Assembly: GCA_963575745.1 (NCBI GenBank)
Contig: CAUYUJ010019926.1
Span: 498,236-562,235 of the forward strand
Origin: Prorocentrum cordatum
Lineage: Eukaryota; Sar; Dinophyceae; Prorocentrales; Prorocentraceae
Reading direction: 5' to 3'
DNA length: 64,000 nucleotides
Position numbers and translations under genes: made by a program. Below the pieces are notes generated by a model, which saw only the letters and a program-made list of their open reading frames with translations, was not told the DNA's origin and ran no database searches. How positions within the stretch are numbered: the first letter of the stretch is position 1; the number at the start of each line of letters is the position of its first letter. Below, piece by piece: positions 1-64,000 of this stretch.

Positions 1-897
1 ATCGACCAACCGCCCTCTCCTCAATGACAGCGGCAGCAACAGACCCCGAGGGGCGGCGCCCGCCACCTTCCTCGAGTCGCCGCTGACGAAGAACGTCCGT
101 GCCCCAGACTGTCATGTCACCATTGCATGACTTCGTGTCTGAAGACGCATAAGGATCATGACACGTAGATCCAGGAACGGGGCGATATTGGGTATGCCTG
201 TCGCGTGCTCCTCTCATGGTTATTTCATATTATTGGCGTCTCGCTGCTGCTCGAGCGGCTGCTTCCGCTTGGTCAACGAACGAACGAACATGATCGGACG
301 ATCGTCGCTTAGTACCCTAGGCCAGAAGTCGACCGCGCGTCGGTTGTGTTTCCTGTCCGCGATGAGCACCGCGGTGCTCGCTGGCATCTCTCGCGCGCCC
401 ACGGCCGTTGAAACCCACCCTGCTGGAACAAGACGGTCGCCCTTTTATAAGTGGTCTCGCCCGCTAATTACTGCGATGCAGACGCTTGGCCATGCGAACA
501 GCCCGTCTGGCGTCGTCGCGATCGCTTGCGAAGGATGGTCGACTTAAGTTCCTGCGATTCCGCGTCGCAATGGTCGTTTCTGCGTCGATTTTCCTCGTCG
601 CTACGTCTCGGGGCAAGCGACGCCCCCCTCGCGGGCGATCGCGGGCGATCGCGCCCCCCGCCCCCTCGCGGGCCACGGGAAATGCCGCGGAAGAGCAGCC
701 TGCGTCAGCGGGGGCGCCAGGAGGCCACGGCGCGCAACGTTGCCGTGGCCAGTCCGTGGGTTGGTCTCGCGGTCGCGGTTCCCAGGGCCACCCTCGCGGT
801 TGCCCGTGGGACTGTTGCCCCGCCGCGGGCTGCCTGAGGGCGTCCTGCCCCGGCGGGTCGCGACCCCGCCGATCCCCTCGCCCTGCTTTCGAGAACC
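1..897. other. no gene recognised
   Basis: No reading frame here looks like protein to me on either strand. The open frames are short and arginine/serine rich, as expected by chance in GC-rich DNA. A small direct repeat of GCGGGCGATC occurs near 635-655. Confidence 0.5.
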
Positions 898-2095
898 CTA
901 GGGGGCGGCTCTGACAAGAGCTCTCGCTCCTTTGACTCGTCCTTCCATTTTTTGCGGGCCCATCTTGGGGCGCGGGGTGCGATCGAGATGCGCCGCGCTT
1001 GGTGCCGCGGCCGCTAGGCCCCCCCCTGACTGCCGGGTGCCTCGCCGAGACCCTGGCTTCGCATCAGGAGCGCCCGACTCTGCTATGTGCGCGAAGGCGC
1101 TTATCTCCCCGGTGCACTTGCCGTTTCTGTAGAAGATGCAGGCTTTCTTCTGCGGCTCCTTGCAGCCAGGTCTGTTGCGCCTGTCATCTTTGGCGCGCGC
1201 GCGACGAACCTTATCGAGGCCCTCGCCGGCGCCAGGTTGCCCCGCGACAAATGCATCCCCGCCGCCTTTCGCGGGGGGGGGGGGGGGCCGAGGGCATTTG
1301 TTACCGCGGGCTGAGCAGCCTCCCTGCAGGGCCCAGCCACCGCGAATGCTCGTGCTCGCGGCCACGGTGCTTTTTCCACCTGTTTCGGCTGACCATCTCC
1401 CTCCGGCAAATAGCACGTCTCTGGCGTTCGAGAAGTTTGCGGCATCTGTTGTGGAACCATTGGTCTGTCGCGTTCGGGTCGCCCCGCCCCGCGCGGCGGC
1501 GCGCGCCCGCGCCGGCGCCCATGCCCCGGCGGCGCTCAACTTGCGCCAGAAACAAGGCGTCGAGGATATTATCTACACAGGCCAATTTCATCCTGAAGAT
1601 AGATTTGTTCCAATTTGCCGGGAACGCCATTAAATTGTCGTCGGTCATCATGACATAATTCAGCAAACAATCAAAGACGCACCCGTCGGCTTCGAGAAGC
1701 CGGTGCCGACCCAGAATGATGGAACACGCGCCGCCCCTCGACGCGGCAATGTCAGGCCTTGGCTTCTTCCTCGCGGGCGCTCACCCGTTGTGCGAGGCCG
1801 TGCTTTCGGGGGTGTCGCCGAGGGCTGACGCGAACTTCGCGTCGAGCATGTCGACGCCCCCGCTACAAGCGAGCTTTTCATGCGTAACGCCCTCGCCCTC
1901 GACCTCGGGAAGCCACCTCGACGCCGCTTCGGTCCGACCCGATACCGAGCTCTACGTTTCGTAAACGTCGCGCATCCATTCTCGGATGTAGGACACGGAA
2001 GGCAGATACCTAAACTTGAGGCACTCTGCCAGTATGTTTTTCTTGTAGTTAAGCATTCGCATAATAAGGACCTGCTCTGCAGCAGACTGCGACGG
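898..2095 (-). pseudogene. decayed ORF with CCCH-like motif
   Basis: On the minus strand, protein-like stretches follow one another but change frame and cross stop codons. From right to left these are NYKKNILAECLKFRYLP near 2050-2000, THEKLACSGGVDMLDAKF near 1880-1810, FPANWNKSIFRMKLACVD near 1635-1580, and a C-terminal piece with ACIFYRNGKC followed by SAFAH near 1143-1086. The last resembles a C-x7-C-x4/5-C-x3-H zinc finger whose third cysteine is lost (Ser or Ala there). Such fingers are common in dinoflagellate retroelement gag-like proteins; that link is inference. It probably continues the coiled-coil fragment at 2680-3666. I do not recognise the family. Unspliced introns are an alternative to decay for some of the frame changes. 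Confidence 0.4.
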
Positions 2096-2269
2096 TCGTT
2101 GGGTGAATCCGCGCCAATGTCATTCTTTCGATCTCGGACGGTGGCAGAGCATCTGGCGCGCCGCGCCAGGCTTCTGGGGGCTGCGCCCGCAGCTCTTGCA
2201 TGGCAGGTTTGTCGCGCCCTGGCATGTTTGGCGCGCTTGGTGGCTCGCGCGGCCGCAGTGGCGGCCTCC

Positions 2270-2560
2270 ATTCAGGGCGCGGCCGCGGCGGCGGCGGAAC
2301 GCTCGCCACTTCCCTTCCTTGAGGCGCTGCGGTGAGATACGCGCCAGGTTTCCCGTCGCAGCGGCATCGGGCTTCCCCGAACAACGGCGCCAAGTTTCCC
2401 CGACGCAACAGCTGCAGGTTTCCTCGACGCGAGCTCTGGCAGAGCCTCAACGGTTGGTGGGCGGGTGTCGCCCGCATTTCTCCAATCGGCAAGCTCCCAG
2501 ACCGCTGGTGGGGATGGGCTTCCTCGTTGCCCAATGAAGGTCCGATCTACTGAGCTACCA
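2270..2560. repeat. short GGGAAAC-type tandem repeats
   Basis: Imperfect repeats about 24 bp long carry the core cGGGAAACcTggcg or its complement (2340-2430). A related copy lies at 3600-3670. They interrupt the decayed ORF series on both sides. A tRNA-like box A lies on the minus strand at about 2534-2556. Confidence 0.4.
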
Positions 2561-2679
2561 CGCCGCGTAGCTGGGGGTGGCTGTCGAGCCATGGCCGCCA
2601 GCTCTAAGGTGGTTTCCTGATGGCGCTCATGCACTGTCCGAACGAGGTTCTCCACCCCCAATGTTAGTGCGACTAATCT

Positions 2680-3666
2680 CAGCAACGGCCTCGCGGCGGA
2701 TTCAATTCCACATTCGCAACGTTGAGGTCGCTGGCGTTGCGGACCTGGTGGCCCAGATTAGCGCTGACCCCTCCGCGCACTTCAGCCCTGCCAGGTATGG
2801 ACTGAACCTTGTTTTGGAGCTCCAGGAGACGAGTCTCTTGCACTGATATCGCCTTGCCGTTGGTGGAACACAGTCCACCAGCGCTGCCCAGTCTTTCTTG
2901 GAGGGCGGCGAAGGACTTCATCATCTCCTGAATGTTGGATATGCTCTTTTTGGTTTCGCGCCGAACCTGAGCCCGCGCAGTCTCAGCACGGTCAAGTTGT
3001 TGAGCTAACTCGTTGCTGCGATTCTCCAACGTAGTAGCCCTGGTCTCGAGTGTATCATGTCTTCGCACTGCGTGCTCTTCAGCACTGATTCGCTCCAAGA
3101 TGTGGTTGGCTCCTTGTGCCGTAGTTCGCTCGTCATCCTGGCGTGCCCGCGCAGTAGCAGAGGCCAGATTGCCCCGTCTTTCACGAGCCTGCGGGTCCAC
3201 GATCTGAGCGTCATGCGCTTGAGATGCGCTTGCGAATTCCGAATTCGGTACAAGTTGCTCACAGTCTGGTGAGGTTCGCCTCTTGTTGTTGGTCAAACAT
3301 TCTGCTTTGCCCCGACGGTGCCTGCTGTTGAAGTTCAACCATCTGCTGGCCAAGTGTCTGGAGCAGGTCGGCTCTTGAAACTGATCTTGATTTCTCAGTG
3401 GCGGCTGTTTTGGTCCATTCTCGCAACCCCGCCCTTCGTCCAGGCAGCTGTTGCCCGACTAATCGTGACGGTACCGGTTGCACTTGGTCGAATGGCAAGG
3501 GTGCCCTGGGGCTCTCGGGTGCCTTCGCTGCTGGAACATCGTAACCCTGTTGAGCGCCAGCCGAGTGCGGGACAAACCTTCTCTCTTCTGATCCCATGCG
3601 GAATATTGCCGCGACCGCGTCGGACCCCCCCGTCGCAATAGCGTCAGGCTTCCCCGCCGCAATCAC
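2680..3666 (-). pseudogene. coiled-coil ORF fragment, frameshifted
   Basis: Two overlapping minus-strand frames join into one protein-like sequence. Residues read from 3666 run through a Gln/Pro-rich segment (LLQTLGQQMVELQQQAP) to a stop at 3259. The neighbouring frame then continues, from about 3260 to 2680, with a long Arg/Glu/Ala helix (ISAEEHAVRRHDTLETRA, then ELAQQLDRAETARAQVRR) having heptad spacing typical of a coiled coil. The switch near 3260 is either a frameshift or an unrecognised intron. The composition is unlike the surrounding low-complexity DNA. An N-terminal coiled coil followed by a CCCH finger (898-2095) would suit a gag-like protein, but I cannot name the family. Confidence 0.45.
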
Positions 3667-3750
3667 GCTACCACGGGGGCGCGGTGGGACGTGTTGACCC
3701 TTGCCCGACGCACGGTTTATTGGTGCGATCTGTCCGCGCCCAACAAACTG

Positions 3751-4023
3751 CTAATCGCAGCTTCTGGTCTCGACGTCTCCTAACCAAGAGATTCGTCGGA
3801 GATGATCGGCTCCAAGTGCTTCTAACTCACCTGCGTCTGCCATCTCAATTAAGGCGCTTCGCGCCAGTTGCATCGCTTGCGCTGTTTCGGCTGATAACCT
3901 GGATTTGGGGATCAAATGGCCGTAAAGACAAACAACTCCGTAGTATAGTAGGCCGCGTCTCACCTGTGAAGGCGGCTGGCGTCCTCTGTAATTCGTGTGA
4001 TTACCGCCAGAAATAAAGAGCAA
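3751..4023 (-). CDS. hypothetical ORF fragment
   Basis: A 90-codon open frame with ordinary protein composition (LYGHLIPKSRLSAETAQAM, then LARSALIEMADAGELEAL). It lies just upstream, on the same strand, of the coiled-coil fragment at 2680-3666, and is probably part of the same decayed element or gene. There is no clear start: the first ATG lies among residues that look like intron or flank. Family not recognised. Confidence 0.35.
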   Translation of the reverse strand: MLFISGGNHTNYRGRQPPSQVRRGLLYYGVVCLYGHLIPKSRLSAETAQAMQLARSALIEMADAGELEALGADHLRRISWLGDVETRSCD

Positions 4024-4387
4024 ACGACGACGACGGAGAGGGAATAGGAGAGCGGACGCGCGCGCGCGCCCGCCCCGCGACTTTTCCCAAGCTGCCTCGC
4101 GAACCCAAAGGATGCTCGAGGCGAAAACTTAAACCGAACCTCATCCTCGATCATCAGAAGGACGAGAGAGGGAAGGCAAGAAAAGGAACGGTAGAGGCCC
4201 AGGACCCGAAGGCCCCCGAAACCCAGCGGGCTTTCGCTCAAACAAATGTGCGCCAAAATCGAGGGGCAAAACACAAAAGCCCTCCAAGGCCGCCAAGCGA
4301 CCCGGGGAGGCTCCCAAGAGGCCTCCAGGAGGCACCATGGAAGCTCCCAGGAGGCCCCACGAATGACCCAAGAGGCTCCCAAGAGAT

Positions 4388-4475
4388 CTCCTCCTCCTCC
4401 TCCTCCTCCTCTTCTTCCTTCTTCTCCTCCTCCTCCTCCTCCTCCACCTCCTCCTCCTTCTCCCCCCCTCTCCTT
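4388..4475. repeat. (TCC)n microsatellite
   Basis: Nearly pure TCC/CTT/CCT repeats. They follow a short stretch of the GAGGCCCC-type 12-bp repeat (4255-4385) that is expanded at 11.2-12.5 kb. Confidence 0.9.
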
Positions 4476-4640
4476 GTCCGCACCTTTCTCCCCCCGTGTT
4501 CCCCGAAAGGTTTCCACCACGGCCCGGGGAGCACGCGGTCCAATAACTTGGCCAAGCCTTGCCCAAACGCTTGGCCACACAGGCGCACCCCGACAGGCAG
4601 CGGGGCGGCGGTGATCCGCCGCAGGCGTCTTCGACAAACT

Positions 4641-4766
4641 CTCGGAGCTCCGCGCGGATTCCTCGGATCGGCGCTGGGGACCCCCTGGCCGCGCCTCCGG
4701 CGCCGCCCCCGGCGCTGCGCGTGCCCAGGAGGGGCGCCCCGCGCCGATCCCCGGCGGACCTCCGAA
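4641..4766. mobile_element. palindromic element, family J copy 1
   Basis: An imperfect foldback of about 126 bp. It starts CTCGGAGcTCCGCGCGGA and ends GGCGGACCTCCGAA. It matches a better-preserved copy at 36,130-36,265. I see no target duplication at this copy. Confidence 0.55.
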
Positions 4767-4795
4767 AAAGCTGGTGCAAGTACCGCTTGCCGCTT

Positions 4796-5005
4796 TTCTC
4801 TCCTCTTCCTCCTCCTCCTCCTCCTCCTCCTCCTCCTCCTCCTCCTCATCCTCCGCCTCCTCCTCCTCCTCCTCCTCCTCCTCCTCCTCCTCCCCCTCCT
4901 CCTCCTCCTCCTCCTCCTCCTCCTCCTCCCCCTCCTCGTCCTCCTCCTCCTCCTCGTCCTCCTCTTTCTCCTCCTCCTTGTCCTCCTCCTCCTCCTCCTC
5001 GAATC
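4796..5005. repeat. (CTC)n microsatellite in intron 7
   Basis: About 200 bp of CTC with rare TTC, ATC and GTC interruptions. On the coding (minus) strand it is (GAG)n and starts right after the GA donor of exon 7 of the coiled-coil gene. The apparent acidic or Ser/Leu-rich ORFs across it are microsatellite translations. Confidence 0.9.
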
Positions 5006-8000
5006 CTGCATGCCCTTGTACGGCTCCCGCGTCTGCACCAGCGCGCCGGCCCCCTCGTGGAGCAACAGACACAAGACGCCACCCCACCCACGGCCCCACG
5101 GGCCTCAGCACATACCATGGAATGCGGCTCGGGTTTTGGCGTGGTACACGCTGCGGCCCCCGATGCGCCGTAGCGCAACATGGAGGGCCATGGGTGGGGT
5201 GGTGTCGTTTGGTTTTTGGTCGACCTCGGCCCTGGTGTAGAAATCCCGCAGCACCTTGATGGCCATCTCGACGGAGCCCTGACCATCCTTGGCGTCGGCA
5301 ACGGTCTGCGCGTTGGCGGCCTTGTCCTCGCTTCGGATCTTCGTCGCCTCGGCCTGCTCGGCCAGAGTGGTCGCGATTGCATCCCCTAGCTGCGCGATCT
5401 CCTCGGCGAGCAGTTCGATGTCCGCCGTCAGCTTGTCCGACGTCGCGGACAGCTCCTCGGCCTTCGCAGCCTTGTTCTCGCGCGTCTGCTTGTTGGTGGC
5501 CAGCTCGGTGCTGCAGAAGGCGTTATGGTCTGCCTCCGCATTCGCTTCCTCCATGAGCTTTACTATGAGATCTTTGATCATCTTTTTCACTTTGCCGAAA
5601 GGATCCTCGGTGACGTGAGCTGCCATTGTGAGCAAGTACTGGCTGCCAAGCTTCTTGGCGCGCATCTGAAGGTAGGCAGCGGCGCGCGCCCGGCTGTCGC
5701 CGTCCTCGCCCACCTGCGAACGCATCTGGGCGAACGAGGCGGGCGCCTTCTGGACCAACTTCGGGAGGTACTTCTCCGCATTGCCGAGGACCTCGTCGCT
5801 GGACAAGATCTCGTGGGCTTTCCGGATGGCGTCGATCTCCTCCTTGCGCAGCACCTGGTTCTTCTCGAACTCCTCCGACTTCTGGTGGCACTCCGTAAGG
5901 GTATCCTCGAGGTTCTTCTCGTCGTCGGCCTTCGTCTTCTGGGTTACCACAAGATCCCCCTTGGCATTGGCGGCGGCCTCCAGCCGAGCGGCCTTTTCTG
6001 CAGTCTTCTGCTTTGAAGACTTGGTGTCGTATTCGATATTGTCCTCCAGGCCCTGCGACAGCGCCTCGAAGTTCGCCTTCATGTTCATCTCCTCCTTTTG
6101 CAGAGCCAGCAGCTGGTCTTGAAACTTGTGCCGCAACTTCTCCAGCATCGCCACAACACCGCCTGTTGGGAAACCACACTGTACCGATACCGCTACTCCC
6201 TGGAACTCTCCTGGGCTGCGCTCTGACAAGAACTTCGAGACGCATCTGGCCGCGGAGACGAGGGCTTCCCAGGAGGCCCCCAAGAGCGAACACGGAGCAC
6301 GAGCTGCCGCATCGGCACCCTTTCCTCCGCCGAGCCCGACTGGAACTCGTAGGCGTTCGCCTCGGGCGCCTGCCGCGTCTCCAGGAAGGCCGCCAGGGCA
6401 GCCCTCGCCTTCGGGGGCAGGTACCCCGCGGCGCGCACCTGCGCCAGCGACTGCGGCACGTCCGCCTCGCGGGCCTTGAGCACCTGCACGGCCCTCTCCA
6501 GCGCGTCGATCGACTCCGAGAAGTCGGCGTGCTGCGCGTCGTAGTCTGCCGCCTCTCACGAGCGGCGACCGGATCCACATGCACACCCTCGCAGGCTGGA
6601 CTCCGAGGCGTGGCCCCGTGGATACGCGGTCGCATGGGATACTCGGCGGCGAGCCGGGGGTGGAAGTGAGAAGGGGCGGGCCTTCTCAGAAGGCTCGGAA
6701 GTCCCCCGGACTTCTGGGAAGTTTTCTAAGCCTTCCCCGAAGACACAGAAAACTTCTCAGAAGCCGCAGGGACTTCTGAGATTCTGAGAAGCCCTTCTCC
6801 TTCTCACTTCCCCCCCTCGCTCGCCGCCGAGATACGCTCCGCGCGGGCCATCCGCGGACAAACACGCCCGCACGCACGGGGGGTCGCGGCCCAGGGGCCC
6901 GGCCCGCGAAGCCGTGGATGTGGAGATGTTTTCCCCGTGAGGCCTCCCAGATGGGGTCAAGGCTGAGGATCGCCCACATCGCCGATGCACCGTCGACGTC
7001 GGCGCTGTATCGTCAACGTCGGCGTGGAGAAAACCGGGCCCCACGTCGAGCCGCATCGCCGATGTGGCTCGATCCTCCGGCCCCATCTGGGAGGCCTATG
7101 AGTCCCACCCTACGAACCTCCTTTGCACGGATCTGCTTCGCCTCTGCAAGCTCCGACTCGGCCTTCGCAATGGCCGCCTCCAGGGCGCTGAGCTCTCCCG
7201 CGAGTGTCCCTGCATCGCTCTCGGCCTTAGCGATGTCCGCGGTCAGCTGCTCGATCTGCGCCGAGGCCTCCTTTGGAAGGGCAGGAAGGCAATTACCGAT
7301 GCTGCTGCTCCCCGCACCTCTCCCTGGGTGCGTTCTGACCAGGATTCCGATGAAAATCCAGCCGTGGCGACGAGGGATCTCAAGGACGAGTAGCGGTACC
7401 GGTATCTTTTCCTCTTCTGATCCTTGATGCTCTTCTCCTTCTCGTCCCGCAGGGAATCGCACCATTGGTGGAACTCAGCGAACGCCACCTCTCGCTGGCG
7501 CGCCCGTGGGGGACAAAACCGAGGGGGCGGGGCTTCTCGGAATGCCCCCAGCCTTCTGAGAAGCTTCCTGAGCCTTCTCCGAAGCCGCAGTGGGCTTCTA
7601 AAGAAGGCCGGCGCGCTTCTGAGCAGCCCCACGGCTTCCCCGAGAAGGCCTGCCCCCTCTCGCTCTCCCCCCTCGGCGCGTCGCCGAACCTCCTCCTCGT
7701 GCTTGGCCGCCGCACCCTTGGCGACCATCTCGTCCAGCATGTCCATCACCTTCTGCAGCGGCGTGACCCGGGACGCCTGCCGGAGGCCCAGAGGCTGGCA
7801 CCGACACCAGGATCGGCCGTGTGCCTCCACCGAGGGGAGCTGATCTCAGTCTATGTGACGGTGGTAGTACAGTCGAGGCGTTAACCTAAAGAACCCTAAA
7901 TAAGGAACGAGGTCCCTATTTTCCATAAGTTGAACTTCGATTTCGCATCGAAGACCTGAGGAAAATCCAAGGCAAGCTGCGAACGAATTAAGGAGCACGG

Positions 8001-8226
8001 AGACCCTCCCCAACGAAAAGGGTTCCTTCTTCAGGGCCCCGACTGTAGTTGGGCTTCCTAGGTGGCCGAAAGATTGCCACCAAGACCAAAGTCTAGGATC
8101 ATCCCTCCCCAGTGAGCGCAATCCCCTGCTTTAGTGTCGGTGCCCATTTCCGAGCCTCCAAGCCTGAGCGACCGCGCGGATCTGCGCCAGCAGGACGGCC
8201 ACGACCGAGACGACGCCGAAGGCCAT
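5006..8226 (-). CDS. dinoflagellate coiled-coil secreted-type protein, 7 exons seen
   Basis: Exons, in transcript order: 8226-8164, 7776-7690, 7488-7423, 7270-7118, 6552-6336, 6162-5225, 5053-5006. Joined, they give about 524 residues in one frame. Residues 1-21 are a signal peptide (hydrophobic core VVSVVAVLLAQI, then AVAQ). The mature part is almost all helix and coiled coil: TPLQKVMDMLDEM, QIEQLTADIAKAE, then GGVVAMLEKL near residue 195, and MIKDLIVKLMEEA with a conserved Cys (AFCSTEL). The last exon carries PYKGMQ. This layout matches a large dinoflagellate family of unknown function, probably secretory or vesicular. Donors are GC, GT, GA, GT, GC and GT in order, all with AG acceptors. 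Exon 7 ends CAG|GA into (GAG)n. No stop codon or further exon was found down to 4,030, so the C-terminal part is missing from this reading or lost. Confidence 0.85.
5054..5224 (-). mobile_element. intron 6, foldback (introner-like)
   Basis: A GT-AG intron of 171 bp. Its two ends are inverted copies of each other: CACCCCACCCATGGCCC near the donor pairs with CACCCCACCCACGGCCC read inward from the acceptor. The 5-bp words at the borders are ACCTC (5223-5227) and CCCTC (5052-5056). Confidence 0.6.
6163..6335 (-). mobile_element. intron 5, introner-like, family M
   Basis: A GC-AG intron of 173 bp. The border words are GCCCG (6334-6338) and GCCTG (6161-6165). Its body shares segments with intron 3, such as ACCGATACCGCTACTCC and CTGGG(C/T)GCG(C/T)TCTGAC, in both orientations. 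The two introns therefore belong to one palindromic family. Confidence 0.65.
6553..7117 (-). other. intron 4, with nested MITE
   Basis: A GT-AG intron of 565 bp between RAKE and AADYDAQ. The border words are ACCTC (7116-7120) and GCCTC (6551-6555). It holds a complete foldback MITE at 6643-6830 and a segment (6855-6935) shared with 35,455-35,540. Confidence 0.75.
6643..6830. mobile_element. foldback MITE, CGGCGGCGAG family
   Basis: A 188-bp palindromic element. It starts TCGGCGGCGAGC..GGGGG and ends CTCGCTCGCCGCCGA, with repeated CCTTCTCAGAAGG and CTTCTGAGAAG cores. It is flanked by a 5-bp target duplication GATAC (6638-6642 and 6831-6835). Relatives are at 7492-7687, 18,340-18,529, about 45,610-45,804 and 56,054-56,224. 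Confidence 0.85.
7271..7422 (-). mobile_element. intron 3, GA-AG, introner-like, family M
   Basis: An intron of 152 bp with a GA donor (AAG|GA) and an AAAG|GAG acceptor. It joins KSIK to EASAQIEQ, the expected family sequence. The exact 5-bp word TCCTT (AAGGA on the coding strand) borders it at 7421-7425 and 7269-7273. It shares palindromic segments with intron 5. Confidence 0.7.
7489..7689 (-). mobile_element. intron 2, introner of the CGGCGGCGAG family
   Basis: A 201-bp GT-AG intron that is exactly one foldback element (7492-7687) plus one copy of a 5-bp target duplication. The duplication is ACCTC at 7487-7491 and 7688-7692, i.e. GAGGT on the coding strand. The left GAG|GT supplies the donor and the right GAG|GT the acceptor. 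The body has the CTTCTCAGAAGG and CCTTCTCGG cores of the family. Confidence 0.8.
7777..8163 (-). mobile_element. intron 1, introner-like with nested MITE A
   Basis: A GC-AG intron of 387 bp between the signal-peptide exon and ASRVTPLQK. The exact 5-bp word GCCTG (CAGGC coding) lies at 8162-8166 and 7775-7779. Inverted ends of about 30 bp share GGCACCGACAC at the same distance from each border. Removing the nested MITE (176 bp plus TA) leaves about 209 bp, the size of the other introns. Confidence 0.75.
7870..8045. mobile_element. MITE family A copy 1 (TA target)
   Basis: A 176-bp element with inverted ends CAGTCGAGGCG and GGGCCCCGACTG, flanked by TA on both sides (7868-7869, 8046-8047). The TA target and CAGT ends suggest a Tc1/mariner-type non-autonomous element. 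The body includes CCCTAAATAAGGAACG and CCCTCCCCAACGAAAAGG. It matches 17,639-17,814 and, less well, 28,616-28,761. Confidence 0.85.
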
Positions 8227-8371
8227 GGTGCTTCGTTTGCTGGGGCGCGCCGGGTGCAGCGAGCGCCGCCCGGGGGCAGGTCGCGCAGGCAAAGAGAGCG
8301 CTGCCTGAGCCAGAGGGGTTGCGGAAGGTGCAGCCGCGAACGGGGGCCACGAAACGCTGTGCTTGGTGGGG

Positions 8372-8550
8372 GGGAGGAGGAGGAGCGAGGAGGAGGAGGA
8401 GCGAGGAGGAGGAGCGAGGAGGAGGAGGAGGAGGAGCGAGGAGGAGGAGGAGGAGGAGGAGGAGGAGGAGGAGGAGGAGGAGGAGGAGGAGCGAGGAGCG
8501 AGGACAGCGGACAGCGAGGAGCGAGGAGCGAGGAGGAGGAGGAAGTGGAG
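8372..8550. repeat. (GAG)n microsatellite
   Basis: GAG/GGA triplets with scattered GAGCGAGGAGCGAGGA interruptions. It lies between the coiled-coil gene start and the 86-bp tandem array. Confidence 0.9.
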
Positions 8551-8609
8551 GGACGGAACAGAGTAAGGGGGGGCAAGGCAGGAGGAGAAAAAGAACGGTG
8601 CCACAGGGA

Positions 8610-8910
8610 CCTTCGGTGGAGCTCCCCATGGGGCCACGAAGCGCTGCACTGGGCGAGGGAAGCGTGCGTGGACTCCGCCACTGGGGCCTTCGGTGGAGCT
8701 CCCCATGGGGCCACGAAGCGCAGTACTGGGCGAGGGAAGCGTACGTGGACTCCGCCACTGGGGCCTTCGGTGGAGCCCCCATGGGGCCACGAGGCGCTGT
8801 ACTGGGTGAGGGAAGCGTATGTGGACTCCGCCACTGGGGCCTTCGGTGGAGCTCCCCATGGGGCCACGAAGCGCTGCACTGGGTGATGGAGACGCACGTG
8901 GACGGTGCCA
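8610..8910. repeat. 86-bp tandem array, 4 units
   Basis: Units of about 85-87 bp read CCTTCGGTGGAGCTCCCC, ATGGGGCCACGAAGCG, then GGACTCCGCCACTGGGG. A diverged array of the same unit lies at 16,490-17,035. Confidence 0.85.
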
Positions 8911-9019
8911 TGACTCCTCGCGTGGCCAGCGGAGTGCGCCGAAATCGTCGATACGACTGCTCGTTCGACGTCGCACGGACGCAAATCGCAAGAGACAACT
9001 CGAAGGTCACTTGTGACTG

Positions 9020-9640
9020 GCTGGCGAATTGATTTCACCATCGGTGGTATCGCGCACGAGGGGGAGCTGGGAACTAAACATCATCATAACTTCCCACGGC
9101 AGCCGACGAGACGACAGCGATGTGTCTTGCATGAATTTGGGAACACGGTGGCCGGAGCGGGGTCGCTGCCAGCGATTCGACCCCCGCGAACCTCGTGGAT
9201 CTCCACCGCCGCGCTGGCACGACAGCGGGGCGCCATAATGTCTCGCACCCGTCTGGTACAGTGCGGGCGCGGCCGCAAGAAACCCTCGCGAGAAACCCAG
9301 CCCTGAAAACCCGCGCACGAGGTGCACTCGAGGGGAAACCCGGAGCACCCTGAACGCCGCAGCTTCTTCCACGGCCGCGGGAAGTCACCGCGCAGCTCGC
9401 GGAGCGAAGAAACCCAGGAACCCCTCACGAAAGGCATATGGCTTCTTGATGCGCGTCCCCACTGTAAGGCGTGTGTACTTTTGTATGGTCGCCTCCCCCT
9501 CATCGCGCGCGCGCGCCAGAAAAAGACATGTAATTACAGCGAAGAGAGGCCCAGTGCCCGAAGGCTGCTCCTACGAGAGCAGGCCCACGGAGGCTGGCCG
9601 TTGCGAAAGACTGCTGCATACGTTCTCAACACGCTGGAGG
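9020..9640. other. no gene recognised
   Basis: Unique-looking GC-rich sequence between the 86-bp array and MITE B. Open frames on both strands are Arg/Ser/Gly rich and give no family resemblance. Confidence 0.4.
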
Positions 9641-9644
9641 TTTA

Positions 9645-9820
9645 CAGTCAAAACCACCCGTCCTTAGTAAGGACGGGTGGTGACGCAAGACCCTTGGAGG
9701 CCGAAGTTGGATTTTTGGGGCGGGGGGCGGCCAGTGAAAACGGCGAAGGACGGGCCGCAGAGGCAAGGACTCAAGGGTAGCCTAGATGAAGGCACGCGTC
9801 CTTACTAGGCGCGTTGACTG
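9645..9820. mobile_element. MITE family B copy 1 (TA target)
   Basis: A 176-bp element. It starts CAGTCAAAACCACCCGTCC and ends GCGCGTTGACTG, and is bordered by TA on both sides. The body carries GACGCAAGACCCTTGGA and GCCGAAGTTGG. It matches 9955-10,127 and 54,002-54,161. Confidence 0.85.
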
Positions 9821-9954
9821 TAGGTGAACAGAAGTCCCCAGCCTGGGCTTCCCCTGCGACGCTCTCCGCCCATCACTCCAATGGGAAGCCAGCCGTTACA
9901 ACGGGGGGCCCTCGCCGGAGGCCCATGGAGGCTCCAGAACGCCAGAAACTTCTA

Positions 9955-10127
9955 CAGTCAAAAACCCGAATAAGGACGCGCGGTAAGGACGCAAGACCCC
10001 TGGAAGCCGAAGTTGGGATTTTTGGGGCGGCGGACGACGAAAACCCCAAGGACGCAAGAGCAAGGAAGAGCAAGGACGCCAGGGTACCCTGAGCAAAGCC
10101 GCGCGTCCTTATTAGGGTTTTTGACCG
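9955..10127. mobile_element. MITE family B copy 2 (TA target)
   Basis: A 173-bp element with ends CAGTCAAAAACCC and GGGTTTTTGACCG, bordered by TA. It lies only 134 bp from copy 1 and in the same orientation. Confidence 0.85.
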
Positions 10128-10139
10128 TACCCTCGGTCC

Positions 10140-10305
10140 TCCCCAGAACTCCGACGTCTTGACTCTGTTCCCGACGTCGAGCCCCCGAGGCTGGGACCCC
10201 TCCCCCCGGACCGCTTCTTCGTGTCCTGGGGCCCCAGGCCAGGGCCCGTGGAGGCCGCAGACTGCCAAAAACCTCCCTTCGCGATCGGCTCGCGGCGAGG
10301 GAAGG
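10140..10305. repeat. microsatellite-flanking module K, copy 1
   Basis: A segment of about 150 bp that recurs at 44,515-44,640, 45,345-45,470 and 53,690-53,830. It shares GGAGTTCTGGGGAGGA (complement here) with the 53.7-kb copy and GTGGAGGCCGcaGACTGC with the 44.5-kb copy. Each copy sits beside a purine/pyrimidine microsatellite. Confidence 0.6.
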
Positions 10306-10325
10306 GGGGGGTCGAGCCTCGAGCC

Positions 10326-10508
10326 TGGAGGAGGAGGAGGAGGAGGAGGAGGAGGAGGAGGAGGAGGAGGAGGAGGAGGAGGAGGAGGAGGAGGAGGAGG
10401 AGGAGGAGGGAGGAGGAGAGGGGGAGGAGGAAGGAGGAGGAGGAGGAGGGGAGGAGGGAGGAGGAGGAGGAGGAGGAGGAGGAGGAGGGAGGAGGAGGAG
10501 GAGGAGGC
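10326..10508. repeat. (GGA)n microsatellite
   Basis: A long GGA run with a few GGGA interruptions, 80 bp downstream (transcript sense) of the exon at 10,588. It therefore lies in an intron or 3' flank of the SET gene. Confidence 0.9.
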
Positions 10509-10587
10509 GGGGGCGGGGGGGCGGGCCCAGCGCCGGCGAACGCGCGCAGCCCAGGGGCTGCGGCCGCGCCCTCCGGAGAGGCGGCTC

Positions 10588-10705
10588 CTGGACGTCCCTG
10601 CGGGCCCGCAGGACGTGGTCCACGCCCGTGTAGTGCCAGACCGCGTTCGGGCAGCAGGAGTGGGACATGAAGGAGGAGAAGAAGTACGTGGAGTAGCCCT
10701 CCGGC
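10588..10705 (-). CDS. SET/SMYD-like gene, exon with NHSC-type motif
   Basis: On the minus strand this exon reads PEGYSTYFFSSF, then MSHSCCPNAVWHY, then DHVLRARRDVQ. The xSHSCxPNA motif is the S-adenosylmethionine and substrate binding core of SET-domain lysine methyltransferases of the SMYD group. The string YSTYF..SFMSHSC is characteristic of dinoflagellate members. The right end of the exon (about 10,705-10,710) is uncertain by a few bases: either CAG|G or GAG|CTC could be the acceptor. The left end is CAG|GA, a GA donor, leading into the (GGA)n tract. The next expected segment (GDEVxxSY and the post-SET cysteines) was not found to its left. The gene is therefore incomplete here, or that exon is too diverged for me to see. 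Confidence 0.75.
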
Positions 10706-11169
10706 CTGAGCTCTTCTTGCCCCGATTCTGAGGAGGGGGGCGGCCACGGAGCTGCACCCCGGCTCGGGCTCGACCGCTGTGCGCATCAAGAGGTGGGCAG
10801 GCAAACCGGGAACACCGCACGAGCCGACCTGCGATAGGCAAGCTCATGCACTGAACCGTGTCCTCCAGCCTGATTTGTTTTACAATGCGCAATCCAAGGC
10901 GCCGTCCAGTGTGTGTCTGTGTGTCTGTGTGTGTATGCGTGTGCGACGATTTTTGGGAACTCCTGGCCCCCCCCCCTCGTCAGGCATGGGCCCAAATTCC
11001 TTGAAAAGAAAGAATACGTGGAGTAACCCTACATACGGCCTGGGCGGGGGGAGGGCGGATACAGCAGGCACATGCGCACGTGCTGTTCGATGGCTCCCCC
11101 CTCCCTCGGGAGGAGCGCACACAAGGTCTAACACGCTCTTTTTTCAATGCTTTTTCTATGTGTTTTTCG

Positions 11170-12480
11170 TTTGTTTGCCTTTTCGTGCGACGAACGGCCC
11201 AAAACGGCCCAAGAAGCTCCAACGATCGTTCCAAGACGGCCCAAGAGGCCCCCCAAAAGGGCCCCGAAAGGAACGCAGAGGCCCCCAAGATGGCTCCAGA
11301 GGGCCCCAAGAGGGCCCGACAGGGCCCTGGCAGCCCTGGCAGGACCCAGAGGAGGCAACAAACATGGTTTCTTGGATTTTCGCCCCTGCGGGCATCCGAC
11401 GGCCCAGGACGGCCCAAGAGGCCCCCAAATATTGCACAACGGCCGTCCAAAGAGGCCCCCAAGAGGGCCCCAAGACGGCCCAAGAGGACTCGAGGACGAG
11501 CAGAACCCCCCAAGACGGCCCAAAAGGGCCCCACGGACGGTCCAAGAGGGCCCCGAGACGCCCCAAGAGGCCTGCACGAGGCTTCCCAAGAGGACCCAAA
11601 GAGGCACAGTTTATTTAGTTCCTGTGGTTTTCAAACAAGTTTTTCTAGTTCTCGCCTCATCGGGCCAAGAACGGCCCAAAACGGCCCAAGAGGCTCCAAA
11701 GATCGTACCAAGACGGCCCAAGAGGCCCTCAAAGGGACTCGAAAACTATCCAAGATGGCCCGAAGACGGCCCGAGAGGGCCCCAAGACGGCCCAAGAGAG
11801 TCCCAAGACTGCCCCAAGAGAGACCCAAGAGGGCCCAAAGAGGTTTCCAAGAGGGCCTCAAGAGGCCCCCAAGAGAGCCCCAAGACGGCCAAATGCTTCC
11901 AAGACGCCCCAAGACGGCCCAAAAGGGCCCCGGGACGGCCCAAGAGGTTCCCAAAACAGCTGAAAAGGGTTCCAAAAAGACCCCCAAGAAGACTCAGAGA
12001 CGCCAAGTAACACCATGGCTCCAAACAGCGAGCGGTGTTGCAACAATCTCTGAACACCAAGGCTCCCTGGAGCGCGGTGACGTAAAACAACTCTCAACAA
12101 CAAGGCTCTCAAGAGCGAGCGGCAACGTGGAAGTCTCTGAACACCATAGCTCCCAACAGAGAGCGGTGACGCAACAAGCTCTTAACACCAAGGCTCCCCA
12201 AAACGAAGGGTGCCATGAGCCATCTCGGGCAGGTTGCTCAGCACTATTTCCGTTCCCGTGCCGGCAAAGGTCTAACGCGCCGCGCCTCGGGAACACCCAA
12301 TGTGGCCTCAAGACTGTCCAAGACGCCTCCAAGATATCCCAAGAGGACCCCCAAAAGGCCTCAAGAGGCACCAATCATTGAATTCCGCTCAAGGACATTT
12401 GAATTATCTATTCTCGCGTTTGCCATTTCGGGCTTCTAGAATCTCAAGACGGTCCGAGAGGCCTCCAGACTGGCAAGACG
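11170..12480. repeat. GGCCCAAGAGG-type tandem array
   Basis: Imperfect 10-12 bp repeats of GGCCCAAGA(G/C)G, arranged in higher-order units of about 480 bp. The segment at 11,190-11,300 recurs at 11,665-11,770 with the same run GGCCCAAAACGGCCCAAG. The complement of the same repeat occurs at 41,025-41,170, and a short stretch at 4255-4385. Confidence 0.8.
12000..12220. repeat. about 55-bp tandem repeat
   Basis: Four units share CTCTGAACACCA(A/T)GGCTCC and GCGAGCGGTGACG. They are embedded in the GGCCC array. Confidence 0.65.
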
Positions 12481-13300
12481 TCCCGAGAGGGTCCTCGGAC
12501 AGTCCAAGAGGCCCCCAAGCAATCAACAGATCCATCAAGAGGTCCGCAAGAGAGGCCCAAGAGTGGGAACTCGCAGGGAACCAGGAAGCCATCCACCACA
12601 AGATGCTGGCGGCGAGCAGAGGGGGGCAGGAGGGGGTTGGGAAGGCTTCGAAGAAGCAGGGGTGCTTCCAAGAAGCCCCTCCCCCCCCACCCCCCTTGTG
12701 CGCGTGGCCGAAGCTGGCCCCCGAGACCCCCAGCATGCCCCCGAGATGCCCCCTGAGAGGCCCCCGGAGGCACCCCGAAGCCCCCCAGGGACCTGAAGAG
12801 GCTCAAGGGGGCGGGCTCCTAGGCCTTCGCTTGGCCCCCGAGCCCTGCAACAGACGCGGAGGACGAGGAGAGCGACTCAGCATTAACTACCCGCAGGCAG
12901 CACGGCGTGAAGCAGCAAGCACCAAACACGAAATCGGAAGCCGCACACCTCCTCTTCTGGGGGCTGGCAGAACGGCGCAAGCCTCTTGAACAACGAATCG
13001 GATCGAACCAGCCAGAACTGACATCCGATCGGACCGATCGGACCGAAATGGCCCCTGGCAGGCGGGAGGAACGTCGGTGCCTGGCTAATTAACCACGCTA
13101 CCGAAGCTCGCGATGCCTCTTTCCACTGTTCAGATCACGTCCTGGGTCGCGGAGGCGATCCCAGTCATCCCAGGACTGTAGGGTCTGTGGTCCTGCAATC
13201 AAGTCATACGGACCGAGCGGACGATGCCCTTGCACAGTGCAAACGTCGGGGTCGATCGGGCTTCCGATCCGCTCCATCGCAACTGCCTTTCTGCCGAGCT
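12480..13300. other. no gene recognised (intron of SET gene)
   Basis: Mixed GC-rich sequence between the GGCCC array and the exon at 13,303. Nothing protein-like was seen on the minus strand. Confidence 0.4.
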
Positions 13301-13302
13301 TC

Positions 13303-13428
13303 CTGCTCGTCCGAGTACTCAAAACAATTCAGCACCCATATCTGCGTGAGCCGCTCAATGGTGATCGGGCTCGCCGCAGGCGCCATCTCCCTGGCCAGGA
13401 TGGTGGCGGCGCTCCTGGGCGAGACCAC
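13303..13428 (-). CDS. SET/SMYD-like gene, SET-I/central exon
   Basis: Acceptor CCAG|GTGGTC, then VVSPRSAATILAREM, and IERLTQIWVLNCFEYSD. The string QxWxLNCFEYSD occurs directly before GYSTYF in dinoflagellate SMYD-like proteins. This exon therefore precedes the one at 10,588-10,705 and follows the HHEE exon at 24,537. The donor is probably CAG|GA; the exact join to the next exon is unresolved because phase 0 needs a GAG|CTC acceptor there. It is separated from its neighbours by introns of about 11.1 kb (upstream) and 2.6 kb (downstream). Confidence 0.75.
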
Positions 13429-13479
13429 CTGGCGAGGCCGGCGCCGCGCATCCAGGCGACGTCTCGGATCCCTCCATCC

Positions 13480-13740
13480 TCCATCCGTCGGGCCTCCCTC
13501 TTCCCTCCCCCTCCCTCCCTCCGTCCTGATTGCCTCAGGCGTACCTCCATGCCTCCATCCTTCCCTCCATCCAGCCTGCCTCCATCCAGGACTATCCGCG
13601 CATCAACATAGCATGCGCACCTCTATCCATCCATCAATCCATCCATACATCCATCCATCATCCCGTCGCCACGTCAAGGCATACTGAATCCTCATCCGCT
13701 TCCTCCCCCTTATCCTCCTCCTTCTCCTCCTCCTAACCCA
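13480..13740. repeat. CCATC/CTCC pyrimidine-rich repeats
   Basis: Short tandem CCTCCATC and CATCCATC repeats that grade into CTC triplets. Confidence 0.75.
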
Positions 13741-13824
13741 CCTCCTCTTCCTCCTCCTCCTGGTCCTCCAGATCCTCCTCCTCCTCCTCCTCCTCCTCCG
13801 CCTCCTCCTCAGCAGCAGCAGCGG

Positions 13825-13910
<86 letters not shown>

Positions 13911-14250
13911 GCATTATCAGCAACATCGTAATCATAATCATCAGCATCATCCCCGATCTTCCCTCCCTCCATTTTCTCCTCCCTCGTCCTCCTCCTCCTC
14001 CTCCTCATTCCCCCCTCCTCCTCCTTATCCTCGTCGTCGTCGTCCTCCTCCTCCTCGTTCTCCCCCCTCCTCCTGCTCATCCTCGTCGTCGTCGTCCTCC
14101 TCCTCCTCCTCCTCCTCCTCGTTCTCCCCCCTCCTCCTCCTTATCCTCGTCGTCGTCGCCCTCCTCCTCCTCGTTCTCCCCCCTCCTCCTGCTCATCCTC
14201 GTCGTCGTCCTCCTCCTCCTCCTCCTCCTCCTCCTCCTCCTCCTCCCTCT
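13700..14250. repeat. CTC / CAT / GTC triplet microsatellites
   Basis: CTC runs, then (CAT)n at 13,826-13,914, then CTC/GTC blocks (CGTCGTCGTC) repeated about every 60-75 bp: CTCATCCTCGTCGTCGTC occurs several times. Confidence 0.9.
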
Positions 14251-14251
14251 T

Positions 14252-14274
14252 CCATCATCATCATCATCATCATC

Positions 14275-14355
<81 letters not shown>

Positions 14356-14378
14356 ATCATCAATCATCAATCAATCAG

Positions 14379-14433
<55 letters not shown>

Positions 14434-14645
14434 GTCATCGTCATCGTCATCATCATCATCATCATCATCAGCAGCATCATCAGCAGCATCATCAGCATAA
14501 TCAGCATCATCAGCATCATCAGCATCATCAGCATCATCACCATCATCATCATCATCACCATCATCAGCAGCAGCATCATCATCATCAGCAGCAGCGGCAG
14601 CAGCAGCAGCATCATCATCATCATCATCATCAGCATCATCATCAC

Positions 14646-14677
<32 letters not shown>

Positions 14678-14722
14678 GCATCATCATCAGCATCATCATC
14701 ATTATCATCATCCTCATCCTCA
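14252..14722. repeat. (ATC)n / (CATCAG)n microsatellite
   Basis: About 470 bp of CAT triplets, with CAATCAT and CAGCAT interruptions towards the right. It is one of the longest triplet tracts in the window and stands out by its lower GC. Confidence 0.95.
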
Positions 14723-14819
14723 CTTGGCGACAGGGAGTGATGTTTCAAGCGCTGCTCAACTTTGGAGGGGCAAGGCTGCCCAGCACCGTGTCAAGCTAAT
14801 TACCCTCCTTGGGGGGTGG

Positions 14820-15150
14820 GGGGGGGGGATGAGCGCGTGCCGTCGGGATGGCAGTTTTGAAGCTCAAGTTTCTGGGCCAGGGGGGGGGGGGGGACCGAAT
14901 GGCGTCGGCAGTTTCCGAGGGGTGGGTGGGGATTGGGGTGGCGAGGGCGGGCTGAGGGGGGGCGAGGTGGGGGATGAGGCGCGGGATGGAGGATCGGGGT
15001 GACGTGAGGTTGCCTGGCGGGAGTGGCCGCAGGGATGACGCTGCAAGCGGTGATGGGGCAAGGCAGGGGACCCCTGCCTGCAATTTCGCCCCTGCCCTCA
15101 CAAGCCCTTTTCCATTCCCATCTTGCCCCTTTCTCGTGAACTCCAACGGC
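14820..15150. other. G-rich stretch, no gene
   Basis: Several G runs of 8-13 occur on the plus strand (14,818-14,828, 14,880-14,893). No coding signal was recognised. Confidence 0.5.
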
Positions 15151-15240
15151 GGCGACGACGACGACGACGAAGAGGATGAGGAGGAGAAGGATGAGGAGGA
15201 CGACGGCGGCGACGACGACGACGAGGACAACGATGACGGG
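15150..15240. repeat. (GAC/GAG)n microsatellite
   Basis: GAC and GAG triplets with GATGAGGAGGAG interruptions. Confidence 0.85.
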
Positions 15241-15724
15241 TGAACCGGAGTGCGGCGGAACCTCCATGAGAAATTTGCCACTGGGGCACCAACAGGTGGA
15301 CTAACTGCCCGCCCCATCCGCACTACCCTGAACTTCCCAGCCTTACTAGAGCCATCGACACGACCTCTTGCGGCAAGATCGCAACGCTCCCATACTGGCA
15401 CCACGCAGCGGCTACTAGGCTGGGGTGCAGGTGCCAGAAGGCGCCTTGAACTGCGCCGCGCAAGCAAACTAAGAGCCAGGATGCACGTGTCTGTGCCTGA
15501 CGGCGTCCACAGCGGTCCCAAGGAAGCCCCTTCGTTGTGCCATGCGGCGGCGATCAGGGTCGGGATGCACGCACCGAGAGGCACGAGCTGCAAAGGACCA
15601 TGCGTCGGCGGGTAAGAACAACGTCTGCGCGTCTTGCTGCCACACAGCTGCCACCAAACTACTGTCCGCTTTCACCCCCATCCCGCACCAACAGGGAGGA
15701 CGCGATCGTAGAAGAGCAGCAATG

Positions 15725-15787
15725 GGGAGGAGGAGGAGGAGGAGGAGGAGGAGGAGGAGGAGGAGGAGGAGGAGGAGGAGGAGGAGA
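15725..15787. repeat. (GGA)n microsatellite
   Basis: About 20 nearly perfect GGA units. Confidence 0.9.
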
Positions 15788-16017
15788 GGACGAACACGTA
15801 CGGCGCTGCCGATTGAAACCGAGGGCCCAATGCAACAGGAGGGTTGGGAGCCGCGTCTGGAAGTCTGCGTGCCCCCCGAGCCGCCAGAAGGGCCCCTCCA
15901 GGCAAGCCCTGGCGCATCCTGGGGCTGCCCTCGTCTGCCCTGGGCCCGCGGGGCCCTCCCGGGAGCCCCTTCGGCGCTCTCATGGTCTGCCCAGAGCCCT
16001 CTGGGGTCATCTTGGTA

Positions 16018-16185
16018 CACGTCGTTCCTTTCTGATCGTGCTCATTGCTAAGTGCGCTCGTTTCTAACTGTTCCAGGCCCCCCTGGTGGCCAGGACGAGG
16101 CCCAGGATAGACCAAGCAGAAACGAAAGGATCTTGGCCCCCCCACAAATCAAAGAACCTTTGAAGAATCAGAAATGAACAGTGTG
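16018..16185. mobile_element. MITE family C copy 1 (TA target)
   Basis: A 168-bp element with ends CACGTCGTTCCTTTCTGAT and ATCAGAAATGAACAGTGTG (inverted), bordered by TA on both sides. An equally long copy lies at 55,129-55,296. The interior has GTGGCCAGGACGAGGCCCAG. Confidence 0.85.
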
Positions 16186-16489
16186 TAGCCTTCTGAAGCA
16201 TTCTTGAACCTACCTGAGGGCCTGTTGAGGGCCTCTCGAACCTCTCGACGGGAGGCCGGTTCACGCCCCCGGGGCCTCCGACCCCAAGGTGGAGCCCAGC
16301 ACGAAGACCTGCCCGAGAGCCAGACATACCGAAACTCAGCCCGGTCAAGGGCCCCACGCGACTCGGCTGCGAGCAGACATGGCCTCCCTCCCGTAGGCAG
16401 TGCGCCGCGAGCAGGATGGGAGCCGTGGGCAGTGCAGGTGGGGGGCCACGGAGCGTGCGAAGGGCGCGCCGCGAGAAGGAGGAGGCGCC

Positions 16490-17035
16490 GTGCGGTCGCG
16501 CCCACCGGGACCGTGGGCGGAGCCCCGTCGGGGCCACGAAGCGCGTGAGGGCTGGCCGAGACGGGGCGGGGCCGCCAGGCGGACACACCGGCTGAGAACG
16601 TCGGCGGAGCTCCGCACGGGGCCACGAAGTGCGAAGCTGGTGATCCGAAGTGAGGCGGGGCTGCCATGTGGACCCTGACACTGGGGCATTCGGTGGAGCT
16701 CCCTGTGGGGCCACGCAGCGCGTGAGCGGTGTGCTGAAATGGGGCGGGTTTGCTATGCAAGCTTGTCCACTGAGGCCTTTGGTGGAGCTCCCTCTGGGGC
16801 CGCCAAACGTATGAGAGGTGTGCCAGACTAGGACGGGGCCGCAATGCGAACTCTGCCACTGGGGCGGGCCTTCGGAGGAGCTCCCATGTGGCCGCTAAAC
16901 TTACCAGGGGTGTGCCGAAATAGGGCGGGACCGCCATGCGAACTTCGCCACTGGGGCCTTCGGTGTAGACCCGTACAGGGCTACGAAACGCATGAGGGGT
17001 GTGCCGACATGGGGCGGGGCCGCCATGCGAGCTTT
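16490..17035. repeat. diverged 86-100 bp tandem array
   Basis: About six units of CACTGGGGCCTTCGGTGGAG, TGGGGCCACGAAGCG, then GGGGCGGGGCCGCCATGCGA. It is related to the array at 8610-8910 but has an extra segment per unit. Confidence 0.8.
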
Positions 17036-17059
17036 GTTGCTGCAACACACTGGTATTCG

Positions 17060-17540
17060 TTCTCCTCCTCCTCGTTGTCCTCCTCGTTATTCTCCGTGTT
17101 GTCCTCCTCCTCCTCCTCCTCCTCCTCCTCCTCCTCCTCCTCTTCCTGCTCGTCATCCTCCTCGTTCTCCCACTCCTCGTTCCTCCTCCTAGTTCCTCAT
17201 CCTCGTTCTCCCCCGATCATGCTACTCATCCTCGTCGCCCTCCTCCTCACCTGGAGAATGAGGATGGCGAGGGGCAGAAGGAGAGAGGAGCAGGCTGTGT
17301 CTGCTGTGTCATGAGAGGAGGGAGGAGGGAGGAGAGAAGAGGGGGGAGCGATGCAGACAGGGAGGAGCGAGGAGGAGGGATGCATGTACCGCGTCATGAG
17401 GAGGAGGCCCGACGCACACACGGAGGAGGAGGAGGGAGGAGCGAGGGAGGGGGAGGCCCGATGCACACACGGAGGAGGAGAGGAGGGAGGAGCGACGGAA
17501 GGGGGAGGGAGACGGACGAGCCGGCCGCGCGATGGGCAGG
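17060..17540. repeat. CTC then GGA microsatellites
   Basis: A pyrimidine tract (17,060-17,215) is followed by a purine tract (17,290-17,520) with GGAGGAGGGAGGAGCGA units. The two form a large imperfect inverted arrangement. Confidence 0.8.
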
Positions 17541-17638
17541 CCGTGGGGGGGGGGGGAGCTCTACCCTGGGGGGCTCGGCGCCCAACACTTGCACGGGGTC
17601 CGCGTCCCTCGCCTCGTCCCTCCCGGGCTCATTCGATA

Positions 17639-17814
17639 GAGTCGGGGCGTTGACCTGAGGAGCCCTAGGTAAGGAACGAGGCCCCTGTTTTCCGGAGGCT
17701 GAGCTTCGAACTCCCATCGAAGACCTGAGGGCAGCCTCAAGCAGACGGTGAAGCAATCAAGGAGCACGGAGCCCCTCCCCAACGAAAAGGGTTCCTTCTT
17801 CAGCGCCCCGACTC
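17639..17814. mobile_element. MITE family A copy 2 (TA target)
   Basis: 176 bp, the same length as copy 1. The ends are GAGTCGGGGCGTTGA and TTCAGCGCCCCGACTC, bordered by TA (17,637-17,638 and 17,815-17,816). Confidence 0.88.
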
Positions 17815-18339
17815 TACTGGAGGACCAAGAAGACTGGGTTGCCCGCACTGCTGACGTGCTCAGACGCCGCGCGCCACAAAGATATTTTGACGATCGCAGC
17901 CGCTGTCTTGAATGAAATGCACTGGGCTGCCCGCACAGTTGACGTGTTCACCTCGCAAGGAAACACCATTTTGTGTCTTCCCACCGATGTCTGGAAAAAA
18001 CCGCACGCCGCCGTGATATCGCTTACGCCGCCCAGGAAGTCAGGGTCCCCGGGCTCGGCTCACGGGGCAGAAGAAGGGGTACATGGGGTATGGGAGGGGG
18101 GATGCAGTTGCAGGAAGCGCCTTGTAAACACCCTTGCAGGCGGAACAAAAACGTCTCGGGTGAGCTGGCCCGAAGGCGCTACGCGATGCAACAACAGGCT
18201 GAGGCCGAATATTGCGCGGAAAATGAAGGAAGTGCGCCGAAGCCGAAGTGCGCAGAAACGGCAGGCGCCCATCATGCACCTACAGACAAATGAAGGCAGA
18301 TGGCAGCATTAGGGCGATTCTGTCTGTGGTGACATGCAT

Positions 18340-18529
18340 TCGGCGGCGAGCCCGGGGGGAAGCGAGAAGGAGCAGGCCTTCTCAGAGGGCCCGGAAGTCC
18401 GCGGGCCTCCTGAGAAATGTTCTCTAGGTTTTCCCCGGCGACAGCGAAACTCTCTCAGAAGGCGCGAGGGCTTCTGGGACACTCTGAGCAGGCTTTCTCC
18501 TCCTCGCTGTCCCCCTCGCTCGCCGCCGA
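18340..18529. mobile_element. foldback MITE, CGGCGGCGAG family
   Basis: A 190-bp copy that starts TCGGCGGCGAGCCCGGGGGG and ends CCCTCGCTCGCCGCCGA, with CCTTCTCAGAGG and CTCTCAGAAGG cores. No clear target duplication at this copy. Confidence 0.8.
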
Positions 18530-18694
18530 TCTTCCGGGGGCACCCGGACTCCTCGAGAGGCCTCCGAGGACCTCCCGCAGGCCTCCAGAAGGCGGCCCTC
18601 GCGCCCTGAGCCGTCGGAAGACAGGACCCGCGACGAGGAGGAGCGGTGCCCGACAGCTCCAGGACCCGCGTCGCGAAGAGAGATACGGTCGGAC

Positions 18695-18803
18695 CTGGAG
18701 GAGGAGGAGGAGGAGGAGGAGGAGGAGGAGGAAGAGGAGGAGGAGGAGGAGGAGGAGGAGGAGGAAGAGGAGGAGGAGGAGGAGGAGGAGGAGGAAGACG
18801 AGG
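18695..18803. repeat. (GGA)n microsatellite
   Basis: GGA units with two GGAAGA interruptions. Module L follows directly on its right. Confidence 0.9.
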
Positions 18804-18960
18804 CTTCAAGAGCACGAGACCCTCCGCCCGCCGAGACACCCCAAACCCTGCTGATCACTTGAGGGGTGCCCTCCCCCAGGAGGCACCAAGAGCGGCCAAC
18901 GAGCACGCAGAACATCAGGGCACCCTCCCCGCCCCGACCTCGATCTTCTGCCGCGGCCCA
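18804..18960. repeat. dispersed module L, copy 1
   Basis: It shares TCAAGAGCACGAGACCCTCC, ACACCCCAAACC, then GAGGGtGCCCTCCCCCA with 43,586-43,735 in the same orientation and order. Confidence 0.7.
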
Positions 18961-19164
18961 GCTGGATGTGACCCGCGGTGACGATAACGGGTCCTCTCGG
19001 GATGGGCTCCAGAGGTCCAGGGCGCCCGCGTCGCGAAGAAAGAGAGAGAGAGAGAGAGATCGGTGTCGGAAGCCCCGGGGGAGCATGCAGCAGGGTCGTG
19101 TCGTGGCGGCCCCGGCGTGGGTTTCTGACACCGCGTGTATCCTTGAACGATTGGCGGCACTCCG

Positions 19165-19435
19165 CTCCTCCTCCTCCTCCTTCTCCTCCTCTTCCTCCTC
19201 CTCCTCCTTCTTCTCCTCCTCCTCCTCCGCATCCGCCTTTTCCTCCTCCGCCTCCGCACCCGCCTCCTTCCTCCTCATCCTCCTCCTCCTCCTCCTCATC
19301 CTGCTGCTTCTCCTCCGCCGCACCTCCGCATCCGCCTCCTCCTCCTCCTCCGCCTCTGCATCCGCCTCCATCCTCCTCCTCCTCTTCCTCCTTCTCCTCC
19401 TCCTCCTCCTCCTCCCTCCTCCTCCCCAGATCCCT
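19165..19435. repeat. CTC-rich microsatellite
   Basis: CTC with CGC, CAT and TTC interruptions (CATCCGCCTCC recurs). Confidence 0.85.
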
Positions 19436-19627
19436 CGATGTCGGCCGAGTCGGGGCCGCTGGCGGCGTTCCACCGCGGGCGCCCGCGCTCGGGTCGTCGC
19501 CGTGCCGCCACGACACGGAGCCTGCCGTGGCGGACGCCACGGCCTGCCCGCGGCGTGCGGGCCCGTGCCCATCCGCCCCTTCCCCCCGGGGCCAGGCCGC
19601 TGTCCCGAGCCGTGCTCCGGCATACGC

Positions 19628-19785
19628 AGAAAGCATCTATACACCACCACCGTGCCAGGCCAGGGCCATCCTGGGCCCTGGGATGGCGTAATCGCCATCC
19701 TGGCCGAGGCCAGGAGGGTCTATACACTATCCTGGGGCCCAGGATGGCCCTGTCCTGACACCGTGGTGGTGTATAGATGCCTTCG
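19628..19785. mobile_element. long-arm foldback element
   Basis: The arms are about 45 bp: GCATCTATACACCACCAC..CAGGGCCATCCTGGGCCC on the left, and its near-complement ending GGTGGTGTATAGATGC on the right. The interior holds a second palindrome, GATGGCGTAATCGCCATC. No target duplication was recognised. Confidence 0.75.
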
Positions 19786-20452
19786 CCATGGCATGCCGCG
19801 GGCCCGAAGCGGGCCCCCCGCGAGAGGGCTGCGGGCCTGCTCCTTCGCCTGCGGCCTGCACGCCGGCGCCCCGCGCAGAATCGGGAGGGGAGCGGGGAGA
19901 GGGACCGTGCGTGGCCGTGGTATTCCGACCCTGTGGCCCAGGACGCCCCCCAGACCCCCCTGAAACTAATATTGATGGCGTGGCGACGGGGGGGGGGCGT
20001 GAATGGACAGAAATCTTCCAAGCCCAAAGCACCGCCTTTACTGAGATCAACATCGATGTCGGGGGTGCGGGGGTGATTTTGAATCTCCCTCGAACGTGTA
20101 AGGGTCCGAATCTATTGTCCATCAACTGGAGGAGATGGGATGAGGCAGGGGAAGGAGGGTGATGCGGAGGACGATGGTGGGGGGGGAGGAGGGGAAGGGA
20201 TGCCCTCTGAGAGCAGGCCAGCGCAGAGGGCGGGCGGGATATCACGGCCACTCCACCCTTCGGATCCGACGTGCGGACATGCTGCGCCTTGGCAAGGACC
20301 ACAGCTGGAGCCCTCGGCTCCACCGTTACGCAGCGTGTCCCGGGTGCGCCGGCCAGGGGGGCCCGGCAGCGGTGTGCCTGGTCCTGCCCCTCGGGCCAAG
20401 GGGAACAAAAAACAGACTGACCGCCGTTCCGAGACGCACCCGACTCTGCGCC

Positions 20453-20682
20453 GTGACCCTGGAGCGCCGCGACGCTGGAGAAGAGCGCGGAATGATCGAG
20501 TGTGCGGTGCCGAGCCAGAAGGCACCGACTGTACTGCCGTGTAAAGTGCACAATCTGAAAGCCCGGCGTGACTCTGGAGCGCCGCGACGCTGGAGAAGAG
20601 CGCGGAATGATCGAGCGTGCGGTGCCGAGCCAGAAGGCGTCGACTGCACTGCCGCTCAAAGTTCAAAATCTGAAAGCCCGCC
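20453..20682. repeat. 115-bp tandem duplication next to the spliced-leader relic
   Basis: Two units, 20,453-20,567 and 20,568-20,682. Both carry GAGCGCCGCGACGCTGG, AAGAGCGCGGAATGATCGAG and GAGCCAGAAGGC. On the minus strand they follow the spliced-leader relic within 20 bp. Confidence 0.8.
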
Positions 20683-20699
20683 TGGGCCAGAACGGCCCT

Positions 20700-20720
20700 C
20701 TTGAGCCAAAATGGCGCCGG
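20700..20720 (-). other. relic of the dinoflagellate spliced leader (DinoSL)
   Basis: Read on the minus strand from 20,720, the 21 bases match the known DinoSL at 19 positions, with 16 consecutive matches (GCCATTTTGGCTCAAG). Two bases near the 5' end differ (GC for TA). All mature dinoflagellate mRNAs begin with this leader. A genomic copy fused to downstream sequence therefore indicates reverse-transcribed mRNA re-inserted on the minus strand. Confidence 0.8.
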
Positions 20721-20864
20721 AGTTATTCAAAAAAATGCACAGGAGGAGGGAGGAGGGAGGACAGAGGAGCCCCTCCAGAATTTTACCAGACCCCCAGAGA
20801 ATACTGTACAGCATTGCTGTGCACCCCAATGCTAACCCTCCTCCCCGACTCCTGCCTGGCGTCC

Positions 20865-21010
20865 TCCTCCCTCCTCCTCCTCCTCCTCCTCCTCCTCCTC
20901 CTCCTCCTCCTCCTCCTCCTCCTCCTCCTCCTCCTGTTCCTCCCCCCCCCTCCTCCTCCTCCTCCTCCTCCTCCTCCTCCTCCTCCTCCTCCTCCTCCTC
21001 CTCCTCCCCG
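20865..21010. repeat. (CTC)n microsatellite
   Basis: Two CTC blocks split by GTTCCTCCCCCC. Confidence 0.9.
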
Positions 21011-21205
21011 TTATGTATCATCCTTCTCCCTTCCTTTTCCGTCATAAATTATCCCGGCAAAGCAACCGAACATCGATATGTAGGAGCATATCTGGAAGCA
21101 TTCCCCTTAAGATTCAGATGAGAATCCACTTGTAGAATTCTGCTGTTCTCGCAATCGCAGTCGCATTCGCGATGACAGTCGCAGTGCCAACGGCAGTCGC
21201 AGTCA

Positions 21206-22950
21206 CAGCCTCAGCCTCAGCCTGCCTCAGCCTCAGCCTCAGCCTGCTTCAGCCTCCGCCTCAGTCTGCCTTCAGCCTCGGCCTCAGCCTCAGCCTCAGC
21301 CTCAGCCTGCCTCAGCATCAGCCTGCCTAAGCCTCAGCCTCAGCCTCGGCCTCTGCCTAAGCCTCAGCCTCAGCCTCGGCCTCAGCCTCAGCCTCAGCTT
21401 GCTTCAGCCTCAGCCTCAGTCTGCCTTCAGCCTCGGCCTCAGCCTCAGCCTGCTTCAGCCTCAGCCTCAGCCTGCCTCAGCATCAGCCTGCCTCAGCCTC
21501 AGCCTCAGCCTGCGTCAGCCTCAGCCTCCTCAGTCTTCCTTCAGCCTCGGCCTCAGCCTCAGCCTGCCTCAGCCTCAGCCTGCATAAGCCTCAGCCTCAG
21601 CCTCAGCCAGCCTCAGCCTCAGCCTGCCTCAGCCTCAGCCTCAGCCTGCCTCAGCCTCAGCCTCGGCCTGCTTCAGCCTCCGCCTCAGTCTGCCTTCAGC
21701 CTCGGCCTCAGCCTCAGCCTGCATCAGCCTCAGCCTCAGCCTCAGCCTGCCTCAGCATCAGCCTCAGCCTGCTTCAGCCTCAGCCTCAGTCTGCCTTCAG
21801 CCTCGGCCTCAGCCTCAGCCTGCCTCAGCCTGCATCAGCCTCAGCCTCAGCCTCAGCCTGCCTCAACATCAGCCTGCTCAGCCTCAGCCTCAGCCTGCCT
21901 CAGCCTCAGCCTCAGCCTGCTTCAGCCTCAGCCTCAGTCTGCCTTCAGCCTCGGCCTCAGCCTCAGCCTGCCTCAGCCTCAGCCTGCTCAGCCTCAGCCT
22001 CAGCCTCAGCCTGCCTCAGCATCAGCCTGCCTCAGCCTCAGCCTCAGCCTCAGCCTCAGCCTCAGCCTGCTTCAGCCTCAGCCTCAGTCTGCCTTCAGCC
22101 TCGGCCTCAGCCTCAGCCTGCCTCAGCCTCAGCCTGCATCAGCCTCAGCCTCAGCCTCAGCCTGCCTCCTCAGCCTCAGCCTCAGCCTGCCTGCCTCAGC
22201 CTCAGCCTCCTCATGCCTCAGCCTCAGCCTCAGCCTCAGCCTGCCTCAGCCTCAGCCTCAGTCTGCCTCAGCCTCGGCCTCAGCCTCAGCCAGCCTGCCT
22301 CAGCCTCAGCCTCAGCCTCAGCCTGCCTCAGCCTCAGCCTGCCTCAGCCTCAGCCTCAGCCTGCCTCAGCCTCAGCCTGCCTCAGCCTCAGCCTCAGCCT
22401 GCTTCAGCCTCAGCCTCAGTCTGCCTTCAGCCTCGGCCTCAGCCTCAGCCTGCCTCAGCCTCAGCCTGCATCAGCCTCAGCCTCAGCCTCAGCCTGCCTC
22501 AGCATCAGCCTGCCTCAGCCTCAGCCTCAGCCTGCCTCAGCCTCAGCCTCAGCCTCAGCTGCTTCAGCCTCAGCCTCAGTCTGCCTTCAGCCTCGGCCTC
22601 AGCCTCAGCCTGCCTCAGCCTCAGCCTGCATCAGCCTCAGCCTCAGCCTCAGCCTCAGCCTGCCTCAGCATCAGCCTGCCTCAGCCTCAGCCTCAGCCTG
22701 CCTCAGCCTCAGCCTCAGCCTGCCTGCTTCAGCCTCAGCCTCAGTCTGCCTTCAGCCTCGGCCTCAGCCTCAGCCTGCATCAGCCTCAGCCTCAGCCTCA
22801 GCCTCAGCCTGCCTCAGCCTCAGCCTCAGTCTGCCTCAGCTTCAGCCTCAGCCTGCCTCAGCATCAGCCTCAGTCTGCCTTCAGCCTCGGCCTCAGCCGC
22901 AGCCTGCCTCAGCCTCAGCCTGCATCAGCCTCAGCCTCAGCCTGCCTCAG
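21206..22950. repeat. GCCTCA hexamer array, 1.7 kb
   Basis: (CAGCCT)n broken by CAGCCTGCC, CATCAGCC, CAGTCTGCCTTCAGCCTCGG variants, which form a higher-order unit of about 60-120 bp. The complementary array lies at 61,687-62,003. Open frames through it (PQPASAS, SLSL) are repeat translations. Confidence 0.95.
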
Positions 22951-23590
22951 CATTCAAAATGTGGCCCGGGAATGGAGTTCTGGGGACTCGAAGACCACGA
23001 AGTGGCCTACAGTTGGCTCCGGGCATTCAAAATCATGCCCAGGAATAGAGTTCTGGGAACTCGCAGAGCACGAAGTGGCCTACAGTTGGCTCCCTGCGTT
23101 CAAAATCATGCCCAGGAATGGAATTCTGGGAACTCGAAGACCACGAAGTGGCCTACAGCTGGCTCCGGGCATTCAAAATCATGCCCAGGAATAGAGTTCT
23201 GGGAACTCGAAGACCACGAAGTGGCCTACAGTTGGCTCCCTGCGTTCAAAATCATGCCCAGGAATGGAATTCTGGGAACTCGAACACCACGAAGTGGCCT
23301 ACAGTTGGCTCCGGGCATTCAAAATCATGCCCAGGAATGGAGTTCTGGGAACTCGCAGAGCACGAAGTGGCCTACAGCTGGCTCCGGGCATTCACAATCA
23401 TGCCCAGGAATGGAATTCTGGGAACTCGAAGACCACGAAGTGGCCTACAGTTGGCTCCGAGCATTCAAAATCATGCCCAGGAATGGAGTTCTGGGAATTC
23501 AAAGACCACGAAGTGGCCTACAGGTGGCTCCGGGCATTCAAAATCATGCCCAGGAGCGGAATTTTGGGAACTCGAAGACCACGAAGTGTG
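22951..23590. repeat. 73-bp satellite, 9 units
   Basis: Each unit starts ATTCAAAATCATGCCCAGG, then GGGAACTCGAAGACCACG, then AGTGGCCTACAGTTGGCTCC. The spacing is 73 bp. It directly abuts the hexamer array. Six complementary units lie at 61,262-61,686. Confidence 0.95.
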
Positions 23591-23725
23591 TAACTGTTTG
23601 CTAAAAACGACTTCCGCGGGTTCTCCCCGGCACCCGCCCAGACCCCCCTGGGGAGTCAAGATGCTCTCTTTTGACACTACTAGAAACCTATCAGTCTTCG
23701 CTGTAAGGTAAAAATTCCCCCTGTC
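23591..23725. repeat. common flank of the 73-bp satellite, copy 1
   Basis: It carries CGACTTCCGCGG, CCGGCACCCGCCCAGACCCC, ATGCTCTCTTTTGAC and CTAGAAACCTATCAG. The same order appears complemented at 61,125-61,262. Confidence 0.85.
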
Positions 23726-23804
23726 GTACCCCGAGGCCAGTTTTAGGGAGGGCCGGGAGTTTCGTCTGAGACTTCATCACCACTTATGACCCTGAGGAGT
23801 CAAA

Positions 23805-24060
23805 AGTGGCAACAATTTCACGGCTGGAGGGCGGGTCGTTTTCGAAATGTGGCTCTCGCCTGAGCACCGCGCACATTCGTCTTAAACATGTGCATGAGTT
23901 TCGCGGATGTAGGGCGGAAGGTTTTCAAAATGTGGCTCTCGCCGTAGCGCCGCGCACATTTGTTTTAAAAGCTTGCAAGAGCTTCACGGAGTGAGGGCAG
24001 TTCCTTTTCAAAATGTGGCTCTCGCCTTAGCGCCGCGCGCAATTGTTTAAAACAATTTCA
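23805..24060. repeat. about 95-bp tandem repeat D, 3 units
   Basis: The unit reads TTTTCAAAATGTGGCTCTCG, CC(T/G)TAGCGCCGCGCACATT, then GTTTTAAAA and a CTTCACGGA tail. Diverged copies on the other strand lie at 54,790-55,010 and 59,990-60,150. Confidence 0.75.
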
Positions 24061-24536
24061 CTCGCTTCACGGGTTCCCATGATCAGCGTACCAGACAAAC
24101 GTTTTGGAAGGATTCAAGATCAGGAGGGTGCAACAGTTACGTTGATTCGCGGTGTTGAAGTCCCAGACATTGCGTTTTTGCACGATACAGGACCGCCAAG
24201 ACGCAACAGTCAGGTTGACCCGTGGCGTTGGATTCCCTAGAATAGTGTTTTGACATGCTTCAGGGTCTTCAAACGGTTGTTTTCCAACGAGGCATTTCCC
24301 TCAGTGGCTGTGAACCGTTGTAGGGGCCTATGAAGGGGGAGCTTGGAGGGAGTGTTTATTCCAACATCGTTGGTGACCCTTGGGTTTACGCTGGTCCTCC
24401 TCCTCCTCCTCCTCCTGCTCCTCCTGCTCACTCTAACTCCTCCTTATCCTTCTCATCCTCATTCATCCTTCTCCTCCTTCCCTGCGGCGCCGTCAGCCCC
24501 CGCTACCGAAAGGAGGCACATGTGGCAAGTGAGTGC

Positions 24537-24635
24537 CTCCTCGTGGTGCAGCAGCAGCAGATTCGTCTGCGTCGCCTCCGAGGCGCCTGCCCAGCCGCCC
24601 TCGCAGGCGCCCTCCAACTCCGCGGCGGTCAACGA
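24537..24635 (-). CDS. SET/SMYD-like gene, HHEE exon
   Basis: Acceptor GGCAG|TCG, then SLTAAELEGACEGGW and TQTNLLLLHHEE, donor GAG|GC. Joined to the exon at 28,050 it makes WCALQ|SLTAAELEG. Joined to 13,428 it makes LLHHEE|VVSP. Both are the sequences expected from dinoflagellate SMYD-like proteins. All three junctions are phase 0. The segment is the SET-I helical part between the two halves of the SET fold. The exon is only 99 nt and is flanked by an (AC)n tract and CTC repeats. Confidence 0.75.
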
Positions 24636-24689
24636 CTGCCGGCCGTTCGACGAGACCCATTTTTTATGCTCGACAGGAGTAAGTGTTCT

Positions 24690-24717
24690 CACACACACAC
24701 ACACACACACTCACAAA
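24690..24717. repeat. (AC)n microsatellite
   Basis: About 12 AC units, 55 bp upstream (transcript sense) of the exon at 24,537-24,635. Confidence 0.9.
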
Positions 24718-24949
24718 TAAACAAAAGCACAAACAAATAACACACACGTAAAACTTGAGGGATCCACGAACCCCGTAAGGAACGTTAGTCAAACGTTCTT
24801 CTGACACGCATGCAACGCTTTCCCTTTGCTTGGCTGCAGCCACACCTCCTGCACGTCCTGCTTGTCCTCCTGCTCCTCCTGCTCCTTCCTCATCATCATG
24901 CCTCATTCCTCCTTCCTCCTCCTTCCTACGCCCGAGTGTGGTGCCCACC

Positions 24950-27410
24950 TGGGGGCCGTGCACACGTGAGAACGCGTACCCCGTGCGCACGCGCCAGGCG
25001 CATGTTGCCCCCCCCTCCCCCACCCCACGCCCTCCGCGCACGCATTGCCACGTGTAGAGATTCCGGACACGAGAGAACGCGTGCTCTGCGCGCATGTGCC
25101 ACGCGCATGTTGCCCCCCCCTCCGCGCACGTATTGTCACGTGTAGAGAATCTGACGCGCCCGAATCGGGTCCCCCACCCCCGTGGGGGCCGTGGACACAA
25201 GAGCACGCGTGCTCTGCGCGCACGCGCCCGGCGCATGTTGGGCCCCCCCCTTAGCGCATGCATAGTTGTCGTATTTTTTCGTGTAGAGAATCAGGCGCGC
25301 CCAGATTGGGTAACCCCCCTGGGGTTCGTGGACGCGTGAGAGCGCGTGTTCCGCGCGCCTGCGCCAGGCGCATGTGGGGTCTGCCCTCCCAGTCCGCGCA
25401 CGCATTGCCACGCATTGCGGATCTGGCGCGCCCAAATCGGGTCCCCCTTTGGGGGGCCGAGATCACGTGAAAACGCGTGCTCCGCGCGCACGTTCCAGGC
25501 GCGTGTCGTGTTGGGGCACAGCCTCCGTCGCATGCGAAGAGTTCGCCGCCCCCAAGTCGGGTCCCCCCTTGGAGGCCGTGGACACGTGAGAACGTGTGCC
25601 CCGCGCGCACTCGCCAGGCGCATGTTGAGACCCCCCCTCCGCGCACGCAGTTTCGCGTGTAGAGAATCCGACGCGTCCGAATTGGGCCCCCCTGTGGGAG
25701 CCGTGGACACGTGAAAACACTGGCCCCGCACGCACGCGGCGCCAGGCGCGTGTTGGGTTTCCTCCCTGGCGCAGGCATAGTTTGTCGTGTGGAGAGCCAG
25801 ACGCGCCCAGGTTGGGTACCCCCCTGGGGGTTCGTGGACACGTGCGAACGCGTGCTCCGCGCGCTTGCGCCAGGCGCACGTGGGGGGTCTCCCCCCCTCC
25901 GCGCACGCACAGTCAAACAACAGGATCACGAAAACTATCAAGTAAGAAAGCTGGGCAAGCTTTTTCAGACGTTTCTTAAGGAAGCGCTGGGCCAGCTCTT
26001 GGGGCCAGGAACGTGCACTGCTCATTTCTAGGATCCGAGGCTACCAGATCCCCTCAAGAAGCTGAGCCGGCTTTCCAACAAGCTGGTCAAGAAACGCTGG
26101 GCCAGCTTTTCGTGGGGAGGTTTCTTACTCATACGCGGGGCCGTATTGTCACGTGTTGAGAACCTGACGAGCCCGAGTTGGGTCCCCCACTGTGGGCCGT
26201 GGCCACGTGGAAACGCGGGCTCCGCGCACACATTTCCAGGCGCATGTCATGTTGGGCCTCCACCTCCGTCGCGTGTGAAGAACTCGACGCCCCCAAATTG
26301 GGTCCCCCCTTGGAGACCGTGGACACGTAAAAACGTGTGCCCCGCGCGCAAGCGCCAGGCGCATGTTGGGACACCCCCCCCCTCCGCGCACGTACCTCCA
26401 CGTGCAGAAGTTCCGACGCGCCCGAATTGGATGCCCACTTGGGGGGCGTGGACGCGTGAAAACACATGCCCCGCTCGCACGTGCCTTGGTCATCCCTTCC
26501 GCGCACGTATTTTCCCGTGTGAAGATTCTGACGCGCCCAGGTTGGATTCCTGCCAGGGGGCCGTGGACACGTGAAAACACTTACGCCGCGTGCACGGTTC
26601 AGGTGCATGTCATGTTGGGTCTCCACCTCCGCGCACGTATGGTCACGTGCTGAGAATCTGACGAGCCCAAGTTGGGTCCCCCCCCCTGGGAGCCGTGGAC
26701 ACGTGAGAACGCGTGCTCCGCGCGCGCGCGCCAGGCGCATGTTGCCTCCCCCCCACCTCAGCGCACGTATTGTCACCTGTAAAGAATCCGACGCGCCCAA
26801 ACTGGATTGCCTTCTTGGAGGCCGTGGACACGTGGAAACACGGGCCCGCGCGCGCACACGCCAAGTGCATGTTGGGCCTCCCCCCTCCGCGCACGTATTG
26901 TCACGCGTAGGGGATCCGACGCGCCCACATTGGGTGCCCCTCTGGGGGGCCGAGGACACGTGAACACATGTGCCCTGCGCGCAGCCAGGCGCCTGTTGGG
27001 TCTCCCCCTCCGCGCACGTACTGTCCCGCGTGAAGAACTCGACACCCCCAAATTGGGTCCCCCCTCGGGGGCCGTGGACACGTAAAAACGTATGCCCCGC
27101 GCGCACGCGCCAGAGGCATGTTGGGACCCCCCCCCTCCGCGCACGTACCTCCACGTGCAGAAGTTCCGACGCGCCCAAGTTGGGTCCCCCTGTGGGGGCC
27201 GTTGGACACGTGAAAACACATGCCCCGCGCGCGCACGTGCCTTGGCCATCCACGCCGCGCACGTATTTCCACGTGCGAAGCACCCGCCGCGCCCAGGTTG
27301 GGTTCCCCCTTTGGGGGCCGTGGACACGTGAAAACACGTGCCCCGCGCGCACGCGCCGGGGCCCCCCGCCCACCCCACCCTCCTCGCGTGCACCCTGACG
27401 TGTGAAGGCT
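24950..27410. repeat. about 122-bp satellite, about 20 units
   Basis: The unit reads GCGCACGTATTGTCACGTGT, AGAGAATCCGACGCGCCC, AATTGGGTCCCCCC, GGGGGCCGTGGACACGTG, then CGCACGCGCCAGGCGCATGT. It is rich in CACGTG and GCGCGC. Degenerate half units extend to about 27,560. The array is split by an unrelated segment at 25,913-26,135. Confidence 0.92.
25913..26135. mobile_element. insertion inside the 122-bp satellite
   Basis: About 220 bp of AT-richer sequence interrupts one satellite unit. It has an internal direct repeat, CGCTGGGCCAGCT (25,985 and 26,093 regions), and GGGCAAGCTTTTTCAGACG. The type is unknown; its size suggests a small mobile element. Confidence 0.45.
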
Positions 27411-27734
27411 CCAGTGGCCAAGTCGGTTCCCTCGCCTGGGGCCCCGTCGTGGCCGGCAGCGCGCGAAAGCGCGTGCCGAACGCACGCGTGCCCAGACTCG
27501 AGTTGGAGGCCCCCCCTCCGCACGCACGTATTTTCGCGTGTCCGATTCCGGCGCCTGCTGCTCGGCACCCTTCCAGTGGTGGAGGGCCTTTGGCCCGCAG
27601 ACTGGAGGAGAACCCTGGGCCGGAGCCCTCACCGAGCAAAAAATCCCGGCGAAGGGCCCAACCATATGAGCCTGCGAGCATCGCCAGACAAGTGAGAAGG
27701 AGGGGGGCGAACAAGACGGCAACGCGTGCTTGTC

Positions 27735-27790
27735 ATCCGCCTCCTCCTCCTCCTCCTCCTCCTCCTCCTCCTCCTCCTCCTCCTTCGCTT
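27735..27790. repeat. (CTC)n microsatellite
   Basis: About 18 CTC units, upstream (transcript sense is leftward) of nothing coding that I recognise. Confidence 0.9.
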
Positions 27791-28049
27791 CGTGCTCGCG
27801 CCCACCTTGCCATCCGTTCTCCAACAAAAAAAACCAGGGGGGATCTCCACTGGCCGATTTACCCCCGTAGATGGGGATCTAGGCCGTCCCCTTCGGGTTT
27901 CGAGGGGTGTATTCCCAACTGGGGTGGTAATTTGGTGGGGGTCTCGAAGGGGATGGGGATGGGGATGGGGGTCGGAGAATCGATGCTGAGAGAGGCCCCC
28001 GTCGCCGCCCGGGGACCCCCCCTCCCCGGGCGGCGACGGCGGGCAGCGC

Positions 28050-28094
28050 CTGCAGAGCGCACCAGTACCACAGCGGCTCGTAGTCGAAGTCTGC
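28050..28094 (-). CDS. SET/SMYD-like gene, YEPLWYWCAL exon
   Basis: Acceptor CCGAG|GCA, then ADFDYEPLWYWCALQ, donor CAG|GC. EPLWYWCAL followed by SLT is a hallmark string of dinoflagellate SMYD-like SET proteins. The exon is only 45 nt, phase 0 at both ends. It lies 13.6 kb from the SET-N exon at 41,705. At least one exon between them (covering the rest of the N-terminal SET strand region) is probably still unseen. Confidence 0.7.
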
Positions 28095-28173
28095 CTCGGG
28101 GGCTCCTCCTCCCGGGGCCCCCCGGGCCCTGCCCACCACCCGCCAGCGCCCTCGTCGTCCTCTACTTTGAGAG

Positions 28174-28325
28174 GGGCCCCAGGACACACAAATAGATACA
28201 CACAAATAAGAATATTCCCCATAGTTCCCCATATTTCCTGGGTTTTTGTCCTCCTCCCCACTTCCCATATTTTCCCGTATTTTCTGGGGAATCGACGATT
28301 AATCGTGTCTGTGTGTGTTTTTTCC
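28174..28325. mobile_element. dispersed element G, copy 1
   Basis: It shares GGGGCCCCAGGACACACAAA, CCTGGGTTTTTGTC, CTTCCCATA, then TCGACGATTA and GTGTCT with 59,467-59,620, in the same order and orientation. The ends are only weakly inverted. It lies in the intron just upstream of the exon at 28,094. Confidence 0.7.
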
Positions 28326-28615
28326 ATCCTGATGCTTGGCCGGTTCCAGAGACCCTGAACCCCAAAAGCCTTGCCATCTATGGGGGGCGCATCTGTTCCC
28401 TGCGCCGCCTTCCGCCGCGCCTCCCCGCCGTCCGCCGGGGAGGAGAGGGGCAACGAACAGACAAAGGGGCCTTACGCGAGATGACGTAGCGACCTTCCGC
28501 GGCGGCTTCCGCGGCCGCCAGCGCGGCACGCTGCATCGGCAACGACGGCGCGCTCGCGCGCCCCTGCGCGGGCAGCTTGCGCGCCAATGTCGGTAAAACC
28601 GGCTTCGTTCTTCTG

Positions 28616-28761
28616 CAGTCGAGACGCTATCAAAAGGAACCCTAAATAAGGAACGGGGCCGCTTCTTTCCACAAGTTCAACTTCGATCTCCCATCGGAAA
28701 CCTGAGGACAACCCAAGACAAACTGTAAAGCAATGACAGAACTCTTAGCCCCTCCCGACTG
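28616..28761. mobile_element. MITE family A copy 3, internally deleted
   Basis: Ends CAGTCGAGACG and CCCGACTG. The body GGAACCCTAAATAAGGAACG matches copy 1. It is about 30 bp shorter than the other copies (the CAACGAAAAGGGTTCC part is missing), and the flanking dinucleotides are TG rather than TA. Confidence 0.75.
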
Positions 28762-28799
28762 TGCGCTGCACAGATGGTGACTCCCTGGACCCTTTGAAG

Positions 28800-29170
28800 G
28801 CGAAGGGCTCTCTGGAGCGCGCCACTCTGCGGCGCGCACGGGGGGAGGGCGCGAGCTGCGCGGCCTTCTGAGGAGGCGGGGGGGCTCCTTCGGAAGCCGC
28901 CCTGGCTTCTGAGAGGCCAGCCTTGTACAGGGAGCCCCCCAAGGCACGTACGCGCGCAACCGCGTACATGAGCACGGCCCCCCAGTCCGCGAGACCGGCC
29001 GCGTGACACGAACGGTCGCGGAATGCGCACTCTCGAAACCAGCGTGGCTTCATGTACGTGTACGTCCCTCTTCCGCACCTGAGAAGGCCCCAGGCGTTTC
29101 TGAGAAGGCCCCCGCCTCCCAAGAAGCGCCCCCCGCCCTCTCGAAGGCCCGCCCCCGTCGCACAACACCC
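28800..29170. repeat. CTTCTGAGAAG-rich relics
   Basis: Two blocks (28,850-28,925 and 29,080-29,160) with CCTTCTGAG, GCTTCTGAGAGGCC and GAGAAGGCCC cores. They look like degraded copies of the CGGCGGCGAG foldback family. Confidence 0.45.
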
Positions 29171-29493
29171 GCCTCTGCGCGCCGGCAGGTCTGCTCTCAG
29201 GCGAAAGCGCCCGAGCAAAATCGCGGCGGCAGAATCTTCAGCGCTCTCGGCCACTCCCCGACCCTGGGACCGCCAAAAGCGACTCATAATGAAAATCGTA
29301 CCCGCGGAAGGGGTCGGGGTCCCCAAGGGGTCTGAAACCACTCGCGACGTGGGAGGAAGTCCGCCGACCCTCTCAGCGCGTGTGAAACGTTTTCCCGTTT
29401 GAGTCGTCGCCGTCGCCGCCCCTCTCTTCCCTTGGCCATCCTCCTCAAGCGACCAAGCCAGACGGAAATCAAACAAGGTTGTAATTCCGACCC

Positions 29494-29534
29494 CCCCTGC
29501 GTTGGGTACTCGTTTTGAATAGAGCATTGCGGTC
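29494..29534. repeat. satellite-leader module, copy 1
   Basis: CCCCCCTGCGTTGGGTACTC, then GTTTTGAATAGAGCATTGCG. It recurs at 31,631-31,674 and 32,355-32,405, each time just left of a (TCC) stretch and the 100-bp satellite. Confidence 0.75.
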
Positions 29535-29609
29535 GCACACAACCTTCCTTCCTTCCCGCCTCCTTCCTCCTCTCTCCTGCCGACTACCTTTTACATATTA
29601 CCTGGGGGG

Positions 29610-30370
29610 CTGCGATCTGCGAAAGTGTCGCCACTTCCGGAGGCTGCTGGGAGGTGTAGCGGGACCACGCCTTACGCGGACAACCAGGAGACCTCGCCAT
29701 GCATGGGGGGCAGCGATCTGCGAAACAGTCGCCATTTTCGAAGGTTGCTGGGGGGGGGTGCAGCGAAGTGACGTCTTATGCGGACCACCAGGCGACCTCA
29801 CCGTTCCTGGGCGGCTGCGATCTGCGAAACCGTCGCCACTTTCGAGGGCTGCTGGGGGGTGCAGCGGAGTGGCGTCTTACGCGGACCACCAGGAGACCTC
29901 GCCATCCCTGGGGGCTGCGATTTGCGAAACGGTCGCCACTTTACGGGGCTGCGGGGGAGCGTCTTACGCGGACCACCAGGGAACCTCGCTATTCCTGGCG
30001 TGATGCGATCTGCGAGACGGTCGCCACTTTGCAGGGCTGCTGGGGGGGCGCATAATCCGCGAAACCGCCGCCGCCACTTTCGAGGGCTGCTGGGGGGTGC
30101 ACCCGAATGACGTCTTACGCGGACCACCAGGATGCCTCGCCATCCCTGGGGGCAGCGATCTGCGAAACGGTCGCCACTTTCGAGGGTTGCTGGGGGGGTG
30201 CAGCGAAGTGACGTCTTACGCGGGCCACCAGGAGACCTCGCCATCCCTGGGGGGCAGCGATCTGCGAAAGTGTCGCCGCTTTCGAGGGCTGCTGGGGGGT
30301 GCAGCGGAATTACGTCTTATGCGGACCACCGGGAGACCTCGCCATCCCTGGGGTCCAGCGGGGTGACGCC
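29610..30370. repeat. about 100-bp satellite S1, about 8 units
   Basis: The unit reads GGCTGCGATCTGCGAAAC, GGTCGCCACTTTCGAGGGCT, GCTGGGGGGTGCAGCG, then GACGTCTTACGCGGACCACC and AGGAGACCTCGCCATCCC. Its core is homologous to satellite S2 at 31,780. Confidence 0.9.
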
Positions 30371-30469
30371 TTTTTCTGTTACCTGTGGGTTGTTTCGAGT
30401 TCCGGGGTCGTCCGGAAGGAAGCAAAGAATCTGGCGTGCGAGCTGAGCCTCGCTGGCTTCTGGCACTAA

Positions 30470-30880
30470 GTATAAGCAGGCTGAATCATTTGTTCGAGCG
30501 CCGCGGCGACATGGCGCAGGCAGCGCTGCACCTGTAGCGTACTACCGACAGAAGCAACACTCTTCGGCCTTCTCCCGTCACTTTCGTCGTCCTCTGCCCC
30601 CTGCCACCTTCCCTCTGCTGCTGCCACGCTGACGGTTCGGCCACCTACGCGTCCTTCTCCTGCCCCTCGTTCCCGCCCCAATGTCCTCCTCAAGCCTGGG
30701 CCCTCGCTCTTCGTCCTTATGTTGTTGTCCTGCGAATCGTGCCACGCGAACGCATCCCATGTAGCTTGCACAACATATAATGGCGCATGCGCTGCCATTG
30801 TCCTGGCAAGTTTGGGCCAACTCCTTGTGTCACTTGATGCAACTGGGTTGGGTACGTCACAGAGTATTTGTTTTGAAGGG
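30470..30880 (-). other. possible coding relic, low confidence
   Basis: A minus-strand frame gives KLARTMAAHAPLYVVQATWD and LRHVAAALEQMIQPAYT without stops. The opposite strand is also open, so I cannot decide. No family recognised. Confidence 0.2.
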
Positions 30881-31269
30881 AGGCCCCTTCCCTCTAATCC
30901 CTTCCCTGCCAGGGGGATGGGGGTGTCGCGGGGGGCTCTCGCGGGTCGTGACCTCGGACCCCCCTGTGGACAAGGAGGACACGGTGGTGGTCCACCGGGG
31001 GACAACGGGAACTCGGGACCCCCTCCCCCCCCACCCCTGTGGACAAGGGGACCACCACCACGCACCCCTCCTCCCAGATCCTCCCCCCTCCCACAGGCAC
31101 CCGCCTCACTCCCCTCTGGGTGCTGCATATTTTCCCACATGCCTCCAAGAGGCCTCAGATCCGCCCCGGGGCGGCTACCAGTGGCCACGGAGCTCCCCAA
31201 GAAGTCCTCCCAGAGACCGCCCAGTCGAGCCCAAGAGGCCCCCAAGAGAGCCCCAAGAAGGGCTCCAGA

Positions 31270-31385
<116 letters not shown>

Positions 31386-31630
31386 GGTCTGGGTCGGCAG
31401 CACCGGCCGTAAAGCCTTCCCAATACTACCTCCAGGTCACCTGCCTTTGCGCACTTCGCGCCGCGCGATGCGCGGTTACCTTCGCGCTCTCGCGCGGGCC
31501 CCTGGCAAAAGACAACTGATCCCACCCAGACCGCGAAACGCGGTGACCATGGAGCCCCCACGGGTGCGCCAACGAATCCCACCGGCCCTTGGGGTTAAGG
31601 CCGTCTAGCGAGATCTTTCTGTAGTTCCCA

Positions 31631-31674
31631 GCCCTCCTGTGCTAGGTTCTCGTTTTGAACAGAGCTCTGCGGTC
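31631..31674. repeat. satellite-leader module, copy 2
   Basis: GCCCTCCTGTGCTAGGTTCT, then CGTTTTGAACAGAGCTCTGC. It stands 100 bp left of satellite S2. Confidence 0.75.
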
Positions 31675-31779
31675 TCCACTCCTCCTCCCTCCTCCCTCCT
31701 CCCCCTCCCAGCCTCCTGCCTCCTGCTTCCTGCCTCCTGCCGGGAGCATACTTCGCGTGCCCCTGCTCTTCGGAATGTG

Positions 31780-33725
31780 TTCTCTCCACCGCCCACTTTC
31801 GTGGGCTCCTTGGAGATCGCGCGGAGTGGAGTTGCACGGGGGCCCGGTGGAGACCTCGCGGCGCCCTGGGGGGCTGCGAGATGTAAAACTGTCGCCACGT
31901 TCGCGGGCTCATGGGGGGGCCAGCGGAGTTGAGTTGTTGTACGGGGATCCGGTTGAGACCTTACGGCGCCCTGGGGGGCTGCGAAGTGTGAAACTGTCGC
32001 CAATTTCGTGGGCTTTTGGGAGGTCCGGCGGGATGGAGTTGTACGGGGATCCCGTCGAGACCTCGCGGCTCCCTGGGGGGCTGCGAAGCGTAAAATTGCC
32101 GCCACCTTCGTGGGAGTTGTACGAGGGCCCAGTTGAGACCTCGCGGCTCCCTGTGGGGGGCTGCGAAGTGCGAAACTGTCGCCACCTTCGTGGGCCCCTG
32201 GGAGGTCGAGCGGAGTGGCGTTGTACGGGGATGCAGTTGGGGCCTCGAGGCTCCGTGGGCGGCTGCGGCGTGTGAAATTGTCACCACGCTCGTGGGCTCC
32301 TGGGAGGTCTAGCGGAGTGGAGTTGGACGGGGACCGAGTCGAGACCTCGCGGCTCCAAACCCTCCTGCGCTGAACTCTCGTTTTGAATAGAGCACTGTGG
32401 TCAAGTCTCCTCGTTCTTCCTCCCCCTGTTGCCTCCTGCTTCCCGTCGCTACCACCCACTTTCGTCGACTCCTGGAAGGTCCAACGGAGTGGATTTCTAT
32501 GGGGATCCAGTTGGGACCTCGCGGCTCCCTGGGGGGCTGCAAAATGTGAGACTGCCGCCAACTTCGTGGACTCCCGGGAGGTCGCGCGGCGTGGAATTGG
32601 ACTGGAGTTGTACGGGGACCCGGTTGAGACCTCGCGGCTCCTTAGGGGGCTGCGAAGCCTGAAACTGTCGCCACCCTCTTGGGATTTTGGGAGGTCCAGC
32701 GGAGTGGAGTCGCACGGGGTCTCGTCGAGACCTCGCGGCTCCCAGAAGGGGCTGCGAAGTGCGCAACTGCCGCCATTTTCGTGGACTCCTGGGAGGTCCA
32801 GCAGAGTGGAATTGTACGGGGATCCAGTTTGGACCTCGCGGCTCCCCGGGGGGGCCGCGAAGTGTGACACTGCCGCCACCTCCGCGGGCTCCTCGGAGGT
32901 CCAGCGGAGTGGAGTTCGGCGGGCATCCAGTTGAGACCTCGAGGCTCCTCTGGTGGCTGCGACGTATGAAACTGGCGCCACCTTCGTGGGCTCCTGGGAG
33001 GTCGCGCGGAGTGGAGTTGCACGGGGACTGAGTTGAAACCTCACGCTTCCCTGGGGGGCTGCGAAGTGTGAAACTATCGCCACTTTGGTGGGCTCCTGGG
33101 CGGTCGCGTGGAGTAGAGCTGCACGGGGACCCTGTGGAGACCTCGCGCTCCCTGGGGGGCTGCGAAGTGTGAAACCGTCGTCAACGTCGTGGGCTCCTGG
33201 GAGGTCCAGCGGAGTGGAGTTGCACGGGGACCCAGTTGGGACCTCGCGGCTCCCCGGGGGGCTGCGAAGGGTGGAACTGTCGCCAACGTCGTGGGCTCCT
33301 GGGAGGTCCAGCGAAGTGGAGTTGTACGGGCACCCAGTTGGGACCTCGCGGCTCCCTGAAGGGGCTGCGAAGTGTGAAACTGTCGACACTTTCGTAAGCT
33401 CCTGGGAGGTCCAGAGGCGTGGGGTTACACTCAGATCCACTTGGGACCTCGCGGCTCTTTGGGGGGGCCGCGAAGTGTGAAACTGTCGCCAACGTCGTGG
33501 GCTCCTGGGAAGTCCAACGGGGCGGAGGTTCACGGGGATCCCGTCGAGACCTCGCGGCTCCCTGGGGGGCTGCCAAGCGCGCAACTGTCGCCACTTTTGT
33601 GAACTTCAGACTGGGCCTGGCGGAGTCAGTAGTCACGCAGATCACGTCGAGACCTTGCAGCTCCCAGGGGGGGCTGCGAAGTGCGTAACTGTCGTCACGC
33701 TCGTGGGCTGCATGGGGTGTCAGGC
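31780..33725. repeat. about 100-bp satellite S2, about 19 units
   Basis: The unit reads TTTCGTGGGCTCCTGGGAGG, TCCAGCGGAGTGGAGTTG, GACCTCGCGGCTCCCTGG, then GGGGCTGCGAAGTGTGAAAC and TGTCGCCACC. It is split once by a leader module at 32,355-32,460. It shares GAGACCTCGC, GCGA and GTCGCCAC with S1 in the same register. Confidence 0.92.
32355..32405. repeat. satellite-leader module, copy 3
   Basis: CCCTCCTGCGCTGAACTCTC, then GTTTTGAATAGAGCACTGTG. It interrupts satellite S2, followed by a short TCC stretch, after which S2 resumes. Confidence 0.75.
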
Positions 33726-33819
33726 GAATTCGCGGTAGTTGTCGCCGGCGCCTCACTGGCGCGGGCGCCGAGGAGACATGCAATTGAAGGCAACTACTCG
33801 CATCCAAAAGGCAGGTGTT

Positions 33820-34050
33820 CTCATAGCGTTCGGCGCTGTCCCGTCACGCAGCGCTATCGCATCGTAGCTCGCAGGGAACAGCTGCGCCACGCAGCGCATG
33901 GCGCTGTCTTTTATCTGGGTGGCCTTCCATCCTCAGCTGCCTCTGGCCCGCCATGCTACCCCGTGCGCTTGCCTCGACCAGCGCGACGCGCTACTCTTCT
34001 ATAGAGCGCATGGCGCTGTTCTGTCCCGCGAATGTAGCGCTCGGCGCTAC
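33820..34050. repeat. degenerate AGCGC..GGCGCT repeats
   Basis: AGCGTTCGGCGCTGT, AGCGCATGGCGCTGT and AGCGCTCGGCGCT recur irregularly. Each is itself a short palindrome. Confidence 0.45.
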
Positions 34051-34059
34051 TATTGATTT

Positions 34060-34860
34060 TACGGAACATGTATGTCCCCCTTCACCCACTTCTGCATGCT
34101 TCTGTCTCTGTCGCTATCTTGCCATTCCTGCCTATTTTTGATGTACTTCTGAAAGCTCATGCGCACTGCGTGTCCTTCAACATGTTTGTTTGCATTGAGC
34201 GGTCCGACATAGATTCGCCAAATGTTTACTGCCCTCTGCTGTCCGATCTTGCTCCCCCCCCCCTCCCGGGCGGACCGAGCCAAGGCGGAGCTACCCGTGA
34301 CAATAACTGTCCCGGCAAGGGTGCGAGTCGGAGGAGACCAGAGAAAACCCCGAGGGCCGATGATACGAATCCCCCTGGAGGCGTATCGGCCCCACTGTTG
34401 CAACACAGGCTGCGTGTTGTAATCTGTATTAGAACCCCTCCTGGGTGGCCCAAACGGCCATGCTGAGAAATCCAACACAGCGCTATGCAAGAAGGGGCAG
34501 GAGGAAGAGGAGGAAGGAGGATGAGGAGGAGGAACAACGACATCGTTTTTCCTCTTCCAAAAGCCTCTTCCTTTCCGGGAGGTTTACCTCGCCCCCCTTC
34601 CCCTAGACTCCCTGGTTTTTTGGGGGGTCGCGGGGCGTGAAAGCGTCCAGGATGGCCTCGGCGAGAAGGCCTACACCATTAACTGTCGTATGGTCTTGGG
34701 CCCATCATGGCGATTCTGATTGCCCCAGGGGGGAGAGGCACAGCCAAGACCCCCCGCCTCGATCCAGGAGCAGCCCTTGGAGGGGGAGGGCATCAATGGG
34801 CATGGCCGAGGGCCACACATCGTCGCGTCGCGAGAGCGGACGGGTCCGAGACCCGCATGC
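34060..34860. other. no gene recognised
   Basis: Mixed sequence with open frames on both strands and no protein-like segment that I can place. Confidence 0.4.
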
Positions 34861-34869
34861 AGGCAGTGG

Positions 34870-35036
34870 GGCAGCGAAATTTACACGTATCCGCTGCTCC
34901 ACGGCCGAGCCCATCCTGAATCACGCAGAGGTGGATGCGCCACGCCCTCCTGGCTTGGCCAGGAGGGCGTATCCACAGCTCCTGGGCCCAGGAAGGGCCA
35001 GGCCAAAGGCCGGGGATATGTACAAATTTCGTCGCC
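34870..35036. mobile_element. foldback element
   Basis: The ends CGAAATTTACACGTATCC and GGATATGTACAAATTTCG are inverted. The interior contains CGCCCTCCTGGC..GCCAGGAGGGCG, a nearly perfect stem. No target duplication recognised. Confidence 0.6.
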
Positions 35037-35077
35037 CAATGTCATGCCTTGAACGGCCAACATTGTGACGTAACGTA

Positions 35078-35338
35078 CCTATCCCTGACTCCGGATCCGC
35101 CGTGCGTTGCTTGATTCTGCGACGTGCAGATGTGTCGGACGTGCTCCCCAAACGATGCGAAACAATAGAGAGGAAACTTCCGTCTCAGAAAAGACAGCGG
35201 ACATTTCGAAAACATATGGCGGACAATAAAACGCCTAAGTAGGGCAGAAACCAGCATCAAAGGAATTTTACAAGAAGGACGGATATTTCCCTCCAGCTTG
35301 CGAAAGTGCCCAAAGTTCGGCGGATCCGAAATCAGGGG
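35078..35338. mobile_element. foldback element, CGGATCCGCCG ends
   Basis: The ends CTGACTCCGGATCCGCCG and CGGCGGATCCGAAATCAG are inverted. The interior is AT-richer (ACGATGCGAAACAATAGAG). A diverged relative lies at 40,455-40,760, and a minimal palindrome of the ends at 41,288-41,320. Confidence 0.65.
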
Positions 35339-35349
35339 GGTAGTATCAC

Positions 35350-35540
35350 GAGCGGCGAACATATCCATATCCGCGCATTTGTGGTCAGGATTCCGTGACG
35401 CGATCGCGTGGATGCGCCGTCGCACTGACACGTCCTGCGCGGGCGCCAGCGAAAAAGACGCCCCGTGCGCACGGGTTCGCGGCCCAGGGGCCCAGCCCGC
35501 GAGGCCGTGGATATGGACATGTTTCCCGCGTCATGGTGGG
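35350..35540. mobile_element. foldback element H
   Basis: GCGGCGAACATATCCATATC on the left pairs with GATATGGACATGTTTCCCGC on the right. The right 85 bp (GGTTCGCGGCCCAGGGGCCC) recur at 6855-6935 inside intron 4 of the coiled-coil gene. Confidence 0.6.
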
Positions 35541-35867
35541 CTGCCAGAGCCCGCGTCCAGTGAACGACGCACCGATGTCGTACGAGGCGTGCGCTAGTAA
35601 ATGAGGAGCGAAGGACAGCAGGCGTGAGCCGAGCCCAGTCGTCGTCGTGACCAGCGCGTTGGAACGGAGACAAGACTTCAACGTAGAGACGTACCGAGAT
35701 GTCGCACACAAGCGGAAAAGCATGCCAGAGGGTGGTCGTCGTCGTCGCACGGGTGGGCCAGAGACCCGCTTGCGGGCTGCAGGGCGCAATGCGCACGCGA
35801 CGCGCCCCGAGCCCATCGTCATGCGCGGATGGTGTGGGGACGTCGTCGTGGACGGGGGGGGAGGCCA

Positions 35868-35868
35868 A

Positions 35869-35902
<34 letters not shown>
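35868..35902. repeat. (GTC)n microsatellite
   Basis: About 11 GTC units. Confidence 0.85.
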
Positions 35903-36099
35903 CGCGAGGATGCGAGGGCAATGCCCCTTACCCCGTGGTGCCCCGCGGCGCTGCGGATCGGCGCGCTCGCTCGGCCGCGCGCGTGCGCCCCGCGCCCCGG
36001 AGGCGAGGAGGACGGCGGGGCGCTTCGCTCCGGGAGCACTGGAGGGGGAAAGCAAGGGGTCTGCAGCAGGGGGTCTGCAGCAGGGGGGGGCTGAATTAA

Positions 36100-36293
36100 G
36101 GGGAACGAAGAATGACGGAAACAAAAAAACTCGGAGGTCCGCGCGGACTTCTCGGATCCGCGCTGGACTCCCCTGGCGGCGCCTCCAGCGACGCCCCTGG
36201 CGCGCTCCGCGCTCTAGGGAGGGGGGTCCAGCGCGGATCCGAGAAATCCACGTGGACCTCCGAATTTTCATGGCATGTCATTCTTCGTTCCCC
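36100..36293. mobile_element. nested palindrome with family J copy 2
   Basis: The outer arms are perfect: GGGGAACGAAGAATGAC (36,100-36,116) and its complement (36,277-36,293). The inner arms of about 37 bp start TCGGAGGTCCGCGCGGAC and match the element at 4641-4766. Confidence 0.7.
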
Positions 36294-36799
36294 TATGACT
36301 GGCCCATGTATGCTCAATGTGTCGCTCACGTATGTGATCGGGTATGATTGGGAGGGCCAGTCGTTCGTGCCCGCGCGTGGCCAAGAGCAGGGGGTGAAAC
36401 ATTTTTTTGTTTGTGCTCTACAGGCAGAAGGTGCGCCCTGCTCGCTGTCGGACTCGATGGCCGAGAGACTCCATATACATCCAGCAGCCCCCTGTCCTCA
36501 CAGCCCCTCGCCGCACCCCCGAGCAGCAACGTCTCCGCCCAGACAGAGGCGGAGCAGCACGGGACGGTGGAGAAGCAGGAGGAGAGGCAGAGTGAGGAAG
36601 GCCGGCCAGAGTCTCACAAGAGAGCTGAGGAGTGGGATGCAGAACGCGTCGAGCATCGGGCCAGCCGCAGCTGCGAGGGCGTCGGAGCGTCGCAGGCGCG
36701 CGAGGAGGGCAAGCGCGCGGACGGTCTGGAGCGGTGGAGGTCGCGACCGAGAGGTAGCGGCTCGAGGCGGCTCGGCAATGGCCTGTCAGATGGCGCGCC

Positions 36800-37211
36800 C
36801 GCGCGCACGCACGCACGCACTCACGCCCATACACACAACACACAAACACAAACACACACACACACACACAAACACAACCACACACAAGCACACACGCACA
36901 CACGCGCGCGCACACACGCACACACACACACGCGCGCGCACACACTTTTTGTTCCTCAGCGGGCGCGCGCTTGGCGACATGCTGGTCACAGTGGTGGCAA
37001 GCGCGGGATGAACCGCACAGGCGGGAGCGAGGGGACCAAGAGGCGGCGACGGAGGGGACGGCGGCCACACACACGCACAAGCACAAACACACACACACGC
37101 GCGCACACACACGCATCCTCCTCCACCGGCAGAGCGGTCCCACCGTCGCGAATGCTTGCAGGGAACACACACTGATGAATTGCACACGGAGTGGAGAAGG
37201 CCGCACAAAAC

Positions 37212-37246
<35 letters not shown>

Positions 37247-37260
37247 CACACGCGCACACG

Positions 37261-37291
<31 letters not shown>

Positions 37292-37300
37292 GCGTGGGCG
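36800..37300. repeat. (CA)n microsatellite cluster
   Basis: Three blocks (36,815-36,945, 37,060-37,105, 37,205-37,295) of CACA with CGCG and CAAACA interruptions. Confidence 0.92.
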
Positions 37301-37510
37301 CGCGTACGCGGAAGCGAGCGTCTACGCTCTCGCGCGTGCTTGAGCACGCACGCGTACATCAGCCACGCAGCGGCTGCATGGGGGGAGGGGCCCAGGCGGC
37401 ACGCCGTGTGGCGTGGTGGGGTTTGACCAGGGGTACCACAGAGCGCCAGGAAACCGGAACACACACACAGACGGCTGGCTCCACGTGAGGAACATCTGGA
37501 GGCCAAGCGC

Positions 37511-37591
37511 TGGATACACATGCGGCAACACTGCGCGTCCGGCCACGGAAGGGCCGGGTGCCGCAAAGACACCTGGCCACACGTGTATCCA
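37511..37591. mobile_element. short foldback
   Basis: TGGATACACATGCGGCA on the left, TGCCGCA in the middle and CACGTGTATCCA on the right. The terminal 12 bp are inverted with one mismatch. Confidence 0.5.
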
Positions 37592-37599
37592 GCTCTCGC

Positions 37600-38530
37600 T
37601 CAGGGCTGGCCGCGTCATGTTTATCCAGCTTCCACGAAGCACAGTATGTCCAAGGAGGCCTCCGAGGTGCGTCCAGAACGCCTACATGTCCTGCGGACGG
37701 CCTCGTCCTGCCACCAATGTTCTCAAACACAGCCCAGCATACCTCCACGAAGTACCCCTGAGAGGCCAAAATAATGAGAGAGCATTGCACTGATCACTCG
37801 TTCTGACTTTCTGTTTTTTATTTGATGGGCTGGGATGGGGTGGGTGGACTTGGATCGGGATGGGATGCGCTGGTGTCGGCGGATGTGGCCGGCACGCTAC
37901 GGCCCGCAGCCCCCCGTCGGCAGCCTCGTGCTTTTTGCACAGCTGCACCAAGCGCCGATAGGCAGCGCACCCCTCCTCCTGCTGCACCACGTGCAGCGGT
38001 GCCTGCGGTCCACCGGGCGCCCGCGGAGGAGAATCGGCAGACGCGCTGGTGACGATAGATGTGATCAGACACCGGATATGCATGTGGCAAGTCCTGCTTC
38101 TGCGGTGGCTAGATATCGGTGGGCGCCGAGGCGAACACCCGAGGAAGCGAACACCCAAGACACGCGCGCAGGAGAAGGAGCGGACAAGCCCTCGCGGCAC
38201 GGCTGGCCGGCTCACTGATGGGGCTGTAGGGAGAGGGCGAGAGCGTGATGGGAGGCAAAGGCCCCAACGGCATACAGCGCAGGGATCGGTTGAGTGCTGA
38301 CCTTGGCGAGAATCGCTGCGACAGGGACGCGGGTGATGCTACCAGTCGGTGCGCGCACTCGCGGGCTCGTCAGCCCCAGGGTGAAGGAACTCAGGCTCTC
38401 TGAGCGCTGTGTGAACAAGTGCAGCCGGAGCGCAGCATCCCAAACCATGGTTTTTAGGACGCACGATGGTTCCCAACCGCGCTTGCACGTCTACCCCGTG
38501 CGGGAGGACATGGTGTTTGTAACATCTAGG
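37600..38530. other. no gene recognised
   Basis: The open frames are scattered on both strands; none resembles a known protein. (GGATGG)n-like stretch at 37,825-37,870. Confidence 0.4.
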
Positions 38531-38534
38531 ATAC

Positions 38535-38632
38535 AGGAGGAGGAGGAGGAGGAGGAGGAGGAGGAGGAGGAGGAGGAGGAAGAGGAGGAGGAGGAGGAGG
38601 AGGAGGAGGAGGAGGAGGAGGAGGAGGAGGGA
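38535..38632. repeat. (GGA)n microsatellite
   Basis: About 32 GGA units with one GAAGA interruption. Confidence 0.92.
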
Positions 38633-38753
38633 GGCTGCACCGAGTCGTGCGCCACACCGCTTGTCATGCGCCCACGGGAGACCCGCGGGCCCGCGTCTCG
38701 GGCGGGTCCGCGGGCATACGCCTCGAGACAAGAGTCGTGACGTCGGCTGTCTG

Positions 38754-38920
38754 TGACTACCTACCAGACCACCCCAACCCAACCCGAAGACCCGAATTTC
38801 GGGTTGGGGGGGGTAAGGGTTCCACATGTGTTTTTTCGATGTTCCCCGAACCCCCCCCACTGGAAATCGAGGGTAAATCTGAGCCTTCGGGTTGGGTTGG
38901 GGTGGTTTGGTGGGTGATGA
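38754..38920. mobile_element. MITE family F copy 1 (5-bp duplication)
   Basis: A 167-bp element with inverted ends. The left end has ACCACCCCAACCCAACCCGA; the right end complements it and finishes GTGGGTGATGA-like. It is bordered by the 5-bp duplication GTCTG (38,749-38,753 and 38,921-38,925). It matches 52,344-52,508. Confidence 0.9.
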
Positions 38921-39529
38921 GTCTGGGGAGGGCGGAGGCGGGGGCGCGCGCGGCGGGTGCTGCGGCGGCAGAGAGCGGCGCAGCAGGCGGGAGGCGCGAG
39001 GAGGGAGGAGGAGGCAGGGATGGGCCCGGGGGCGGCACCTCGGAGCTCAGAGCTGCGAAGATGCCTCGGGCGAAACAGGCCAGACCACATCGCGCTCGGA
39101 GCTCAGAGCTGCAAGGCCGCTTCCGGCGGACTCGACCACAGAGGTGTCATCAAACTGGTTCGCCTGGGTCCGACCCCTCCTCACTCCTCCCTCCTGCCTG
39201 TTGGAGCTAAGATGCGGTTGTAATCGCGCAAAGCATGCACCGCACCCCCCCCTCCCTCCCTTTTCCCAGCGGCCTCTGCAAACTCCCCCCCCCCCTCCCA
39301 TTGATCTCCCCGACCTGACCCCCCCCCTCCGCGCCTCTTTTTTTCGAGCTCCGGAAACTACCCCCTCTTCCCCCTCCCTTCGGCCCCCCTGCCCCCCCCC
39401 GCATCCCCCCTTTCCCCTTACGACCCCTGCAAGCTACCCCCCCCCCTTTGACCTCGCAAGTCGGAAAGCAACACTCCCCCCCGTCTTCACCCCGCGAAAG
39501 CTCCTCTCCCGCTTGGACCTTGCCAGCCC

Positions 39530-40220
39530 GAAGCAATACCAACCTACTCTACTCGTCACACGGCAATGCCTGGCGGGCGAAAACAATACTGTCCTAGGAA
39601 CCTGTTCACGTGGCAACGCCGGGAAGCGGAGAACAAATTACTCGATTCGACCCGTCACACGGCAACGCCTGGTGGCGCGAAAACGATATGATCCCAAAAT
39701 GCTCCCCACGTGGCCGAACTCGCGGGCGGAAGCCATACTATCAATTTGCACTCGTCACGACGTGACGGTCACGTAGCAGCGCAAAAAAAAACGGAACACA
39801 CATAATATTTCGCTACCCCCATGCTTGAGCCCAGCGGCCAGCCGGAAGTTTCGGAATCCTTCAGATCCCTGACTGGAGAAATCCGCACGACCCCCCACGA
39901 ATCGTTAGGAAGTGGTTGGGTCCCATTCCACTCTGCTCGTCACCTCGCAACGCATGGGGGCAGAAACAAAAAATGGTCCTGCTCCACGCGTCACATGGCA
40001 AAGCCTGGGGGGGGGGAGGGGGGAACATAGTATTCTTCTCTACTCGCTGTGGCAACGCATGGAGGCGGAGCAATCAACATATTTACGTCCCCCCAGTGGC
40101 GACGCAGGGCGCCGACACCAAATCGTGCTTCGTGCTACCCGTCAGGTGGCAACGTCTGGGGGGCGAACCACAAACAAATGCCATCATGCCAGACTCGCCA
40201 TGCGGCAGAGCAGGGAGCGG
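39530..40220. repeat. degenerate 65-75 bp tandem repeat
   Basis: CTACTCGTCACACGGCAA, then CGCCTGG and GGGCGAAAACAATACTA. About nine diverged units. Confidence 0.65.
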
Positions 40221-40454
40221 TGACATCACGTGCAGGAGGGGCGCGGCGACGAGCGTGCTGGACAGAACCCGTGCTGGGCCACCTCGGCACTCCCGCCGGC
40301 TCCCACCTCCCTCCCCCCCCGCCTGCGAATCCGCCAGCTGTGACGTCGTGTTTCTCGCCATGCCTCTGCGGAAATAGCCACCCTACTTTTCTGAGGCGGA
40401 AGCTTCCGCCCCACCTCTTCGCACCGTCTGGGGGTGCATTTCCAACGTAGCTTC

Positions 40455-40760
40455 AGGTTGGAAGATCTACCGAAGTACGGCGGATCCGGAGACAAGGCAG
40501 TGCTGGGCCCCCTCAGCATCACAGCCAGCTCCAACCTCGCCTTCCCCTTGACTCCGGATCTGCTACAATTGTATCGGAGATGTACCCCAAGCAATGCGAT
40601 ACAAATTTAGAACATTTCGCTTCGGAAGAGTCGGGCGGGATATTTCCGCACAAATGCATAGCGGAGGCAGCGCAGGCAGAGCAGGAAAGAAAACATTGGC
40701 ACCAGAGGAGCCTGAAAAGTAGCACAGATATTCCCGCCCTACTCGCGAAATCGCCCAAAC
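40455..40760. mobile_element. relative of the CGGATCCGCCG foldback
   Basis: AGTACGGCGGATCCGGAGACAAGG faces CCTTGACTCCGGATCTGC across 70 bp. The right part (CCCCAAGCAATGCGATACAAA) resembles 35,140-35,170. Confidence 0.45.
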
Positions 40761-41024
40761 CACGGCTGTGGACGCCCGAAATGGGTACGGACAAAAATGG
40801 GCACGATGCCCAAGAAAGCATGTTGTCCCAAACCGACAGCGGCCGCTGTGGGGCAGGCGGCCTGTTTGTTCCGTACCCATCTGGCCCGCTCCAGAATCTC
40901 TCAACCCGAAGAAAGTTGCCATCTCTTGGGAACGCATTGTTTATTGAATCGCTTCGCTCATTCCGCCGGCCCATACGGTCTCATGTCTGCCGTTTGCCCG
41001 AGGGCCTGGTGTCAATGTGGCGCT

Positions 41025-41330
41025 TTGGGGGTTCCTGGGGCCGCTTGGGGGACTCCTGGGGCGCTCGGGGGGGCATTTGGGGGGCCTCCTGGGGCCGCTT
41101 GGGGGACTCTTGGGGGCCTCCTGAGGGCCTCGTGGGGGCCTCTTGGGGCCTCTTAGGGGCCTCTTGGGGCTGGCTTCCGCGGCCCCGTCGCGCTTCCGCG
41201 GGCTTCCGCCGCCCTTCCACCGCCTCCCGCCGAGGAAGAGGTGACAAGCTCCTGCGGCCCTCGAGGGCGCAGCCCGTGCTGCAGCGCCTCGCTCCGGATC
41301 CGCCCCGAACGGCGGATCCGGAGAGAGTCC
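41025..41330. repeat. GGGGCCTCTTGG repeats and a palindrome
   Basis: The complement of the GGCCCAAGAGG array at 11.2-12.5 kb, followed by the perfect inverted pair CTCCGGATCCGCC / GGCGGATCCGGAG near 41,288-41,320. Confidence 0.6.
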
Positions 41331-41396
41331 TGGGCCTCCCTCCCTCCCGCCTCGAACCTTAACCGCCCTAAGCGGCACCTGGACCATTTGCATCTG

Positions 41397-41591
41397 TCGG
41401 GTCGGGCAGAAGGGGGGGATAGCAAAGGGGGGGATTGAGAATCAGCTCACGGAGCTGATTTTCCCGGCGCCTCCCGGCGCCGGAGGCGGCCATGTATCGA
41501 GGAATGGGCCCCTCGGTGAGGCCGAAACCAGCTGCATGCAGCAAATTTCGTAACCCCCCCTTTCCCAATCCCCCCCTTTCGCCCGGCCCGA
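41397..41591. mobile_element. MITE family E copy 1 (5-bp duplication)
   Basis: A 195-bp element with inverted ends of about 38 bp: TCGGGTCGGGCAGAAGGGGG and its complement ending GCCCGGCCCGA. The 5-bp duplication ATCTG lies at 41,392-41,396 and 41,592-41,596. The interior has two hairpins, AATCAGCTCACGGAGCTGATT-like and GGCGCCTCCCGGCGCC. It matches 52,657-52,850. Confidence 0.92.
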
Positions 41592-41704
41592 ATCTGGCAC
41601 CTGGAACTCGCCCGTCTTCGGGCCAAATGGCCTCAACGCAGCGCGGCCCCGAGCCGATGAGGACTCGCCTTCTCCCCAGGAGGGCTCCGCCGGCAGCGGC
41701 CGGC

Positions 41705-41793
41705 CTCTCGGAGGATGACGTCCCCCCGCTTCCAGCCCCTCCGGGCGTACAGCACGCGGCCCCTGTCCTCGGTCCACTGGCACTCCAGGCAGC
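41705..41793 (-). CDS. SET/SMYD-like gene, N-terminal SET exon
   Basis: Acceptor CCGCAG|GC, then CLECQWTEDRGRVLYARRG and WKRGDVILRE, donor GAG|GC. The GRVLYARRGWKRGDVILRE string is the first SET strand, compare G-R-G-L-F/V-A-..-KGD-V/I-xxE in SMYD proteins; dinoflagellate members also carry a C-x2-C-x-W just before it. The exon starts one base into a codon, so an upstream exon must end in G. The following bases in another frame read PLPAEPSWGEGES, which is what the family has next. A frameshift or an alternative donor is therefore possible. Confidence 0.65.
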
Positions 41794-41944
41794 CTGCGGC
41801 GGGGGCAGCCAGGCAGCCGTGCGGCAACCGCAGGGGGCCTGCAGTCCTGCCGGGGCCCCTGCTCCCCCCCCCCCCAAAGCGCTCGTGGCGGGCAGTGAAC
41901 TCTGCGACTCTGCGCGTCCCCCCGGTTCGCTCTGCCCTTCTTCT

Positions 41945-42040
41945 CATTCTCCTCCTCCTCCTCCTCCTCCTCCTCCTCCTCCTTCTCCTCCTCCTCCTCC
42001 CTCCTCCTCCTCCTCCCCCTCCTCCTCCTCCTCTTCTTCC
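41945..42040. repeat. (CTC)n microsatellite
   Basis: CTC with TTC and CCC interruptions, 150 bp upstream (transcript sense) of the SET-N exon. Confidence 0.9.
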
Positions 42041-42049
42041 GCGACGGGG

Positions 42050-42880
42050 GCGGCGGCGGAAAACTTATTTGCCGAATATTGTTGCACGTCATGTCAGCAG
42101 CCCCCAATTAGCCACCAGAAACATGATTATTTGCCCATAGCTAAAGGGGGGCTATGACAGACCGACTGCGGTTAGGCCCATACGATAAGAGATGCCGATA
42201 TGTCACATCTAGGGAATCATCCTTCGTTAGCTCTGGTCTTCTCGCAGGCTGCCTCGGGGCTCTGCGGCTCCATATGTCGCCGCGCAGTTTGTTCTGAACG
42301 CGCCCAAGTAGACGAAGTCGGCACCGCGGCAAACCCCACGGCGAACCTTGCGTCCGAGAGAGAATTTGCCCTGGTTGCCGAGGCGCCCTCTCCAAGACGT
42401 AAGGCCGCGCGTCGGAACAAAGAGTGCGTCGACAGATCGGGAGATCAGAACTGATCATAGTGCACCTGTTGGCAGGCCGATTTCGTATTTGGTGTGCCAA
42501 CTGTACAGTCGGGCTGATGCAAGAAACGATCAATCAGGATCGAAGCCCCCTTTTGGTCCCAGAAGCGCCTGCGTGCACGAGAAGGGCTAGAGGAACAGCC
42601 GTGGAAGGACCTAAGGAACATCGAGCCCCTCCCGAATCCCAGTCTGTTCCTTATTTCAGCGCTTAGATTGTCGGGGGGGAAAAGCTCCACCAGACCAGCC
42701 CTTTCGGGCCGAGGTGGTCGAAAGCATGCCCTCGTCAATCTGGCGCGGCCTAACCGACCGCTAGCAAACCATCTCCTTCCGTGACGGCATCCTCGCCTTT
42801 CGAGCTTCCCTCCAGCCGCATACATACGTCTTGGGGCGAGGCGAGGGGAACGTCACAGAAGAGGATGATTTGCTAAGACT
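42050..42880. other. no gene recognised
   Basis: Unique-looking sequence with lower GC. A short stretch near 42,645-42,675 resembles the complement of the MITE A end (CTGTTCCTTATTTCAGCGC). Confidence 0.35.
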
Positions 42881-42883
42881 CGG

Positions 42884-43260
42884 TTAGGCCGCCCATGATT
42901 CCAACCGCCCTCTTTCCAACCGCCCTCTTTCCAACCACTTTTCGTCCCCTTCGGGGAGGGCTTTTGTCACTGCTTTTGCCACGGATGCCCAAACCTCAGG
43001 ATCAGCAGTTCCCTCGCAAGCAGCGGTAATGCTTGTGCGACTCCCTGCACTGGGCCACGCGTTTGTCACGTAATCTATTGGCAGGTGGCGCGCTAGTGCC
43101 CCTCGCAGGGCGCCCAGAAGCGTAGGCGTTTTTGGAACTGGATCCCGAACTGGATCTCGACCCATCATCCGAAGCATAATCGACTTGACTGGCTGCTTCC
43201 ACTGGACCCTCTTCGCCTCTACGGGGTATATCAGGGGTGTCTCGCTTACGTCACCAATTG
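42884..43260 (-). CDS. hypothetical ORF fragment
   Basis: A minus-strand frame of about 120 codons (LLGALRGALARHLPIDYV, then ACEGTADPEVWASVAKAVT, ALPEGDEKWLERGRLE) with ordinary composition. The C-terminus carries a small tandem duplication (ERGRLERGRL). A second frame (VDYASDDGSRSSSGSSS) overlaps its 5' half. I do not recognise it; it could be a decayed retroelement ORF. Confidence 0.3.
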
Positions 43261-43585
43261 AGATGTGCTAGCAGTGTCCGACCTGTGTCGATGCGCCCTC
43301 AACTGCTGGAGCCCCTTCGTTAGACATTGTACCGCATGGGCCGGACAAGGAATCGCCGATGCCCGTAGCGGCGGCGTGGCAAAGCCCTGGCGAATCAAGC
43401 CTCAACGCGAACAGGCCCAAATGGCCAGAGACAGAAGGCTGATGCAAAGTGGCTACGGGCCTGTTTGGAGATTTGCTGGGATGGTGTTCGGCCGCTTCTA
43501 AGGATTCATAGACTCACGTATGATAGACTACCTTGGCACGCGGGATGTGTAGACTTACGGCCAGACCTAGGACAGAGTAACATCC

Positions 43586-43735
43586 GTCAAGAGCATGAGA
43601 CCCTCCGCTGGCCAGAACGCCCCAAACCGTAAGATTACTCGAGGGTGCCCTCCCCCAAGAAGCGCAAGCACATCCAACAAGCACGAGAAACTTTAGGGCA
43701 GGGCAACCTACCCGAACCCATCTCGACCTTAGACC
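43586..43735. repeat. dispersed module L, copy 2
   Basis: TCAAGAGCATGAGACCCTCC, GCCCCAAACC, then CGAGGGTGCCCTCCCCCA; same order as 18,804-18,960, but here without the adjoining (GGA)n. Confidence 0.7.
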
Positions 43736-43739
43736 CTGG

Positions 43740-44305
43740 TCTGGCCGTACGCAACAGCTACACGGATGGGGGCGGGGCGGTCCTTTCTCGAGATGGAGGG
43801 TGTCGCTGGACATCTCGCTGCAACTGTGATCATGATACGTCGCATCCCTGCTTGGGCGCCAGCAGCGTGCAGGGCGGAATGGCAGGTCCGCGCGGCGCTG
43901 GCCTCTCAGAGAGGAACATCCTGCAGCGACCAAGATAGCTTGCAGGGGCGCACGAGGAGGGGACCTGGGACGGGACGGGAGGGTGACCTGCAACTATGCT
44001 CGTGAGGCCGCAAGATGACGATGCAAGGGCCTTGGAAGACCATGTCGACACTTTGCGAGCGGTGCGCGGCCAGCGAAAGCGGCCAAGGATGGGCCGACAG
44101 GGAAGGATGCAAGGCTACCCTTGGAAAGTCGCTCATCTGTGCTCTTCGGGTTGGCTGTAGGCGACAGAAGGATGCAAGGCGAAATGGCAGGTCCACACGG
44201 CGCTGGCTTCTCAGAGAGGAACCTCTTGCACTGAGGAGGAAAGCTTGCAGGGACGCATGAGGAGGGGGCTTGGGACGGGTGCAGCAGCGCTGGTGCATCC
44301 TGGAT
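43740..44305. repeat. imperfect 280-bp duplication
   Basis: GGAATGGCAGGTCCGCGCGG..CTGGCCTCTCAGAGAGGAAC near 43,876-43,920 recurs as GAAATGGCAGGTCCACACGG..CTGGCTTCTCAGAGAGGAAC near 44,180-44,225. Each is followed by AGCTTGCAGGGNCGCA(C/T)GAGGAGGG. No gene recognised. Confidence 0.6.
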
Positions 44306-44309
44306 TTAC

Positions 44310-44445
44310 TCTGAACCTCGTCCTCGTCCTCCTCCTCCTCCTCCTCCTCCTCCTGCTCCTCCTCATCCTCCTCCACCACCTGCACCCCTCTTCCTCCTCC
44401 TCCTCCTCCTTCTCCTCCTCGTCCTCCTCCTCATCTCCCCCGCGC
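44310..44445. repeat. CTC microsatellite
   Basis: CTC with CAT, CGT and CAC interruptions. Confidence 0.88.
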
Positions 44446-44514
44446 CTCTCCGTCTCCCCCCGCCCTCCCGAGAAACCCGACGTCGTGATTCTGTGACAAC
44501 GGTCGGCCTCCACA

Positions 44515-44640
44515 AGTCTGGACCCCTTCCCAGGACGGGTGTTTCATCCAGGGCCATTTCTTGACGGTCCCGAGGCCCGGCGAGCGCCCCCTGGAGGCCG
44601 AGGACTGCGAAAGGCCTCCCGCTGCGATTCTCCCCCGATG
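44515..44640. repeat. module K, copy 2
   Basis: The complement of the 45,345-45,470 copy. Together they form an inverted pair around 44.64-45.34 kb, which contains (GAA)n, a 150-bp duplication, a coding-like piece and (CTC)n. Confidence 0.6.
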
Positions 44641-44690
44641 AGAAAAAGAAGAAGAAGACGAAGAAGAAGAAGAAGAAGAAGAAGTGGGCT
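44640..44690. repeat. (GAA)n microsatellite
   Basis: AGAAGAAGA units; the only long GAA tract in the window. Confidence 0.9.
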
Positions 44691-44706
44691 CCCCCCCTTG
44701 CCAGCG

Positions 44707-44992
44707 CTCGGCCGTCCATCCCCCGTGCATTCTTCGGTCTCGTGCGTGCTTCCTCCGCGACGCGATCCAGGATGCTCCTCGACGGCCCTCGCCGACAAAA
44801 AGAGAGGCACGTGTCCGAGCGGTGCCGAGCCGCCCCCCCCGCCCCTCGCCATCGCTTGGACGTCCATTCCCCGTGTTTGTTTCGGCTTCGTGCGTGGCTT
44901 TTTTTGCCCAATGATCGAGGATGCTCCTCGATGGTCCTCGCCGAAGGAAAAAACCCACACGTCCGAGCGATGCCGAGGCCCTCCCCCGCCCA
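44707..44992. repeat. 150-bp tandem duplication
   Basis: GTCCAT(C/T)CCCCGTG..TTCGG..TCGTGCGTG, GGATGCTCCTCGA(C/T)GG, CCTCGCCGA, then CGTCCGAGCG(G/A)TGCCGAG occur twice, 150 bp apart. The core CGAGGATGCTCCTCG is palindromic. A related sequence lies at 60,740-60,830. Confidence 0.7.
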
Positions 44993-45130
44993 CCCCCGAC
45001 CGCCCCGCGGGCGCCCGCGAAGTGCTCGCGCCCGTGCTCGTTGATGTGCGCCACGCCCGCCGCGGGCGGCCCCTCGTGGACCATGCCAGGGCACCGGGCC
45101 CTGGAGCCGCACCCGGCGGCGGGACGGCGA
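44990..45130 (-). CDS. possible exon, function unknown
   Basis: On the minus strand one frame reads RCPGMVHEGPPAAGVAHINE, then HGREHFAGARGA, with normal composition, in a stretch where the other frames are Arg/Ala-rich noise. It may be an N-terminal exon of the SET gene, which lies downstream on the same strand, or of another gene. Boundaries not determined. Confidence 0.35.
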
Positions 45131-45164
45131 GGCTTCGGCTCCGACGCAGAGGGGGGGGAGGCAC

Positions 45165-45290
45165 CCTCGCCTCCTCCTCCTCCTCCTCCTTCTCCTCCTT
45201 CTTCTTCTCCCGCTCCTCCTCCTCCTCCTCCTCCTCCTCCTCCTCCTCCTCCTCCTCCTCCTCCTCCTCCTCCTCCTCCTCCTCTCGTCG
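45165..45290. repeat. (CTC)n microsatellite
   Basis: CTC with a TTCTTCTCC stretch. Confidence 0.92.
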
Positions 45291-45344
45291 TCGGGGGGGG
45301 TGGTACCCTCCCCTCCTCCTGCCGTCGTCAGACGTCCCGACGGG

Positions 45345-45470
45345 AGGCTCTCGCCCGTGTTTCGCGCCTGGGGGCCCTCGCCGGGGCCTCGGGGCCGCCC
45401 AGGAAACTGCCCGAGATCGGACGCCGGTCCCAGGGAGGAGGTCCAGACCTTGAGTATGGGGGCCACATGC
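45345..45470. repeat. module K, copy 3
   Basis: GGGGGCCCTCGCCGGGGCCT, then CGGGGCCGCCCAGGAAACTG and GGAGGTCCAGACCTTGAG. It matches 53,690-53,830 in the same orientation. Confidence 0.6.
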
Positions 45471-45499
45471 GAACCCTACCCCTACCCCCCGCGATTTCT

Positions 45500-45561
45500 G
45501 GGGGAGGGCGGGGTTCACATCGCTCGGGAGCTCCCGAGCGAAGCGAACCCCACCCTCCCCC
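45500..45561. other. 62-bp hairpin
   Basis: The arms of 31 bp have three mismatches, and the core TCGCTCGGGAGCTCCCGAGCGA-like centre is perfect over 22 bp. A related G-rich sequence lies near 27,900-27,990. Confidence 0.7.
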
Positions 45562-45609
45562 TCAAGAATCGAAGAACTGTCAACGACCGACGGGTAACCC
45601 CCCAAGATG

Positions 45610-45804
45610 CCCGCCCAGGAGGGGAAGTGAGAAGGAGAAGGCCTTCTCAGAAAGCGGCGGGGTTTCTCAGAAGCCCTCCGGCCTTCCGAAAGATTCTCTG
45701 TGTCTCCGGGGAAGGTTTAGAGCATTTCTCAAAGGCCAGGGGACTTCCGAGCCTTTTCAGAAGGTCCGCCGCTTCTCACTTCCCCCTCTCGCTCGCCGTC
45801 GAGC
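45610..45804. mobile_element. foldback MITE, CGGCGGCGAG family, left end lost
   Basis: GGGGAAGTGAGAAGG and GGCCTTCTCAGAAAG start the element. CCTTTTCAGAAGG and TCTCGCTCGCCGTCGA end it. The left CGGCGGCGAG is replaced by unrelated sequence. Confidence 0.75.
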
Positions 45805-46079
45805 TTGGGAGGGATCGGGGTGCGAGCATCGAGGATCGAGCCTCTGCGGAAGGCACCCTCTTCGGAAAAAAATCATTCCGTAAGATACCCTTTCGTGAAG
45901 ACGGCCTGGCACCAGACATGGCCAGGCCTGGCGGGCGGAGGCAACACATGCGCCTCGACGCCCGCCAGGGAAAAACAAAAAAAAAAAAAAAAAACAGGGC
46001 AACCCGCGGATCGACTCGGCAGGGCGTGGGCCTCTCCCAAACTCCGATCTCTTGGGGAGGAGGCCCGCAAAGATCGATC

Positions 46080-46240
46080 CTCCGATTCTTGTGGAGCCTC
46101 GACCCCCCCCACAGGATCCCTTGGGTCGAAGGATCCACTCGATCCTCGGCCCAAAGATAGGATCCTTCTATCAACCTCGATCCTGGATCCTCGATCATCG
46201 CTCTTTGGGGTCCAGGGTCGAGGATCCATGCTTTCGTATG
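46080..46240. repeat. cluster of GGATCC/TCGATCC words
   Basis: About a dozen GATCC words (CGATCCTCCG, AGGATCCACTCGATCC, CCTGGATCCTCGATC) in 160 bp. A poly-A run of 17 precedes it at about 45,977. Confidence 0.55.
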
Positions 46241-46580
46241 TGCTTGGTCCTTGTGGAACCTCCCGAAGTGGCGCGGCCGCGCTCTCGGGTGGCAGGAGGA
46301 AAAGGACCAAAGCGCCCCCCAAACATCGAGAGCCTTGAGCGAAAAAAACATGCGAAGGTCTTCCCATCCATTGCTGCCCCCGAGAACCCTCGCCGTGCTC
46401 TCCTGGATCGCCGAACAACGATCTACTCGAGGTGAGAGATCGGCCGCGGGGAAAGGGCTGGGCCCCTTGTCGGCGGGCGACGACGGGGGCCAATAACCCA
46501 GGGGAGAACAGTGCAGGTGTCCGAGGGCGCCGATGGCCCATGCCTTCGGCGAGGCTTCTGGGCGAATGCGCGTGCACCCT

Positions 46581-46732
46581 GCGATATGCTTAAGAAATCA
46601 TGGGTTAAGAAACTCATAGCCTCGGAGCCTGACTAAAACCCAAAATTTCTATTAAAATATTGGGACTTACATGGAAGAGCGTTAAGAATAATCGAGGCTC
46701 TGGCCGAGCATTCAAGTTTTCTTAAGCATCGC
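46581..46732. mobile_element. AT-rich foldback element
   Basis: The ends GCGATATGCTTAAGAAA and TTTTCTTAAGCATCGC are inverted. The body is clearly AT-richer than its surroundings (CCCAAAATTTCTATTAAAAT). About 152 bp. Confidence 0.65.
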
Positions 46733-46794
46733 CTAAGGTGTAGTGCCCGCCCCTGGGCGGTTCGCCCCCATCGTCGCCTCCGGTCCTGGGGCCT

Positions 46795-46925
46795 CTCTCT
46801 CTCTCTCCTCTCCTCCCTCGCTCCCTCGCTCCCTCGCCCCCCCCCTCCCTCCCTTTCTCCCTCCCCCCCCCTCTCCTTTCAGCTTCTCTCTCTCTATCTC
46901 TCTCTCTCTCTCTTTCTCTCTCTCA
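46795..46925. repeat. (CT)n-rich microsatellite
   Basis: TCTCTCTC with CCCTCCCT blocks. Confidence 0.9.
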
Positions 46926-47072
46926 CGCGTTCGAAAAATCGAAGCATCGGACCGCTGGGTCTGGGCGTTGTTCGTTCCTCTTGGCTCCAGGAGTTTCGTC
47001 CCGGCGGCGGCCGCGGCCCCTCGGGCCATTCCTGGCCTCCCCGAGAAGCGACGCGCGGAGCAGGGCCTCGAC

Positions 47073-47183
47073 GCGACCACGCATCGCGACCCCGGAGCCT
47101 GCCAAGGACCACCCCGTGGGCGGGGAGGCCGTGTGCCCACGGGGTCGTCCTTGGCAGGCTCCGGGGTCGCGATGTGTGGTCGC
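47073..47183. other. 111-bp near-perfect hairpin
   Basis: 49-bp arms with two mismatches (GCGACCACGCATCGCGACCC on the left) and a 13-bp loop. It could be a foldback mobile element or a transcribed hairpin. Confidence 0.75.
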
Positions 47184-47563
47184 ACCCTCACTCCCACCCC
47201 GTTCGAGGCCAGGCTGACAGGGTGGCCCCCCCTGCGAGGGGCGAGACGCTCGTCCTGAACTCGAGAAAAACGGGGGAGAATGGGGCTGGCGAGGTCAGCT
47301 CTCGCGTTGCCCTTTCCCCGGGAAGGCCTGTCGACATGAAACCAAACGAGCGCCGACCCGCCCCCTCCACTGCCCCTCCTCAGCTGCAGGCGATGAAAGA
47401 TGCTCGCGCGAAAAAATGGCGTCGAGCTTCTCTCTTGGTGTTTGATGTTTCAAATTGCAGGGCAACAAATAAGTGAAACAAAGTGTATGTTACGAAATGT
47501 GCTTCAATGTGCAACAACTCAACGCAATTCAAACCCACATCCAGAGTGCGCCGTACACTTCAA

Positions 47564-48090
47564 TTACTTTCGCAAGGGGGCTCCATACTTGAGCTCATTT
47601 CCCGGGGCCAGAACAGTATATACCCCGTCAAGAATATCTGGTCTCGCTTCTGGTTCGTCGGCCCCCTTTGCAAAGGACGGGAATACGAGCCAGGCCCCAT
47701 TCTCTTCCATGGACGCGAATTCACCTTTCAACAGCAAGAGCTGCAAGGCAACACTGATACCACACTGTGTCCAACGTCTGGTAGTCTCTACTAACAGCTG
47801 AGATGTGTCGACATCTGCGGGTTCCCCATACTCATCGATGTACTTTTTGTGCGAACTCCCAAATGTTGGATTCCAGCTCAGTTGGCCAATTCACGTCTGT
47901 ATCCATACTGTTATCACTATCCTTGCCAAGCGCCTGACCACCTGCATTGTTTGAAACATCGGGGTGTATTGTGCTGATGTCCTCATTGTGTTGCGCCTCC
48001 ATTTCTGCAGCTGCAACTTGAATGCCCGTACCTTCAACAACGCTACTTGTTTGCGAAGCCGTCCGGGGGCTGGGAGGGGGTTCTCCTCCA
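47564..48090 (-). pseudogene. hypothetical protein fragment, one frameshift
   Basis: The minus strand reads TGIQVAAAEMEAQHNEDIS, DSDNSMDTDVNWPTELESN, then IWEFAQ. A one-base shift in the run CAAAAAG near 47,850 brings a stop in that frame. The adjoining frame continues with YIDEYGEPADVDTSQLLVE, LLKGEFASMEENGAWLVF and PDILDGVYTVLAPGNEL to a stop at 47,564. The composition is strongly protein-like. I do not recognise the family. Coding-like pieces (LVDDGQMGLAAEGAGK) continue upstream to about 48,300. Confidence 0.5.
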
Positions 48091-48594
48091 TACAGCCTTG
48101 CGGCTCTGGATCAGTAAAACCGAGTGCCCCCCCTTCCCAGCCCCCTCAGCTGCCAAACCCATCTGGCCATCATCCACCAGAGGCTCGCCCTTCCCATCGC
48201 CCTCGCACTCTGCGACGATCGCCCCGTGCTGTGGCAGCCCTGGCAGAGGTGCAGATGCGAAGCTGCGTAAAATCCCAAGTTCACGACTTGAGTGTTTCTG
48301 TTCGTCGTGTTCTCTCCCTCCTCCTCATGGTCGATGTCTTCCCGGCGAAATCTCCCCTCGGCTCGGCCTTACAATCGTAGGTCGCACATTCTTCGAAAGA
48401 CGGCGGCACAATAAGCGACATGAGCGAGTGGGAGAATGGCTAATACGGTACGCGGAAGATGTGTTCGGTTACGGATCCGCCCCCTGACCCTCTTCCTCCC
48501 TGACCGCGGGACGTTTTCTGTGGGCCCTGGACCAATCGGAATTGTGTTTGCGAGTGTGGCTCGGTCGGAAGACCTCCTGAGCCCCTCACGCCAA

Positions 48595-48665
48595 CTAGGA
48601 GGAGGAGGAGGAGGAGGAGAAGGAGGAGGAGGTGGAGGAGGAGGAGGAGGAGGAGGGGAAGGGGT
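48595..48665. repeat. (GGA)n microsatellite
   Basis: GGA with one GTGGA interruption. Confidence 0.9.
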
Positions 48666-48789
48666 ATCGCTTGGGAGTATCGCGGTCCAGCGAGTAACCA
48701 GGAAGCGCAGGCGCCCTGAAAACCTCGCGGCCGAATTTCGCCACGCGGGCCGGCCCCGCATCAGAGTCGAAACAGCCAAGCCTTCGGCC

Positions 48790-50320
48790 CTTCAGGGGCC
48801 GATTTGGGTTGGGTGCCTTCCGCTCCGCGGGGGCGGCTGGGAGGTGCCCCGGCCCTTCTGGCCTTGCCCGTGCCTCAGCACCCAGCGTCTCGCACGGGCA
48901 ATCCCCGCGCATGAGTTGAGGCAACCTCCCCCACGGCGCGGAACGTCTGCAGATGTGATGCGTCGCAAGCCTGCTATGCACGCCTGTGCCCTTCTCGCAC
49001 GAGCTGATCGCAGCGCTGCGGCTGCTGTCGCGCTGCTTGCCCTTTCGCACGAGCCCCCCGTTGGCAACACAGTGCCTGCTGCCACTGCCTGCTTTCTCAC
49101 ATGCCTGCCGCTGCCTGCCCAGGCCTGTCTGACGCGCACTCTTGAGCCTCCTTCTTCGCACGAGCTCGCCCCAGTGCTGCAACTGATCGCGCCTGCCGCC
49201 GTGGTGCTGCGCTGGCTCCGACGATGGGCCCAGCACTGTAGCTGACGACGTTGGTTCAAGTTCGAGTCTGTCCCCCAATTCTGGTGCCAACGCCTGTCCT
49301 TCTCGCACGCCGTGGCGCCGCTGCTGTTGCTGACGACGTCATGCTCCAAACAAGCCCCTTTGACTGAAGTGGGTCAGCTTTTCATTCGTTGACGGTCCGT
49401 TTTCTCGCCCTGTCCCCGACGCTGTAGCTGATCGCGTCGGTTGTCATGACCCTCCGCTGGCTTCTACGATGGGCCCAGCACTGTAGCTGATGACGTCGGG
49501 CTCGCGGCCTTCCTCCACTCCTGATGCCACTGCCTGCCTTTCTCGCACGCTTGGGTATGTCGCGCGCGAGCTGATTCCAGCGCTGTGGCTGACGATTTTG
49601 ACTTCTAGATGTGTGTTCGCACGACCGCGTGCAGCTACACAGCCTGCTGCCACTGCCTGCCTTCTCGAACACACCAATCTCCGCTCTGTAGCTCAGAACC
49701 TGTCCCACGAGCAGGAAAAACTCGGACGAGCGAGTTCCCGCACTGTAGCTGAGATGTGCTTGGCACAACCCCCGCTTCCAGTAGCTGAGCCCTCTGCTAC
49801 TGCCTGCCTTTCCGCGTTAGCTGATCCCGGCGCTGCAGCAGAGGTGAGTCTCTCGCCCCGCTCGGCGCAGCGACGCCCTTCTTGCACGCCCCGACGCCAG
49901 CGCTGTAGCTGATGACACCGGGCTCTAGCTTCGTCTTCCGCAGCTCGTTGGGCAGCGACAGAACCTGCAGCCGCTGCTCGCCCTTCTCGCACAAAGTGCC
50001 AGATGCTGCCACTGCGCGCTGTTTCGTGAGAGCTGATCCCTGCCTTTTAAAGCTGATGATGTATTTCCTGTTTGCGCCTTCTCACACACACGTGCTGCCA
50101 CTGCCCGCCTTTGTTTCAAGCAGCGGTGCCAGGACGGTAGCTGATGAGATTCGTTACGTAATCGTTGTTCCCGCAGATGATACTCCCATCTTTGCTGCTG
50201 ATGGTGTGTGGCTCGTGTTTCGGCGCTGGCGGGGCCTGGTCGTTGCTTCGATAGCTGATGGCAGTGGGCTCCGCTGGTCTGTCTCTGGTGCCTGCCCGTG
50301 CGCGCTGATGCTCAGCCATT
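48790..50320 (-). pseudogene. decayed pentatricopeptide-repeat (PPR) protein
   Basis: On the minus strand the pieces LRKTKLEPGVISYSAGVGAC (near 49,945-49,886), EPDVISYSAG (near 49,505-49,475), SYSAGIS, and ACEKA/CEKG recur with about 35-codon spacing. Dinoflagellate PPR proteins carry tandem repeats of the type PNVISYNAAISACEKGxQWxxALxLLxEM. Here the repeats are broken by many frame changes, and only the VISYSAG..ACEKG cores survive. PPR proteins bind organellar RNA. This copy cannot be functional as read. Confidence 0.7.
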
Positions 50321-50624
50321 CTCAGAGCCGGTCAAGGCTGCCGGAAAGCGTGCGCAGGACGTGCAATCTTGAAGACAATAGTTCGAGCTGGAGGGTGCCT
50401 TCGGAGCTCGCGAGATGGCAGGGCAAGAGGGCGAGGGCGAGAACGGGAGGGCGCGAGAGAGCGGAGAAAGAGGACGTGGCCATCAAGCGGCTGCGAACTT
50501 TGTGGCTGGCCTGGTCTCGGCCTTGTAGCCGAGGAAGGCCGCCACCGACCTGCTGGGCTCTTCATGGCAATGCCACACCCAAGCTGGCCATCGAAGCTCC
50601 GGCACCCTCCCCGAGAGGAACGGC

Positions 50625-50722
50625 TAGGAGGAGGAAGAGAAGGAGGGAGAGGAGGAGGAGGAGGAGGAGGAGGAGGAGGAGGAGGAGGAGGAGGAGGAGG
50701 AGGAGGAGGAGGAGGGCGCGGG
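50625..50722. repeat. (GGA)n microsatellite
   Basis: GGA run inside the pseudogene region, left of the gag-like relic. Confidence 0.92.
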
Positions 50723-50848
50723 CTACCTTGGCAGCGCGGAGCGCCTCGCCCGCCCTCTGGGCCGCTGGGCCAGGCCTGTGTCTGCTGGCGGCGGCAGCGG
50801 GGGGCGCGACCACCCTGGCCCTGCGCTGTCGCCGTCGTCGCCCCAGCG

Positions 50849-52325
50849 TCAACGCCGCTTGCTGCGGCCGCCCCTGCCCTTCGGGGCGTCCTGGATCGGC
50901 GCCGGCGCCGCGGGGGCTCCAGCGAGACCCCCCCCCCGCGCATCGGCCCCGCGGGCGGCCCCCTTGCACTCGCATCGCGGGTGGCCTCGTGCCAAGCAGA
51001 GCGAGCACACGTGGAGAAAGCGGCATTTCTTCGGATCGCACATGGCCACCTTGGAATTGCGCCTGAAAGAGATCTTCGTGTCGCGTGGCGCATGGTCCTG
51101 GCCGTTCGCGCACTCATGCGGCCAGCCCTGGCTAGGCGCGTCTTGGCAGGCGCCGCGTCCGCCTCCCTTGCCTGCGCCGTCCTTGCGTGCATTCCGCGGC
51201 GGATTGTCGTGGAGCGCCCGCTGCTGCGGCGGCCGCGGCTGCTTCGGCGCTTGGGTTTGGCGGCGTGCTGCAAGGCTGGCGAAAACCAGCGGTTCCGTGA
51301 AGTGGATCCCCTTGACCGCTGGATCGTCGATCGCCCGCTGGAGCGTTGCTGCGCCACCTGCCAAATATTCTTGCGGATGTGCTGCTCGTGCTGCAGCACC
51401 TGGGCCCACGGCGGGTGCGCGACCACGTCGCCCTGCGCGCTCATCGCTACGAGGCTCTCGACGTGCTCCCCGAACAAGTCATCCAAAAACGACTGGAACT
51501 CTTGCGGGTTGCAGCCTTGCAGCTCCTGCCGATGTGAGTGCTACTGGCTGAGCATGAGGATCCCTGTGATCACCAGCCGGGTGCGCATTCGCAGCGCCTC
51601 AGGGCCCCGCGGGGGGTCGACCTTGACCTTCCTGAGTTGCATCGCCCCTGAGCTGGACCAGACTGGCGCCAGGAGGTCGGGATCCTCATCTTTCTCGGCT
51701 GATCGCTCTGAACGCCTCTGCCTGGATGCCGCCGCGCTCGATCTCCGTCTGCTTGGCCTCGAAGTAGGACCTTGCTGGTACGTGGCCATCTTCGAGCTTC
51801 CAGTACGTCTTCTCGAAGGCCAGCCTCATCTCCTAGTGGTCGATGACGACCAGCGGCTTGTTCACTTGACGGGCGTCGCATTCGTCCTCCGTCTTCTGTT
51901 GCTGCTCGATCCTCGCGCGCCACGTGCCGTGCGCACCACAGAGCGGCGACATGAACGCGCTGTTCAATCCTTGTCAATGCGTTGACGTTGAGCTGTTCTC
52001 TGGCGAAAATCCCAGACGTCCTGGCTTGAGTTCATTCGAGCGGAGAGCTTGCCCAGGCTCGTCACGCCGTAGAAGTACAGCTGCGCCTGCGTGTCCAATA
52101 GCACGTCCTCATCTGCGAAAAGGAAGCTCTGGTCTGAGTACGGCGATGCGAACGCGCGTGCCTTCTCTTCCTCTGAGAGGGCCCGCAGCGCATGCTGTCG
52201 AGCCGTCCCTCGATCGCGGGTCGCGCTGGCGACGCCGAGGGTGGACCACCGGACACCAAGCGGGCCGCGGTCCTGACCACGCCAGGTGGCTTCAGCAGAA
52301 GGTTCCGGATCGTGCGGCGATTCAA
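50849..52325 (-). pseudogene. gag-like protein of a dinoflagellate retroelement, decayed
   Basis: Protein-like pieces in order on the minus strand: SEEEKARAFASPYSDQSFLF (about 52,180), QLYFYGVTSLGKLSARMNS, VNKPLVVIDH then a stop, LAFEKTYWKLEDGHVPARSY, AKQTEIERGGIQAEAFRAI, PEALRMRTRLVITGILML (51,590), FLDDLFGEHVESLVAM, WAQVLQHEQHIRK (51,400), DPAVKGIHFTEPLVFAS, and a terminal zinc-binding cluster CDPKKCRFLHVCSLC..GHPRCEC (51,035-50,960). This order (EDG..PSY, PEALR.R..L.G, a C/H cluster at the C-terminus) is that of the gag-like ORF often found before reverse transcriptases in dinoflagellates. Several frameshifts and stops make it dead. Confidence 0.65.
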
Positions 52326-52343
52326 CAGGCCCGACCCAGCAAA

Positions 52344-52508
52344 TGACTACCTACCAGACCACCCCAACCCAACCCGAAGGCCCGAAGTTCGGGTTGGGGG
52401 GGGTATGGGCTCCATATGTGTTTTTTTCGATGCTCCCGGACCCCCCCCACTAGAAATCGAGGGTATCGGAGCCTTCGGGTTGGGTTGGGGTGGCTTGGCG
52501 GGTGGTGA
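52344..52508. mobile_element. MITE family F copy 2 (5-bp duplication)
   Basis: 165 bp, bordered by GCAAA (52,339-52,343 and 52,509-52,513). Very close to copy 1: same ends, and the same GGGTTGGGGGGGGTA interior. It is inserted at the 5' edge of the gag-like relic. Confidence 0.92.
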
Positions 52509-52656
52509 GCAAAGGAGGAGACGTGCTGCGCGGTCCCGAAGCTCTACCCGCCACTGACCCGAACCCGACGGGCCGAGCGCCTGGGCCCAAATAATCAGCC
52601 ACCGACGTCGGGCAGAGAGGAGGATACACTTGTGTGTTGGTGCACGGGGGCAAATG

Positions 52657-52850
52657 TCGGGCCGGGCGAAAGGGGGGGATAGCAAAGGGGGGGGTGAGAA
52701 TCAGCTCACGGAGCTGATTTTCCCGGCGCCTCCCGGCGCCGGAGGCGGCTATGTATCGAGGAAGGGGCCCCTCGGTGGGGCCGAAACCAGCTGCATGCAG
52801 CAGATTTCGTAACCCCCCCTTTCCCAATCCCCCCCTTTCGTCCGGCCCGA
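52657..52850. mobile_element. MITE family E copy 2 (5-bp duplication)
   Basis: 194 bp, bordered by AAATG (52,652-52,656 and 52,851-52,855). Nearly identical to 41,397-41,591. Confidence 0.93.
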
Positions 52851-53041
52851 AAATGACGACCAGAAAAAAGCCCTAAGTCACCTTTTCTGTAGTATTTCTC
52901 GAGCCGGATCGATGTGTGAAGGTCCCAGGGCCCGACAAGGAGGGCGAAAACGCTCGGCGCGGAAAAAAATAGGAAAAATTGCGGCGCCAGGATCTCAAGG
53001 TCCCGTCGCGATTTCGCAGCGATAAGAGGTGGTGGTCTTAG

Positions 53042-53251
53042 ATGATGTTAACAACGCTGAGGACGTTTTTTTGTTATCCCTACTGTTTTCACGATCGCCA
53101 TGTACTTGCCGACTTTGGAATCAGTTCTCTTAGTTCTGGGACGTTCGCTCGTGAAGTTGTCGGCTCGGTTCCGTTTTGCACGGCCGCTCTCTTCTTTGTT
53201 GGACTGCTGTTTTTGTTCCCGTTCTGGCTGGCCGAACACCTGAAAAGTTGA
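53042..53251 (+). other. AT-richer stretch with an unplaced ORF
   Basis: A 69-codon plus-strand frame with a hydrophobic end (ALFFVGLLFLFPFWLAEHL). The minus strand is also open. I cannot support a gene. Confidence 0.2.
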
Positions 53252-53499
53252 AACGGGATGTAGAAGACACCCCCGGCGTTCCCGGCATCAACTGAGGTGA
53301 GAGGGGCTTCCTCCCTGCACCGCCGGGCCGCTAAGGCGCGGGCGCGGCACCGCTGGTTGCCCCCGGCGGCCAACGAGAGGGGGGGGGGCGGCTGCGGGCG
53401 GCGTGGCGCGTCACGCGGGGGAGCGCGTCAGAGCCCGGGGGGGCCCTGGGAGCGCGCCGCGGCGCGCCTCTGAGCCTCTGAGCGGGCGACGGGGGGGGA

Positions 53500-53640
53500 G
53501 TGGGGGAGGGAGAGAGAGAGGGAGGGAAGGAGGGAGGGAAGGAGGGAGGGAAGGAGGGAGGGAGGGAAGGAGGGAGGGAAGGAGGGAGGGAGGGAAAGAG
53601 AGAGAGGGAGGGAGGGAGGGGGGGAGGGAGGACCCCACCC
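53500..53640. repeat. (GGGA)n/(GGGAAGGA)n microsatellite
   Basis: GGGAGGGAAGGA units. Confidence 0.92.
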
Positions 53641-53689
53641 CCTCTCGTCGCGAAGAACGAAAGCACGGCGGGAAGCTTTTAGCCGCTGT

Positions 53690-53830
53690 CGGCTTCCAGG
53701 GGCCCTCAGAAAGGCCTCGGGGCCGTCAAGAACAACCCGCGGCGAAGCGTCGGTCCCGGGGAAGGGGCCCAGGTCTCGGGGGGGTCGACGCCGTGAACAG
53801 AAGTCACGGCGCCGGAGTTCTGGGGAGGAG
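53690..53830. repeat. module K, copy 4
   Basis: GGCCTCGGGGCCGTCAAGAA, GGTCCCGGGGAAGGGGCCCA, then GGAGTTCTGGGGAGGA. It matches the complement of 10,140-10,305. Confidence 0.65.
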
Positions 53831-53909
53831 GCGAGGAGGCAGGAGGGACGAGGATCGCAACAGAGCCAGGATGTAGCGTCGATGCGGCAGCACGCGCTCC
53901 CGCTCCATG

Positions 53910-53960
53910 TCTCCTCCTCCTCCTCCTTCTCCTCCTCTTCCTCCTCCTCCTCCTCAGCAG
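53910..53960. repeat. CTC microsatellite
   Basis: CTCCTCCTTCTCC units, 40 bp left of MITE B copy 3. Confidence 0.85.
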
Positions 53961-54001
53961 GGGTGTACGATACCTCAGAGCCGATTGGACCCGCAGGGGT
54001 A

Positions 54002-54161
54002 CACTCAAAAACCCTGGTAAGGACGCGCGGCAAGGACGCAAGACCCTTGGAAGCCGAAGTTGGGATTTTTGGGGCGGCGGACGACGAAAACCTCAAGGAC
54101 GCAAGAGCAAGGAAGAGCAAGGAAGAGCAAGGGTACCCTGAGCAAAGTCGCGCTTTGACTG
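54002..54161. mobile_element. MITE family B copy 3 (TA target)
   Basis: A 160-bp copy with ends CACTCAAAAACCC and GCTTTGACTG, bordered by TA. It lacks the inverted CGCGTCCTTATTAGGG part of copy 2. Confidence 0.85.
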
Positions 54162-54789
54162 TAGGGGCTCTCAAGTGGCCGCGGGCGCCTCACCGGTCCC
54201 CCCACGAGCGCTCTCCACCTCACCGCGCAGCGCGCCCCCCCCTCTCGAAGGGCGACCACCCCGTGGGCCTGCAGCGTGGGCGGGAGCCCCGGCTTGAGAG
54301 AAGCGGCCGTCGACACCTCGGGCTGTGCAACCCGAGACGAGGCAGGGCCGTACAGCCAGATGCCCAGCGACAACCCCGCTCCGAAAAGAGACCTGGTCCT
54401 CCATCCGCGCAGCTGCTGCGAGATGGCAGGGCGGTCCTCACATCTCTGGGGAGGTCCAGAACGATGCCTCGCTCTGAGAAGGAACAGGCATGCACCCGTT
54501 CGGCAAATGCACGGTTGTATGTGAAACAAACCACGGGTAAATGTCGGATGAGAGCCCCACTGTTGAGCATTTTCTTATTCGGCGTTTCGACATTGGGCGG
54601 AAGGGGGGGGAAGTGTGGCTCCGGACCTCTGCTTGATGCGACTTTTTTGCAGCAGTGCGTCCTATGAAGGAGGCTACACCTGCCTTAAACAGGCGCCCCA
54701 AACAGCCACGATCTACTCTTCCACGAGGGTTGGGGTGCGAGGGCCCGCGCCGATCGGCAAAACAATGAATAAGAAGACGATCGCCACCA

Positions 54790-55010
54790 GCTGTTTCAGA
54801 AGAGTGTGCGCGGCGCCAAGGCGAAAGCCCCATTGTGAAAGCAAGTCGCTCCATCAGTGTAACCTCTGAATGTGATTAAGACGAGCGTGTACGGCGCCAA
54901 GGCGGGCGCCTTCATTCTGGCAACGGGCTTGGATCTGTTTGGGCCGAGTGTGCGCGGCGTCAGAGCGAGAGCCCCGTGCTGAAAGCCGCCCGCCCTCCAT
55001 GCGTGTCACT
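54790..55010. repeat. tandem repeat D, copy 2
   Basis: GTGTGCGCGGCGCCAAGGCG, AAAGCCCCATTGTGAAAG and variants occur three times. It is the complement of the unit at 23,805-24,060. Confidence 0.6.
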
Positions 55011-55128
55011 GCGGGAGGCTTCACGCTTCAATATCGTAAGCGCTGAGAAAGTCTTAGACGAAACGCTCAGCCTAACGACGCGTCTGGTGGTGCGGCCCGG
55101 GGACACTTGTTTCCAAGAGCGAAGGGTA

Positions 55129-55296
55129 CACGTCGTTCATTTCCAATCGTGCTCATTTCTAGTTCTGCTCGTTTCTAATGGTTCCTGGCCCCTAGTGGCC
55201 AGGAAGAGGCCCAGGACAGAATACTTAGAACTAGAAGGATCTTGGGCCCGCCAACAAAAATCAAGAACTCTCGAACAATTAGAAATTAACAATGTG
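55129..55296. mobile_element. MITE family C copy 2 (TA target)
   Basis: 168 bp, the same length as copy 1. Ends CACGTCGTTCATTTCCAAT and AGAAATTAACAATGTG, TA on both sides. Confidence 0.88.
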
Positions 55297-55489
55297 TAGA
55301 GGAGGATGTACGGGAGAGGAAGACGGAAGAGGGCGCCTCTGGAGGGGTCCTGGGGCGTAGGGGGCGTATACTGAGACGCCGCCGGGGCGAGGACGAGGAG
55401 AGGATGAGGATGACGACGACAAAGAGGATGAGGGATGGAGGGATCGAGGCTAGAGGTTTTTTGAGCGTGCCCTCGTCGTCGGCCCCCTC

Positions 55490-55535
55490 CTCCTCCTCCT
55501 CCTCCTCCTCCTCCTCCTCCTCCTCCTCCTCACGC
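55490..55535. repeat. (CTC)n microsatellite
   Basis: About 15 CTC units. Confidence 0.9.
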
Positions 55536-55559
55536 TGCATGCGCCTCGAGATCATGTGG

Positions 55560-56050
55560 TCGGGGCGAACACGGGGATGGGTCCAGGGGTCGAAGGAGGG
55601 GCGAAGGGATAGGGGCGAAAGTGTCGAAGGAGGGGCGAAGGGGTCGAAGGAGGGGCGAAGGAGGGGCGAAGGGGTCCAGGGGACAGGTACAGGGGTCGGA
55701 ACGAACACGGGCAGGCAGGAGGGCGAAAGAGGGGGGCTGAGAAGGGAGGATGAAAAAAGGTACGAGGGAGGATGGAGATGCGGACGGACGGGGGAGGAGG
55801 GAGGATGAGGGGCAGGGGAGAGGGGGGGTGAGCAAGAGTGGAGGGAGGAGGGGGAGCGATGGAGAGGGAAGGAGGAGGGGGAGAAGGAGGGGGGGGAGGA
55901 AGGGGGAGTCAGGAGAAGGAGGAGAAGGGAGGGGAGAGCAGGGGGCGAGATAAAAGGCGGGAGGGCAAGGAGGGGGACGAGGAGCGAACGAGCGGAGGCG
56001 GGAGTGGAGGGGCAAGGGGGGAGAGAGAGGAGGGCAACGGGAGGGATCAC
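55560..56050. repeat. GGTCGAAGGAGGGGCGAAG and purine-rich repeats
   Basis: Irregular GTCGAAGGAGGGGCGAAG units (55,590-55,690) followed by GGGAGGAGGGGGAG-type purine tract. Open frames here are repeat translations. Confidence 0.8.
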
Positions 56051-56053
56051 CAG

Positions 56054-56224
56054 TCGGCGGCAAGCGAGGGGGGGAAGTGAGAAGGAGAAGGTCTTCTCAG
56101 AAGGCGGCGTGAATGCTCACAAGCTCTCGCGCCTTCTGAAAAGTTGTCCGCGTCTTCAAGGAAGGCTTCCCGAGCCTTCTGAGAAAGCCCGCCCCTGTTC
56201 ACTGACCCCTGGCCTCGCCGCCGA
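56054..56224. mobile_element. foldback MITE, CGGCGGCGAG family
   Basis: A 171-bp copy, from TCGGCGGCAAGCGAGGGGGG to GCCTCGCCGCCGA, with the 5-bp duplication ACCAG (56,049-56,053 and 56,225-56,229). The interior has GGTCTTCTCAGAAGGCG and GCCTTCTGAGAAAG. Confidence 0.88.
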
Positions 56225-56349
56225 ACCAGGGGGTGGGAGAGAGAGGGGGGGGGGCCACGACGACGAAGACAACGGCATGCGGAGCACCGCCCCCGCTTGT
56301 GGCGCCCCTCAGAGGCTGCCAATCATGCCCCCCCCCCCTTTGAACAACA

Positions 56350-56475
56350 GGAACGGAGGGGGCAGGCGGGGAGGGGAGAGGGAAGGAGGAGGGAGGCGGG
56401 GCGGGGGGGCGGGGGCTGGAGGAGGAGGAGGGAGGAGGAGGAGAGGGAGGAGGAGGAGGAGGAGCATTCGAGCAT
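56350..56475. repeat. GGA/GGGA microsatellite
   Basis: GGGAGGAGGAGG units ending in GCATTCGAGCATTCG. Confidence 0.85.
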
Positions 56476-56670
56476 TCGGACCCAAGAAGGCGAGCGTCTG
56501 AAGTCCGCGGGGACTTCGCGCGACACGCGCCCCTCGGCCGCCCGCGCGGGCGGAGCGTAGCCACGACCGTCTCCCGCCCACAGGGGGACGTGGCGGGAGA
56601 TCCCGTCGGGCGAACGCCCACGGCCGAGCCGCGCGCGGGGCGGGCCTCGGCCGCGGGCCGCGGCGGGCGC

Positions 56671-57906
56671 TCAGGCCGCCCAGCGTGGCCCAGCCGCGCG
56701 GCCCCGCACGGGCGGCGCCCCCGCCGCCAGCCGCACCAGCTCGGCGAAGCTCGGGGCGGCAGGAGCGGGCGGCAGCTCCACGCCGCCGAGCCGCGCCCTC
56801 TGGCCCCGCCGCTCGCCAGGAGGCGAGAGGGCCCGCCTGCGCCGAGCCGCGGGCGGCGCCACCGCCTCGGCGCCCAGCAGGCGCGGCCTCACGCCTCGCC
56901 ACGGCCGCTCGGCGGAGCGGCCCCGTTTGAGGTCCTCGCAGACCGCCTCGTCGTAGTCGCCGAAGGCCGACCCGACCTCCACGTCGTCCACGGTTCCGAC
57001 GGTCGGCCACACGCTGCCGATGCCGCCAGCCGCGTCCACGGAGCTCACCTGCTCGAAGGGCTCGACGACGTCGAACTGGCGAGGACACCCGTGCGCTCCA
57101 GGCTGGCGCGCAGGATGTCGTCCTCCAAGTCGGTCGCTGGGGCAATTTATCGCAGGGTGCCCCCAACTGCCTGATCCGCAACTTGGACCCTGGGGGGCCG
57201 CTCCCATCGGGACTGGCCCCCCTGGGCCGCTCCTCTCGCCACCTCTCTGGCTGGGGAGGCCGTCCATGCCAGCAGCAGCCCCGCCAGCAGCGCCTCCGCG
57301 GGCGCCCGCGCCAGCGCCAGCAGCCCCTGCTGGGCAAGCCGCCCGCACATCGCCAATGCCCGGTGCCCTTTTGTGGTCGGCGCGGGGACTGAAAAGGGCA
57401 CCGCCGCCTGGGGCCGCACGAGGCTCGACGCGAGGCCGCGTCGCCCGCGAAGCTCCGGACGGCGAAGCGCTCCGACACCGCCTGACTGCTCCAACGGGAG
57501 GCGCCTCCGCGCCCAACCCAGCTGGCGCCACCACGCTGCCAGCTGGCCCGTCGACCTCGTCCAGCGGTCGCCGAGCTGCCGCCAGAAGCCTCGCGCAGGT
57601 CGCCCTCAGCTCAGGCCCCGAGGTGGAGCGCGGGCGTCGCCTCGCCCCGCCCTCGACTGCGGGGCCTGACGCAGGGCTGCGCCCGCGGCCCCACCGCAAG
57701 CCCGCGCCGTCAGCAGTGGGCCTGGCCGCCCGTCGCCTCAGCGCGAGCCCCTCGGGCCTGCAGGAACTCGGCCGCGGACGCCGCCACCGTCCTGGTGCCG
57801 AGGCTCTGGGCCACCTGCTCGCCACTCGCGCCTGCTGAGCACCAGACCGTGCAACCTGTCCTCCAGGGCTGGCTCCTCGAAGGCGCTCATCATCGTCAAG
57901 GTCCAA
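56671..57906 (-). CDS. uncharacterised ORF downstream of the LINE relic
   Basis: A 411-codon minus-strand frame starting just after the RNase H ORF. Part of it is protein-like (FDVVEPFEQVSSVDAAGGI, VGTVDDVEVGSAFGDYDEA, VCEDLKRGRS); the rest is Arg/Ala/Pro-rich, and neighbouring frames are also open because of the high GC. It may be a 3' part of the retroelement, another gene, or chance. No family recognised. Confidence 0.25.
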   Translation of the reverse strand: MDLDDDERLRGASPGGQVARSGAQQARVASRWPRASAPGRWRRPRPSSCRPEGLALRRRAARPTADGAGLRWGRGRSPASGPAVEGGARRRPRSTSGPELRATCARLLAAARRPLDEVDGPAGSVVAPAGLGAEAPPVGAVRRCRSASPSGASRATRPRVEPRAAPGGGALFSPRADHKRAPGIGDVRAACPAGAAGAGAGARGGAAGGAAAGMDGLPSQRGGERSGPGGPVPMGAAPQGPSCGSGSWGHPAINCPSDRLGGRHPARQPGAHGCPRQFDVVEPFEQVSSVDAAGGIGSVWPTVGTVDDVEVGSAFGDYDEAVCEDLKRGRSAERPWRGVRPRLLGAEAVAPPAARRRRALSPPGERRGQRARLGGVELPPAPAAPSFAELVRLAAGAPPVRGRAAGPRWAA

Positions 57907-57909
57907 GTA

Positions 57910-59300
57910 CTACTCGACGTACCCCTGAGGTGCGCCCACCTTGGGCCAAAGACCCCTACTCAGCCTGTCCAAGTACACGCTTCCCGTGTCAGATGGTCGT
58001 CCGAGACACGGAGCCAGCAGCCCACGACCCAGGGCGCGAAGGGCAGGACGCGCGAAGCACCCGCATGTTCGGCAGAACCATACATCTAGATCTCGATGCC
58101 ACCTCATCGTGTGCGAGCTGTCCACATCCTGATCGGCAATCTTGAGAACACCATCGACACCTCCAGCAATGGGCCCCAACCTGGCCAGTCCAGCTTCCGC
58201 ATCGACCAAGCCCCCACACGACCTGGAGAGCCACTCGGTCTGGGTGGAGTGCCCTGCGGAACAACGGTATCGCTGGCAACTGCGACCATCCGCATGAAGC
58301 ACATGCTGGGAAGAAAAGGCTGCTGCCACTCGTGGCGCTGGTGGGACGCGCCGTGGCCGACGCTTCCTGCGCTGGGACGGCCTGGCGTCCCGAGCCGCCG
58401 CGGCGTCCAGCGTCGAGCGCAATAGCCTCCACCGCACCATGGCGGCCATGTACTCCACATCACGCACACGTGCTCGAACATCCGCTGGTAGTCGGCACTG
58501 CTTGGCAGCATGGCCCGCCAGGACGTCGGCCATGGCATTGCCTCGCAACACCTCTGCAGGTACTCCTCGAGCAGCCGCCTCCGCGGCACTGAGGTGCGAG
58601 TTGACGTGCTCGACAGAGAACTCGCTACGATCCCGCTGCAGGAAGATGCGCGACAAAGCGTACCACAAGTCGCTGTCGGGACCAGTAGGCCGTTGGTCCA
58701 ATCGAGCCCACCAGCCATCACACACGGCCAAGTTATCCGTGAAGAAAACAGTCGGCCCACGGGAGTGGCCCGCGGCTAGCACCAAGGCCCGAAGTTCACC
58801 ACGATGAACTGTTTGGCGTGGGCCAGACATCGGAAGTAAGATAGCAGCCTCCACGTCCACGGCGCCAGCGGACACCCGGCATACTGCAACACCGACCCGA
58901 CGAAGTCGCGGATGCTTGGAGTCGGCCCCTCCGCCAGCGTCACCAAATAGGGCGAGCAGCTGGTGCAGCGTGCCCGTGCCGAGGACCGCGTCGTCAAGGT
59001 TGGCCACGCCGAGGTAGCTCCAATCATCATGATCCATAGGCTCGGGTACTGCCGTCCAAGCCGCAAGGATCATCCCGCGCAGCCAGAAACACGGGTAGGC
59101 GTCGCCCTCGGCCATGGCCCTGCCCACCACCAGGTGCCCGCTCAGCTCGTACGCCTTGGACCCGATGTTGGCACTGCACTCCCAGTGTCGATGCATCGGG
59201 GTCTCGACGCAACACTGGCACCGAGGACACCAGGTGTCCTGACCGTCGATGTCGTCGAAGGACTCCTCGAGACGCGAGCCAGGCCACGTGCCGCCCGCCG
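57910..59300 (-). CDS. non-LTR retrotransposon, C-terminal zinc knuckle and RNase H (5'-truncated)
   Basis: The open frame runs from about 59,300 to the stop at 57,910; the first ATG is at 59,196. Before it, WCPRCQCCVETPMHRHWEC is the C-x2-C-x-H-x4-C knuckle that follows reverse transcriptase in LINEs. Then comes an RNase H fold. The acidic residues visible are Asp in GADSKHPRLRRVG (where the family has TDGS), Glu in HRGELRAL, Asp in FFTDNLAVCDGW and Asp in GNAMADVLAG, plus HVNSHL. A second C-x2-C module (VWFCRTCGCFA) near the end is usual in dinoflagellate LINE proteins. The reverse transcriptase and endonuclease are missing, as in a 5'-truncated insertion. The frame is open for over 400 codons, so it is fairly young. 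It lies on the strand of the host genes. Confidence 0.8.
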
Positions 59301-59466
59301 CGATGGAGGAAGGGGGGCGAGAAGGAGGGATAGGGGGCCGGCGGGGCGCGGAGGAGGGCGAGGAGGGCCAGGGTCAACGCAGGACGCGCCGGCACGACAG
59401 CGCTGCGAGACACGCCCCTCCCTCCCCCGTGCCGCCTCCGCACACGTCCCTGCAGGTAATGATGAA

Positions 59467-59620
59467 GGGGCCCCAGGACACACAAATAACTACACACAGA
59501 TAGAAAGATCCCCCTTATATTTTTCCATCTGTTCTGGGTTTTTGTCTTCCCCCCCCCCACCTCCCATACTTTCCCATATTTTCCTGGGAGTCGACGATTA
59601 GTTGTGTCTATGTTTTTTCC
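59467..59620. mobile_element. dispersed element G, copy 2
   Basis: GGGGCCCCAGGACACACAAA, GGGTTTTTGTCTTCC, CTCCCATA, then GTCGACGATTA. It stands about 170 bp beyond the 5' end of the LINE fragment. Confidence 0.7.
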
Positions 59621-59989
59621 CCTCCTGGAAGTATGCCTTTCCACTCTAGGAGCGGCCAGGCGGCCTGCCACTCGGGCAGCGCTCCCCTCTTGTGTAGGAT
59701 CCGCCCTCCGTCCTTCCAGCTCGCAGGAGCGCAGGGAGGTGGGACGACGAAGCGCCAAGAGATGTCAGACGACGACACAATGTTCAGGAAGATCTGCGCT
59801 CCATCCGTGCAAGTGCCGCTAAAAATCGAGTGCTGGCCACGAGACGCGCGGCAATCTCAAGCGATAGTCCCGTTTCGAGAAAGAGCCACCATCCATCTGT
59901 GTAGCTGTTGCACAACCTGGGGCTTCGGGTCGTAGACTTTGAAGAAGTCTCAAGCGATACCCAATTTCTTCAAACGAACCAGCCTCCAT

Positions 59990-60150
59990 CCTTGTAGCAG
60001 TTGAAAAAATGCGCGCGGCGCTGAGGCGAGAGCCTCATTTTTGAAAACGAGCCTGCCTTCCTCCTTCGTGAATGCTGCACATGTTAGAATCGAATGCGCG
60101 CAACGATGAAGCGAAAACCCCATTTTCAAAACCACCGGCCTTCCGTCTTT
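59990..60150. repeat. tandem repeat D, copy 3
   Basis: GCGCGCGGCGCTGAGGCGAG, then CATTTTTGAAAACGAGCC and GCGCGCAACGATGAAGCGAA, CCATTTTCAAAACCACC. The complement of 23,805-24,060. Confidence 0.6.
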
Positions 60151-60301
60151 GTGACTGACTGTTTGAGTCCTCTCAGCGTCAGGAAGAGGAATTTAACAAA
60201 TGAAGAAGCGAAGCGCCTGGCCCAGCCTACGGACACGCCTTGTGGTGCGACAGGGGAGGGGGGTACCTGTAAGGAAGAGGGTGGATAGCCCTCCTCCCCC
60301 C

Positions 60302-60368
60302 CCTCCCTGCTAGCGCGTCCACCTGCTTGCATATCCTCCCTGCTAGCGCGTCCGCCTGCTTGCATATC
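60302..60368. repeat. 33-bp direct duplication
   Basis: CCTCCCTGCTAGCGCGTCC(A/G)CCTGCTTGCATAT occurs twice in tandem. Confidence 0.85.
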
Positions 60369-60579
60369 CCTGCTCATTACGCCTCCCCCTGCTCCTTCCG
60401 CCCGGCCTCCTCCCCGTCCCTCGCCTCGCCCCGCCTCCCGCTTCCCCCCTGCTCATCCCCTTGTTTCCTCCTGCGCTGCCTCCCGAAACTCCTCCTCTTC
60501 CAAGGGAGGGGGTCGCGCCCAAGGCCACGCGCGCGCGCGAGTGCTCGCACTAATCGCCCCGCCCACCACAGCACCGCTC

Positions 60580-60633
60580 CTCGGCCCCGCGAGACACGAA
60601 CAGGACCAAAGGGTGGTCCGTCTCGTACTCCAC
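60580..60633 (-). CDS. possible exon, function unknown
   Basis: Acceptor CTACAG|GTG, then VEYETDHPLVLFVSRGAE, donor GAG|GA. An 18-residue, phase-0 piece with normal composition and correct dinoflagellate-style borders. It could be an N-terminal exon of the SET gene or of another gene to its left. Too short to identify. Confidence 0.3.
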
Positions 60634-60819
60634 CTGTAGAAGCCGGCAGCGGTTCTCACCCCTCCCGTCCGCGGCGGCAGCGCGGGCCGGAGAAATCGGC
60701 ATCCAGGGAGCTTGGAAAGCAGGTCGAGAATCTATGCCCTACTCCTTGCCGTCGCTCGAACACTTCCCCGTGCACTGTTCGGTTTCCTGCGCGCTTCCTG
60801 TTGCCAGATGGCCCGGGCT

Positions 60820-61085
60820 TCCTGTGTGTTGGAGGAGGAGGAGGAGCAGGAGGAGGAGGAGGAGAGAGCACCAGGAGGAGGAGGACGAGCAAGACGAGGA
60901 GGACGAGAACGAGGACGAGCAGGAGGAAGAGGAGGAGGAGGAGGAGGAGGAGGAGCAGGAGAAAAATGAGGAGGAGGAGGAGGAGGAGGAGGAGGAGGAG
61001 GAGGAGCAGGAGAAAGAGGACGAGCAGGAGGAGCACGAGGACGAGCAGGAGGAGGAGGAGGAGGAGGACGAGCAGGAGGGGAGGG
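60820..61085. repeat. (GAG)n/(GGAC)n microsatellite
   Basis: GAG with GACGAGCAGGAG interruptions, about 265 bp. Confidence 0.92.
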
Positions 61086-61124
61086 CGGCCGGCTGCCCCG
61101 GCCAGGTCCTACACATGGCTGTTA

Positions 61125-61262
61125 GGTTGCTTTGCCGGGATAATTTTACCTAACAGCGTTTGCTGATAGGTTTCTAGTAGGGTCAAAAGAGAGCATCATG
61201 ACTCCACAGGGGGGTCTGGGCGGGTGCCGGACAGGGTGCCGCAGAAGTCGTTTTAAGCCAAC
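61125..61262. repeat. common flank of the 73-bp satellite, copy 2 (inverted)
   Basis: The complement of 23,591-23,725. It also holds the hairpin CTGTTAGGT..ACCTAACAG around AAATTATCCCGGCAAAGCA (minus sense). That last word also occurs alone at 21,046-21,068. Confidence 0.85.
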
Positions 61263-61686
61263 AGTCACACACTTCGTGCTCTTCGACCTCCCAGAACTCC
61301 ATTCCCGGGCCACATTCTGAATGCCCGGAGCCAACTGTAGGCCACTTCGTGCTCTTCGACTTCCCAGAACTCCATTCCCGGGCCACATTTTGAATGCCCG
61401 GAGCCAACTGTAGGCCACTTCGTGGTCTTCGAGTTCCCAGAACTCCATTCCCGGGCAACATTTTGAATGCCCGGAGCCAACTGTAGGCCACTTCGTGCTC
61501 TTCGATTCCCAGAACTCCATTCCCGGGCCACATTTTGGATGCCCGGAGCCAACTGTAGGCCACTTCGTGCTCTTCAAGTTCCCAGAACTCCATTCCTGGG
61601 CATGATTTTGAATGCCCGGAGCCAACTGTAGGCCACTTCGTGTTCTTCTAGTTCCCAGAACTCCATTCCTGGGCCACATTTTGAAT
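61262..61686. repeat. 73-bp satellite, 6 units, inverted
   Basis: TTCGTGCTCTTCGAGTTCCC, AGAACTCCATTCCCGGGC, then ATTTTGAATGCCCGGAGCC. The complement of 22,951-23,590. Confidence 0.95.
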
Positions 61687-62003
61687 GCTGAGGCAGGCTG
61701 ATGCTGCGGCCGAGGCAGGCTGAGGCTGAGGCAGGCTGAGGCTGAGGCCGAGGCTGAAGGCAGACTGAGGCTGAGGCTGAAGCAGACTGAGGCTGAGGCT
61801 GAGGCAGGCTGAGGCTGAGGCTGAGGCAGGCTGAGGCTGAGGCAGGCTGAGGCTGAGGCTGAGGCTGAAGCAGGCTGAGGCTGAGGCAGGCTGAGGCTGA
61901 GGCCGAGGCTGAAGGCAGACTGAGGCTGAGGCTGAAGCAGGCTGAGGCTGAGGCTGAGGCAGGCTGAGGCTGAGGCAGGCTGAGGCTGAGGCAGGCTGAG
62001 GCT
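61687..62003. repeat. GAGGCT hexamer array, inverted copy
   Basis: (AGGCTG)n with AGGCAGGCTG variants. The complement of 21,206-22,950 but five times shorter. Confidence 0.95.
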
Positions 62004-62034
62004 CCCAGAGGACCGACGATTGCAAGTGCTTGCG

Positions 62035-62220
62035 TGTTCGAGTGTTCGAGTGTTCGCGTGTGAGCGTCAACTGGTTCGCGGCTTGCGATGAGTGTTCAAG
62101 TGTTCGCTGTCAGTGTCAAGTGTTCAGATGTTCAAGTGCTCAAGTGTTCGAGTGTTCAAGTGTTGAAGTTTTCACGTGTTCAAGTGTTCGAGTGTTCAAG
62201 TGCTCAAGTTGTCAAGTTAC
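62035..62220. repeat. GTGTTCAA/GTGTTCGA repeats
   Basis: Irregular 8-10 bp units (AAGTGTTCGAGTGTTCAAGT). Confidence 0.85.
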
Positions 62221-62469
62221 GGCGTGCATGATGTGTGCATACATCAATAGGGAAATATGTTCGAATGTGGTGTGTGCGTTTCGGTGTAGTTTATGCAGTT
62301 TGTTGGTAGTTGTGTCGTCATCTCGTGTCACGGACGCTCGAGCATGCGACCCAACATTTTTGGTGCGACGGCTACGGCGCTTGCGCGTGACATTCAGCCG
62401 TCGACCGAGTACCGGTCGCCCTTGATGCGCTCTGTTTGTATTGTATAAACGAAGTCGTCCGACGCCGCG

Positions 62470-62785
62470 CTCGCAAAACCACGCGTTCGCGACTTGTCGC
62501 GCGAGCACCGCGCGCATTTGCGTTTGATTTAAACGGCGAGCCGCGGGGAGGAGAGGAAACCGAGGAGTAGGAGGAGGATATCGATATCTCTGCTTGCGCG
62601 TGTGGGTTACGTGTTCAGCGCCACGGTACGTTCCTGTGAACCCAATGCATGAGCGTTCGCGCATGTTTGCACGACGCGAGATGTGCGAACACCACGCGCG
62701 ATATTTTTTTGTAAACTGCGGTTCGCGATATCGCAGGCGCCAAGGAAACCACATTCGCGACGTGTCGCGCGTGCACCCCAAAACA
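62470..62785. repeat. dispersed CCACxxTTCGCGAC repeats
   Basis: CCACGCGTTCGCGACTTGTC at 62,479 and CCACATTCGCGACGTGTC at 62,750, each followed by GCGCG(A/T)GCACC, with related GCGATATCGC words between them. Confidence 0.5.
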
Positions 62786-63290
62786 CTTGATTATTCCTCC
62801 TTCTTCTCCTCCTTCTCCTTCTCCTCCTCCTCCTTCTCCCCCTCCTCGTCCTTCTCCTTCTCGCCTTATCCCCCATCCTCCACATCCTCCTTCTCCTTCT
62901 CCTTCTTCTCCTCCTCCTCCCTCTCCTTCTCCTCCTCCTTTTCCTTCTCCCTCTCCTTCTCCGTCTCCCCCTTTTGCTCCTTCTCCTTCTCCTGCTTCTC
63001 CTTCTCCCCCTCCTGTTCCTTCTCCTCCTCCGCCTTCCCGCCATCGCCCTCCTCCTGTTCATCGCCCTCCCCCTCTGACCCTCTGTTCCCCTTTTCCCTC
63101 AGCGGTCCTCCATTGTCCTCCTCGTCCTCTGACCTTTTTCCCTCGAGCATCCGTCCCCTCCTCCGCCCTCCTCTTCCTCCTCCCTCTTTTGTTTCTCGCC
63201 GTCCTCCTCTTTCTCCTTCTCCTCCTTCTCCTCCTCCCCCTTCTCCTTCTCCCTCCTCCTCCTTTTCCTTTTCCTTTTCCTCACCCATGC
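62780..63290. repeat. CTC/TTC pyrimidine tract, 500 bp
   Basis: CTCCTTCTCCTTCTC throughout, with few other words. All open frames here are repeat translations. Confidence 0.92.
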
Positions 63291-63294
63291 CCCG

Positions 63295-64000
63295 TTTTGC
63301 GTGCCTTCATTATTCGCCCTCTCTCGCATATGATTTCTGGGGGCTGCATCTCGGGGGCCCGCGCCCGTTCCCAGCCTCGAGGCCTGCAAACATATCTTTG
63401 TGAAAGCCCTGGAGGAACCGGGCGATTTTGCAACGCCCCTCGGATATCGTCGCCACGGGGCGGCGGAAGGCGACGGCCTGATCTATATAGTTTTTGTGTT
63501 TTTGCATCACAGGCCCAGCACCCGCGTTAACGGCAAGAGAATGCACGATCGACTGCGAAGGAAACGGGCCTTGAGACGGAAAGGCCTTCGAGGGGAAATC
63601 ACCTGGGATCTAAAATGTTTCGGCCCTGGGAGAGGCGGTTCGCCTAACGCGTTGCCCTGGGAGTTATCGTAAACCGGCCTCGAACGATAAAAATCAATCC
63701 CCTCAAGCCCTGTTTCCTTCGAAGCGGCTAGCCCTAAGCGTACGGGCTGGGGGCGCAAACCCTGCAGCCCTGGGCCATGCCCGAATCTTCGAAAATCAGG
63801 AAGCACCGCGGGCACGCTTTGCACCGCGACGAGAGGTCGTCGCGGTGCTTCAACGCATCCTTACGGTTGGAAAGTTGGTTTTCCTCCTCCACTTCCCTCC
63901 GACCTCGACCCGTCGAAATCTTTACATGGGGCGGGGGGAAGGGTGATCGCCTCCCTCCCCCACCACCCCCAGGTTCAAATCTCGATGGCGCGAAGTTGAT
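63295..64000. other. no gene recognised; one perfect hairpin
   Basis: A minus-strand frame (63,507-63,824) has near-normal composition (GLEGIDFYRSRPVYDNSQG) but no family resemblance. The perfect hairpin GCACCGCGACGA-GAGG-TCGTCGCGGTGC lies at 63,821-63,848. Confidence 0.35.

Follow-up and report, generated by a model that had tools for sequence, protein, structure and literature searches.

The coiled-coil gene and its introns

The window, meaning the whole stretch of 64,000 nucleotides of Prorocentrum cordatum DNA that was analysed, has a GC content of 62.6% and contains no N. For P. cordatum, the passages on base composition in PMC10666404 give a GC content of 59.7%, the highest among the dinoflagellate genomes compared. 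The minus strand of the window carries a modelled gene for a coiled-coil protein. Joining 8226-8164, 7776-7690, 7488-7423, 7270-7118, 6552-6336 and 6162-5236 results in one open frame of 504 residues, and the product by inspection has a signal-peptide-like start followed by a coiled coil. The model covers the 5' part of the gene to position 5236, and 504 residues is the length as cut rather than that of the whole gene. The exons and introns on which the argument rests are the following.

8164-8226, minus strand: exon 1, with a signal-peptide-like start (MAFGVVSVVAVLLAQIRAVAQ) and its end putatively placed at CAG|GC
7777-8163, minus strand: intron 1, GC-AG, with the 5-bp repeat CAGGC and inverted ends GGAGGC..GGCACCGACAC; the repeat was considered in choosing the boundary
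7690-7776, minus strand: exon 2, ASRVTPLQKVMDMLDEMVAKGAAAKHEEE
7489-7689, minus strand: intron 2, predicted, 201 nt, GT-AG, composed of an element and 5 bp from the target duplication
7423-7488, minus strand: exon 3, VAFAEFHQWCDSLRDEKEKSIK
7271-7422, minus strand: intron 3, GA-AG, with the 5-bp repeat AAGGA, sharing a family with intron 5; here too the repeat was considered in choosing the boundary
6553-7117, minus strand: intron 4, GT-AG, with a 4-bp boundary repeat, containing two foldback elements
6163-6335, minus strand: intron 5, GC-AG placed by frame, with a 3-bp boundary repeat, of the same family as intron 3

From intron 1 to intron 5 the donors are GC, GT, GA, GT and GC, the acceptor is AG|G in all five, and the boundary repeats are 5, 5, 5, 4 and 3 bp long. 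GC and GA donors make up 25-74% in Symbiodiniaceae, and non-GT donors are usual in dinoflagellates, according to the sections of PMC11453091 on splice sites. The boundaries of introns 1, 3 and 5 are our own placement, and direct repeats together with the AG|G rule partly guided the choice for introns 1 and 3. The 5-bp repeats of these two introns therefore do not count as independent evidence. Intron 3 has separate support for its end, as two homologous stretches of the protein (repeats 1 and 2, described below) align gap-free across that junction. The GAG runs in exon 2 permit alternative GA donors. Pairing between the two ends of an intron does not beat shuffled sequences in introns 2-5 (for the ends of intron 2 alone, a score of 14 vs a maximum of 16 in 300 shuffles); intron 1 alone does so (14 vs a maximum of 12 in 300).

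Under a codon model trained on these same exons, in which simple-repeat tracts elsewhere score up to 81, the segments of exons 2-6 have codon-use scores of 13.8 to 166, compared with a maximum of 11.4 in 10 sampled sequences. The 60 best coding segments of this model do not include exon 1. An Rfam scan of the window at gathering thresholds returned nothing, as did a tRNA scan. The joined protein, searched with provisional exon ends, has only weak matches in Pfam and PDB (below the Pfam cut-offs, or with an E value of 0.93). Four other putative exons have no Pfam match at cut-off. A putative exon at 49866-49988 with VISYSAGVGACKKG, which we take to resemble dinoflagellate PPR repeats, has no match in Pfam.

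The exon 6 part of the protein (313 residues) has no confirmed relative in genome_contigs. In viral_contigs it matches one contig, L001, which was matched again using its own piece. The protein of exons 2-4, with provisional exon ends, has no relative in viral_contigs. L001 is an IMG/VR contig that encodes, at its end (L001:1-690), part of a protein belonging to this coiled-coil family. It also has T4-like phage tail, portal and protease genes, named by reading alone, and is probably an assembly chimera.

All five modelled introns have a relative in the window at an E value of 1e-5, with introns 3 and 5 counting as each other's relative, compared with 24% of 200 random intervals; relatives for all five were obtained in 0 of 40 random sets. 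The difference holds at 1e-3 (5/5 vs 37%) and at 1e-7 (4/5 vs 20%). Tandem repeats were masked in this test, and the random intervals were size-matched and taken from outside the gene. Introns 3 and 5 belong to one family (score of 41 vs at most 17 in 300 controls). Copies of the interior of intron 1 occur at 17637-17816 (80.6%) and 28616-28756 (76.6%), in both cases in DNA without a recognised gene.

The element in intron 2 and its family

Intron 2 contains a 196-bp foldback element with the direct repeat ACCTC on both sides.

7688-7692: target duplication ACCTC (GAGGT in coding sense), source of the GT donor
7492-7687: foldback (MITE-like) element, 196 bp, terminal inverted repeats (TIR) 10/14, predicted near full-length hairpin
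7487-7491: target duplication ACCTC (GAGGT in coding sense), source of the AG acceptor

On the minus strand the upstream GAGGT provides the GT donor and the downstream GAGGT the AG acceptor, and removal of the 201 nt leaves a single target copy and an open frame. The ends of predicted intron 2 coincide with those of the element, which is the defining arrangement of an introner. The sequence-only reading had described the intron as a 196-bp element plus 5 bp, with ACCTC on both sides supplying donor and acceptor, and it is exact to the base on both points. Self-pairing over almost the entire intron is predicted (MFE of -123.2 kcal/mol, z of -5.5, with 0 of 200 shuffles as stable). The TIR of this copy are decayed.

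BLASTN within the window finds five copies of the family, of which four are sisters of the copy in intron 2.

6643-6830: sister copy in intron 4, with the duplication GATAC at 6638-6642 and 6831-6835
about 18340-18529: sister copy with recognisable ends, without target duplication
about 45600-45803: sister copy with a degraded left end, without target duplication
56054-56224: sister copy, with the duplication ACCAG at 56049-56053 and 56225-56229

The best match of the element elsewhere in the window scores 61.7 bits, and 200 Markov-sampled queries with the dinucleotide make-up of the element score 29.1 on average and 38.3 at most; the family match is not due to chance. The termini are TCGG...CCGA with a 5-bp target duplication (TSD), and this duplication is at the expected place in three of the five copies (ACCTC, GATAC and ACCAG), where the TIR match at 10-12 of 14 positions. 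The combination of a fixed-length target duplication with TIR that defines MITE or foldback elements is therefore found in 3/5 copies; at the copies at 18.3 and 45.6 kb no TSD was found. The earlier claim of copies outside exons with their own duplications, GATAC and ACCAG, is borne out, with the refinement that the 6638/6831 copy is located within intron 4 of the coiled-coil gene.

The copy in intron 2 is 65-73% identical to the other four, which are 73-85% identical among themselves. Its identity to a leave-one-out consensus is 74.8% (119/159), compared with 81.6-95.2% for the others. Because this identity is the lowest of the five, the copy in intron 2 would be either the oldest or a member of a diverged subfamily.

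Within the window one copy of the five forms a whole predicted intron and one lies inside another intron. The idea that every copy is an intron was dropped; only the copy at 7492-7687 is seen as one, and it is the only one (1/5) seen coinciding with splice sites. Within 600 bp of the copies at 18.3, 45.6 and 56.1 kb, only glutamate-tract segments are present among the 60 best coding segments. A search of viral_contigs with the pattern of the element's end gave no match.

The target duplication and TIR were also searched for without reference to the family. A strict scan (16-bp TIR with up to 3 mismatches, 5-bp TSD) results in 5 hits in the window, compared with 1 in total across 8 sampled sequences. 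The hits are the 6643 copy, two copies of a second family and two near 25 kb, where the sequence is repeated; they do not include the 7492 copy. A relaxed scan anchored on TCG...CGA ends results in 6 hits, including the 7492 copy, vs a mean of 1.4 and a maximum of 3 in 30 controls. The two hits at 25.0-25.5 kb were not counted as elements, as they fall in a repeated region, nor was a hit at 17177-17709, which looks spurious.

The window also has other repeats. The second foldback family, at 41397-41591 (TSD ATCTG) and 52657-52850 (TSD AAATG), has 185 of 194 aligned bases identical and looks recently active. Intron 4 contains another foldback element at 6938-7100, which is 73.5% self-complementary over 166 columns and has the ends AGGCCTCCCAGATGGGG; no clear target duplication of this element was found by eye. 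The segments 22795-23619 and 61239-61843 contain 73-bp tandem repeats, lie about 38 kb apart and have an inverted match of 83-92% over 250-340 bp.

The sister copy in intron 4 has an empty site in the window.

35320-35560, minus strand: related repeat and empty site, a relative of intron 4 that is continuous across the 6643 insertion point

When intron 4 keeps the 6643 element, its alignment to this repeat stops no more than about 20 bases from the insertion point and scores 62. Taking out the element and one GATAC lets the alignment continue through and raises the score to 89, vs at most 24 in 200 controls. This demonstrates insertion with target duplication for the sister copy at 6643 and not for the copy in intron 2. 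Mobility as judged by an empty site is seen for the 6643 copy only.

Probable splicing of intron 2

The 201 nt of intron 2 are a multiple of three (3 x 67) and contain no in-frame stop; therefore, the reading frame alone is no proof of splicing. The element could instead be translated as an arginine- and proline-rich insert of 67 residues that is not spliced, and the 67 uninterrupted codons are in line with this. The composition of the interval does not resemble coding sequence. With a per-codon score trained on exons 4-6 only, so that exons 2 and 3 are outside the training, the interval scores -0.46 in frame, no better than the other two frames (-0.41 and -0.40), compared with +0.61 for exon 2 and +0.43 for exon 3. 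The third-position GC of the interval is 66%, vs 97% and 86% in the flanking exons, and none of the 60 best coding segments lies in it.

Homologous stretches of the protein family also lack the insert. Repeat 2 is a second, homologous stretch of the same protein, located within exon 6. Repeat 1 aligns to it with a score of 122 when spliced and 104 when the interval is retained, in which case the local alignment breaks at the insert; 1000 shuffles score at most 76. Against the relative on L001, repeat 1 scores 131 spliced and 120 retained, with shuffles at most 83. An earlier alignment of repeats 1 and 2, under provisional exon ends, gave 99 spliced vs 79 retained. At the protein level neither repeat 2 nor L001 has the 67-residue insert. 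The spliced stretch beside the junction is 4 residues longer than both homologues, which means that the true junctions could be displaced by up to 12 nt, or that the difference may be old. The codon scores and the alignments of homologous stretches jointly favour splicing of intron 2, without proving it, and translation of the element as part of the protein is very unlikely.

Origin of intron 2 and its relation to known introners

It is highly probable that intron 2 arose when a foldback element inserted into an exon, the target supplied both splice sites and splicing made an intron of it. The element would be a short, non-autonomous foldback DNA element mobilised by a transposase encoded elsewhere. 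It would have landed in an exon of the coiled-coil gene, and the 5 bp duplicated there would be GAGGT in coding sense. Since this target includes AG|GT, each copy would yield one splice site, the upstream one (GAG|GTTCGG) at the 5' end and the downstream one (GCGAGAG|GTGG) at the 3' end. Splicing would remove the element and one target copy, and the protein would be unchanged. The element itself carries neither splice site, and folding into its predicted hairpin would place its two ends next to each other.

The introner interpretation of the sequence-only reading is supported by the exact target duplication, the TIR and the family copies elsewhere, and further by the empty site of the sister copy, the non-coding composition of the 201 nt and the homologous stretches without the 67 residues. 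Calling the locus a direct view of intron birth overstates the case, as splicing is predicted only and the copy is not a fresh event, being the most diverged of the five.

The divergence of the copy is also compatible with an older, ordinary intron that later received the element, in which case chance or drift would account for the match between element ends and splice sites. The 6643 copy within intron 4 is an example of nested insertion in this gene. However, no remnant of a host intron is present, the 201 nt being the element plus 5 bp with both splice sites in the duplicated target, and this origin is highly improbable. Large dinoflagellate genomes have many pseudogenes, but the gene is scarcely likely to be a decayed copy that the insertion disrupts without harm and that has neither splicing nor a product, given the codon-use scores of exons 2-6 above and the joining of all exons, at the junctions as we placed them, in one open frame.

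Roy et al. 2023, as cited in PMC11453091, reportedly describes introners in Polarella. That introners are known from dinoflagellates, as had been stated from the sequence, is in print, with TIR and TSD (PMC9860276). The portions of this source on introner structure give 548 introner families; among the scorable ones TSD are found in 49/130 and TIR in 72/177. Family 1 of Symbiodinium microadriaticum, as described there, resembles the present case in having TIR and short TSD and in that the ends of the element make an intron. It differs in that its TSD is 4 bp and provides only the 5' site, the element having its own 3' splice site, whereas here a 5-bp TSD gives both sites. An introner of Florenciella (PMC9860276 Fig. 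2E) is alike in that it has no splice sites of its own and co-opts both from the insertion site; it belongs to a different lineage, and the likeness drawn here is one of described structure.

Introner elements of P. cordatum itself (PMC10666404) and of Amoebophrya (PMC7789003) are described in the relevant passages of these sources as having inverted repeats near the intron ends and direct repeats of 3-5 nt located at the boundaries or close to them. Intron 2 has the same general features, and a hairpin is predicted in Amoebophrya as well. The Amoebophrya elements, in the same passages, were defined among non-canonical introns, where a family-specific inverted repeat was not found, whereas the present family has recognisable ends and occurs also away from any recognised exon. 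The family shares with MITE or foldback elements that it is short and non-coding, has TIR, a fixed TSD length and several copies, and forms a near-complete hairpin.

No published description of this element family was recognised in the literature search; since family lists sit in supplements outside that search, this says little. Introns derived from transposable elements in dinoflagellates are known already, as is the origin of both splice sites from the target in another alga. Intron 2, as predicted, would be one clear member of the known introner class.

A landing at NAG|GN with duplication of about 5 bp might, in this lineage, turn any element into an intron immediately, without a splice site of its own, and the fifth base of the target would set the donor. 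This generalisation is tentative and rather doubtful. It draws on three introns of one gene, two of them placed with the repeat in view, whose 5-bp boundary repeats read CAG|GC, GAG|GT and AAG|GA; the other two introns have only 4 and 3 matching bases. If true, a donor set by the fifth base of the target would explain why GT, GC and GA donors are found side by side in dinoflagellates.

Intron 2 is a base-precise example of how a mobile element may be neutral to a gene, with the duplicated target alone giving both splice signals. Together, the empty site of the sister copy and the repeat relatives of all five introns make the gene a compact test case, which bears on the origin of the intron richness and the donor variation of dinoflagellates.
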